Positions 1 to 64,000 of a DNA stretch of 64,000 bases are shown piece by piece; position 1 is the first letter of the stretch, and every line of letters starts with the position of its first letter. The notes under the pieces are model-generated. The model saw only the letters and a list, made by a program, of their open reading frames with translations. It was not told the DNA's origin and did no database searches. Source of the stretch: Cavenderia fasciculata (lineage: Eukaryota; Evosea; Eumycetozoa; Acytosteliales; Cavenderiaceae). Where the stretch lies: the NCBI RefSeq assembly GCF_000203815.1, contig NW_004457695.1, forward strand, positions 806,001 through 870,000, written 5' to 3'. The translations under genes and the position numbers were made by a program.

Positions 1-2779
1 GTTTATGTTTAGGTTCATCAAATGTAAGAATAGAATAGAATAGTTACTTTATAAAACATTCCCTTACACTTATTTGTTTATCTTTTTTTTAGGAAAAAAT
101 CAATGAATTAGCTATTGGACTTTTAAATGCTATTTGTTTCTCTGTTGCCAATGGTCACAAGTATGTACATACATCAAAGATGATGATGTCTTGATAGTTA
201 TTCTAATTATGATTTTGTTTTAATTTTTTAGGATGATTATTGAAGTAATGAATATTAACAAAATTGAAAAGAAAGAAACTAGAAGATTTGTATCATTGGT
301 TGATGCATTAAAGAATAATACAAATGCAGGCAAAAAAGAGTCGAGAGAGTCGTTGAGACTAAAGTCGACTTATTTGTCTTTTATCAACACGATTGTAAAT
401 AGTCCACCCGAAATTGATTTGCGTCTTTCGTTGCGTCAAGAATTTTCGTGGTTGGGAATCAAGGAGATTCTCGACGAGTTGGGCAACTATGAGTATGATG
501 ATTCGCCAGAGCTCGATACTCAGATTACTGTGTACCAAGAAGAAGAGAGCAAGGATAACAAGGAAATGTCGGACCGATTCAACGAGTTCCCAGGACTCAA
601 CCTCGCCAACATTGACGATGTTATCAAGACGCTTATGGAGCGCATCAAGCCTATTGGGTTGGTCGACTCGTTCCGTGAGATTGTCAAGGATCTGTTGTTG
701 ATGCCCAGCGGCGAGGGACTTGGTTTGCGTACCTGGATCATCGCTTCGCGTGTCATCAAGCAGATCTCGTTGCGTGACAAGAACGTCGGTGTCGATGACG
801 ATATTATCGTGCCACTCGACAACCTGTTGTTGACGTGCGAGCAAGAGGCCAAGGAGTTGCCACTCAAGGCCAAGATTGACGAGCTCGCCAAGGGTCAGAC
901 CGACCTCAACAAGAAGCTCAATGCCCAGGAACTCGAGCTCAAGGAAAAGAACGATATCATCAAAAAGCACGAGGAAAGTGCTGGCAAGCAGATGGAAGAG
1001 TTGGCCGGCAAGCTCAAGTCCAAGGACGACCAGGTGCAGCAGCTGCTCGAGCAGATCGCCCAACTCAAGTTGTCGGGCGCGTCGCCAGACAAGTCCACTC
1101 CAGCTGGCAGCTCCGCACCCGCTCCACCTGCTCCACCTGCACCCCCTGCACCACCTATGGGCGGTCCACCACCCCCACCACCTCCTCCACCCCCAGGAGG
1201 CGGCGGTCCACCCCCTCCACCACCTCCTCCACCTCCAGGCGGCGGTCCACCACCCCCACCACCACCTCCAGGCAGCGGACCACCACCTCCACCACCTCCT
1301 CCAGGCGGCGGACCCCCAGGTCCACCTCCCCCACCTGGCATGGGCGGACCCCCACCACCTCCCGGTGCATTTGGCAAAAAGGCAGCTGCACCTGCCAGAA
1401 AGCAGATCCCACTCCCTGCACTCAAGATGAAGGGTTTGCAATGGGTGTCTTTGAACGACAAAAAGATCACCGGTACCATCTTTTCAAAGTTCTCGGTCGA
1501 CTCTAGCAAGGACATTAACCTCGACTACAAGGACATTGAAGATGTGTTCCAAGCCAAGGTCATTGAGAAAAAGGAGAGTACCGCACCCAAGAAATCGGGT
1601 CCAGTGCAAATCATCGACCCCAAGACCTCGCAAAACTTGTCCATCTTTTTGTCACAGTTCAAGGGCAAGACCTACGACGACATTTGCAAGGCCATCTTGA
1701 CAGGCGACGAAAAGATGTTCCAATCCAACCATATTGACGCCTTGATCACTTTCCTCCCCTCTGAAGACGACATTACCAACATTAACGAGTTCCTCAAGGA
1801 GGACAAGGACAATGCTGGCAAGCTCGGTCCCGCAGAACAATTCTCGCTCAAGATCAATGCCGTACCACAAGTCAAGCAACGTTTGCAATGTATGAAGTTC
1901 AAGTATGCCTACGACCCCAAAAAGACAGACATTAAACTCGACATTGAAAACTTCTCACTCGGTACCAAAGAGTTGCACGAGTCTACCAAGGTGCCCAAGA
2001 TCCTCGAAGTCGTACTCATCCTCGGTAACTTTATCAATGGAGGTACTGCTCGTGGTAACGCCTATGGTTTCAAGCTCAACACCATCACCAAGCTCGGAGA
2101 CACCAAATCAACCGACAACAAGAGCTCACTCGTCCACTATTTGTCACGTGTCCTTCAAAAGGACTTCCCAGCCCTCACCAACTTTGCCTCTGAACTCACT
2201 CACATTGAGACTGCCTCCAAGATCTCATTCCCCAACACCATGTCTGAGATTGCTACATTGCGCAAGGACTTTTTGCAAACCCAAGTAACCGTCGAGAACC
2301 TCGTTCAAGCCGGCGAAGAAGATCAGTTCAAGGCCAAGTTTGACGAGTTTATCAAGCAAGCCTCTGACGATATCGACCAAATCACAACCAAGTCTGCTCA
2401 AATGGAGACTGATTTCAAGTCATTGGCCACCTTTTATGGTGAAGATGCCAAGATTGATCCATCGGAATTCTTCCAAATGTTTGTAAAGTTTATGGATTCT
2501 TATGACAAATCGGCCAAGGAAAACGAAGCCAACGCTGCCAACATGGAAAAGATTGCAAAGAGAGAAGCTGCCAAGAAGCTCAAGGAAGAAGAAGATGCCA
2601 AAAAGAAATTGGCTGCCGAAGAAAGAAAGAAAAAGGGTCAAGAAGAAGCTGCCATGCCAGAAGCTGTCGTTGATGACCTTCTCAACACTATCGCATCTGG
2701 TGATGCCTTTAAAAATAGACGTAGACAAAGAGTTGCAAAACCAACTGCTGATGTTGATTTAGATAATATTGAAATTTAA
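1..2779 (+). CDS. Diaphanous-related formin, 3' part (5' end outside window)
   Basis: Actin nucleator/elongator acting at the cell cortex under Rho-type GTPase control. Visible exons are <1..23, 93..160 and 232..2779; the phases join cleanly (LCLGSSN, EKINELAIG, then HKMIIEV). The first part is the end of the armadillo-like GBD/FH3 region. A charged coiled coil follows at about 860-1080, then an FH1 domain at about 1120-1380 made of many poly-proline runs separated by Gly-rich linkers. The FH2 domain runs from about 1387 to 2520 (GLQWVSLNDKK near its start, GNFINGGTARGNAYGFKL in its core). The tail at about 2650-2730 reads VVDDLLNTIASG and then NRRRQR, which matches a diaphanous autoregulatory domain, so the protein should be autoinhibited by FH3-DAD contact. 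D. discoideum has several formins and I cannot say which one this matches. Confidence in the family is very high. Confidence 0.97.
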
Positions 2780-2997
2780 ATAGAAAAAAAACAAATAAAT
2801 AAAATTATTTAATATAATTGTACAACATAAGAAAAAGTAATTGATTTTTAAATTGTTTTTGATTTTATTTTATTTATTTCCGTTTCTTTTTTGATTTTGG
2901 TTGGGAATCGTTTAAATAATTAATAATAATAACACAATAAATATTATTATTATTATTATTATTATACTCGGGTGTTATTATTTGTTATTTGTTTTGA

Positions 2998-4467
2998 TTA
3001 ATGAATATTTCCATGAGCTCCACGTGATAATGATTGATGAATATTATTGACCAATCCACCAGTTAGAGCAGGACTGTTGATTGAAGTTGGATGGTTGATG
3101 ACAATGGTGGGTGATGCTGTGTTATAGGTGCCTGCAGTGATGAGGCCGTTTGGGTGTTCTTGTGGATTGAGATTTAAATTGTACAACAATTGAGCCAACC
3201 ATCGTTTGGTTAGATCCTTTTTCATCTTTCAAATGTGCACTAAAGGTACCATCTTGTAATGCTATTGGTAAATTTTGTCTTAGGAATTCTCTTGATCTAG
3301 AGAAATAAATAAATAAATAAATATTAATATTTAAATAATCATCTTTGATTTGCTTGATTTTGTTGTTGTTTGATATTTGATAATTACTTTGGATTGTCAC
3401 ATAGACGTAAATAACATCTGATGACATGTTTTAATAATCTTGGTGATGGCTGTTCGATCAATGAAGCAAGCATGTTTGATAATACAAGTAAAAATGCTAG
3501 GATTCTTTCATTCTTTGCGCATATATACGACAATCCCATGTCGTCTAATAATATCTTTTGTACAATGACAGTGGCCACGGTTTTAGACAACTCTGATCCA
3601 GTCTCCATAATACGTACACACAATGTCATAATCTCTGTTGACAATAAAAAGTCAATCACTGTACTATCATCAATCTAAAAATTAATATGTAAAAGTATAT
3701 AAGTATATGATTCTATGTACAGAATCGTCAATATGAACATACTTTTACAAGAGCACCAATAACACCAAGACTTGTTAATCTTAGGTATTCAAATGGTCTA
3801 TTTTTACTTGAAGTGTTTAAAAATGGATATAGAAACAATGGTATATGAGCTAAACAAATAAAAGATATGATGGTGGTGGTAATTAATTAAAAATAGATTC
3901 TACAGTATACTTGTCAGTTGATCATAAGTTGATCATCATCGTCATATCACATACAATGAAGGAAAAATGTTCTAGTATCTGGATGAGATGCTACACATTG
4001 TAATAATGCAAGTGCATTACAAACTCTATTCGAAGGTAATGCTTTTAATTTTGGTGGTGATAGCAGTGGATATATAGATACAATCTCTTGAAGTAGGGCT
4101 GCAATCGTCCCAAATGAATTCAATAGTATGGGTGCGAGATCAGGAACGCTTTCACGTTTCTTTGAGAGATCGACTAAAGCATTCTCTCTCTTTTCAGGTA
4201 TAGTCAGATCCTTGACCAATTGATAGATGTGGTGCATCGATTCTTTATCCAATATCGTTGGTCCCATACCTCCACCACCTCCTTGATTCATCATGCCTTG
4301 TACATTTGACACTATATAATACGATAATCATTAAATTATTAACTTGTTAATTGTTTGTTGATATGATGATTGATTGATTGATGATCTATCAGCATATGAT
4401 GATGATCACCATCATACAATTGGTCCAATTACATACTGTAGTCATTAACATCATTATGTGTTGACAT
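2998..4467 (-). CDS. cnot9: CNOT9/Rcd1, CCR4-NOT complex subunit (apparent frameshift in last exon)
   Basis: Armadillo-type scaffold subunit of the CCR4-NOT deadenylase complex. Exons on the minus strand: 4467..4437, 4311..3955, 3849..3743, 3674..3388 and 3296..2998; all junction phases agree. Family signatures in order: [96 protein letters not shown] and TKRWLAQLL. In the last exon the frame that encodes [13 protein letters not shown] to HLKDEK does not continue into the conserved TKRWLAQ block. That block lies in another frame starting at about 3225, next to an AAAAAGG run. A sequencing or assembly slip is the simplest cause; a true frameshift or a decayed copy is possible. An Asn/Pro-rich tail not typical of animals follows. 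Confidence 0.93.
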
Positions 4468-7422
<2,955 letters not shown>

Positions 7423-7512
7423 ACAGAATAATATATTAATAATAATAAAAAGAAACAAATAACTTAATATATTTAATTATATTAATTTTATAACAAAGTT
7501 TTTTTTTACAAT

Positions 7513-9726
7513 TTATTCGTTATTATTATTATCATTATTATTATTATTTTGTTGTTGTTGAGGGTTTGCCAAGACATCCATTTCTATTGGGGGTTCATTA
7601 TTTGGTGGTCTGTTGCTTGGGAGTCGCTTCAAGAATATAATGACCGCTATTACTATAATAGTGAATAGTGCAACTGATACAACTCCACACTCGTCATATT
7701 CAACTGAATCTGATCTTGAATGGAATATGACTTGTAGAGTGCTGAATGGCGATGACCATACCCAATCAATGATTTTAATTGTATATTTGAGAGAATTTGA
7801 TGCCATTTGCATATCTTCACCGGCAAAGGTATTGATCGTGGTATTTGGGAATTGACCAATTGTGACTTGGAACCGAGTCGATTGATTGTTGGTTGTACCA
7901 TAGAATATTGATTCATTAAAAGATGTCAGATTATCTAGTGTTTGATTGTCTTGTGTCCAAGATACTACATCCATCGACATTGATCGAATGATTGAGTTGT
8001 CGTGGTCAATCTCTCGAATGAATTGAATTCCAGTGGTAAAATTGACAACAACACCGGTAATGGTTTGGTTGGTTGATAGAGTTGATGTTGTAACATTGAA
8101 AACTGTTGTGTTGAGTAGTCGATATCACATCACCAATGATGAACAATCCAAATCGGGGTCATAACCAATATCACATTCGCAACTTCCAATGAGATAGTTG
8201 CACCGACCTCTATTATTACAGTCACCAGTGCATTGTGCCAGAGGTAATGTTGTACTCTTTTCAGCCACTCTGATCATGATTGATGTATCAGATACATGAT
8301 TCGAAAGACCACCATCCAATAAGCAAGTCATTTGTCGATAACTGTTTCCAATAAATCTTGGTGATTTGCATAGAGTGATATTGGTGTCTTTTTCATTGAA
8401 GAATATCAAAACATATGAATGATCTTTTCCAAAATGATTACCTTTGATTGTAATGAGCGATGCTTGTCCAAATTGAATATTGGTAACACTATCAATGACT
8501 GGTGTATCGGTTGTATAAAATGTAATCAATGGAGTGTAATACTTTACATTTTTAATGTTGGATGAGACTGTTCGATCATAAATATTATAGAGACTGTTGT
8601 TTGATACACCTTGCCAAAATCTAAATTCTTCATATCCAATTATATCCAATGATTGATTAAAACATTGATACATCTTAGATTCAAATTCACCAATATATGG
8701 AGCATTTGGAGTTGCACCCATTGTTTCATTGTCAATCATTAATTGCTTGACTCTCGAATATTCTCCACAAAATAGAATAGTTGAATAAAATCTTTCACTA
8801 CAGTCTATAGTTGAAAAAGAGTTAATTAAATTTGAATTCATACTACTGTATATATAATCATATTATTTAAATAAAGAATACATACACATAAGAGGTTTAT
8901 AGGTTTGAGTATAAATATCATCAACTGAAATTGAAATCGGAAGGAGTTTGGTATCTCCAACAAGAGATGATCCGAGGTGACAAATAATTTGAGTTGATGT
9001 TGCAGACTTAAAATTACATTTAATATTTGATGGTGAGACATTGATAGATACTCGATTGTTGGTGTCATCACCAAAGTTATCACCAATCAGTTTAACCAAC
9101 CCATAAATGGTGGATATGGTTGCCATGCATGGGTTGTAATTCACATATTGCAGTATTAGCTAGGTCATTTTAACCATTATCATTATTAAAATTCCATTTC
9201 GGTCATTTGATGTAAATAAATTGGTCTTCAGCAACAGGAGTAGATGGTTCACCTGCATCGAATGGACAATATCCTTTAATAAAAACATAAAATAAAATGA
9301 TTAATACAATTAATTAATTTTCAAAAGAGTTGATCTATTAAATAGACATACCAAAACATTGACCAGTATACATATTAAATAGTGGTTGATTCATTCCTGG
9401 TCCAGTTGAATAGGAATAGCAACCATTTCCTCGTATGTCTCTACCAGAGACACATATTGTAGGTTGTACCCAATTGGCCTTAATAAAAATTCTATTCTTG
9501 TTTTGATTCAATTGTGGCAAGATATGATGTAAAAGTACCAAACTTTCTTCCATAAGCCAAACATGGCCTTTGTAATTGTAGAAGAAGATTATCCTATCTA
9601 TCCGTGACCATTCCCTCCTTTTGAGATTGGCCAAACCTCTGTTTTGTTTTCATATTGACAATGAACAGGAGTAATATAAAACAATAAAAGCAATAAAACA
9701 GCTACTAGTACCATTAAATGTGACAT
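7513..9726 (-). pseudogene. Decayed ComC-like EGF/IPT transmembrane surface-protein gene
   Basis: Reads on the minus strand from an intact signal peptide (MSHLMVLVAVLLLLLFYITP, start codon at 9726). A cysteine-bearing ectodomain follows (ICVSGRDIRGNGCYSYS; GYCPFDAGEP). Then come an IPT/TIG segment with STIYGLVKLIGDNFGDD and a second one with ITIKGNHFGKD, and an EGF-like motif (CTGDCNNRGRCNYLIGSCEC). A C-terminal beta-sandwich region like that of Dictyostelium ComC is next, then a transmembrane helix and a Gln/Asn-rich cytoplasmic tail ending at 7513. It is broken in several places. The frame after the signal peptide stops at GGNGHG, in-frame TGA and TAA codons lie near 9150-9210 between exons, and TGA (at about 8123) follows the EGF motif in the same frame as the downstream domain. 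The extracellular C-terminal domain is also shorter than in the relative at 61434-63769. Dead or dying paralogue; confidence in the family is good, in the exact exons poor. Confidence 0.75.
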
Positions 9727-9990
9727 TTTGTGATTATCTCTTTTCTTTTATGATTGTCAAACTATACATTAATGAGAAGAGGTAGAATGAGGATAGGTGT
9801 AGTCATATTATTTATACTATAAGTAAAATCACTTTACTGTAACACCAAATCGATAGAGAGTAGCGTCCCAGTGCGCACGTGCAGTGTGGAATCTTCAAGC
9901 ATCGTGCGATATGAAAAGTTGGGTGAGGTATGGTTGTGCACATTTTATTAATTAATAATAGAATTAAATATGATAGATCTATAACTGAAT

Positions 9991-10209
9991 TTAGGTAAGG
10001 TGTTTCTGAATAAAGACAAAAACAGCAATTTCACTTCCATCTTCATATTTACGAATTTCCATGAGTGTCTTGGAAGGAAGGAGTTGCATGATAGTGTTTC
10101 CGTGGTTGAATTCAATTGATTTAAAAAACACTACTTTTCCATCCTTTAACTTTATTCCTCCCGTAAAAATTTCGATTTTTTGTAATAAAATATGTTTATT
10201 GTTAAGCAA
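9991..10209 (-). other. Unidentified short ORF downstream of the piggyBac transposase
   Basis: An open frame of 72 codons begins inside the last codons of the transposase, in another frame, and ends at 9991. It has protein-like composition (IEIFTGGIKLKDGKVVFF; LMEIRKYEDGSEIAVFVF). There is no ATG at its upstream edge; the first ATG is near the middle. It could be a small beta-rich protein, a host exon split by the transposon insertion, or a remnant of the element. I do not recognise a family. Confidence 0.25.
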
Positions 10210-11963
10210 TTTTGAAGTTCTGGTAATGATAATCAGAAAAGTGACCTACGGCAATCGGTATATTACAGATTGAACACCATGTGTTGGTTGAAGTTGTGCA
10301 ATTGGAATTACAACGGCACCTGTTTTTTGAAGATTTTTGAATTGGGAGGTGCCATTTTTTTGAAGAGGTGGGTTGGTTTGGAGTCTTTGGGACTCGTGAT
10401 CGAATGATAGAATGAGCAGAAAGTTGTTCAGATAGTCCCTCTATGTAGTCAAGATAAGTAATCTCTTTTGTTTCATTAAAAATGACCCAGGAATTGACAA
10501 CGGCACAGTAAAATTGGTAAATGAAGACGGGATACCACCAACGGAGAGATTTTTTTCTATTCAGGTATGTTGATACCAATTTGTTGTGTCTATCGACGTG
10601 ACCCATATTAGATCGATACCAAGTGAGTTCTGTAGGTAGTAGTGATGATTCGGGCTCTTTTCTTCTTTTCCTTGTGTTGATCATCTCTTCTTGGTTGACC
10701 ACCTTACTTGAAATGAGGTTGAATGTTTTACTATCTTCTATCCTCCAAAAACCAAGTAAATTGTTTTTGAATCTAACAAAGTACTTTCCCTTGTCAAATA
10801 TCTTCTCGGCTATCGATTGGCGTGGAAGATTCTTTGCATTGTTTCTAATTGTTCCTGTAGCATATATTCCACGGTTTTCATATAAAATTTCGAATAATCG
10901 TGTCGAAGAGTAGTAATTGTCCATGAAGAGGTGGAAGGGATGGTTTTTAGGGAGGTCTTTGACTAGTGCAAGGATTACTTGCTCTCCTATTGTAGAATCC
11001 TTTTTTGTAGTTGAATCTTTGCCTGAGTAAATATCTATACAGTAAAGGTACCCTGAACTGTCAACCAATTTCCATACTCTGAAACCCCATTTGACACCCT
11101 TGTCTGGTAGATATTGAATGGATAAATGTCTATGCCTTGCCGCTATCATATCCTCGTCCGCAGCCAAGTGTTCATTTGGGTTCCACCATCTTTTAAAATT
11201 GTTATTTAGTTGATCCATAAACTGCCTGACTTTGAAAAATTTATCACTATTTGCTTTATTGTTGTCAGACAGGTGGAGAACCGCTCGAACGGCTTGAAAT
11301 TGGTTCCTTGACATCATATTTATTATAGGTTGGTACCCTTTACCATCGGAATGCCAATAATCTGCAATTGAAGGCATGTCAACCCTTCCCATTTCGAGTG
11401 TAATTGAGAAAAAAGTGTTGAGTATTTCCTTGGTCATGTAGGAATGAAAAAGACTCTTGAAAGCTTTATCCAAGCCTTTTTGCTTCATATATATATTGGT
11501 CTGATCGATTATGAGCTGATAGATACTTTCATCAAACATTTTGGAAAAAGTTTGAATGATCGATGTAGGTTTGTTCTTTCCACAATAACCCGCCTGATAA
11601 TTTTTGAATGTTTTTGTATGAATAGAAAATCCTATCTTTACCCAATCGTTCTCTGAACTATCTCCACCTGTCAAAATAGCGTCTATTAGGTCACTTTTTT
11701 TCCCCTTTGCACTAATATGTAACTTTACCATGATTTGCTTCAACTTTTCCACATTCATATCCTGTAACATCTCTAAAGTATACTCTATTTATCCAATTTA
11801 AATAGGTTAGATTTGTTTGCAACCATTCAAATGCTATTAATATCTTACCTTCCCTGCCCTCTTCCATTTCGACAATTGATTCCCCTATCTCTTCCTCTCC
11901 ATCTGATAGATTTTCGTTGATCTCTACCTCTTTTTGACCCTTATTTTTTGATGGTTTGGCCAT
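10202..11963 (-). mobile_element. piggyBac-family DNA transposon, coding core
   Basis: The core is the two-exon transposase described in the next entry. It sits between a decayed ComC-like gene and a second fragment of that gene at 13419-13580. PiggyBac elements insert at TTAA and carry short terminal inverted repeats. Several TTAA sites flank the core (for example near 9947 and 11998), but I could not match convincing inverted ends by eye, so the outer borders are left open. The true element may extend from roughly 9.9 to 12.3 kb. Confidence 0.8.
10202..11963 (-). CDS. piggyBac-type transposase, apparently intact
   Basis: Cut-and-paste DDD transposase. Exon 1 is 11963..11849 and exon 2 is 11772..10202, joined by a GTAAGA...TTTAG intron in matching phase, for about 561 aa. 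The N-terminus is acidic (LSDGEEEIGESIVEMEEG) and followed by a SAP-like helix pair (MNVEKLKQIMVKLHISAKGKKSDL). The DDE_Tnp_1_7 core starts at about residue 110 (FFSITLEMGRVDMPSIADYW). Likely catalytic aspartates are in LAADEDMIA, HLFMDNYYSS and NMGHVDRHNK. The C-terminus is a Cys/His cluster (CRCNSNC, CSICN, HFSDYH) as in the piggyBac C-terminal zinc-binding domain. No stop or frameshift interrupts it, so the insertion is probably young or domesticated. No terminal repeats were identified. Confidence 0.93.
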
Positions 11964-12718
11964 GATAATGTTAATCTCTTTTTAAATCCAAATCTAATAA
12001 TTAATATATCATTTAAAAGTACTCGTTGAGACGAAGATGATATTGCCAACCATTTTTTTAAAAAATTCGAATTCTTTTTTATTTTTACTCTGCAATTCTA
12101 ACTACCAACCGATGAACCAACACCAATCTTTAAAGGAATTTTTATTTTACTCGAATGTCATCAATTGGACTCGTCATATCGAAGGTCCGGTCCAGCAACA
12201 TACCATCAATCAGCAATTTTGACCCTCTGACCGGTGTTGCTCCCTAGAACTCGAACTTTGTCAAAATTGAATCTCTGATAATAATTCAAACAAGGTTACC
12301 AATTACACATAGGCTGCAATATTGTCCCAAAGTTGGTTCATCTAAACAAATTATCACTTCATTATCTTCATCTCACGCTCCTACTATGCTAAAAATCTCA
12401 CCCTAAAATCACGACACCCTATTTTTTACCTCTCTCAGCACAAAGCATCACCATACTACTTTTTTTTAATAAAATCCTATTTTTTTATTTAGAATGATAG
12501 AGCTCGACGAGATTGATCTATCCATGCTACTATCATCTTATAAAACCTAATTCTCTTTTATAAAAATCATAAAAACATGTAAAAAACTCCACGGGAGGCT
12601 CAGAGTTAAGTTTGTATTGGTAGATTCAAATTTGACTTTATCAACGGTAACAATGTGTACCTCTGCAGTGGTTTTACCTCCCAATACATGAGTAGCTATG
12701 TATGTAAAAAAAAGAATA

Positions 12719-12720
12719 TA

Positions 12721-12795
<75 letters not shown>
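12719..12795. repeat. AAAT/ATTT tetranucleotide microsatellite
   Basis: About 18 uninterrupted copies of TAAA/AAAT. It forms the bulk of a possible intron between a short acidic ORF (12929 downward) and a downstream minus-strand open frame. Such tracts are common in dictyostelid non-coding DNA. Confidence 0.95.
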
Positions 12796-12796
<1 letters not shown>

Positions 12797-12824
12797 AAAT
12801 GATAAACTTGAACGGTCAAGAAAT

Positions 12825-12929
12825 GTTTTGTTACTTGCTTTTTCCAAGGCATAATACTTCATCTTCATTTTGATCATCCGATTCAAGTCTCAACAATCCA
12901 TCCCTTTCTTCCCTTTCTGACTCTGACAT
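12825..12929 (-). other. Possible short acidic ORF or first exon
   Basis: From ATG at 12929 the frame reads MSESEREERDGLLRLESDD and NEDEVLCLGKSK and then stops. A GTAACA sequence at its end could be a donor, with the AAAT repeat as intron and an acceptor near 12690. The joined product does not give a clear long protein. It resembles the acidic N-terminus of transposases in style only. Low confidence. Confidence 0.2.
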
Positions 12930-13418
12930 TCTTGAAATTAAATGAAAACAATTATAACTTACTCTTCTAATAGTGAGTAAGTAATTAGACTTTTTAAAAT
13001 GGTTGTTTATTTTTTAACCATCATATCATCATGGCCAAAAAGAAATAAAAAAAATATTTGGCAATTTACAAATTGTTTGTTGTTGCACATGTGGTGCGTC
13101 TTGGAACAAAGATTAATCTCCACTGCGAATAACTGGTGGTTGGTTGTATGGACTACAGGTTCATTCTGTTTCCACATCTCACCAGTGTACGCAAAGTCAT
13201 CCTTTTGACCAAGCAAGGGTTTGGTATGTCCGGCCCGTACACAAAACAGTATCTTCAACCACCAGTTATTCACAGTCTCAGAGGAAGAGGAGGGTAGTGG
13301 TGTTGCACTCCTCGAGATCTACCTCGAAGTTGGAATAGCCGACGATAGACTGTTGGAGGACATAGAAAAGCTCCACGTGCCTGCCACTCAGCCGCTTCAA
13401 TTGGTTCTAATTCACCCA

Positions 13419-13580
13419 AAATGATTAATATAATTTCAAAAGAGTTAATCTATCAAATAGACATACCCCAACATTGACCAGTATACATATTAAAAAGTGT
13501 TTAATTGGTTCCTGGTCACCACTTGAATAAGAATAATTCTTTACCATTTCCTCCAATGTCTCTACCAGAGACCCATATGC
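13419..13580 (-). pseudogene. Fragment of the ComC-like surface-protein gene
   Basis: About 160 bases match 9292-9442 in the same orientation, with an estimated 80-85% identity by eye. The match covers an exon end (the GNGCYSYS/PLFNMYTGQCFG-type segment) and the start of the following intron. Shared strings include TAGACATACC, CATTGACCAGTATACATATT and GTCTCTACCAGAGAC. The fragment lies upstream of the piggyBac core while its relative lies downstream. It is a dispersed or formerly tandem copy of which only this piece remains. Confidence 0.8.
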
Positions 13581-13681
13581 TTGCTTATTGTTTTTAATAG
13601 ATTAATGTATATATATATATATGCCTGAAATTCAATTTATTAATTTATTATTATTATTATTTACAATTTAGAAATGTTTGG

Positions 13682-14463
13682 TTAATCAATTTGATAACCT
13701 TGTTTGGGAGGTGGATAAGGAGTTGGAGTTGTTTGGAATTGTTGTTGTTGTTGTTGTTGTTGGGGAGGAGGAGCACTTGCACCTGGATACATTAATGGTT
13801 GGGGATAGTATGGTACTGTATTGACTGGTACTTGGTTTGGAGAATATGCTACAACAGATGGTACATATGAATCGACAGAATAGTTGGTAGTATTATTATT
13901 ATTATTGAGTACAGTACTATTGACATAATTAATGACCAAATGATAAATAGTTCCTTGTTTATTGATTTCATAAACTGTTCCACGTGCCATTGCTCTTGGA
14001 TCTTGATTCTCTCTATTTACCAATCTAATACAACTTTTATGAAACTATATAGAAAGAAATAGAAAAATATTATTATTATTATTAATATTGAATTAAAAAA
14101 GTTATTTTCCTTGTTTCTATCTATCTATATATATACCTTTCTTGATTTAGCTTCAGGTACAATCATTTGAATTAAAAAACCTCCAATTGTAAATACTATT
14201 AGAGGAATGTACCAGTAGAATGAATTGGCTCTAAAAGAGAACCGAATGATTAAGATATAGGCAACGCAGACAATGAGGAATGAAAAGAGGATCATCTTCC
14301 GCTTGGCCATACTAAAGTGATATTTTGCACCCTTTTCATTGATCTTGGATGTGATGTGCGTGTATTGGTGTTCGTCGACAAACAATTTTATATCTTGTGG
14401 GCATGACTGTCCAAACATTTGATTGTGTGGACCTGCTCCTTGTTGTTCAATATTTTTGATCAT
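13682..14463 (-). CDS. Two-TM protein with Pro/Gln-rich cytoplasmic tail, unknown function
   Basis: Exon 1 is 14463..14137 and exon 2 is 14044..13682, with phase-0 GTATAT...ATAG intron borders, giving 229 aa. Residues 1-50 are soluble (NIEQQGAGPHNQMFGQSC). Two hydrophobic helices follow at about 55-75 (MILFSFLIVCVAYILIIRF) and 80-100 (WYIPLIVFTIGGFLIQMIV) with a short loop. After a basic stretch comes a beta-like segment (GTVYEINKQGTIYHLVINYV), then an Asn-rich linker and a Pro/Gln/Tyr-rich tail (YPQPLMYPG, PYPPPKQGY). Tails of this kind can bind WW or SH3 domains. I do not recognise the family; an endomembrane location is inferred from the absence of a signal peptide and the helical hairpin. 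Confidence 0.75.
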
Positions 14464-15263
14464 CTTTAAATTATATTATTATTATTATTATTATTGTCTG
14501 TTGTTGATCTCGAGATCTATCTAGATTAATCTATTTATTGTCTTGTGATGGATGATCTGGTACTAATTAAAAATAACCCGAAAATAATTATAAATTATAT
14601 ATTATTATTATTATTACTAATTATAACTACTTTACAATCATAAAATGAATGAATGAATAATTATTATTACTATTATTATTATTATATGTAAATATGAATT
14701 GTACAATTAAAGAGGGTGTTCCCATTCGTTCACTCTGTTGTTATTCTTTCTTGCAAACGTAAGTAGCAAAAGAAAAGATATTAATACTTTTTAATTTAAA
14801 TAAAGGTGACGAAAACTGAAGTTTCACACAAAACGGTGTGCAGTTGGTTCTTTACAACCCCCCAAAATCGATGGTGATTTTTGATACTAAACATCACTCT
14901 GTGCTACAATATTTTGACTGTTGTCAAAAACTAAAGTGCTCTCTCTACAACTATAATTCAGTGGTTCTCTAAACAAAGTAGAGTAGAGTAGAGTATAGTA
15001 TAGTTTATTTGTAGTCTCGAGAGAGGGCAATAATAATAAAATAAAAAACATGAGGTGCCCTTTTCCAAAGTCTTTCATGTTTTTTTTTGAATCATTCATT
15101 CATTCTTCTTTTAAAATTCCTTATTGATTTACCAATTTTGCAAACAATAACAAACTATCAGATTAGAACATCAGATGTAGAACAGTACTATTAGTATCTT
15201 TCTTTACAACAATAACAACTATTTATATATTTATATATATCTATGTATATGTAAAGAGTCAAA
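14464..15263. promoter_or_regulatory. Divergent intergenic region, 800 nt
   Basis: AT-rich spacer with ATT runs (14470-14690) between two outward-facing genes. A tract of GTAGA/GTATA repeats occurs near 14985-15005. No gene, tRNA or conserved motif was seen. Confidence 0.4.
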
Positions 15264-17609
15264 ATGATAAAGACAACATTTAAAGATTTAATTCGAAATA
15301 AATTGATATTGAGGAGAATCATAGATCATGTGAATATCATTGATATGGTGATGAATCCACCATCACTGGGATGGCTTGTCAAGCAGGGTGGAATAGCAAC
15401 ACCAATCATTCAAGAGTACAAGAGTAGAGTGGCTGGACGACACACAAAACATAGACAAAGAAAAGTGGTTCAGAGAGTACAGAGACAAGAAATCAATCGT
15501 ATCTTTATATCTTGTTACTTTGAAGGAAACGTGTTTCCAGAGTCTTATGGAAGATTGTTAAGATTGGCAGTCAAGTATCACAACTATGAAGTGTTGGAAC
15601 GCTTGATTGGATGGATGCGATATGTTGGAGACTTTAAAAAAAATTCTGGGTACTATGGTCTGACCAACCCATGTATCTTTATTGATACCAAGTCGTCATC
15701 TGCATCATCTGCAGCGTCTGCATCATGGTCTTCGACGAAACGGTATCATTCCTACGACCCGACCATCCACCATATCAACTATGACACGTTGTTTGATTTG
15801 TTTGGGTGTCTCTCTCGAGAACTCAGAAGCTTTGGTCAGTACGACTGGGCAGTTCAAAGTTGGATTGAAACAGCCGTTCAGGTAGGCAACCTGGTAGAGT
15901 TGAAAAAGGCAATCGAGAACGTTACCAGTGCACCTTACCAAATAAAAGGAATCATCGGAACGATATCCTCATACACAATGTCCCATCCAAACTTTACACA
16001 AATATTCAAAGTGTGTTGTAACAATGCAGTGTTGCATCGCAAGGCTGGGTATCTCCCAGACACAGCTGCACCTATCCGACACTATTCATTTGCTTCGTTT
16101 TACGATAGCGCGTCTCATAACATGCTCGCATACCACAAGCAGGCTACTTTATGCGACTTTGACACATTCATGGATATTGTCAATATCAAGGCCGTGTCAC
16201 AGCGGTATGTCAGTAGATTGTTCCAGACCGAGGCATCAGCCTCTCCATCAGCAGCAGCAGAGGGTACACTTGGATTGGATAGTGATATGGCCAATATTTT
16301 AAAGAGGACTGTGCCACTCGAGAACAAAAAAGACAAAAAGTGGCATCTCCAAACAATCCATCCTAGTCGTCTCACGATATCCTCTATCGACAAGTTTATG
16401 GACCCTGACAATGAGTTCAAGGTGAAAGTATCGGTAGATGCAATGATCACGAGTATCATGATGACCCAACAAGATGAAGATGACCAACATCGGTTCTTTG
16501 GCTCAAACAATACAAGTCAACATGAACTCTTGACTCATGTACTATCAACTTATGGATCACAAATACAATCATTTGAGAGGTCGGTATTAGCATCAAAGGA
16601 TCGATTGGATATTGTAAAAGAGATATTAGAGGTGTCCCCAAGTCATCTAAAAATGTCTCTTTACACACTCAAATATTACATTGATTCAAAAAAGGTTTCA
16701 AATGCATTGATTAGATTACTCTTCTCGATGGATAGGATAGACGTGACAACCAAGGGATACTATCTTTTTGATTTAATTGCAAGTGTTGGATCGGTTGATT
16801 TGTTGGATTATGTATATCAAAAGACTATTACCTCCTCCTCGACTACTTCAACCACTTTACTTTATAGTCACTTGACATTGGCAAATGCATGTTTAACAGG
16901 ATCATTAGAGTTGGTGGAATATATTGTGTCGGCAGGCTTGTACATTGATCCAAAGTGCTCAACCAACAATTTCAAGAAATCAATTGCAACCAATCTTTGT
17001 GGTGGTGGCAGTGACGATAAACAAGATGAAAGATTAAATATTCTTTTGTACCTAGAGACCAAGTCTATTTTAAAGATTATGGAAAGTCAAGATATATTTA
17101 ATGTTGCAATTTGCCAAGCATCAAAATACAATCAATTACCAATTGTCACACATCTCTGTAAAAAGGCTGATCGATCGATTGGACCTTGTATATACATTCC
17201 AACGAAAATAGTCAGTTTTGCAGCCACCTATATACAACAAGTTAATAACCCTCTGATTCACAAAGTCTCTCGATCCAACCTCAAAACATTGACCTATATA
17301 TTACAGAGTAATTTCAAATTGACAGGCAACCCAAAACACCCCTCATATGCCCATACCAACGAATACAACCATGCAGCCAACAAACTATTATCATCCCACA
17401 ACTATGACACTCTGGATATATTAATTGCCAAAGAACACAAAACCATCTCTATCTGTTTGTTTTCTCTCATCGCTTCACTCCGCGACAACAACACTAGAGT
17501 CACAGACTACTACAAATACCTTCGTACAACAAGATGGAACAATCAGCGAAACTATGTTGATTATTTTGAACGTCGATATGGATTTATGGTATACAATCCA
17601 AATTATTAA
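15264..17609 (+). CDS. Dictyostelid ankyrin-type repeat family protein
   Basis: Single exon of 781 aa. The N-terminus has the form common in a large dictyostelid family: a short basic helix and then RRIIDHVNIIDMV, followed by a WLVKQGG-like segment. The body consists of degenerate helix-pair repeats in the style of ankyrin repeats (YHNYEVLERLIGWM; ASVGSVDLLDYVYQKT; ACLTGSLELVEYIVSAGLYI; ASKYNQLPIVTHLCKKA). Ser/Ala-rich linkers lie around residues 145-155 and 330-340. No kinase, F-box or membrane segment is obvious. Such families are expanded in dictyostelid genomes and mostly uncharacterised; a protein-binding role is inferred. Codon use is more AT-ending than in DHX15. Confidence 0.7.
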   Translation: MIKTTFKDLIRNKLILRRIIDHVNIIDMVMNPPSLGWLVKQGGIATPIIQEYKSRVAGRHTKHRQRKVVQRVQRQEINRIFISCYFEGNVFPESYGRLLRLAVKYHNYEVLERLIGWMRYVGDFKKNSGYYGLTNPCIFIDTKSSSASSAASASWSSTKRYHSYDPTIHHINYDTLFDLFGCLSRELRSFGQYDWAVQSWIETAVQVGNLVELKKAIENVTSAPYQIKGIIGTISSYTMSHPNFTQIFKVCCNNAVLHRKAGYLPDTAAPIRHYSFASFYDSASHNMLAYHKQATLCDFDTFMDIVNIKAVSQRYVSRLFQTEASASPSAAAEGTLGLDSDMANILKRTVPLENKKDKKWHLQTIHPSRLTISSIDKFMDPDNEFKVKVSVDAMITSIMMTQQDEDDQHRFFGSNNTSQHELLTHVLSTYGSQIQSFERSVLASKDRLDIVKEILEVSPSHLKMSLYTLKYYIDSKKVSNALIRLLFSMDRIDVTTKGYYLFDLIASVGSVDLLDYVYQKTITSSSTTSTTLLYSHLTLANACLTGSLELVEYIVSAGLYIDPKCSTNNFKKSIATNLCGGGSDDKQDERLNILLYLETKSILKIMESQDIFNVAICQASKYNQLPIVTHLCKKADRSIGPCIYIPTKIVSFAATYIQQVNNPLIHKVSRSNLKTLTYILQSNFKLTGNPKHPSYAHTNEYNHAANKLLSSHNYDTLDILIAKEHKTISICLFSLIASLRDNNTRVTDYYKYLRTTRWNNQRNYVDYFERRYGFMVYNPNY

Positions 17610-17792
17610 ATAAAAATTATATAAATTAAATAAATAATTAAATAATTAAATAAATAATTTAACTTATTAAATAATTTAATTTATTATTATTTGTTTGTTA
17701 CATATACAATTTTGTTTGTTTTGAAATTACACATTTATATATATATTTATATTTATATTTATATAATTTGTTAGTTTTTGTTTTTCTTTTTT

Positions 17793-19018
17793 TTAAAATC
17801 CATAACATTCACCTTTATCATTTTGAGCAATGATAGTTGATGGTATTTCACCTAATCTTAGATCCAATTCAGTTATATCGCTTCTAGTGTTGACACTATA
17901 GATGGTTACAATCTTTTGTTTGAGTGCATTGGATAGATGATCGAGGATATTGGCCAGAGTTGGTTGACCGACGACATTGACGTGTTTCAAGGTACTTGGA
18001 TTTTCGTGTGTGAGTACATAGAAATCGTAGCTACCTCTTTTTTGCAAGTCTTCTTCGGTAATGATACCGACCTGCTTGGCAAGTGCGATCTTTTCGGGGT
18101 CACCTTGTTCAATGATACTCAACTTGGCGAGATCTACCAAGCTCTTTGGTTTCTCACCGGTTCTACCCGATTCACCAGTCAACCAATGATATCTAGTTTC
18201 ATTGTTTTGAGTAAATTCTCCAGTTTGTAAATCAATACAAACATTTCGTTCAATGTACAAACCACAACCTTCAATTGAAATATTTTCCGTAAAATAATCT
18301 TCTCCTCCACTTCCTCCAGTTGAATATGATGTAATCCTAAAATTAATTTAAATTAATAAATATTTTGATTGTATTTGATTGTATTTGATTGATTGATTCT
18401 CTCTCTCTCTATCGGTTGTGTGACACATACGTTGCATTATGAATTTCTAGTTCTGTGACACTGGCAATATTGTCCTTGACAATGATAGAGTGTCTAATAA
18501 TAGCATAGGGAAGGATATATCCCGTGGTTGCATATAGACAGAGTGCAGTACCCATTGGTAATTGTTCCACTGTTATAGACTATAGTTGATTGAAATTTAA
18601 ACATTTTTGTTAACAATCATGTGACTAGTAATAATAATAATTGTCTTTTTGTTATACATACTACTTCAGGGGATTGGTTCTTTGAGAATGCATAGATACC
18701 AGTCCAACCCTTTTGATTGTGAAAGATGTTTAGTTTCTTGTTGACGATTCTGGTATTCTTTCCATGTGACGATGGTGAAAATTCAATTGATCTGCCTTCA
18801 TCCTCTGTTTCCTCGTCCTCTTCATCAGATCTACCACGTGGAGAACGACTTCTTCTTCTACCTCCTTTGTTATAGTTATCCTTTTCCTTTTCCTCTGCTT
18901 GTTCATCTAATTGGACACCGATGGTTTGAGCAAAACGCAGTCTTTGTGTTTCAATCGATTGATGGTTCTCTCCTTCATACTCTTCTTTGAGTATATCTAT
19001 TGGTAAGTACATATACAT
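17793..19018 (-). CDS. Hcp-like (T6SS tube family) protein with RS/acidic insert and shared C-terminal domain
   Basis: Exons 19018..18662, 18579..18431 and 18336..17793 (phases 0 and 2) give 349 aa. The N-terminus MYMYLPIDILKEEYEGE matches the first strand of Hcp proteins (MYLKIDG.. in bacteria). An insert of about 60 aa follows that is basic/acidic and SR-rich (GGRRRSRSPRGRSDEEDEE). The Hcp fold then resumes with GWTGIYAFSKNQ, and residues about 172-186 read YSTGGSGGEDYFTENISIE, the most conserved Hcp block. The C-terminal 80 aa (QPTLANILDHLSNAL, VTIYSVNTRSDITEL) resemble the tail of the divergent neighbour at 19466. Bacterial Hcp rings build the type VI secretion tube; a role in an amoeba is unknown. 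No signal peptide. The introns show it is a eukaryotic gene and not contamination. Confidence 0.8.
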
Positions 19019-19465
19019 TCTTGTAAATAAGTAGTCTTTTTAATGTTTATAAAAACAATGATAATATGATGATGGCTGATGTGAAGGATCCTAAGTTTGT
19101 CAAAGTTGTTAATGATGATGATGTACACGACTGAATGAATGGTGGGAATACAAAGATAACAGGAACAAATCAGAATGTGCGAACCAAGAAGAAGATATTT
19201 GGTAAGACAACCGAACCTCCTCCCTATCTCATTGTGTCAATGCCATCGAGTCCCTGAACTAAATTAATTAAAATTACTAGAGAAATGGGTGAGAAAATGA
19301 TTAAAAAAAATAAATAATAAATATCTTGCAAGTTTAATGAACCACCAAGTTTAGTACCTACCTTGACTGTATTTAATCATCAGCTGATTGATGATCTAGT
19401 GTTAAAATTAGATTAGATCAACAAACATATAATAACATACACATTCTTAACAACAAACACAAACA
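19019..19465. promoter_or_regulatory. Shared divergent promoter of the two Hcp-like genes
   Basis: A 447-nt spacer between the outward-facing Hcp-like genes. It includes a more complex segment (about 19075-19260) with no open frame of note, and an AT-rich part near the plus-strand start. A short mirror-like motif, CAGCTGATTGATGATC, occurs near 19381. Co-regulation of the pair is inferred from the layout only. Confidence 0.4.
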
Positions 19466-20511
19466 ATGAAATTAGTACTTTATTTACCAATTGACAAGAC
19501 TACACAAGAGATTCAAACCATCCCAACCTTTGAATCGACCAAAGAAGCATTGGTTGCAGCTCTCAAAGCTGATGAACCAGCCAACGAAGAACCAGCTCCA
19601 CAACAAGGATGGGGTAACAACAACCAAACACCCGCTGAAAGAAACTTTAAGAGATTCCACAGTCAATGGTACGATGTATTGGCCTATTCTCATGGTTCCT
19701 CTTCTGGCAGCGTTCAAGCTTTTGTATGTTTCTCTCGAAAAATAATATATTATTATTATTATTGTTAAATCAAATTAACTTACTTTATTTGTTATTTATT
19801 TATTTATATTTATTTATTTAGTCAATGACTGGATATACAAGTGAATTAACACCAATTCTTGAAATGATGGTAATTAGAGGTGATATTCTACCATTTGCCA
19901 TATTCAGAGTATTCCAAAAGATGACTGGAAACAAACTTAGTATTCTTGAATACGAACTCAAGAATGTTGCTGTTTCATCGGTTAGTACTGGTGGATCGGG
20001 TGGTGAAGACCGTTTTACAGAGAACATCACCTTGGAGGCACAAGAGATCACTCACAAGATTATCAACATTGACACTGATACATTGGAATACAATAGTTAT
20101 AGTTCTGCCACATTCAACAACAAAAAGAAGGAGTTTTCTCGTACCATCTCTACCGCCAATGCTCGTGATGCCTTGGGAGGTCTCGAAATAACCCAATCAT
20201 TTGACTTTTCAGTACCAGAGAATGCAAAGAAGGCTGCCGACTTGGGTCTTGGTCGTGTCACTATGGAACACCAGTTTTCAGTACAAATCAACAAGTCACC
20301 AAACATTTTCAAAAAGATTGATTTGGAACAACCAACTCTCGTTAACCTCAAATCAAAGATTGCTAAAATTTATAATCGTCCAGAGACTGACATTGTATCT
20401 GTCTATGGTGCCGATGGTTTTGAACTCGAAAGTGATAAGGATGTTACTTCTTCGGTTGAAAATGTTGTTTTTGTAAAATATGTTGATGGTACTTATAGTT
20501 CTTTAAATTAA
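19466..20511 (+). CDS. Hcp-like (T6SS tube family) protein with C-terminal beta-grasp-like domain
   Basis: Exons 19466..19723 and 19822..20511 (phase 0, GTATGT...TTTAG) give 315 aa. Three blocks match the order in bacterial Hcp: KLVLYLPIDK (first strand), WYDVLAYSHGSSSGS (Hcp IDVLSWSWG..SQSG) and LKNVAVSSVSTGGSGGEDR followed by FTENITLE at residues about 133-157. Bacterial Hcp is about 160-170 aa and ends soon after this block. Here about 160 more residues follow, ending in a ubiquitin/CIDE-N-like strand-helix pattern (PTLVNLKSKIAKIYNRPETD, VSVYGADGFELESD) also present in the neighbouring gene. No signal peptide or membrane segment. A short Glu/Gln-rich insert lies near residue 40 where the minus-strand paralogue carries its long charged insert. 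Function in the amoeba is unknown; a bacterial origin is inferred. Confidence 0.85.
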
Positions 20512-20703
20512 ATTAAATAAATTCTATATATAAATAGATAGATTGTTATTTGTTTTATAGTTATATATAAATATGTCATTTATGTTTTTATTTAAACACC
20601 AACAATTGGATCCATTGATGGTGATTGGATTCTTTTGAAAAAGATATCATTATTTCAATTCTCTATAGGATATTGAACTGAAAATAAAAGTTTATTATTA
20701 TCA

Positions 20704-22227
20704 CTATTTAACTAAAGTTTCTCCAATAAGAGCATCAAATGCATAACGATTTCTTTTGGCTTGTTTGGATTTCTTATTGTCTGGTTTGACCTTGATATGA
20801 ACATTTCTAATATGTCTTTTCAAAGCTTCCTTATTTTTAAATTTACGTTTGCAAATTCTTTCATCCTCCTCTTCTTCTATCTCTTCTTCTTTCTTTTCCT
20901 CTTCTTTTGGTTTTGGAACTTCTTTTTCCTCCTCTTCCTCTTCTTCCTCTTTTTCAATCTTTACCTTTGGTAGTATTTGATTTATCTTATTATTATTATT
21001 ATTTGGTTGACTATTTCTACATGGTTGTTCATTATTATTATTATTATTATTAATATTATTTACATTATCTACATCCTCTTCTTCCTCCTCTTCATTATCT
21101 TCATCTATTTCACTATTATCACCTTCACGTTCACTATCATCACCTTCCTCTTCTTCTTCTTCTTTTCCTTTTGGTTGATGTCGTTTGGATTCTCTTTTTT
21201 CCTTGCGAGTAAGTCTAGTTGGAGGAACTGCCATTTTATCACGATGTTGGACTGGTTTGATAGTTGACAAGAGTTGTGAATTATCGCCGTTGGAGTTGAG
21301 TTTCCACGTGCAAGAGTATGTGATACCAAGATGAGCAGATTCGACGTGCTGTTCGAGATACTTTTTACGAGTGTACGAGCATAGACATCCCTCGTATGTG
21401 CAATGGTATTTGTGACGCTCACCCATATTTTGTTCGTGTGTGGCCACATGTTGTTCGAGTTGTGAGGCAGTCTGACTAAACTTGCCACAGACATAACACT
21501 TGAACTGTGTCTTGTGTGCTTCACGTCGATGTTTGAGCAGATCAAAGTAGCGACAAAAACCCTCGTCGCACACCTCGCACAGATACTCTGCCTTTTTCTT
21601 GTGTACACCTTCAACGTGTGTCTTGAGTTGCGATGGATACTCGAATCGCTTGTCGCAGCCATCATGGGTGCACTCGTAGGGCAGTTGGTTGAGATGCACC
21701 ACTGCAACGTGTCTCTTGAGATGGTTGTGTTTGACAAATGCCATGTCACACGATTCATGGTCACATTTGAACGGACGTTCCTTGAGATGATGCACAGTGA
21801 TGTGGTTCTTGAGATGGTGCTTGAGTTTGAACTTGAGTCCGCAGCCATCATACTCGCACTCGAATGGTGTCTCTTGTGTATGTGTCTTGATGTGGTATCG
21901 AAGGTAATGTGCTCTTGCAAACGACGCTTCACACCCTTTATAAGTGCATGCGTACGGTTTCTCACCCGTATGACTACGGATATGATACTCTAGCTTGGCT
22001 TGACGATTATATCGATTATCACATCCCTGATAAGGACACAAAAATCTCTTTTCAGAATGATCTATCTTTGTTCTTGCAACCGCTGGTTGTGTTGATGACT
22101 GTGATGTCACATTATCACCACTTGATTTCTTTCTTTTTATCTTTGGTTCTTCTACTTTATCTTCTTCCTCTTCCTCATCCTCTTCTTCGTCATTAGTAGT
22201 ATCCATACAACTACTAGTGTCACCTAG

Positions 22228-22258
<31 letters not shown>

Positions 22259-22458
22259 CGATGTTGTTGTCGCAATTTATTGACTTCATCCTCTGAGCAA
22301 AATGGGTCGATGACTACTCTACAATCGTGAATGTGTTGGTGGTGGTGGTCGTCGTCTCCATCGGTATCACTATTATTCTCAATCGCATCTTTGAAACTTC
22401 TCTTTAGTAATGTTGTTGTTGCTGTAGTAGAAGATGTCGAGGCTGTTGAAGTCACCAT
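20704..22458 (-). CDS. gtf3A: Transcription factor IIIA-like C2H2 zinc-finger protein
   Basis: Single exon of 584 aa. TFIIIA binds the 5S rRNA gene and 5S RNA and recruits RNA polymerase III. After an acidic, Gln-rich N-terminus (about 1-130), eight C2H2 fingers run from about residue 138 to 395: CPYQGCDNRY, CTYKGCEASF, CEYDGCGLKF, CDHESCDMAF, CTHDGCDKRF, CEVCDEGF, CYVCGKF and CTYEGCLCSY. Finger 6 with its short C-x2-C spacing and the linker pattern fit TFIIIA. A long acidic, Asn-rich segment of about 140 aa follows, then one more finger-like helix (FKNKEALKRHIRNVH) that retains a single visible cysteine (ICKRKF). Yeast TFIIIA also has a long spacer before finger 9, so this may be a degenerate ninth finger. 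The basic C-terminus resembles a nuclear localisation signal. Confidence 0.88.
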
Positions 22459-23832
22459 TTGCGAGAGATATCTCTATCTATCTATCTATATCTATCCTCT
22501 TTGTAAATTTAATTAATGAAACCTTGAGTTTAATCAACCCATCGAACCAAACTCGTTTCCCTCATCCCTCCAACCAAACTAGTTTTTTCGTTTTTTTTCA
22601 ATCGTTTTTTTTTTTTTTTTTTTTCTAAAAGAATCTCGATTTTCAAACGAAACGACACTCTCATCCATCTATGACCCCTCCCTCTCCTTCCTTTATCCAT
22701 CATATAATTTTAATACTATACTTATACCATTGAACTATTTTATCTCTTTCAGTGTATGGTACAACTATGAGTTTATAACTTATTAGTATAACTCATCGTA
22801 ATCAGTGCAGGATGGCTAACTCTGTGAGGATTGTTTTCAATGAACTCTTTCATAAGATTCGCAGCTCTGTTTTTTTGTGTTGGTTTTTTTTTGCAATCAA
22901 CAGTTGATTTCAACCGACAGTGTGGGGATGGCAAAGAGTGGAGGAGGGTGCCTCCCCTCAAAAGAATAATTCAAATAAAAAATCAAAGATTCTTTTTTTT
23001 TTTTTGAACAAGTTAGCCCTCTCAAAGAGTGTGTGATTTCCGTCATTCCACATCTATCTATCTCTCTGTTTTGTTCTTTTTATCTCTCTATCTATCTATA
23101 TTCTTTATATCTTTCTTCTTTTCCCTTTTCTTCTTTGTTGTTTAAAGATTATTTAAATCAAACATACACAAAGAGGGATCGTGATTCGATTGTTGTACTA
23201 CGACAATACGATATAACCAACTACAATATAGATATAAATATTTAGATATTTAGTTTTTTTACGGATCATCATCGAGAAGAGATAAACAACGTTGTTGTTA
23301 TAAACAAACTGTGTTTATCTTTTTTTCATAATAGCCATTGTATTTTTTCATCACACACTTATTTTTCAAGATCTGTGACGATCGGTTTTCATCAAAACTA
23401 CTCTATTTCTAGAACCAAATTCTTTTCTTTTCTCTCAATATCTATACGCTACGCAACGCAATAGTTTCAAAAAGAAAGGAATTCTTTTCATTTTTAAAAA
23501 AAAAACAAAACAACTTATCTCTTTTTTTTTTTTTTTCTTTATTTATCCTTTTCGTTGTATTATTAACCTCTCATCATCTTCATTACCATCAACCCCACCA
23601 CTAACTACTATTTGTAAATAAACCACCACACACACACAATCCCTCATCGTATCTCACAATCCCATTTTTTCATTTGAAATTTCAATTCACAGCAAATCAA
23701 GCCACCATTCCGATAACCACCAAACCAACAAGATAAGATAATAAGTTCTACTGATCACACTACTACTACAACAACAATAGAAACAGAAACAACAATCTTT
23801 TGTTTTTTAAAAAGAGTTAACTTTTGCAAAAG
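22459..23832. promoter_or_regulatory. Long divergent regulatory region between TFIIIA and pkbA
   Basis: A spacer of 1.37 kb, long for this genome. The plus strand is pyrimidine-rich, with T runs of 10 to about 20 at 22600-22625, 22990-23010 and 23520-23540, and CTAT repeats near 22475-22495 and 23045-23100. CACACACACA occurs at about 23625. Some of it should be 5' UTR of pkbA. No coding sequence is supported. Confidence 0.5.
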
Positions 23833-25370
23833 ATGACAGTAACACCAACAATCAAACATGAAGGTTTTCTAACCAAGGAAGGAGGAGGATTTAAGAGTTG
23901 GAAGAAGAGATGGTTCATCCTTAGAGGTGGACCAGAAGCCAGCTTTTCATATTATAAAACCAAAGGTGTATGTGTATTTTAAAAGAATAGGACATATATT
24001 TTGGAACAGTATCTAACATTATCACCACCGATCTTTATATATATTATTTTTTTTTATGTTAGGAATCAACACCACTTGGTATCATTCACATAAATACAGT
24101 AGGTCATATTAAAGTAAGTGACCGCAAGAAAAAGAATCATCAATTTGAAGTGCAAACACCATCACGTATTTTCTATATCTGCGCCGACAATGATGAGGAT
24201 AGAAACAAGTGGATCGAAGTATTGATTACAGAGCGTGACACGCTGCTCGGATCCAACAAACCAAAGAAACCAGAGCGTGTCGGTGTACACGACTTTGACT
24301 TGCTCAACCTAGTAGGAAAGGGTAGTTTTGGCAAGGTGATCCAAGTACGTAAAAAGGACACTGGTGAGATCTTTGCCATGAAGGTGCTCTCCAAGAAACA
24401 CATTGTCGAACACAACGAAGTCGAACACACCCTCTCTGAGAGAAACATTCTCCAAAAGATCAACCACCCCTTCTTGGTCAACCTCAACTACTCGTTCCAG
24501 ACCGAAGACAAGCTCTACTTTATCCTCGACTATATCAACGGTGGTGAACTCTTTTACCACTTGCAAAAGGAGAAGAAGTTCTCAGAGGATCGTGTACGTT
24601 ACTATGGTGCCGAGATTGTCTTGGCCCTCGAGCATCTCCACTTGTCCGGTGTCATCTACCGTGATCTCAAGCCCGAGAACTTGCTCCTCACCAACGAAGG
24701 TCATATTTGTATGACTGATTTTGGTCTCTGCAAGGAAGGTCTCAACGCACCCTCGGACAAGACCATCACTTTTTGCGGTACACCCGAATACCTCGCACCA
24801 GAGGTGCTCCAAGGCAACGGATACGGCAAGCAGGTCGATTGGTGGAGCTTTGGCTCTTTGCTCTTTGAAATGTTGACTGGTTTGCCACCATTCTACAGTC
24901 AGGATGTCCAGGAAATGTACCGCAAGATCATGTCGGAGCGTCTCGTCTTCCCAGGCTTTATCTCACCAGAAGCTCGTTCGCTCCTTGAAATGTTGCTCGA
25001 ACGTGACCCAGACAAACGTCTCTCTGATCCAAACATTATCAAGCGTCATCCATTCTTCCGTGCCATCGATTGGGAAATGTTGTTCCAAAAGAAGATCCCA
25101 CCTCCCTTTATTCCAAATGTCAAGGGCTCTGCCGATACCTCCCAAATCGATCCAGTCTTTACCGATGAAGCTCCTTCCCTTACCATGGCGGGTGAATCTG
25201 CTTTAAATCCAAATCAACAAAAAGATTTCGAAGGTAAATACAAATATCACAAACAAACAACAAATAATAATAATAATAATAATATTAATATATTTCTTTC
25301 TTTCTTTTTTATTTATTTTATTTACATACATGTAGGATTTACTTATGTTGCAGACTCACCATTAAAATAA
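23833..25370 (+). CDS. pkbA: Protein kinase B/Akt homologue with PH domain
   Basis: Exons 23833..23967, 24063..25233 and 25336..25370 give 446 aa, nearly the length of D. discoideum PkbA (444). The PH domain (about 7-105) has GFLTKEGGGFKSWKKRWFIL and the basic IKVSDRKKKNHQFEV segment that suits PIP3 binding. The kinase domain follows: GKGSFGKV, AMKVLSKK (Lys), YRDLKPEN, DFGLCKEG and the activation loop TITFCGTPEYLAPE with the PDK1-site threonine. The AGC tail ends in a hydrophobic motif FEGFTYVADSPLK with a phosphorylatable threonine. In Dictyostelium this kinase acts downstream of PI3K and TORC2 in chemotaxis. The last intron cuts within the hydrophobic motif, so retention of that intron would remove the TORC2 site. 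Confidence 0.97.
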
Positions 25371-25757
25371 AATCAACAAGAACCACCTTCTTGGAGAGAG
25401 TATTAATATTTTCAAAAATCACAACTATTCATTCAAATTTAATAATAATATTTATTATTTAATTTAAATTCCAATGATCATCATCATTGTACTAACCCCC
25501 ACTCATTCACCTTATATGTGTATGGATATTTTTATCAATACATGCGCAGCGCATCCGATACCACTCCCCACCCACCACTCTTTTCTTTTTCATACCGGCG
25601 CGTATAGTTTTAAAAGAAAGGTATGAAAGAAAAAGAGTAAATTTACATTTTAGTTTATATTTTCCTTTTTTAGTTGTTTATTTAATTTAGGTTTATAGAT
25701 AAATAGAATAGAATAGTATAGAATAGGATACAGATAGTAGTTTGTAAAAAAAAAAAG
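25371..25757. other. Intergenic spacer
   Basis: About 390 nt of 3' UTR of pkbA and promoter of the next gene. It holds a short mixed-composition part (CATGCGCAGCGCATCC near 25540, which contains the inverted repeat ATGCGCAGCGCAT) and AGAATAG/AGTATAG repeats near 25705-25725. No gene seen. Confidence 0.4.
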
Positions 25758-27081
25758 ATGAATCATAATCAAAACAAAGGAGGATCGAGTATTCCCGGGA
25801 ATAGTGCAAAGTTCAATTCGGCGGCACCTCCATTCCCATCTTCATCTTTGAAACCAAATACTACTACGTCTACATCATCAACGTCATCATCATCATCATC
25901 ATTTAATAGGTTCCAATCATTACACAACCACATGCAACACCAACATGTGCCACCTCATCATCATCAACAGCAACCACAACAACAATCTCTTCATTCAATA
26001 TCATCGAATATCGAAAGAGTAAGCAACAGCTTATCATCATTACCACAACAACCAAATCAACCAAATGGAACCTTGGAAATATCATTCCAACATTTTTCAG
26101 AGTTATTAATATTATTACAAAGTATGTTAAATCATCATAATAATATTTAAATATTTATTCCAATTATTAATATATTCTTTCAAAAAGATACCCAATTACA
26201 AATCAAAAAGTTGGTACAATATCAAGAACAAACATATCAATGGAATATGAAGGTTTGTTAATATAAAGTGGAAATAATTGGAATAATTTATTATTTAATA
26301 TTTATACTTTTCTTTTCAATTGAATAGCATCATGAGAATATGAAAAAGGTAATTAAATCATTTAATAATTTAAATGCAATTATGAAACAAAAATATCAAT
26401 CACCAGATTCAAGTATTGATATTAGTAACAACAACAACAACAACAATGCATCTTCAACTTCAGTTATTTCAACAACAACAAATAAATCTGAAAATACAAT
26501 AGCAGGAGACAAGAAACCATCAAAGGGAAATAATATTGTGTACTATGAAAAGAATCAACAATCCAAAGATTTGGATATCACATATCATCAAAGAATAATG
26601 GATTGTTATCGTGACAATGATCCATATTCTCAAGATCTTCAAGCTTTGGTTGAAAATATTGATTATAATTTATTTATGGAATTAAAAGGTAACTAAATCA
26701 AACAAAACAAAACAACTATTAACTATTAATTTTATTAATTTATTATTTGTTTTTTTTGTAGAAAAATCAATCAAAATAATATTACCAATTATATTATTAT
26801 GGATGAAAGAAACTAATAATACAAAGATTAGTTTATCACTTATCATTCTCTACATGACATTTGAAAAATATCCAGCCATGTTTGAAAAGAAAAAGTATAG
26901 AGAGTTGATATCACAGTTTGGAACATCACTCCAACACTTGGAAGAGTCTCATATTATAGATGATCTTTCAAACATGGATTTATTCCCATTCACCTTTACC
27001 GAATACAATTCACTTAAAAGCGCATTAAATCAAAGTCATCATCAACAACAAGACCAACAACAACAACAATCAATACTCTGA
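25758..27081 (+). CDS. Unidentified low-complexity protein with helical C-terminus
   Basis: Four exons, 25758..26121, 26188..26252, 26328..26688 and 26762..27081, join in phase for 369 aa. The donor of exon 2 is GTTTGT, which is unusual, so that junction is less sure. The N-terminal 100 residues are Ser/Thr/His/Gln/Pro-rich. A helical region follows (FQHFSELLILL; IKKLVQYQEQTYQWNMK; MKKVIKSFNNLNAIM), then an Asn-rich spacer. The C-terminal part is well ordered (LDITYHQRIMDCYRDNDPYS, KIILPIILLWMKETN, LSLIILYMTFEKYP). No known domain is recognised. The pattern of coiled coil plus helical bundle suggests a protein-protein interaction role; that is inference. Confidence 0.7.
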
Positions 27082-27259
27082 TCCATGATAATGATATAAC
27101 ATGATCAATTTTGTCACTACCATCTGTATATATATCAACTCCTGCTTGTAAATACAAATACATATAATATAATATAATATTAATTAAATTTCATCCCCAT
27201 TATTTATTGGAATAAAAAAGATTATATATCTTTCTCTTTCTTTCTTTCTTTCTTTTTGT

Positions 27260-28924
27260 TTAGAATTTACAATAGTTTTGATGTCTTGGAATTGGGATAA
27301 CATCACGAATATTTTGAAGACCTGTAACGTATTGAAGGAAACGTTCAAAGCCTAAACCAAAACCACCGTGTGGTGCGGACCCGTATTTACGTAGATCCAT
27401 GTACCAACCATAGACATCTTGGTCCATATCAAGCTTATTGAGTCGTTTGACTAGATGATCGTATCTCTCTTCTCTGATTGACCCACCAATCAATTCACCA
27501 ACCTCTGGTACGAGGAGATCCATATTGGCAACAGTCTGTCCATCATCATTTTCGCGCATATAAAATGGTTTGATATCTTTGGGCCAGTTAATGACAAATA
27601 CTGGTATGTCACCAAAATGTGAAGTCAAATATTTTTCGTGTTCTCTTGATAAATCCTCTCCCCACTTGATTGGGTTTGCAAACTTGGTCGATGTTTGCTT
27701 TGTCAATATATCAATAGCTTCTGTATATGGTAGTCTGACAAATCGGTTCGTCAATGTTTTCTCTAATCTATTAAATAATTTTGTATCAATTCTCCTAGAG
27801 GTGGTCAAAAAAAAAATAGATTAGATTAGTCTTGATTCCTTGATATATATATATATATATATCTATATATATTTTGATTTGACATACTTGTTAAAGAACT
27901 CCATATCATCTTTACAATTTGTCATTAAATGTTGGATTGTATATTTAAGGAAGTCTTCGGCAATGTCCAAGTTGTCTTGCATGTTGATGAATGACATTTC
28001 AGGCTCGACCATCCAAAACTCTGACAAGTGTCTTGTGGTGTTTGACTTTTCGGCTCTAAATGATGGGCCAAATGTGTAGACCCGAGAGTGTGAAGATGCA
28101 AATATCTCTGCTTCAAGTTGTCCCGATACTGTCAAGTAGGCGGGTTCACCAAAGAAGTGATTGACTGCAGGTGTTGTTGTTGCTTTGTTGTTTTCTTTGT
28201 TATTGTTTGGATGATTGACAGGAGTAGAGATTGCGAATTGTTCTCCACCACCTTCACAATCGCTGGCGGTGATGAGGGGAGTGTGAACATGTTGGAATTG
28301 TCGGTCTTGGAAATACGTGTGAATGAGTGAGGTGGATTCATTACGCACACGAATCATCGCACCAATGGTATTTGATCGTGATCTAAGATGTGCAATATCT
28401 CTGAGAAATTCAAATGAATGTTGTTTGGGTTGAAGTGGGTATTCAGAGTCATCACATTTTCCAAGTACCTTTACGCCACTAGTAGTATTATCACCACTAC
28501 TTTGTTGTTCATCAAACAATTGTATTTCAAGTGATTGATTCTTTCCAGGACTTTGGGTCAGTTTACCAGTGACACTGACACAACATCCATTGGTGGTCTC
28601 TGCAAAGTGCTGTGGTGTTCCAATGACTTGAAGACCTTGTACACACGACCCGTCGGTCAACTCTGCAAAGCTGAATTGCTTTTGATGACGCATGTTCTTG
28701 ATCCATCCCTTGACAGTCACAATATCACCTACTTTTGATCCAGCAGATGATGACGATGATGATGATGCATCATTGGTCGTCAACTGTTCAGCAGAAGCAG
28801 TATTATTGCTTCCAATATTTTTGATTTGTTTGACTGTCAATGGCCATTTGAATCCAACAACCGAAGCACTTACTGTAGCAGTAGTACTATACAATCTTCT
28901 TGCAGCAAAGTTTATCATGATCAA
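27260..28924 (-). CDS. Asparaginyl-tRNA synthetase, probably mitochondrial
   Basis: Class II aminoacyl-tRNA synthetase that charges tRNA-Asn. Exon 1 is 28924..27888 and exon 2 is 27794..27260, joined in phase 2 (FNK/RIDTKLFN), for 523 aa. The first 20 residues (INFAARRLYSTT) look like a mitochondrial presequence. An OB-fold anticodon-binding domain follows at about 65-150 (VTVKGWIKNMRHQKQFSFAE). Then come SNTIGAMIRVRN (start of the catalytic core), motif 2 FRAEKSNTTRHLSEFWMVEPE at about 310-330 (Arg and Glu typical of AsnRS), and motif 3 GFGLGFERFLQYVTGLQNIR near the end. Ser/Asn-rich inserts interrupt the OB region. The C-terminal PRHQNYCKF differs from the more common PRxPGxCxF ending. A second, cytosolic AsnRS should exist elsewhere. 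Confidence 0.92.
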
Positions 28925-28962
28925 TCAACCAATCAACCAATCAACCAATCAACCAATCGACC
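28919..28962. repeat. CAATCAAC octamer repeat
   Basis: About five tandem copies of an 8-base unit (CAATCAAC) lie across and just upstream of the AsnRS start codon, so they sit in its 5' UTR. The start ATG at 28924 is at the repeat edge. Confidence 0.9.
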
Positions 28963-29576
28963 TAGGTTAAAACAACAACCATTTAGTTAGATGATAAATC
29001 TTCATGGTTATTATCAAGAACAGACATACTTTACTACTATATCAGATAATAAATATATACTAGTTTAGTTTATATTATCTATCTAGTGCTTGCTAAAATT
29101 AATATTAATATTACTTTATTGATCTTTGACGATTCATTCGCAAATTGCAGATGATAAGTCCTCTAGTTCATTCAAAAAAATTTAATTTTATTTTTTTTTG
29201 CTCACACCCTTCCCCTCCCATCCATCCGCCACTTTGCTCTCTCCCCAAGTCAGAGATAATATTGAACAAATATTTAATATCATACATCCCTACATACATC
29301 ATTCATCGACCCGTCTACATACATATCATTCAATTCATAAACTCATTACAACTACTTATTGTACAAAGACTAAAAGAGAGAAAGAGAACCAAGAAGATAC
29401 CATATAAACCATTCATTATATTGTTGTGTGTATTCTATTAGCTAATAGATAACAAAGAAAGAAAGAAGTAGAAGTAATATTAATCTAATCTTTTTATACT
29501 CGTTTATTTATTCGTTTGTTAGTTAGTTTGTTTTGTTATTAGATATACATATAGATAGATAGATAGATAGATAGAT
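28963..29576. promoter_or_regulatory. Divergent spacer between AsnRS and the NST1-like gene
   Basis: About 610 nt, AT-rich, with TATTAT and T runs, a C-rich stretch near 29200-29230 and a GATA tetranucleotide tract at 29549-29574 immediately before the NST1-like start codon. No gene seen. Confidence 0.4.
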
Positions 29577-32500
29577 ATGCCTACTATAAATGAATTAGAA
29601 ACACCTTCTAATTCAAACCACTCTACTACATCTGCAGAGAGGATACATGAAGAAGAAGGCATCAACTCTGTATCTTCTACTTCTCAAGATGTTAATAGCG
29701 AAGAAGGGCAACAACAGCAGCCAACATGGCAAATGATTGCAAATACTTCGTTGAAAACACCTGCATCTACTTCACTCCTATCAAGATCAAATAAAAAGTC
29801 GTCCTCTACTCTTACAATGACCGATTCACAAGGATTCGATGAAGATGACGAGGAAGAAGATGGAGATGAAGAAGAAGAAGAAGATCAAGAAGAAGAAGAT
29901 GAAGAGGAAGAAGAGGAAGAAGAAGAAGAAGAAGAGGACGATGAACTCGTAGAGGTGGAAGATAATACACCAACACAACTATCTTCTTCAGATGTACAAC
30001 CACAACAACAACAACAGCAACAACAACAACAGCAACAACAACAACAACACCAAAAACAAACTATTCCCATCAGACAACATGTATCATCCAACAAGAGTAA
30101 ATTACTCAAACAACAAGTCGTTAATATTAAAGTAAATAATGTGGTCATTGATGCTAAAAAGAAATCTCCATCTCCTCCTACTACTACTACTCCCAACAAT
30201 AATAATAATAATAATCAAAATGTAGCAGCAGCTCCTCCTCAGGTCAAACCAAAGACAACTACCACAACAACAACCACTACCAATGTTGTTGGTAACAATA
30301 CAACAACTACTAGAAATTCATCAAGTAGTAATTGGAAACGTGACTCTCAAGAGATTGATAAACAAAAACTAAGAGAATTTTGGATGTCTCTTACAGAGAA
30401 TGAACGTCGTGAATTGGTTCGTTTGGAAAAGGAATCGTTGTTGAAAAAGATGAAGGACCAACAAAAGCACAATTGCTCGTGTAGTGTTTGTGGTCGTAGG
30501 AGAGTGGTCATTGAAGAGGAATTGGAGATGCTCTACGACTCTTATTATGAAAAATTAAAGTACTATGAAAAAATGAACGACAAGGTTTCATATCTTATCG
30601 ATTTAAAGGATACTCCTCCAGATTCTAAAAATGTGAATAGAAATGATCAACCTCAACAACAACAACAACAACAACAAACTTCATCTCAACAACAACAAAT
30701 ATTGCAACAGCAACAACAACAATTACAACAACAGCAACAACAATTAATACAATTACAACAACAACAACAATTGCAACAACAACAACAACAATCTATTACT
30801 ACTGCAGCAACTGCAACCACTACAACCACTACAACAACACCACCTTCTCCTAATAGTAAACCATTCCACTTTCAAACAACACACAAACAGATTATAAAAT
30901 CTAAAAATGGAACTACTATAAGAACTACGACATCGGCATCGACCGAGGAGGATTTCCTCAGGAATGAGGGCAAGCATTTTATCGAGTTGATGGAAAAGTT
31001 GGCAGAGCGTCGTGTGCGTCGAGAGGAGATCTCGGAGCAGATGCTCGACCCCGACAATGCACTCGGCAACGATGAGGAGCTGACCATACAGATACAAGAG
31101 AGCAACGGACCCAACTCGTACACGTCGCACAAATACCGCATCAGCAACATTGGCAACGGTCGAAACGGCGGACACGGCCCGCACTCGGGTCCATCGCTGC
31201 ACCAGATTCTCAATGACAGAAAGGTGGTGATTGACGAGTTTCACGTCGACGAGGAGATCTATGACGACGATGAAGAATGTGAGGAGTGTGGCGGACACGG
31301 ACACGGTCACCATGCCGATGACGAGGATGAAGACTATGACGAGGAGGATGGCGACCACCATCACCAGTACATAGAAGGCGACGACAATGAGGAAGAGTAC
31401 GACGAGGATGACGAAGAATTGGACGATGAAGACGATGAAGACGATGATGACACTGGACTATGTGATCACCATCAGCACATGCGTTATCATCACCACCACC
31501 ATTCGCACTCGATGGACGATGACGATGAGGAAGATGATGACGACCAATACGACGATGAAGATGACGACGAAGACGACGATGACAATGGAGTAGACGACGA
31601 AGAAAACGAAGAAAAACAAATGGAAGAAGGTCGTAAAATGTTTCAAGTATTTGCTTCAAAAATGTTTGAACAAAGAGTTTTAACTGCTTACAAGTAAGAC
31701 AACGAGCAAATTAAAAGTAATCCAATATAGATATTAATCAAAAACTTTTTTATTAGGGAAAGATTAGTTTTGGAAAGACAAAAACATTTGTTAGAGGAAG
31801 AAGAGGAAAAGGAGAGAAAAGAGAAACAAATCAAAGAACAAAAGGCAAAGGCCAAGAAAGAACAACAAAAGAAACAGAGAGAGAACGAACAAAGAAAGAA
31901 AGAGGAGCGAGAGAGAATCCAAAAGCAAAAAGAAGAGGAAGAGCGACTCAAAAAATTGGAAGAGAACAAAAAGAATGAAGAAAAGAGATTAGAGAGACAA
32001 AGACTCAAGGAAGAGGAAGTCAAGAAACGTGAAGAAGAGCAGAGAAAGAAGTTAGAGGCTCAAAAGCCAAAGGAAAAGACTGAAAAGGAGAAACTGGCCG
32101 AACAACAACGTCGTGACGCTGAACTTAAAAAGTTACAAGCTAAAATGGAAAGAAACAAAAAGGAAACATCCAAACATCAAAGTAACCACAAACCACATGT
32201 TGTCATTCAACCAGATGTTAGACCTAATACAGTTTCTACCGCTACCACCACCACTACTTTAACAACACCAGCTCCAACAGCTGTGGTGGTCACATCTCCA
32301 GCAGTTGCTCCAGTCTCTGTCACTCAACCACAACCGGTACAACAATCAACAACTGTATCTCTTTCACCAAATCTTTCAAAGTCACTTGAATCACCAATGA
32401 AAAACAAGGTTTCAACTCTTAGTCCAAAATCTCCCAATTTTGTACCTGCAAGTCAAAGATTTACTAGTAGTACAAATGGTTTGGCTCCAGTACCATCACC

Positions 32501-33665
32501 AAACTTCCATACTTCTAGTAATAGTAATTTATTACCACCTCAATTAATGCAATCAAATGGAGGTGTTTATTTAAACAAGGATCCTATTTATACACCAACT
32601 CAAACTTCTTCTTCTTCTGTTACCAATATATTACCAACACAGAATATTCCACTTCATACATTTTCAACTTCGTTGTATAATGATAATGAAGATGATGACA
32701 TTGATTCTATTTTAAAACATACACAAGATTATCTTCACATCCAACAACCATCATCTCTTAGAAAATCATCTGCTCCAGTATCTGATAATGAGGATGAAGA
32801 TAATAATAATAGTAATAGTATGAATAATAATAATCAACATGTTCAACAACAACAACAGATTCATCATCATCATCATCAAATGCAACAACAACAACAACAA
32901 CAACAACAACCACTTCAACAACAACAACAACAATACCTTCAACCACAATACCTACAATCAAAGAATATTCAACAACCATCATCATTGTCATCCAACTATT
33001 TCAACCAGACCAATTCTGTTGTTGGCAATGATAGTTTGTCACGTTTACCAGCCTTTTATGATCAAACCTCTGTCAATTTTATTCAATCTGGATTTGACCA
33101 AAACACCAACCAGATCAACAATAACAACAACAATGTAACAGGTCTCATTGGTGATAGTAGTCAAAATTCTACCCCATCACTTGGTAGCTTCACTTCACCA
33201 AACCCATATTTAATGAGTAACAACAGCATCAACAACAACATCAACAACATGTCCAATGTCAATAGCAACATGATGATGATGAACGGTGGTTTGAAACCAT
33301 TAAATAATAGTGGCAGCAGTTTAGTTGGTGGCAATGCATTTGTCAACTCTAATATCAACAATAATTGGGAATATTTGAATAATAATTTCACCAACCAAAA
33401 CTCGTTTTTAAACAACAATATTGGAAATTCAGTCAACAACTTTGAACTAGGAGGTATATTGTCACCTCGATCACTCCAACAACAACAACAACAACAACAG
33501 CTACAATCACAGCAATTATTTAATAATGCTAGCAATTCGGGATTCCCATCTTCGTTGGATAGCAATTTTTATTTTGCAAAATCATCTCCCTATGTAAATA
33601 ATAGTACACCCAGTGGTAGTTTCTATCAAAATCATCAACCACAATTAGGTCAATTGGATTATTAA
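29577..33665 (+). CDS. NST1-like protein with conserved Cys-motif block and long coiled coil
   Basis: Exons 29577..31693 and 31757..33665 join in phase 2 (TAYK/ERLVLER) for 1341 aa. The recognisable part is at about residues 260-335: LREFWMSLTENERRELVRLE, LLKKMKDQQKHNCSCSVCGR and EEELEMLYDSYYEKL. This block is characteristic of the fungal NST1 stress-response family, and the CSCSVCGR may bind metal. A very acidic, His-rich region follows (to about 690; blocks of DDEDDD and HHHHHHS). Then comes a charged single alpha-helix or coiled coil of about 150 aa (EERERIQKQKEEEERLKKLE) across the intron, and a long Ser/Asn/Gln/Pro-rich tail. The middle part (about 30940-31620) is G+C-rich with C/G-ending codons, while the tails are AT-rich. 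Role in this organism unknown. Confidence 0.85.
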
Positions 33666-33959
33666 ACCATCTATACCATTAAGTCGTCAAATGGATATAT
33701 ACATACAAATCCTTTTGAAACAATTCCTACTTTTTATTTTTTGATTCCAATGTTTCGTCGTCATTGAAATCTTTATATATATAAAGTAGAACTTAGTTAT
33801 CTTATCAACTCACCACCACCAACCACCCAACATCACCAAAAACATTAGATCACTTTAAATTAATGATTTAAATAATAATAAAATAGAAAAAAAAATATAT
33901 AAAAAAAAAATAGAGATCTTGGAGAAAGAATTATTATTATTATATTGTTTATTTATCTG

Positions 33960-35783
33960 TTACAATTCAAATTCATCAATTTTCTTTTGTAATAGTGAAG
34001 TTACTTTTTGAGGATTTGAACGACCTTTGGTTTGTTTCATGATTTCACCAACAAAGAATTTAAAGACACGTGTTTTTCCAGAACGGTATTCCATGATCTT
34101 GTCGTGATGCTCTTCGAGGATCTTTACACAGAGATCTTCCAATACACTGTCATCAGAGATTTGTGATACACCCAAACCATCGATGATTTCCTTGGCTGGT
34201 CGAGTATCGCCATTCAACATTAATCCAATGATATCCTTTCCAGTTCGCGACGAGATGTAGCCCGATTCGACGAGGTCGATAAAGTCGGCCATACGCTCGA
34301 TCGAGACGGGTGTGTTGGTGATGGATTCATTCTGCAGGTTGAGCCACTCAAACATCTCCTTTATGATGAATGGTAGTAATGTCTTTACACTACGGTCGGT
34401 CTTGCCATTGTGGCGTAGTACCGATTCAAAGTAGTGTACATTGTATGGGTCGGCTACGAGGATGGTGGCGTCATCCACCGTCAATCCATATTGTGTGATA
34501 ATACGTGTTTTCATTGCATCTGGCAACTCGCCAATCGTGGCTCTAACACGCTCGATAAATGCTTGGCTCAATACCAAAGGTGGAAGATCGGGGTCTGGGA
34601 AGAACCGGTAGTCTGTCTCGTCCTCTTTAGTACGCATGTGAAAGGTGGACATGGTAGAGAGGTCAAACCCACGCGTCTCTCTTTGTATGGGTGTGCCAGA
34701 CTCGACCATTTCAATCTGTCGCGTTGCCTCTGCATCGATGGCAGACACAATCGACTTTATTGAAATCATATTCTTGAGTTCGACACGTGTTCCCAGTCTA
34801 TCGGTCTGATGCGATGGACGCACCGATATATTGATATCACAACGCATCTCACCTTGTTGCATATTTGCATCACTCGTCTCGATACTCTTGAGTAGATGTT
34901 GAAGTTGTCTAAGGTAGGCACCAACCTGTTCACTCGATCTAAAATCGCAATCAGATACAATCTCCATCAATCCAACACCAGCACGATTCAAATCGACCAA
35001 TGTACTGGTCGGACTTTGATCATGTATACTCTTTCCACTGTCTTGTTCCAATTGAATATGTGACAGCTTTATCAATTTCTTTCTATTATTTTTTAATGAT
35101 AATAATACTTCTCCACCTTTTACAATTGGATCTAACAAATAGAAAAAGAATAATAAGTAGGCAGATATAAACTCATGTTTCATTGTACATACTAGTATAT
35201 TGAGTAATTTGATAACCTTGAGGTAAATCTTGATAGAAATAATGTTTTCTATCAAAGACTGAGTATTTACTGATTGATGCATTCAAAGCCAAACCAGTCT
35301 TTACAGCTTGTTCAACACATTTTGAATTGAGTACAGGTAATGTACCTGGGAATGCAGCATCAACATATGATACTCTACTATTTGCAATAGATCCATCCAA
35401 ACTACCAATATTTAAACTATCTAAATAAAGAATGAAAGAGAAAGAGTCAATATTATAACAATTTATAGATATTGAGTAACTATGATAAGTATCATACTTG
35501 AAAATAACTTTTCCTTTGATTTAATTTGAGCATGAACTTCTACACCTACAACCAATTGATAAGGATTTCCTTTACCACTATAAATATAATCTAATGAAGG
35601 ATCATTTTCATCTATTATAGTTGATGTTGATGTTGTTGATGTTGAGTATCTATTATTATTATTATTTTTATTATTATTATTATGTACAAAAAGGTTGTTT
35701 CTACCACCAATGATATTATTATTATTGTTGTTGTTCAGTAGACATGATTTAGGAGTCCTTGATAAGAGATATCTTATCGACAT
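33960..35783 (-). CDS. gatB: Glutamyl-tRNA(Gln) amidotransferase subunit B, mitochondrial
   Basis: GatB of the GatCAB complex, which converts Glu-tRNA-Gln to Gln-tRNA-Gln in mitochondria. Exons 35783..35498, 35420..35193 and 35131..33960 join in constant phase 1 (FS-N-SLNIG; QYT-N-PIVKGG), giving 561 aa. The start at [14 protein letters not shown] is the first ATG in frame and begins a basic mitochondrial presequence followed by an Asn-rich insert. Family motifs: [58 protein letters not shown] and [19 protein letters not shown]. The C-terminal YqeY-like tail ends [18 protein letters not shown]. GatA and GatC are not in the window. Confidence 0.95.
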
Positions 35784-36016
35784 GATGATCTCGGATCTAA
35801 TCTTATTTGAAGGTGAATGCAAAGAGAAGAGTGTTCTCTTTGTTCTCAAAAGTTGAGTGTCTGACCTTCGCTTCGATCGTCTGCAAAAATTAAATTAATT
35901 AAATTTAAATTTTACATAAAATAAGAAGAACAAGTTAGATATCTTCATTCGTATTCACCATTCTGTATTTGTAATTATAGATAAATAGATAGTAGAGAGA
36001 GAGATATAGTAGAGAT

Positions 36017-37640
36017 ATGGCTGAAAAGTTTTCATCAGTATTAAAGTTGACAGAGTTGGATGATTTTATTACACCTTCTCAAGAATGTATTAAACCAGTT
36101 ATTATAGATAAGAAAAATGTAATTATCATGACTCAAGTCTCAAAATAGAGATCATATACTTACTTACTTGTTATTATTAAAGACAAGTACACAATTTACA
36201 ATTGAATCTGATGGTAGTTATGTTGAAACAACAAGTGATGGAGAAAAGGTACAAATGGAGAAAGCTACAATCACATTGAACGATTGTTTGGCTTGTAGTG
36301 GTTGTATTACATCGGCCGAGAGTGTATTGATTTCGGCACAATCAACAGTCGAGTTTAGTAATGTACTAAAGTCGATTGCTGAGAGTAAACCAGATAGCAT
36401 TGTAGTTGTTTCAATATCACCACAATCACGTGCATCATTGGCCAATCATTTTGGAATCGATTCGATGCAATTACATAGAAAGTTGGTCACCTTTTTGAAA
36501 TCGATTGGTGTCAATCATGTATTTGACACATCGTTTAGTAGAGAGTTTGCACTCATTGAATCGGCAGAGGAATTCATTGCAAGATATAAACAAACCTATG
36601 ACAAACCATTACCAATGTTGGCATCAGCTTGTCCAGGTTGGATTTGTTATGCAGAGAAAACACATGGAGATTATGTCCTACCCTATATCAGTACAACCAA
36701 ATCACCTCAACAAATCATGGGAACTCTTGTTAAATATTATTTATCAAAAAAAATTAATACTTTGTAAATATATAAGAAATAAGAAATATAATGGTATATA
36801 TATATATAGTTAATTAATTGTTTCTTTTATTATATATTTAGACCATCAAATATATATCATGTAACCATTATGCCATGTTATGATAAAAAATTGGAAGCTT
36901 CTAGAAGTGATTTTTATAATGATGTATTCAAGACAAAGGATGTTGATTGTGTATTGAGTACATCTGAAGTATTGGAATTACTAAAAGAACATGGCGATGT
37001 AGATTTATTAAAATTGGAAGAGGCAACACTTGACAACTCGATATTCAACAACGTCATATTCAACCAACAAACTGGACAACCAGAAAAGTTTTTGGGTGTC
37101 ACTGGTTCGACAGGTGGCTATTTTGAATACCTATTTAGACGAGCAGCAAAGGAATTGTTTGGAAAGGAAATTGAAGGAGAGATTGAATACAAAGTTGGTA
37201 GAAACACAGATTTTAAAGAAGCATCACTCGAAGTTGACGGTAAAAAGGTATTATCGTTTGCAAAGGCATATGGATTTAGAAATATTCAAAATATAGTTAG
37301 AAAGATTAAAACTACTACTGCTAGTAGTAGTAAAAAGGAACCACAATATCACTTTGTGGAGGTTATGGCATGTCCAAGTGGTTGTATTAATGGTGGTGGA
37401 CAGATAAAGGCAGCCAGCGGGTCATTGCGTGAACAAAAACTATTGATTGAACAATCTGAACAAAAGTACTACCAAGATCTCTCTATTCAATCTTATGAAC
37501 AACTTCCATCAACTCTTGAAATCAAAGATATCTATGATCAATGGATGAATGGACCATTCTCTCTAGATGCCAAAACTAAACTTCACACTCAATATCATAT
37601 GATTGAAAAATCAAAGAATGCTTTATCAATTAAATGGTAA
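36017..37640 (+). CDS. ciao3: Cytosolic Fe-S protein assembly factor CIAO3/NARFL (Nar1)
   Basis: Iron-only hydrogenase-like protein of the cytosolic iron-sulfur assembly (CIA) targeting complex; it carries two [4Fe-4S] clusters and passes clusters to cytosolic and nuclear apoproteins. Exons 36017..36118, 36183..36763 and 36842..37640 join in phase for 493 aa, as usual for the family. The N-terminal cluster ligands are Cys24 (SQECIKP) and the CLACSGC motif. The hydrogenase-like core has [19 protein letters not shown] and [15 protein letters not shown], which supply the second cluster. The Nar1 C-terminal Trp is also present (ALSIKW ends the protein), as known for CIA targeting motifs. The gene follows GatB divergently with a 233-nt spacer. 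Confidence 0.95.
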
Positions 37641-37714
37641 ATTGAAAATAAATAAATTATAATATATTAATAATAATAATTTATTTATTTTATTTGTTTA
37701 TTTATTTATTTGAT

Positions 37715-40449
37715 TTATTTGATTAAATCTTTAAATTGAACATTTAAAACTGGGAATGATTCTGTAAAATCAAAATGCCACCATTCTTGTGGGTAGGGAA
37801 GGAATCCATGATTCATCATGGCAATGGTCAATAGTTTTTTGGACCATCTTTGGCGGGTAGTGCCACCGAAATAGGATCGATGTGAACGGACTGAAAACTC
37901 GTCATATTCACCGGGCATTTGGATGATTTGACCTGTCTTGAGGTCATAGAGGGAGATGTCGGCTGCACCACCACGGTTGTGTACTGATCCCTTGGCGGGG
38001 TCGGCAACATATAATCCGCGGTACTCTTGCTTGACCGACTCGCTCATGGCCCACGTCACATTCCAAGGACGGTAGGCGTCAAATACTACGATACCCAATC
38101 CCCACTGTTCAAGCCATTGATGTGCACGCACCAGTGATTCGGCAGACTTGCGGTGCAAGAATGCTTTGGCAATGGGGTAGAATTGGACACCGGCAAAGTT
38201 ATCACTTGTAGCATACTTTACATCAATCTTTAGTGTGGGATGGAGGGTGGAGAGATCTACCAACTCATTGGTTGGTGGTTGTGGGTGTGGACATGGTACA
38301 CTGACTGATTTAGCTACGATAGCTTTGACGACCGACTCTTTCTCTACACCCTCTTGGATTTGACCGGGGATTGGACCGGTTATATGGTAGACAAATGGGA
38401 TACCGGCAAGTGAGAATAGTTTGGGACGGTATACTTTGTCGCCAGCGGCATTGAGAGAGGTGTCAAAGTAGATAGTGACAGGCTCGTCATTGTACATGCA
38501 GTCTGTAGCCAGCTGGAACTCGATGCGATCCTCATACTGGTTCTTGATGTAGAGGTGGTAGATAAAGAACCACTCGATACACATTGACAACATTCCATCC
38601 TCTTCAAACACCAACACGATTTGGTCTTGAGCATGATAGTGTCCGCACAAACTCTCAAAGAGTGTGTTGGCGTGAGGTGGGGGTGTCGAAGGGGACGGTA
38701 GTGGGTAGTATGGCTGGTAGAGCAGTGGATATCGCTGTGTATCCTCCTTTGACTTTTTAAAGACACCATCATTGACGAGGTGACCACCATCCTGGGCCAA
38801 TTTAACATTGAGTACTTGTAGATAGGACAATCTATCGTTGGTCACGATTGGAATGGTACCGTCTGCAGCTTGTGTGACACTGTTGTGGATGGTGGCGAGC
38901 TTGTTGATAAATTGTGTTCGTAAATACACGTTGCCGTCGTATTCAGGGTAGACGGTGTATCGGTTAGTGTCGCGCAGTACATTAGAGTCGACCGAGTTGG
39001 TGTCGTTGTATTTGTAGACACCGACCACCTGGTTAGTCTCTTGCTCGGTCAGCGGTTTGGCCAACAAGCTCGACTCGACCAAATCCCCGCATCGCTTGAC
39101 TGCCACCATATCAAGATGTGGCAAATGGCTAGGTGGCTTGGCCATAATAAGTAAATGTACAAAATACTCTACCATGTTGTACGTGATCGTGTTGGCACAG
39201 TCCAGTGTAGTCACACCATAGAATCCAATACCAAGCTCTGGAATCACTCTAAAGTCACTTGCAAACCCATTGATAGCACCTCCATGACGCACCTGTAACA
39301 AGTTGAAAAGGGGTGATACGTCAGCACCCAGTCCGTGCTCGTCTCCGTATGGTGACGGTGCGTACTTTAACGTCTGTCTTGGTTCAGTGAGTGGTTTGTC
39401 GAGTGGCTGTGGAGTGATCATCAACAAATATGTAGACTCTTTCAACAAAGGACTACCATTGTTCAAAATGACACGTAGAAACTTTTGAATGTCTGGTAGT
39501 GTAGTCTTTAGACATCCGGCAGGGAACATTCCAAAATGAGTCAATGGAGCCTCTTGAAACACTCCCGTATCCGTCTTTGTCTCATCCCAGTATCTCCATT
39601 GATGGCCAACTGTCAATCTAACCTGATCCTCCTTTTCACATCTTGTATTATTATGAATGTCTCTAAATGTTGAATCATTCATTCCAATCTTTTCAAATAC
39701 ATTCTTTTCCAAATATTCTTCAAATGATATTCCTGATGCAACTTGAATTATATATCCCTAAATACATACACCAATGTGTCAATATATATATATTACTAAT
39801 ATATTTGATAATAATAATAATTACATACAGCCATTGCAACAGCAGCATTTGAATATTTGTAAGTTGTACCTGGAACAGAGACCAATGTAGATTGATTCAT
39901 TGATATGACCAATTCTTCAAGATTACATTGTTGATAATTAAAATAATTACCTCCAATTGGTTCTCTTATTAATCCTAAATAAATCAACCAAGTTAGCAAT
40001 TGTCTTTGATTCTTTTCCTCTTTTTATAGTTTTATAGTTTACTTACCACTAGTATGTCTAATCAAATTAAATACAGTGATAGTTTTGTAAAGATCATCGG
40101 AATCTGGTCTAGTTGGTGGATTCTTTACTTTAAAGCCAGGGATGTATTTTGTGATTGGATCGTTGAGATTGATTTTACCTTGTTCGACCAACTGAAGCAG
40201 TGCAACATAGGTGAACAGCTTACTGACCGATGCAACCTTGAACAGCGACTTTGTGGGTGACAGTAATGGTGTCTTGATGTTTGGATGGTGATAGATGTTG
40301 CTAAATAATGGTGTTGTTCTGTTGGTCACTGTCAATGCAAATGCAGGTACACCTTTCTCCTTTATTTGATGTTTCATCCATTCTTCCAATGGTTTGATCA
40401 CCTTGTCATGTGATATTTCTTCAATTTGATAACTATCTTTTTGTATCAT
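37715..40449 (-). CDS. Serine beta-lactamase/DD-peptidase domain fused to VanX-type D-Ala-D-Ala dipeptidase
   Basis: Exons 40449..40047, 39974..39829 and 39757..37715 join in phase for 863 aa. Residues about 15-385 are a beta-lactamase/class C penicillin-binding-like domain: FKVASVSKLFTYVALLQLVEQG (SxxK), YKYSNAA (YxN) and VRHGGAINGF (HxG in place of KTG). A linker/beta domain follows (about 400-640). The last 215 residues are peptidase M15D (VanX/DdpX), the D-alanyl-D-alanine dipeptidase: KYATSDNFAGVQFY, VFDAYRPWNVTW, zinc ligands in SVHNRGGAADISLYD (SxHxxGxAxD) and EWWHFDF (catalytic Glu and zinc His). Both halves act on D-Ala peptides of bacterial walls. VanX-like genes are among the transfer candidates reported for D. 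discoideum. No signal peptide is visible, so a cytosolic product is expected, or another N-terminus. The codon pattern is like that of neighbouring genes. Confidence 0.9.
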
Positions 40450-40906
40450 ATCTCTATATTATCTCTTCTTTACTATTGACAATAAGATAATAATAAAGCA
40501 CTCTGAGTGCTGCTGCTTATATTGAATATGAATATAATAATAATATGGTTGGGGTTGAAATTGAAAGGAAGGTAATTTAAATTAAATTAAAAAGAATGAA
40601 CCAATCAGAGTGAGCACTCAATACTAAAATTTTCATGTGCTTTGCAAGCAAGCAAGCACGCACCAATCATTGAGTGAGTTGAAATCATCATCTAAGATGA
40701 TGGATGTGTGACATCATTAAATGACTATAGTTCATCAGAGTTATCTATCTATCTCTATATGTATACGATGATCGTGAATAAATAAATAAATGATAAATTA
40801 AATGATGTTTTTCATGAGGAGTCCGATTCAGGTCGACCTGTGACCAAAGATATTCATTGAAGATTTAATTAATAAAGTTTGTTTGTGTGTATGAATAGAT
40901 AAGATA
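40450..40906. promoter_or_regulatory. Divergent promoter region with related inverted repeats
   Basis: A 457-nt spacer between the beta-lactamase/VanX fusion (minus) and COG3 (plus). Inverted repeats: AGCACTCTGAGTGCT at 40497-40511 (7-bp arms), GAGTGAGCACTC at 40608-40619 (5-bp arms, sharing the GCACTC/GAGTG half site) and the perfect 12-bp palindrome CAGGTCGACCTG at 40829-40840. Their G+C content stands out against the AT-rich background. They could be binding sites for dimeric regulators; that is inference. Confidence 0.45.
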
Positions 40907-43900
40907 ATGGAGCATCGAAGACAACCATCATCAGGATCGGGATCAGCAACTAGTAATACTACAACATCAACACCGACAAACCCTTCTACATCGACGACAT
41001 CTACCTCTGCAGCTACACAGATTCACCAACAACTACATCTCTTTGAAATAGCAACATGGGAGAGAAAGAGTAAGATATCAATAGAACAATCTCTAGCTGT
41101 AAATAATCTATCAAAGGCTGTTCTAGATAAACCTTTACCTCTAAAAGTATGTTTAAAACTATGATGATGATGATGATGGAATACATATGTATAGGATCAA
41201 TACTGACAATGAATGTTACTTAGTTTCAAAATGATATACAATACAAGACCAAGAATGATGAATCAAAACAAGATCAAGCTATCTTGGAAACTACTACTAC
41301 AAAACAAAATAATGGTGATGTTAACAAGATAAATGGACAAGTACTTGAAGATAGTGGTGATGGATTCAACTTACCATCTAAACCTATAGATAGTCTTGGT
41401 CACTTTTTCGATTGGTTTGCATTGATTGAAAAGACATCGAATCATCTTCACCAATATGAATGGTTTCTTGAAACGATCATTAGTTATGGTGAAGGATCAA
41501 ACCATCTATTGGAACAAGTCAATGGATGTGAAAAACTAGTCAATAGCATTCAAAGTGACTATATCAATCTAACTAAAAAGACGAACCAACTTCATGAATC
41601 ATGTGAAAAGTTCTTCAAGGAAGAGGTATGTAAATACTATAGACAAATAGAGAGCTAACCACAATTCAATAATATCATTAACACCTAAACAACATTACAC
41701 ACAAATATTAGTTACGACTAAGATACATTGTACAAACTATACACGAGAAATTAAAGTATTATCTAGAGTTGGAACAAAACACAAAAAAGTTTAACAGTTC
41801 TGCATTTTCAGTCACTGATACTACCTTTTTATCATCATTGGAAACTCTTGAAGATTGTATATTATTCATGAAGAAAAATGTATGAAACACATGGATATAA
41901 TATAATATAATTGATACAACTTTTACTTACTATTTAAATATTATTATTATTAATAATGTTTAGCCAAACTATTTAGAATCATCAAAATATTCTTTACAAT
42001 ATAATTTATTATTTACACGTGCTTTGGGATTGATTAAAGATTATATATCAACTTGTTTAAAGACTGTTACTGCTGGTATTGTAACATCGGCAAAGACAGC
42101 AACACCTCAAACACAAGACCTGGACAATGATGCTTCATTTGCCAAAATTAAATTCAGAGCATTTGCACCAAAACTCAAACCACTATGTCAAGAATTGGAA
42201 AAGAGAGCTGTCGGACAGTATGTTTAAAATTCACAAGATGGGATATTTATTTATTTATTAAATTCTATTTTCTTTTTAGGTATTCAGTATTTCTATCAGA
42301 TACACATAGTATATATTTTAAATATAGGAATCAGTGTCTATCACAAGTTATAAATCATAAATTGATCATGTTGATTCGACAAATTGATAATATACCAATC
42401 ATGATACAAAATATATGTATGTTTATGGTTGGTATCTATGATGATGAATATGAAATATATTGTGACTATTTTGACAAGGAAAAGGAAATGGCTGATTTTA
42501 GGTATGAAATAGAAATAATAATAATTATAGTTATAAATAATTCTAACATATTTTTAATTTTAATTTCTCAGTGAATTATTGGATCCATTTACGCAATCAA
42601 TGTATGATTATGTTAGACCTGTTTATATACATATTACAGATTATGAATTATTATGTAATTTGGCACATATTATTCGAAATGAATTACTCGAAGAGGTTAT
42701 TAGTCACAGTACAAAGATATGTTTAAGTTTAAAACAAGTATTCCAAAGAATGCTACAAGATATTCAAGAAAGATTGATATATATTATTCAAACATATATA
42801 CGTGATGAAATCAGTCTACATAATCCAACTCAAAATGATATCAACTATCCCGATGTATTAATCTCTGCACAAACTATCGTTACACCACCTCCAACTCCTC
42901 CATTAACATCATCTACAGATAATACGACCTCGACATTGACATCATCACCTCCATTAATACTATTACCACCAAACAAATCAAAAGGATTATACCCAACTTT
43001 GGAAAAAACTCTTACTTGTTTATCTAAATTATATCTTGTTGTTGATGTAAGATATATATTTAATTTATTATATATTAATTATATGATTAATTTCCTTCCT
43101 TTTTTTTTTCTACATTCTAGACCAAAATATTTGAAGGATTGGCACAAGAAGCAGTTTTATCATGTATGCAATCACTTATTCAAGCAAGTTCACTTATTGC
43201 CAATAACAAGTCAAATCCACTGAGCCTGGTAGACTCTCAATTATTTTTAATCAAATACTTTATTACTCTTCGTGAACAAATCACTCCATTTGACATTAAC
43301 TTTGTCATTGAAAAAATTGTAGATTTTCCTCAACTTAAACGTAAGTTACAAATATTAAAATAATATTATAATTACTTTTAATTAACCTTTTGTTTATTTA
43401 TTTATTTTTAGATGCATTACAATCATTATATAATTATGGATCATTATTTAAATTTTCAACCAATAATCCAATTTATAATATTTTGTCAAGTGCTACCAAT
43501 CCAAGAGTGACAAGTACGAGTATCGACGCTAAAAAGGATTTGGAAAAAGAACTTAAAGGTGTCATTGAAACATTTATCATATCCACTTCAAACAAGATTA
43601 TCGATCCTTTGGTAGCATTGTTGACCAAGATATCAGTGTTTACTAACCAACAACAGCAAGCTGCTGCTACCCAACCAACAGCACTACTTTCAAGCCAACC
43701 ATTTGCAACAGTTGAACGTATTAAAGAAGTTGTTGAACAGGTTCATTCTCGTATAGAGACTGATCTACCACAGGTAGTTGAGAGAATGAAGATCTATTTG
43801 ACACCATCCACTCTGGCACTGCTCTCCAAACCAATACGTACCAATATCATTGACAGTTTTGATCAAATCAACCAATACTCGAAAAAATACTATACCGATG

Positions 43901-44001
43901 ACCAAATCAAAGCCATGTCATTGATGCCAATGGAAACTCTTAGAGTATTGTTGGATAAACATGTTCCAACTCAAATCATTATTAATCAACCAAATAAATA
44001 A
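40907..44001 (+). CDS. cog3: Conserved oligomeric Golgi complex subunit 3 (COG3/Sec34)
   Basis: Lobe A subunit of the COG tether, acting in retrograde vesicle traffic at the Golgi. Eight exons join with consistent phases: 40907..41146, 41224..41625, 41712..41879, 41964..42217, 42280..42501, 42572..43046, 43121..43340 and 43412..44001, for 856 aa. The family pattern is clear: an N-terminal coiled coil with FFDWFALIEKTSN and LHESCEKFFKEE, LRYIVQTIHEKLKYYLELE, a segment like SLETLEDCILFMKKNPNYLESSKY, ALGLIKDYISTCLK, FRAFAPKLKPLCQELEKR, and the conserved helical C-terminal region. Ser/Thr-rich stretches at the N-terminus and at about 42880-42960 are typical dictyostelid inserts. Confidence 0.93.
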
Positions 44002-44275
44002 ATTAATAATAACCAATATTATTGAAACCAGTTCAATGTGATAATTCAACAGTTTGTTATTACCTTGTGGTCTTTCATATTAGAACTTTGTTCACCCAAT
44101 AAAGACCCTCTTGAAGTTTGTTCAAAATTAAAAAAAACTTAGAGTATCGAAAACTTTTTCTATGTGTTTTCGAAAGTGAGAAATGATCTAATCAGGGAGA
44201 GGTAGCAAGAGAATTAACCATCATTTTTAATTAAGTTTATTTATTCATTTACTTTATACTTTATTTATCACCATC

Positions 44276-44539
44276 ATGATAGAACCTCAAATGACGGCTG
44301 AAGAAGCCCTCGAAGAAATTACAAAAGGTTTTGATAGAGAAAAGGCTGAAAAGATGAAGGCCTTTTTTGAACCATATATCCATCGAAAGAAATCAACTCC
44401 CACATTCAAGACCGAACAAGAACTTAAGGCTCTATACCAAAGTGTAGGAGGTGACAATTGGAGTGAAGAAAACAATACACAGATGATGAATGTTTGTATG
44501 AACATATTAGGGCAGGCCTCTGCCCCCCAAGATGTCTAA
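44276..44539 (+). CDS. Small hypothetical protein (87 aa)
   Basis: ATG start after an AT-rich leader, single exon. It is a charged, mostly helical sequence (EEALEEITKGFDREKAEKMK; TEQELKALYQSVGGDNWSEE). Not recognised. The 3' end and the following 120 nt are unusually G+C-rich for this area and include a GGGCAG-GCCT-CTGCCC hairpin at 44510-44525 inside the last codons. It may be a truncated gene or the start of one whose remainder is lost. Confidence 0.4.
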   Translation: MIEPQMTAEEALEEITKGFDREKAEKMKAFFEPYIHRKKSTPTFKTEQELKALYQSVGGDNWSEENNTQMMNVCMNILGQASAPQDV

Positions 44540-44850
44540 TGTGCCTACAGGTACGACTCGAGTACTCGAATAAGAATGACTCTATTCTAGTGTGTGGGTT
44601 GGGCGTTGGATCGCTGGCGCTCCCAAAAAAGTTTACAAGCATTCACCCTTTCAGGGCTCATTATATATTAAATAGGTTAAAATAGTTAATTTATTTTTAG
44701 AAATATTTATTTTTATTGTATTTTATTATTTTTTAGAATTAATTATTAACTTTTAATATTTTGGATAGAAATGATAAAGGTTAAAAAGGTTAAAATTATT
44801 TTAGAAAAATAAAAAAATATTGGATTGATTTTAGATATTGGATTATAAAT
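44540..44850. other. Spacer with an extremely AT-rich half
   Basis: About 120 nt of mixed composition (GGTACGACTCGAGTACTCG, an imperfect inverted repeat near 44549-44567) followed by about 190 nt of nearly pure A/T with short repeats of GGTTAAAA. No gene is supported. Confidence 0.3.
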
Positions 44851-45396
44851 TCATAATTTTAACTTTAAAATTTGGATAGAAAATATTAGTAAAGAACATA
44901 GCTCATAGAAAATGGATCGATGGAAAGATTGGTTGGAATCACAAGGTATTCCACTTCCATCACTATTTTGGATTATCAATTGTCCATCCAATAAACAACA
45001 GATTCTACATGGGTGGATAAATAAAGTTGGAGATTGTTTTTGGTATGTAGATACTGTAACTATTTGAATATTGGGAGGTCTAAATCTTTCAGGAATAAAA
45101 ACATCAGTATATACTTCTGAAGCTGTAGTTTGCATTGTCAAGGTTGGAGGTGAATCAACACAAAGTGTAACCAGTTTACCAATTCTTACAAAATGGATTT
45201 GGTTGTATGAATAGACATATGATACCAAGTTGAAATATAACCTGGATTGGATGATAAACGAGAATGCTTTAGTGAGAGTGGTTCTAGCGATTACAAGAGA
45301 CAAAACATTGACTATCAATGTTGTATGTAATAGGTTGAATGTTACTGTCATCATAGAATGTTGGTATATTAAATATAAATTGCTGTTATCGTTCAA
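44851..45396 (-). other. Fragment resembling a phage/giant-virus tail-fibre-type domain
   Basis: Open frame of about 180 codons without a clear ATG at its upstream edge. The middle reads VRIGKLVTLCVDSPPTLT and then DVFIPERFRPPNIQI. This pattern of 'R-I-G-x-x-V-T-L ... I-P-x-R-F-R-P' recurs in C-terminal beta-rich domains of phage tail fibres and many giant-virus proteins. A LDGQLIIQNSDGSG hairpin follows as expected. I treat it as a possible fossil of viral or phage-like origin or a transferred domain. It has no neighbouring viral genes that I can see. Family assignment is by pattern memory only. Confidence 0.35.
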
Positions 45397-45618
45397 AGTT
45401 GATCTGAATCTATAGGACCTCTATATCTATAATAGAAGACTACCCTCTTTAGTAGTACCAATCTTTGTTCACATAAGAGATCGAAAAAAAAAAAAAAAAA
45501 AAAGGATGTGGTGTCAAAGTGTTTCAAACAAGAATTTCAATACCAACAACAACAACAACAACATTAAAAGGAGAACCCATGTTTTCTATTATCTTACGAC
45601 ATCTCTTTTAATCATAAC

Positions 45619-45861
45619 ATGTATAATGCTTTGACAATAACAGAAATTGCATCACAAAGCGATTTCAAACGATGGTCAGCAAAACAAGTAAAAGAATGGG
45701 CTACAAAAGAAGTTCAAGTAAGAGAAGAATATGCCCAGATGCTTCTTGATAATGATGTAGATGGAGAGAGTATCGCAGTGTTTACAGAGGCTGATTTTGG
45801 TAAATGTGGCATAGTCGTCACACCTGCAAAGAAGCTCTATCTGCTGCTCAACAACTTTTAA
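45619..45861 (+). CDS. SAM-domain ORF (possible broken first exon)
   Basis: ATG start, 80 aa. It is almost all one sterile-alpha-motif domain: FKRWSAKQVKEWATKEVQ, YAQMLLDNDVDGESIAVFTE, ADFGKCGIVVTPAKK. It resembles the SAM domain encoded 1.1 kb downstream in the nuclease-kinase gene, so it is either a small stand-alone SAM protein or the decayed start of a paralogue. A Gln-rich open stretch and a GTAAGT donor near 45907 lie just downstream. Confidence 0.55.
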   Translation: MYNALTITEIASQSDFKRWSAKQVKEWATKEVQVREEYAQMLLDNDVDGESIAVFTEADFGKCGIVVTPAKKLYLLLNNF

Positions 45862-46643
45862 TTAAACAACAACAATCGCTATCGCATCAACACAGCAGCA
45901 GTAGAGGTAAGTAATGATAGTTATACATCTATCTTCTATTTAGCCAACATATTCGTCTTGTTCGCACATGATTGTCATTCGTCAGATTCCCTCCACTACC
46001 ACCACCACCCATCATTATGACCGTTGCTCGTCACGCGGGTGTTGTGTGGTTCAAGTCATCTATTAATCACACTGCCACCACCTACTATAGGTCTTTTCTT
46101 ATCATCGCTCACCCATCTTCCAATGATTTTATTTATATTTTTTGTTAATAATTACAATATTTTTTTCTTGGAGTTTGATGATAAATGCACTCTTTCCGCA
46201 GCAGTCCACTATGTATTCTTTCTGTTACATATTCTACCCAAGTATTTATTCTTTTTTGTCATTTATTGTTTCTCTACCTCATATTTCTCGTTATTAGCCA
46301 TCAACAAAGAAAATCATCATCACCTTGTTCATATATATATTCATTCGCATCCCTTGTTCGAATATTTATTTTTTGTATTGTAATTTTATCTTTCTTTGTG
46401 AGACATATTGTTTTTACCTTATCAAGCTATTTGTTATTCTTTTAGTTCTCATTGGGTGTATTTGTTTGTTCATCTTTGCATCGTATTTCAATTATTTGTC
46501 AAAAAAGATAGACATCGATCCTTCATTTCACAAAGTTATTTATTCTTTGTGCTTATATATATTTCCTTTCTATTCTTTTATTTGTCAAACAAATAGATAC
46601 ATACACCTCGACAAGATCTACACTTCCTTCCCCATCAAGAGAA
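45862..46643. other. Pyrimidine-rich non-coding stretch
   Basis: About 780 nt whose plus strand is strongly T/C-rich (TTTATTCTTTTTTGTC-type sequence). It gives long but meaningless Phe/Leu/Ile-rich open frames. No gene is supported. It may be an intron or the promoter of the downstream SAM/nuclease/kinase gene. Confidence 0.35.
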
Positions 46644-49253
46644 ATGGCAGAAACAAATAAAGGTATGATATTATTCAGCGGTGGCTTGTTCATTTAAAGT
46701 CTTCTTTTGTCAGCATTACTCACCATCCTATTTTAATGCAACTACAGTAACACCAAAAGATTGGACAAAGGAAGAGGTTTTTGAATGGGCAAATACTCAT
46801 AAAAATCAAGACGTAAAAGACCTTTCCGTAACTTTCAAAGAGCAAGATATCGATGGAGCCAGCCTTTCAAATCTAACGATTGAAGTCTTGCGATCTTTTG
46901 GCCTCACCTTTGGAAAATCAAATACTCTTTATTCTGCGATCCAGACTCTTATTGGAAGTATGTATCAACAATTATTAAATAATTAACAATTGGTGTTAAC
47001 TGATTCCTTTACTTTTATAGAACCTACCATCGGCATTTCTGCCCCAACTCCCCAAGGTAAGACACTATCATTGCTCCTCTTTTTACACCATTTCTTTTGA
47101 TTATCTTTTTGTTTTCATTACCAATCAATGCACCACCCATCTCTTTCCTTTTAACCACTTGCTATTGTCGAACCAACCAAACACTAAACATTTGTCATTT
47201 TGTTTGTTCATCTTTTATGTCATTGACCTCTTGTGCTCATTCATATTTATAATCCTTTGGTCAAATCAAATACCATTGTCCATTCACCAAGCTACACCAC
47301 TCTTTATCACTCTACATCCTTTTATTTTTATCGCCCATCTCTTTTCCATCTTATCCACTCCTTTTGTCAAACATACCTAATTGGTGATTCAACCAATTAC
47401 CATCATTCAATCATTTTGTTTTGCTTTGTTTGTTCTCACATTACAGGCCTTCACTTGCCTCATTTTGTTGCTGGTCAATCCACCTCCAACCATTCCTAAT
47501 ATTATATCACCATTCATATCACTGGGCTTTCAAATAACTTTGTGATGATGCATTCACTCAAACCTCTACCTTTTGTTGTTAGTTTGATTACGCACCTATC
47601 CTATTAAATTTAAACAATACTCCCTTTATCATTTATCTTTCAATCAGATGTTGCATAACATTATCATCAGCCTTTTTTTGTTACCGTTTGTTCCCTCTTT
47701 CAAAATAACATCGTGTTGCATTCACTCAAGCCCCACCTTTTGTTTGTTAGTTTGATTCACGTACCTATTCGGAAAACAATACTTTTATCATTTATTGATC
47801 ATCTCACATAAATTTAATCCTTCCATCAATAATCCTTTAGATCTTTTATTGCCAAGACTCGATAAGATGGTGACATTACTCTCTAAAATGGCAAACAACA
47901 AACTTGAAAACCAATCTCACTCTGTGTCATATTCTGACTATTTTTATGAAATTAAAGAGAATATATCAACAGGCCCTTTTTGGCTCGAATTGACTAAAAC
48001 CAAAGAGCCAAAGGGTTTTGGTAAGAACCTTTCATCAACTGAGACCAAACTGCATCAAGAACTCGTCAAGCAGTTCAAGCAGCTCACCAAGGATACATCA
48101 ACACTGGAGGTGCACGACACAAGCAAGAACTTTTATCTTTTGGATAACCGATCAAAGTCACAAAACCCCAAAGCACCTGACTGGTCATTTGTGGTCAAAG
48201 GGATGCCGATCGAACAAGACTGGGTCCAAGTAGTTGGAGACACCAAGACGAGTGCCAACTTCGCACCAGAACACATTGGCCAAGTCCTGAAGTATGCAGA
48301 CATTATCCTCAACAATACCTGTCACAAAACCACTACTGCTTTCTTAGTCAATGAAACATCCATTATATTTTGGATGGTGGCAAAGGGAACAGGTGGAAAC
48401 AGTTACAGGAAGTTTGGACCGCTTCCATTCCATTCGCGCATTGGAGATACTGCATTTCGCTACATTTATTCTCTTCTGCACCAGCCAGTTACTTCTGGCT
48501 TCCCCGACGACGTACCACTGGATATCAAGAGGACATCAATGTTCCTAAAGGAGGGAGCTTCATCAACAGTCTACTCTGCTATTCATGAAGAGAAAGAAGT
48601 GGTCCTCAAGATTTACAAGCAAGAACAAGACAGATTGAAAGAATATCAGGCACTCAAAGACATGCCAAATATCCATGGTGTCAGCTCGATTATTTTACAT
48701 GGAAACGAATGGAGTCTCATTACACCAGTTGGAGATGTGCTTTCATCTGAGGAATTTACACCAAATACATTTGAAAAGGTAAAATATTTAGTTTGTTGTT
48801 AAAAATTATCATCCCTTCTAATATATATATATATTTAGCTTGTCCGTATTCTTCAACAAGTTCACCATACTACAGGTCGGGTCCATCGTGACATCAGATC
48901 CCCAAATATCGTAATGGCCAATGATGGACCTGTGATTATTGATTGGACATTTTCTACCAAGACAAGAGAGCCTATCCCTTACCTTTTACACTGCATCTGA
49001 TGCCGTATTGGTGTCTTTATCGAATGGTGGCCATCATGCATCAACTTTTTCCGATGATTTGGTGTCTTTGGCAAGATCTTATATTCTCCTGCGCAATCCC
49101 AAGACCCACGTCCATCAAGCATCGTTGGGCGAACCCGTTCAATTGTTGTCTCTATGGAAATCTGCACCACTCTATCCACATGAGACGGGTCTTTTGGATG
49201 CGGCTTTCAAAACCGACTACCAGGAAATGATCAAATTTGCTGTTGGGAAATAA
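46644..49253 (+). pseudogene. SAM - PD-(D/E)xK nuclease - kinase protein of Crinkler type, looks broken
   Basis: Multi-exon gene starting with ATG at 46644. Parts in order: a SAM domain (about 46750-46955; WTKEEVFEWANTHKNQD, LTIEVLRSFGLTFG) and a short linker. After a long intron comes a restriction-nuclease-like domain (about 47850-48450) with APDWSF and GDTKTS, i.e. PD followed 19 residues later by DxK. A protein-kinase-like domain follows (about 48530-49200) with GASSTVY, VVLKIYK, VHRDIRSPNIV and IDWTF in place of DFG. A nuclease fused to such a kinase is known from Crinkler (CRN) effector-type proteins of eukaryotes. I read the C-terminal part of the kinase as broken (about one break), so this is treated as a likely fossil of an effector/toxin-like gene. 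Its introns and codon use are amoebal. Confidence 0.7.
47528..47796 (+). repeat. Imperfect direct repeat inside the long intron
   Basis: Two copies of about 100 nt (47528-47636 and 47698-47796), spaced about 170 nt. Shared strings include TTGCATTCACTCAA-like, CACCTTTTGTTTGTTAGTTTGATT-like segments and TTTATCATTTAT. By eye about 75% identical. They lie in the intron of roughly 780 nt between the SAM and nuclease parts. Confidence 0.75.
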
Positions 49254-49590
49254 ATTATTATTATTACTGTTTCTTACCACCGATTTTATTGTGCAAATTT
49301 ATAAGAATATCTTTTTGTGTAATCAACATGCTTTTATATTATTATAAATTTACTACATATAATAATTGATCTGTGTGATAAGCGTGATAAATATGTGTAT
49401 GGGGTTAGTGGTTTATAGTGATTGAATAAATGAGTCAAGATATATTATGTGTGATCATTGCAGGTGTGAGTGAGCAATCAAATCAAAAAAACCAATCAAA
49501 AAAAAAAAAAATAAGCAGTTGGGTGTTATCAAGAGAAAAAAATAATACAAAGCTTCATTTTAATTTAAATTTACTTAGGGAGAGAGAGAG
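49254..49590. other. Intergenic spacer
   Basis: About 340 nt with GTGTGATAAGCGTGATAAATATGTG repeats near 49371-49400, an A13 run near 49500 and a GA-rich leader before 49591. No gene seen. Confidence 0.4.
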
Positions 49591-51015
49591 ATGGGAGTAA
49601 TATTAACAAAAGAACAAGAAAAAGAGTATAAGAGAAAAAGACAAACGTTGGGACCAGGATATCATTTTAATAAATCATTCATGTCAATGGATGATATCAT
49701 GCATGATGATGTAGTATTTCCAAAATCAAGATTAAAAAAACATATAGTAGATCCAAGAGAAGAATTTCCAGGTGATATGGTAGATGAAAAGAAAGCAGGA
49801 TCACTATTTATCATCAATAAACAACAACATTTCAATAATTCCATTAAAGATTTAGATCAAAAATATCAAGGAGGAGGAGGAGAAGAGAGTGGAGCAAGTG
49901 AGATCAAAAAGACTATAGAGTACCAAGAATGTCTTCTTGTTGCCTTGGCCTTTTCTTCTTTTCGAATCATGTGTATTGATTAAATGTTGATGGACTTCAT
50001 TTTACACATATATCTCGTCTATGGATTATTGTTGGGCCTCTCGACTCATCACTTCACAAGGTTCACATAGTTGGCAGTTCTGGTATCCTACGATTGGTTC
50101 ATGAACCCTTTTCTTTGGTAGACGACCGGTTTGTAGAGCTAGCTGTTTCTCTAGTGGCTAGGAATCTTTCTAGGATAACTCCGGATGATAATGACCAGAT
50201 TCACGAAGATCATTCGAGATGGGAGGATGAGCGACCAATCACATGTAGATGGATGGGTTGTAAACACCCCAATTTAACAGTTTGTCTTCTCCACGATCAC
50301 ATTAAAAGTCACCTTAGCGCACTGGTCTCCAATACAACAAGATCACCCAAAAAGAATAAGGTACAGTGCCAATGGATCAAAGAGGACCAATCCACATGTG
50401 GAGTAAACTTGGACAAATCAGAGTTTGCTGTGATAGATCACATAAGAGGTCTACATTTAGATGCAAAGGATGGTCAACTCAGAAAATCCACACCACTAAT
50501 CTCATCCTCCAATCCCAAAGACCCATTGTCATCCATTTATCTTGGTGCATTAGGATTTCCCCCAACTGCTGACCCTCGCCTCTATCTTTTCAAAACGAGG
50601 GATCCACTTTATTATACCTATAGTGAGAATATTATCGCCCAATTGGGATAATCCCCCTATCACGGTCCACAACTGTATCATGTACAGAAAGGTGTTTATA
50701 TGCACTATCTACACTGTTAAAACACCCAATTCGGTTGTTCCCCTCGACACCCCTCGCCGACCACTGGTACTTGGCGAAAAAGAATCCTACCATCGAGTTG
50801 GATTTTCCTTCCAAGAAAGAAGCAAAGAGATCGATGGAAAAGCTCAGCTCAAGCTTCACAAAGAGACACCACTATTTCTGAGAACGTTCCTCCAGGAGTT
50901 TCTAAACCAAAGCATAGAAAGGCTAAGGGATATCGTGTATTATTTAAAAGTACATGCCGCCCTAAATGAAAATACTCTCTTGTTTGAATATTTCAACCAA
51001 GTTACACAGCAATAA
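49591..51015 (+). pseudogene. Disrupted gene with paired C2H2-like zinc fingers, unidentified
   Basis: Three adjoining open frames cover 49591-49983 (ATG start), about 49980-50651 and about 50623-51015, each in a different frame and each protein-like to its edges. The first is basic then acidic (KEQEKEYKRKRQTLGPGYHF; DIMHDDVVFPKSRLKKH). The second has two zinc-finger-like motifs, CRWMGCKHPNLTVCLLHDH with IKSH and CQWIKEDQSTCGVNLDKSEF with DHIRGLH. The third is helical at the end (FLRTFLQEFLNQSIERLRDI). Both frame changes lie at short unconserved junctions with no obvious introns. It is a gene with about two frameshifts, or fewer if sequence errors are present. Family not recognised; a DNA-binding role is only suggested by the fingers. 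Confidence 0.45.
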
Positions 51016-51162
51016 ATTAAATTAAAAATAATAATTAAAAAAAAAAAGTTTTTGGGGTGAGATGTTTGATCAAAACTTGGTGATGTTCATCATTCATTAA
51101 TTTAATTTAAATTTATAGTTTTATATATACACATACACAATAGATAGATAGATAGATAAAAG

Positions 51163-52942
51163 ATGACAGCTCAACCAATGCAACAAGATCTCTCAAACGT
51201 TGCTGAAAAGGCAATCAAAGAGAACAGAGAGTTAGCAAAAGTAATTATCAAACAATTAATCAATCAATCAATCAATCAATCTATTCAGATTACAGTTGAT
51301 CAACTAACACATTTGACTTATATACTTATATATACCTATACACTGCTATAAAGAAATCACTTATCGATGCAATTGATCAATTATTGATTGCTGAGAAACA
51401 AACAAGACAAGCAGAAGATGTTCCATCAACCAGTAAAATAGCTGCTGAAATCATCAAGCTTTGTTATGAACAAAAGAGATTCGATCTAATCAATGAAAAG
51501 CTTATTTTATTATCAAAGAGAAGAGGTCAATTCAGACCAGTATGTATTTATGAAAAGAAGGAGAAAAATAGAGTAAAATGAAAAAATATTTATATTAATA
51601 CATACATACATAATACTATATCTATCTATTTATGAAATGTTTTTGTTTAGACCATTAAAGCTATTGTTCAAGAAGCAATGACCTATGTAGATATTACATC
51701 TGATATGAAAATTAAATTAGAATTGATTGATACTTTAAGAGTCATCACTGATGGAAAGGTACGTGAGAGAAAGTGAACTTCAATCAGATTGATCCATACA
51801 TCTTATTTACTTTCTTTCTTTTTTAATATTACTATGATTTATTTAGATCTTTGTTGAAAATGAAAGAGCAAGATTAACTCGTACATTATCAAAGATCAAG
51901 GAAGATGAAGGAGATATATCAGAGGCAGCCAAGATTTTACAAGATTTACAGGTTGAAACCTATGGATCGATGGAGAAGCGTGAAAAGATGCAATTCTTTA
52001 TCGAACAAATGAGATTGTGTATGAACAACAAGGACTTTATTCGTGCCCAACTCATTGCCAACAAGGTCAACAGAAAGACATTGGCCGAAGAAGAGAACCA
52101 CGACCTCAAGGTTGAATTCTACAAACAAATGATCCGTTACTATTCAAATGAAGCAAACTATTTGGAAATTACCCGTTGTTATCTCCAAATCTACGATACC
52201 CCATTCATCCAAAAGGATCAAACCCAATTAAACGAGGTCTTGAAATTGGCTTCTCTCAATGTTGTCCTCGCTCCAATGGACAATGAACAAACCGATTTAT
52301 TAAATAGAATTTATGATTACAAACCATTAAATAATTTACCAGTTTATAAGTATGAAAATAGAAAAGAAAAGAAAAGAAAAGAAAAAGAAAGATATAAAGA
52401 TCAAAAAATATATTTATACTTTATTTTTTTAATTTAGGGAATTATTAAATCAATTCAAGACATCTGAATTGGTTGGATGGACCAATTTAGTTAAAAACTA
52501 TGAAACTGAATTAAATACTCAATCCATTTTCAAGGGTGACAAGAATTGTTGGAATGATTTAAAAAAGAGAGTTGTTGAACATGTAAGTCATATAAACAAA
52601 CAAACAAACAAATTATTTATATTAACTTTTATTTTTTGCTCTATTTTATTTTAGAATCTTAAAGTTATTTCAACTTATTACAAGAGAATTTCAACCAAGA
52701 GATTATCACAATTATTAGACTTGTCAGACGATGAATCCGAACGTTTCATCTCTGATCTCGTATCCAACAAGACTATTTTTGCCAGAATCGATAGACCCGC
52801 TGGTCTTGTCAACTTTATCACTCCAAAGGACTCTGCTACTGTCCTCAATGGTTGGGCTCAAGATATTTCATCTCTATTGGATTTGGTTGAAAAGACTAAT
52901 CATTTAATTCAAAGAGAATTTATGATTCATAAGGTTATTTAA
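51163..52942 (+). CDS. psmD12: 26S proteasome regulatory subunit Rpn5/PSMD12
   Basis: PCI-domain subunit of the 19S lid. Exons 51163..51240, 51354..51539, 51651..51758, 51847..52349, 52438..52582 and 52655..52942 have matching phases and give 435 aa, the usual length. Family landmarks: KIAAEIIKLCYEQKRFDLIN, LSKRRGQFRPTIKAIVQEAM, ERARLTRTLSKIKEDEGDI, EAAKILQDLQVETYGSM, KMQFFIEQMRLCMNNKDFIR, then the PCI/winged-helix part STYYKRISTKRLSQLLDLS, the IFARIDRPAGLVNF strand and the C-terminal helix DLVEKTNHLIQREFMIHKV. The first exon has the N-terminal helical extension only. Confidence 0.96.
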
Positions 52943-54083
52943 ACAAAACATAAATACAACAAAAAAGAGAATTAGACTATTGTAGATCCATGAATAAATA
53001 TAAAGAATAATAATAACATCAAAAAAGAAATGCTATCCATCATAATAACCTCTTGGCATATGTATCCAAAAGAAAGAAAGAAAGAAAAAAAAAAAAGTAA
53101 AATAAATCTAAAGATAATTGTACAACTTAATAATACTTTAATACTTTAAATAGATATACAGATGGATTGATGGAAAGAAAAATGTGGTACGTTTTGTATT
53201 GTTGTAAAACCATCATAAAAAATAAAAATTAATGTTGAAGGGTGTGTGAAGATGGAGGGGTGTAAACAGTGTGTTATTCGAACATCGCAGTTAATTCAAC
53301 AACAACAATCCTATCTATTGGTTAAATATCTCACTCTCTTTCTTTGTCTTTGTCTTACCCACAAACAGTGTACTGTTTGACTTGATATGGTTGGGTTAGA
53401 TACAAGATACGTGTAGATCAATTGATAATATCATCAGTTCAACACAACCAACCTGACTTTTGTTTGATGTGATATGGTATTATCACATAGTGATGTGACA
53501 CATTAATCGTCAGCACAACAAGTTGTTTGATAAGTTGTATCCTCCACTCCTCCTCCTCCTCCTCCTCAACATTATAAAGATTACAATTAATTTTTTTGTC
53601 ACTCTTTGAATAATAATAATATTAATACTAATATTTATTATAAAGTGGAAATTAACATCGACATCATCAACGTACGACGTCACCATACAATTAGTCCCAA
53701 CATGTAGTATGTTGAGTATAACTCGGTTTACAAGTATGCACAGAATGAAACAGTTAAAGTTCAACAAGCATCATCAATCAGCAATATCATACAATCTATT
53801 TTTTTTTTTTGGATAGATGGATCGTTTGGAAATAGGTGATTGTAGTTGTGAACATTAACCATTAACCATATTTAATAATAATAATATGTAATATTACAAA
53901 TTATTAAACAACAACAGAACCAAGAACAAACAACAACAACAATCAAACTAACAACCTTAACCATTAATTAATTTTTAATTTTAAAAATACAAATAATATT
54001 TTATTTAAATATTAACTATTGATCTATATATATATATATAAATAGGGTCATTCATGACAAGAAGAATCTAAAAAAAAGAAAAG
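52943..54083. other. Intergenic spacer, 1.1 kb
   Basis: AT-rich with A runs near 53060-53100, GAGGAGGAGG (reverse of CCTCCTCC) near 53545-53565 and T10 near 53800. Open frames here are short and low-complexity. No gene, tRNA or conserved element is supported. It should contain the 3' UTR of PSMD12 and the promoter of the next gene. Confidence 0.4.
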
Positions 54084-54315
54084 ATGGTGATCAATACAAT
54101 TAAATTATTTATAGTTTTAATTATTATAATACTCGATTATGGATACTCTCCATTGGTATTTGCATTCTATGACAATAATATTAAACCAATTGAACTTTTA
54201 CAATTAATGTCTATTGGTAATTATAATCCATATAAAGTGGTAAGTGTCCTCACATAATCTAGATTCAATTCAAAATCCATCCAACAACAAACAACAATAT
54301 TAATATTAATATTAA

Positions 54316-54364
<49 letters not shown>

Positions 54365-56563
54365 TACTATATAGTACGGAATTGAAACACTTGTTGGTGA
54401 TACAGATAAAATGAAATTAATCTTGGACACTCAAACTAAAACTACGGCTGTTGTATCGACAGAGTGTAAAGATGGATGTCTGCCTATCGAGCCAAGATAT
54501 TCACCATCTTCTACATCCCTCATCGAAAAACAAATGCAAAGTGGTGCATATACAGATTTAACAAATTATCTTGGGTATATTTATAGATAGACACAATCAA
54601 ATATTTTAAAAAGGTACTTACATATCTCTTTTTTTAGAAATGAAATTACAGATCAATTTTCCTTTGCGAATGGTACAACAACTAAAATATTTACAAGATT
54701 TGTATCAATTATATCTCAATCTAAACCATGGTCTATTGAATGTAAGTACAAACTTCAACTTTCAAAAAATAACTAAATAGTAAAAGAAAATAATAATATT
54801 AATTAATAATATTGTTAAATTAAATTTAGATGGTGAAGCATCAAGTATTAAAGCTCAAGGAGTTTTGGGATTAGGATATGGATTAGGAGCAACTACTTTT
54901 ATGGCACAATTTGCAAAACAAACAAATGGATCTGAAGTATTTGCTTTAAGTTATTGTCCTGGTAATCCTAGAATTTGGATTGGTGGTATTGATACTACTG
55001 TTTTAACTGATCCATTAACTATAACAAATTTAGATGTATGTCCAAAAAACAAATCATAAAAAACAATCATAATAATTTATTTAATAATTTACTTTATAAT
55101 ATTATTTTCTAAAGGGAGGAACATATGGATTTAAAATTGATAATGTTTATCTTGGAGATAGAACATTATGGCAAGTTTCTGATTTTGTTTATCGTGCAAT
55201 TGTCGATGCTAAATTGCCATATACACTATTGCCATCATCGATATTTCATCAGACACTGCAATTCTTGTCAAAGGTGAAGCCGTTTGCAAGCAAGATGTCG
55301 ACACGTTTCTTTTTGGAGAAAAAATGTATTCTTAGCCCATTTGGTAAGATGTCCAACAAGGAGATCAACGAACAAATCCCACCTCTCAGAATACTGTTTA
55401 ATAAAGAGAGAAACCCAAGCGAGCTAGTGTTGGATGCTGTGCCAAGTTTGTTTGTACTGGTTGACGATATGGTGTGTCCGGGTATCGTCGAAACACTCGA
55501 CTATGTCATCTCGCTCGGTGGAAACGTCCTCGAACAGTATCTGGTGCTCTTTGACCAGGAGAATAGTAGACTTGGATTTGGACGTATGGACACATGCGAC
55601 GCTAAGCGTTGGTTGGTTGGTAATTGGAGTAAATGCTCGTTGGACAAGCAGTCGGGCTGCGCCATCCAGTCGAGACGTGTCATATGTGCGTTTGGACGAA
55701 GCAAAGTGCTCCCAGAATCAGACTGCGCCGACACGGTCCGTCCCCCATCCTACCGAAACTGCGGTGAAAAGCCAACCCCCAAACCAACGGCACCCAAGCC
55801 AAGAAACGCACCTCCTGTCGAGATTGAGTACTTGGACAAGGAATGCGTACTCCGAAACGCAACGTCGCAGTGGAAGATTGTGGGCGACTGGAACGACTGC
55901 ACGCAGATCTGTGGGTCAGGCACACAAAAGAGAAACGTGTATTGTATCGACCCGTACGGTGCAGTTGAGGATGACACCGGCAAGTGTCTGGAGCGAATGC
56001 CCGCCGACCAGAGACTGTGTGCCGTTCGAAAATGTCCGTCAGAGTTTCATTGGGAGGTGTCTCCTTGGTCGGGATGTTCAGAGCAGTGTGGAGAGAATGG
56101 ATTCCAGAATCGCCAGAGTACATGTATCGACGCTGCCACTTGGCGGTCTGTAGACACTGACCGATGCATCTCACCGCCACCAGAAGTCCAAAAAAAGTGT
56201 CGTGGACAGCCCATGTGCACACTCTTTAAATGGGACTTTGAGCCTTGTGAGCCTATCTGCTCATCAGACGATCCTGACCGACTCGCCTACATCTACTGCT
56301 TCAACACGACAAGCAACAAACAAGTTGACCAGAGAAACTGTAACGGTATCAACAACCTCCGTCTACCCAAAGAATGTGGATGCAAGAGACACCGCAAAGT
56401 AACCGTTATCGACGGGTCCGTAATTGTCGAAGAAGTAGTCGAATCTGATTCATCTCCAGCCACCTCTATCCACTATCCCATCTTATCCCATTATTATTAC
56501 AACAACACCATCATTAGCATTGTATCAATTATATTTATTTTCTTTAAACTATTATTATTTTGA
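54084..56563 (+). CDS. Pepsin-like (probably inactive) / thrombospondin type 1 repeat surface protein
   Basis: Exons 54084..54239, 54375..54574, 54638..54741, 54830..55035 and 55115..56563 join in phase for 704 aa. A signal peptide or anchor (KLFIVLIIIILDYG) is followed by an aspartic-protease-like ectodomain (about 50-370). The first active-site strand reads LILDTQTKTTAVV (Asp-Thr-Gln instead of Asp-Thr-Gly), the middle has QGVLGLGYGLGATTFMAQFA as in pepsins (GILGLG), and the second site reads IVDAKLPYTLLPSSIF (no Asp-Thr/Ser-Gly). At least two thrombospondin type 1 repeats follow: WLVGNWSKCSLDKQSGCAIQ, WKIVGDWNDCTQICGSGTQK and a third WEVSPWSGCSEQCGENGFQN. The C-terminus is hydrophobic (IISIVSIIFIFFKLLLF), fitting a GPI signal or TM anchor. 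It is probably an adhesive surface protein that uses a dead protease fold. The long last exon is G+C-richer than the first four. Confidence 0.8.
54297..54363. repeat. ATT trinucleotide tract in intron 1
   Basis: ATATTA and then about 18 ATT units fill much of the first intron of the pepsin-like/TSP1 gene. This is a typical dictyostelid microsatellite. Confidence 0.95.
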
Positions 56564-56759
56564 CCCCAACCCTAAATAAATAATTAAATCAATCAATCAA
56601 TCAATTAAAGAATACTATACTCCATACTATACTACATATATATACTATCATTTATGATTATTATTATACAACATTTTATATTATTATTATTTATTATTAT
56701 ATTATATTATTTCAAGAGACATCCAAAAGTGTGTTTTGGAGACTAAGTTATATTATTTC

Positions 56760-58499
56760 TTATTTCTTGATTTCCTTTAAAGTAGTATCAAAACGATCAA
56801 AGAATTGATTGATATGATTTGGTTGACAAATCAACATTGGTCTCATTCTAATGGCTTCGGTACCACAACCACCAGTCTCGACACCCTTGGCACGGAGCGA
56901 GTTGACGATTTGGTCTCTGATTTGTGGTGATGGGAGGTCGAAAGCCAAGAAAGTGCCGAGACCTCTGACATTGCGGAGGAGGTGTGGGAAACGTGTTTGG
57001 AATTCGTCCAAGCCGTCCTTGAGGTACTTGCCAGTGATGGCGACATTGTCGAGGAGGTGGTTCTTTTTGATTTGTTCGACGACAACCTCGAGCTCGAGGG
57101 CACGCAAGGGGTCACCCATCCAGGTGTTGAAGTTTCTGTAGCTCTCGGAGGGACGGAACTCAATGTTGTGGTAGAAGCCGGCGGCTTGCATCTTTTTGGA
57201 AAAGGTGACAATGTCGGGTGGCGAAGAGAGGTTCCAGTGGTCGTGTGCCCAGAACTTGCCGGTGGCACCCATACCGGTCTGCACCTCGTCGACGATCATC
57301 GAGACGCCGTGACGCTTGGTGAGGTCACGCAATTGTTGGAAAAAGTATGGGGTGGCCCAGTTGTCACCACCCTCGGCTTGAATGGGCTCGACGATGAGAC
57401 CGGCGACGGGGATGTGCCACGTCTTGATGAGATGCTCAACCTCGGCGAGACAACGGTCTTCCTCGGCACGATTCTCCTTTTCGTGTGCGGCGAGGGGGTA
57501 CTTGAGGTCGGGGAAGGAGGCAGCGGGCCAGTCAAAGGCGGGAATGTCGAGTTTGTGGATGGGCTTGGATCGAGTGCACGAGAGCGTGCCAAAGGTACGG
57601 CCGTGGAACCCCTTCTTGAACGAGAGGATCGAGAGAGCCGGCGAGCCGGGTGCTTGGTTGTTCATGCACGATTGGATGTCCTCTTCGTTGAATGGCTTGC
57701 CTCCACGCTTGATGTGTTGGTAGTGCATAAACACAGCCTTGAATGCACACTCGTTGGCACATGATCCGCACATTGCTGTAAACACATTGTGCAGACCTTT
57801 GGGTGCGACGGCCATAAACGAGTTTTGAATGATCGATGGCCATTCCTTGGGTGGCAGCACACCGAGTGAGGGACGGTTGATAATGGCCGAGATCCACTTG
57901 TCAGACTTGGCAGCCTTGATCAATTCGGGGTTGTTGTAACCAATGGGGATCGAAGCAATTTGACAGTACAAATCCAACAAGATATTACCATCGACGTCGG
58001 CGATATAGTTGCCACGCGAGTTGCTATAGTCGGCAAAGAAATGAGTGGCACGTGGGTCTTGTACTGCATTCAACTTTTTGTAGAGGTCGAGTGATTGTGG
58101 ACCTGGGATAACAGTCTTGACCTTTGGTTCACGGTATTCACCTGGGAACTCTGGTGTTGGTGTAGTTGGTACTTTACCTCCAACTGTACTAAAGTGTCTA
58201 ATCAAATCTAAAATAGAAATAATAAATGTAAATTTTAATGTAATGTTCTTCCTTTTCTGATGGTAAGCTAGACTACGACTACTACTCCTTCAAAGACACT
58301 ATCATTCACTCGATCATCATTCTCAAGAAAGAATCATGAATGTGTCACTATCTATATGTATGTCTGTCTGTCTGTCTGATGATATCATTGCAAGCTTGAG
58401 GGAGAGGAGAAGACTGATGTGGTGTGATGTGATGTGATGTGATGACAGGTAATTGTGATAGTACATACATTGTGGTTTAACAACCTTTGAGATCATCAT
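56760..58499 (-). CDS. gabT: 4-aminobutyrate aminotransferase, mitochondrial
   Basis: PLP enzyme that converts GABA and 2-oxoglutarate to succinate semialdehyde and glutamate. The main exon, 58207..56760, opens at an acceptor and has no ATG. A 31-nt exon at 58499..58469 (MMISKVVKPQ) with a GTATGT donor joins it in exact phase, giving MMISKVVKPQYLIRHFSTV, a good mitochondrial presequence, and 492 aa in total. Family motifs: PEFPGEYREPKVKT, GSCANECAFKAVFMHYQ, FKKGFHGRTFGTLSCTRSK, the cofactor Asp in IVDEVQTGMGATGKFWAHDH and the PLP lysine in VTFSKKMQAAGF. High G+C and C/G-ending codons suggest strong expression. The intron of about 260 nt is long here and holds TCTG and GATGT repeats (58364-58380, 58424-58445). 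Confidence 0.94.
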
Positions 58500-58612
58500 T
58501 TTGTTCTAAGTTGTTGTTAATATACTTTGTTAAAAGAAAAGAAGAAATAAGAACTGCTGATGATAGTTCGAGTTGGTAGTGTTGATGGGGAAAATTTAAT
58601 ATCCACAAACAA

Positions 58613-58957
58613 TTGCAAAAAATATTCTTCAATTTCGGTGGGTCTGAACATCCCATGCATCCCAGGTGGTTCCAACTCTCTCTAAAAAGTCGAACTTCAA
58701 ATATCGAAGGATTAAGCTCGGGATGCACCCTTTCAATCACTATGATAAACATTTTGGAAATGAACCAGATTTCTTTGAATCCTGATTATCACAATTATGA
58801 TGCTTTCTTAAATCCCTGTAGACCTGTATTTTTTGTCACAAACCCCCCTCTTAAAATTGAAGTGATGTTACCCAAATGGCGAGAGGGGTGGGAAATTGAA
58901 TATTTTTTCATCATTACTCCCCCAATTTGGGAATATTTTGTGTTGGTGGAACAATAA
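58613..58957 (+). other. Unidentified ORF fragment
   Basis: Open frame of 114 codons; the first ATG in frame is near 58652 (MHPRWFQLSLKSRTS). Sequence complexity is normal (NPDYHNYDAFLNPCRPVFFV; VMLPKWREGWEIEYFFIITP), so it is probably a real exon or a gene remnant and not chance. No upstream exon or family is recognised. It lies between the gabT start and TANGO2. Confidence 0.35.
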
Positions 58958-59140
58958 TTAATAATTTGTTCAATTTCGATTATTACTATTATTTAATATT
59001 TATTAATACAGCCGAACAAATCAATGTTTAAATACAACAACTATCTTTCTATTTATTTATAAATATATCTAGAATTGTCATAATAACCAAACTTAGCGAA
59101 GAGTTATTTAAATTTATTTATTTATTATTTATTTACATTC

Positions 59141-60327
59141 ATGTGTATAGTATTTATATTAAACAACAAACCACTCTATAATAGTAGTAGTAGTAGTAGT
59201 CAACATGATATAGACTGCGGTGGAAGTAGTAGTAGTGGTTCTAATAGTCATAACAATGGTGGTATACCATTCATCATATTAAATAATCGAGACGAGGTGT
59301 TTGCAAGACCTACACAACGTCTAAATAAATGGGTGTTGGGTGATAATAGTAGGAGTAGTGATACTTCAGGTGGTGCAGGAAGTGCAGGTGAAGATCATGA
59401 TAACAATAGTAGTAGTAGTAACAATAACAATAACATCGATATATACGCAGGAAGAGATTTAAAGTTTGGAGGTACTTGGTTTGGTATAAACAACTATGGT
59501 TCATTTGCCATTCTATTAAACTATACTGTACCAAAGGAATTGTAGGTAGTCATTATCGCACACTACCTACAATTCCTCCTATATACTAATATGTCTTGTC
59601 TGTTGTTGATTATATAGAATCAGTCCAGATCTAAAGAGTAGAGGATTAATTATACCAGAGTTTCTCAAACACCCAAGTTCAGAATTAAAAGATTACATAG
59701 AGACAATGCAAAAAGAAAAGCATTTGTATCCACCTTTAAACTTGGTCGTTGGTAATGTAAAGACTGGTGAAATCTATTATATATGTAATTACAACAAATC
59801 CGATAATAATAATAATATGAATGATACAACGACCGAAGCTATTATATTGGGAGATCAAGTTGTAACAGTATCTAATGGAAATGTAAATGATAAATGGCCA
59901 AAAAGTAAGTAGAGTAGTAGATTGATATATATATATATATAAAGTATTAACATTTAATATGTTCTATGATTAATTAGTGAAAGTTGGAGAATTATTATTA
60001 CAAGAATATTTTGATAATTTAAATAATAACCTTAACCCCAATCAACAAGGGTACGATATTAATAATATTCCATTGGATGGTTTATGGAATATATTATCAA
60101 ACAACCAAAAACCAGATTTAAGCGATATACCCAAAGTAGGGTTGGAAGAGACTTTTGCCAAGCAATGCTCATCTGTATTTGTCGAAGAAGCACCAATCAA
60201 TGGTACCAACTATGGAACACGAACATCATCTATTTTAATTGTTGATAATCAATTTAAAGCAAGATTCATCGAAAAGGATTATGTTAATCCTGGAATCACT
60301 GATATTACTTTTCAACTTGACCAATAA
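59141..60327 (+). CDS. tango2: TANGO2/NRDE-family protein
   Basis: Homologue of transport and Golgi organisation 2, an Ntn-hydrolase-like NRDE protein linked to lipid/acyl-CoA and haem handling in animals. Exons 59141..59541, 59618..59904 and 59978..60327 have matching phases (PKE-L-ISPD; WPK-M-KVGE) and give 345 aa. It starts with the invariant Met-Cys (MCIVFILNN), has FIILNNRDEVFARPT with the NRDE motif, then DLKFGGTWFGINNYGSFAIL, RGLIIPEFL and the C-terminal QCSSVFVEEAPINGTNYGTR, which is strongly conserved in the family. Ser/Asn-rich inserts separate the N-terminal strands. The donor of intron 1 is GTAGGT, less usual. Confidence 0.94.
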
Positions 60328-60706
60328 TAATAATAATAATAATCATATAATTTATAATACTACTACTGCTACTATACTATTAAGACTATCGATACGATAC
60401 ATACATACATATATACATATAATAGTCAAATCGAAATCGAACCATAAGAGTTATAACTCTTTTAAAACAAATATTTTTTTTTTCACATCCTATATAACAT
60501 ACACATATTTTCTCTTGTACCATTACAACAGCAACAACAACAACAACATACATTTTTAATAAATATTAATATTAATTAATTTCATTCATATATTCATTGC
60601 AATGAATGAATGATTATTACAACCTTTTTTAAAAATACTGGAACAAGTTCTTTGGATTTAAAACTAAATAATAACATAAATATATTTGAACTCTAGTCTT
60701 GATTGA
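60328..60706. other. Intergenic spacer
   Basis: About 380 nt of AT-rich DNA with AAT, CATA and CAA short repeats and an inverted repeat around ATTCATTGCAATGAAT (60591-60606). No gene seen and no upstream part of the following TPR/J gene. Confidence 0.4.
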
Positions 60707-61326
60707 TTGAATAGTATTCTCGAGTCGACACCAGACAACAAACAATCACGTCTCTGGAGATGCGAATGTTCCTTTAACGTCAAGGACTATCGTCGTGTTA
60801 TCGATGACACCACCACCGTACTCAAAGCCGATGGTTCAAATCTCGAACTGAAGAGTATGACCGTGCCTTGGCAGATTTCCAAAAGGCTCACGAAAAGAGT
60901 CCAAACGATCACAACATTATGGACGGTGTTAGACGTGCACAACAGAAACAAAAGCAAGCCAAACGTAAAGACTATTACAAGTTGTTGGGTGTCGACAAGA
61001 GTGCATCACCACAAGAGATTAAAAAGGCATTCAAGAAGCTTGCACTCGTGCATCATCCAGACAAGGGTGATCAAAGTGAAGAGTCCAAGAAAAAGTATGT
61101 CGAAATGACAGAGGCCTATGAAACACTCATCGACCAAGAAGAGAGTGATAGATACGACCGTGGTGAAGACGTCAATTATCCAAAGGCCGGCCGTCAACAA
61201 CAACAAGGATTCGGAGGTGGTTTCCCATTCGGAGGTGGTTTTGGATTTGGTGGTGGCGGTGGCGGTGGTCATCATCATCAACAACAACAACATTTTACTT
61301 TTAATTTTGGTGGATTTGGTCATTAA
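60707..61326 (+). pseudogene. Truncated TPR/J-domain (DnaJ) chaperone gene, DNAJC3/DNAJC7-like
   Basis: The sequence begins abruptly in the middle of a TPR array ([39 protein letters not shown]). It then changes frame near 60845, where roughly one TPR helix appears missing, and continues [21 protein letters not shown] complete J domain follows ([36 protein letters not shown] with the HPD motif) and a Gly/Phe/His/Gln-rich tail ending FGGFGH at 61326. There is no start codon or upstream exon in the 380 nt before it. It is a 5'-truncated, internally deleted copy. DNAJC3/P58IPK and DNAJC7 share this order of domains, so the parent is one of these. Codon use remains that of an expressed gene, so the loss is recent or partly a sequence error. 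Confidence 0.7.
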
Positions 61327-61433
61327 AATAAATTAAATAAATCCTATAAAATAACAAACCTTTGTGTAACCATTATTTTTCAATCAAATTATATATTTAT
61401 TTTTTTTGGGATAAGTAAAATGAAACGTTTATT

Positions 61434-63769
61434 TTAATTGTTGGATACTTTTTTTAATTTGAAAGATTTAATATTGGCTTTAGCCTTTGCCATCCAATGA
61501 TTCCGTTTGGCAACAGCAATGGTTGTAATGGCGAGTGCTATAAAGACAGAACCGCCTACGACCACTCCAGTGATAATCTTCCATTCCACGGGCTTGGAAG
61601 AGTCGCAATTCCCTGTTGCTTTGCTGCTAACAAATATTGAAAAATCCGGGTCAATCATAGAGTATTGACCAAACCATGGTAATGATATGCCGATAAACTG
61701 TGACTTGGCACTCCCGGATGATGATCCGTTAAACGATACCTCCTGGGTTTTGATGGAAATCGGATGACGATCGACCTCGGCAATTGATAGATACCTCGAC
61801 ACCATACCATTTTTGGGGTTCTGTACAGTGGAATACAAGTGGTTGGCAAAGGAGTCTGTGTGACGTTCAATCGAGCAATCGGGTTCGCTTGTTTGTGACT
61901 CTGATTGGAGAACAATTCTAATTGTGTTGAGAAGGCTGTTGAAAGGATAATCGCGTACCATGACTGTGAGTTTAAGGGTTTGAGGTGCTATATCAATGTC
62001 TTGGCCAGCAAACTTTACAATCTGTGATTGTTCAAAATAGGTAAAGTTTACAATCAACACACATCCATTGTCGAGCTGTGTTGTATATGACCAGAGGGGT
62101 TGGGGGATAGTCTGGTTGATGAGACTCCAATCAAGAGTGGATAGATTGTACGCTACAAAAGTATTGGACTCGATATCCAACTCCTCCAAACCAACCAATC
62201 GTACTGTATACTTGCTTGAATCGTCATTACCTCCAACAATGTCGATATCGGTGTTGTTCCCAGTGCCCGGTAACACGGTTATATTGGTCTGTTGCTGTGA
62301 ACAATCGGAGCCAATGAATCCAGCCGTACACACACACCCAAGGGTGGTGCACACACCATGGACATTGCAAGTAACATCATCGGAACAACCTGCATTGTAC
62401 TTGGCCGCTACATTTAGATAGAGGATGTCTGGGATGGTAAAGGTGTTGATCTTGACGATGACTGGGTAGCCTATTGGTTCGTATACACGATGTCCTCTGA
62501 TTAGACATTGTATCGATGATTGATTGGTAACAGAGTTGGAGTAGCCGGTTATGGTGCATGATGAATTGCCAACAGTGACACTAATGGCGTCCTTGTCGGA
62601 CCCCATCCTTGTACCGCTGATGATAATCACTCCGCCATCCACATCTGTCGCTCCGTTTGCATCGATTGCAATGACACTTGGACGCAGACAATTTGTGCTA
62701 TTAAAGTCGAATCCAGGGGGGCATGTACATGTGTATGACCCATTGGTTGGGCACAAACAGCCATTGGATCGGTACACGGATTGCTATTGCACTTGTTGTC
62801 CACATAACATGTCTTTGAATCCAAATTTAACAAATAACCTGGATAACATCCACATTGAAATGAACCCATAGAATTGGTACAAGTTTGTTGGCATCCTCCA
62901 TTTCCATTTAAACATTCGTTTACATCTATAACATGTGTTGAGCAACAAACACAAAAAAGGTTTGTTAGTTTGTGTTTCCAAAAGATGATGTGTGGTAAAA
63001 CACCGAGCGCGGTGTGTCGTTAACTTTACCTTTTTCACAATAAGTTCCTAACAAACTTGGCGGACATTTACATACACCATTTGAACAAGGTGCACCGTTA
63101 CAATTTGGACAAACAAATCGACCTATTGGATAATTGGTTTGTTGCATATACAGATTGCCAGTTGTCGAGCATATACTCTCTGGAAAGGTGGACACACCAC
63201 TCCCTGGGATCCCTACCATTGGATACCCAAGGGTACATGTAACAGCGACAAGGTAGTTTTGAACAGAAGTTGTGGAAGCTAGTAGGTTGATTGAATTGGC
63301 TTCTTGGAGTGTAGCCCCTACTCCACAAAACGGATTAGGAGTGCTACCAATCACAAGATAAAAGTCATCTATCGGGTGACTTCCATATCTGCAACGCCCA
63401 TAGTACAGCGTCCTGTCTGCTCCAAAATTTGCAGTAGATGCTCTGCCTGGAGTTTCGGTATATTCAGCAGGACACCCTCCAAAGAAAGAACCATACACAA
63501 CATATTCATTATCTGCAGAAATAAAATAACACTTTTCAATTACAAGATATAAACCAAGTAAATATAGAATCTCTTTCTCTCTCTCTTTTCTCTTTCTCTT
63601 TTCAAAGAAGAATATTGTGACATCGTACCTCGCGAGCATTAATTGAATTTGTGAAATCGGTTAGACAGCCTCTTTGATCGTAATAGATCTGACCACTTGA
63701 ACATTGAGCTTTTACACTAGTATCATTGCTAATGAACAAACTAAATATTAAGAACAAGAGTAATTTCAT
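61434..63769 (-). CDS. ComC-like EGF/IPT transmembrane surface protein (with apparent frame problems)
   Basis: Starts with a signal peptide at 63769 (MKLLLFLIFSLFISNDTSVK). Exons: 63769..63629, 63512..63030 and 62925..61434. Ectodomain: a Cys-rich N-terminal part, an EGF-like motif (CNGAPCSNGVCKCPPSLLGTYCEKG), a calcium-binding EGF (DVNECLNGNGGCQQTC; SFQCGCYPGYLLNL), a further EGF (NKCNSNPCTDPMAVCAQP then NGSYTCTCPPGFDFNSTNCL) and an IPT-like segment with VIIISGTRMGSDKDAISVTV. Then come another EGF (CNVHGVCTTLGCVCTAGFIG), a ComC-type beta-sandwich domain (YTVRLVGLEELDIESN to about FGQYSMIDPDFSIFV), a transmembrane helix (IITGVVVGGSVFIALAITTI) and a basic tail. The third EGF is split between two frames near 62745, and the exon 1/exon 2 phase does not fit cleanly. 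It is a gene with one or two small defects or sequence errors. ComC-family proteins act in cell-cell signalling/adhesion. Confidence 0.8.
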
Positions 63770-64000
63770 TGTGGTTATTTGTATCGAATAAAAAACAAAG
63801 TTCATCACTTGTCACAACAGGACCTGTTGCAGAACTGCTGTGAGCGACAATGAGACCAATTGAGTTTTGTGAACTCTGCCCTTTTTTACTCGCTTGATTC
63901 AACTAAAAATCAATGTCCATTCTTCATTGCTGACCATACCATACCAGTCAACAAGTTCTCCAAATTCTTTGTTACATTCCCACATTTGTCAACCGCAGAA
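63770..64000. promoter_or_regulatory. Upstream region of the ComC-like gene, to window end
   Basis: About 230 nt, less AT-rich than most spacers. No coding sequence recognised. It should hold the promoter of the minus-strand gene and possibly the end of a neighbour outside the window. Confidence 0.3.

Follow-up and report, generated by a model that had tools for sequence, protein, structure and literature searches.

An expanded, intron-bearing family of Hcp-like genes in the amoeba Cavenderia fasciculata

What would a tube protein of the bacterial type VI secretion system (T6SS) be doing in an amoeba? The question is raised by two divergent genes in a 64,000-nucleotide stretch of Cavenderia fasciculata DNA (the window; contig C14, positions 806001-870000, in an assembly of 31.0 Mb and 21 contigs). 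The initial annotation described, at window positions 17793..20511, a divergent pair of Hcp-like genes with amoebal GT..AG introns, and our models bear this out: both genes are there, their introns are in frame and the quoted motifs are present. The plus-strand gene, DFA_07905, encodes 315 residues in two exons separated by a single 98-bp GT..AG intron. Exon 1 (19466..19723) contains the first barrel strand, MKLVLYLPID, a 52-residue insert and strand 2, WYDVLAYSHG; the phase 0 intron (19724..19821, GTATGT..TTTAG) follows, and exon 2 (19822..20511) contains the remainder of the Hcp barrel (STGGSGGEDRFTENITL), a linker, a C-terminal domain (residues 232-315; 20257..20508) and the stop codon. The minus-strand gene, DFA_07904, encodes 349 residues in three exons separated by two GT..AG introns. 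Its exon 1 (18662..19018) contains the first strand, MYMYLPID, an 89-residue acidic and Arg-rich insert and strand 2. Intron 1 (18580..18661, phase 0) aligns in one column with the intron of the plus-strand gene, exon 2 (18431..18579) encodes the middle part of the barrel and intron 2 (18337..18430, phase 2) shares its column with two paralogs, C14d and C2. Exon 3 (17793..18336) provides the STGGSGGEDYFTENI block, a linker, a C-terminal domain (residues 262-349; 17796..18059), which is placed as in DFA_07905 and resembles it weakly, and the stop codon. The 447 bp between the two starts (19019..19465) presumably form a shared promoter region.

The database entry for DFA_07904 agrees with our model, while that for DFA_07905 is 99% identical to ours and has a different annotated 3' end: its last 11 residues (window 20488-20511) differ, apparently via an extra predicted intron. 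Read straight to the stop codon, the gene ends in VDGTYSSLN, and because this ending resembles the DG-containing endings of the paralogs C3, C16 and C4a, the 3' end given in the annotation is probably an error. The end of the database protein DFA_04391 is likewise unlike that of our model of the paralog C4b. The pair is flanked by a 781-residue open frame (15264-17606, plus strand) with no Pfam match at E 0.001 and by a gene for a multi-finger C2H2 protein (20707-22473, minus strand). Rfam gave no match within the window at gathering scores, and NCBIfam holds no family for DFA_07905 or DFA_07904.

DFA_07905 matches the Pfam family T6SS_HCP (PF05638) with an E value of 5e-8 (33.7 bits against a cut-off of 23.5). 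This domain match is already known, because the protein collection lists DFA_07905 with a precomputed T6SS_HCP label. A phmmer comparison with Pseudomonas aeruginosa Hcp1 (PDB 1y12) gave E 3.1e-12, and the predicted structure, calculated for a single chain, has the Hcp beta-barrel fold with its side helix, as had been anticipated; the block VSSVSTGGSGGEDR.TEN.TL is also common to Hcp1 and DFA_07905. A profile match had been expected for both proteins and was obtained for DFA_07905; DFA_07904 has no T6SS_HCP match at E <= 10 and, taken alone, no significant Pfam match, and its Hcp identity therefore rests on paralogy with DFA_07905 (BLASTP E 3e-20, 31% identity over 226 alignment positions). 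Both proteins contain, letter for letter, the bacterial-type turn STGGSGGED. The order of the motifs is that of bacterial Hcp, as the initial annotation had it, but their spacing is not: besides the inserts after the first strand, the loop between strands 2 and 3 (L2,3) is 6 residues long in DFA_07905 and 4 in DFA_07904 instead of about 20.

This loop measures 16-29 residues in 38 of 38 bacterial Hcps and 10-27 in the six other C. fasciculata genes measured; among the eight, C15, C12 and C4b keep 20-27 residues, C3 has 14 and C16 has 16. A role of L2,3 in ring stacking is described for one bacterial Hcp (PMC4650826). Since C15, C12, C4b, C3 and C16 keep longer loops, a loss of stacking should not be extended from the window pair to the rest of the family. 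Hcp1-type proteins, as measured on sequences other than P. aeruginosa Hcp1, have the long stacking loop, and Hcp1 itself lacks the insert after strand 1, the added C-terminal domain and the introns of the C. fasciculata genes. Hcp1 also works within a T6SS, whereas the two T6SS families sought in the C. fasciculata genome, the sheath VipB and the spike Phage_GPD (of VgrG), gave no match at E <= 1 in six frames, exon by exon; an E. coli control was positive for both.

The head-to-head pair of the initial annotation is present, yet the genome holds more than a pair. Searches of the genome with both window proteins and then with two paralogs extend it, by sequence, to 11 dispersed genes, nine of which clearly match at least one query. 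Four lie on contig C14 (the window pair, C14d at 712.8 kb and C14c at 3.389 Mb), two on C4 (C4a and C4b) and one each on C15, C3, C16, C12 and C2. C14d (E 0.002) and C2 (E 0.16) are weak by score, and their placing rests on reading frames, intron positions and reading by eye. A further candidate at C12:439805 was rejected, its match being weak (E 0.58) and its frames unlike those of the family. The T6SS_HCP scan, which covered the family apart from C14c and C2, scored C3 (50.3 bits) and C16 (34.3) above the cut-off and C4a (17.2) below it. C12, C15 and C14d had no match at E <= 0.1 and C4b, by count (four of the eight aligned members match), none at E <= 1, and the cut-off is thus missed by five of the eight aligned gene models and also by C14d.

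The eight full models have a common order of first strand, insert, strand 2, barrel remainder, linker and C-terminal domain; the models of C14c and C2 have incomplete starts, and that of C14d shows no recognisable C-terminal domain. Intron 1 (phase 0) is found in 10 of the 11 genes, directly before a strand that begins S/T-M-T or similar, and is missing from C14d. It occupies one alignment column in seven genes and was judged by eye in the other three: in C4b and C2 the aligner places it 18 columns further, beyond a gap, with flanks that match by eye, and in C14c it was read from the DNA. The GGSGG turn is lost in C4b, C14c and C2, which keep open frames and intron 1, and these genes may reflect rapid divergence or decay within the family. 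Because of these losses and of the unrecognisable C-terminal domain of C14d, some members may be decaying. Just upstream of C3 is an open frame (L019:2-697, plus strand) that encodes a PARP catalytic domain (PF00644, E 2.2e-26).

The added C-terminal domain is probably ubiquitin-like. That of DFA_07905 has a beta-grasp fold in a single-sequence model, with pLDDT running from 70 down to 41 over five versions and no Foldseek match at E <= 0.001; a pairwise alignment of the window pair's domains disagreed with the eight-gene alignment and was set aside, and a single sequence was folded instead. The nearest ubiquitin-like domains are the CIDE-N of DREP2, UFM1 and ISG15 and, by profile, GRHL1_C (22.8 bits against a cut-off of 27, in protein P0038), PB1 (16.4 bits against 23.6, for whole C4a) and Ubiquitin_5. 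The GRHL1_C and PB1 matches thus fall below their cut-offs, the others are weak, and different family members match different families. CIDE-N and PB1 domains are known for head-to-tail assembly, which would suit a self-assembling platform if the domain were of either kind.

We favour, at roughly even chances, a reading in which C. fasciculata possesses an expanded family derived from bacterial Hcp/TssD, whose products are cytosolic barrels that form a ring displaying the C-terminal domains and inserts, and no T6SS-like tube. The sequences support descent of the family from a bacterial gene for the tube protein; the acquired gene carries spliceosomal introns and was duplicated and scattered, and the protein has the insert of 52-89 residues after its first strand and its probably ubiquitin-like C-terminal domain. 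The protein would be cytosolic, because no hydrophobic N-terminal leader is seen by eye, and would fold as an Hcp barrel that probably still associates into rings, on which the C-terminal domains and inserts would be presented as a binding platform or scaffold. Stacking into a T6SS-like tube would have been given up, since the window pair no longer has the stacking loop and neither of the two partner families sought turned up in the genome; tube formation by the pair is unlikely. More tentatively, these could be a eukaryote-specific class of ring platforms, hexamers released from tube building, that combine in each subunit a CIDE-N- or PB1-like ubiquitin-like domain with a charged or Arg/Gly-rich insert, assemble as mixed rings from up to 11 paralogs into a modular scaffold and possibly act against T6SS-bearing prey. 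A rather doubtful alternative is that the barrel alone was kept, as a rigid monomeric carrier of the insert and C-terminal domain that forms no ring. The heavily changed loops and inserts would fit it, as would the fact that DFA_07904 matches Hcp through its paralog only, yet DFA_07905 retains the Hcp fold in prediction and several members retain the conserved turn.

The origin of the family can be approached through its bacterial relatives. The best PDB sequence match of the eight-gene profile is 9qpe (E 7e-20), entitled as the Hcp3-Tce1 complex of P. aeruginosa, and C3 and C16 carry a near copy of its block IMSYSHNVA..HVGEF.LTKF..SVSGGAGGKPVETLSL. Hcp3 and its kin in Pseudomonas, Iodobacter and Paraburkholderia have MSYSHNVA..HIGEF..TKF..SVSGG.GGKPVETLSL as in C3, C16 and partly C4a, whereas the window pair has a GGED-type turn; these bacterial relatives are about 165 residues long and have no insert, added domain or introns. 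A contig scan with the patterns [VF]MS[FY]SHN[VC] and NYF[CS][LQ]K[NK][EM], which for that reason favours Hcp3-like genes, yielded 83 relatives among 295 pattern matches. The 80 loci kept, 72 from Pseudomonas and eight from Iodobacter, Paraburkholderia, Janthinobacterium, Andreprevotia and two unclassified Proteobacteria records, share 40-45% identity with the Hcp portion of C3. A profile search with less bias, covering 200 genomes from the phylum of Pseudomonas fontis, matched eight of them; the best four, P. fontis included, were of Hcp3 type (69-78 bits), and the other matches scored 30-54 bits. Two scans with narrow peptide patterns, a weak probe, found relatives in 0 of 30 and 0 of 1 viral stretches. 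In three protein searches C. fasciculata was the only named eukaryote (2 of 10, 1 of 31 and 3 of 14 matches); the third of these retrieved just 3 of the 11 C. fasciculata genes themselves, so that the searches are a weak guide to absence from other amoebae.

The phylogeny proposed in the initial annotation, built from 46 Hcp domains, separates 38 bacterial sequences from the eight of C. fasciculata with 100/100 support; its inner order is weak and it fits either donor type, because a single origin is accepted by the AU test beside the Hcp3 type (p 0.68) as well as beside the Hcp1 type (p 0.29). The family could be a mosaic in which C14a (DFA_07905), C14b (DFA_07904) and C15 came from, or recombined with, an Hcp1-type gene and C3, C4a, C16 and C12 came from an Hcp3-type gene, which we think improbable. 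The first three genes have the Hcp1-type turn GGSGGED and profile log-odds of -65 to -103, favouring Hcp1, the other four have log-odds of +21 to +30, favouring Hcp3, the tip motifs of the two sets differ, and two forced origins are not rejected (AU p 0.072). Against this, two origins are 27.5 log units worse than one, the 100/100 split unites the eight genes, and intron 1, the insert and the C-terminal domain are common to them. The score is also noisy: C4b falls on the Hcp1 side (-28) despite its match with C12 at E 1.4e-44, as does the last segment of C3, C4a and C16 (-18 to -22), and the segment scores separate the sets in total and not in every part. One acquisition thus appears likelier than two, because the intron, insert and C-terminal domain are common to the family, and a later recombination or a second source is possible. 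Transfer from bacteria and duplication, as first suggested, is the best reading of these intron-bearing Hcp homologs of a dictyostelid amoeba on the evidence of profile, fold and tree.

The initial annotation's thought of a defence or decoy protein is one that we consider quite unlikely. The amoeba Hcp would bind incoming bacterial Hcp, effectors or VgrG, and so poison or sense a T6SS attack by prey. Pseudomonas are soil bacteria met by amoebae, and their share of the kept Hcp3-like loci, in a scan biased towards Hcp3, points the same way, as do the letter-for-letter conservation of the turn in the window pair and a family that is multi-copy and diverging, yet such a role is not needed to account for the inserts or the C-terminal domain. 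Bacterial contamination and a chance motif, the ordinary artefacts to consider, are ruled out by the introns, dispersed loci, large contigs and profile and fold matches.

Components of contractile injection machines have been described in bacteria, archaea and phages. The titles and abstract openings of the open-access papers among the matches listed named no eukaryotic Hcp, no such Hcp fusion and not this family; PMC3482391 refers to another domain, of toxin origin, that eukaryotes have taken up. Our data suggest that a component of a bacterial weapon was acquired and remodelled by a eukaryote. C. fasciculata can be cultured, and ring formation and function are therefore open to direct testing. 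An expanded, intron-bearing eukaryotic family of tube proteins would be a clear case of a bacterial weapon part reused, and it raises the questions of what purpose a ring protein serves when it builds no tube and whether organisms that prey on bacteria now use T6SS parts against them.
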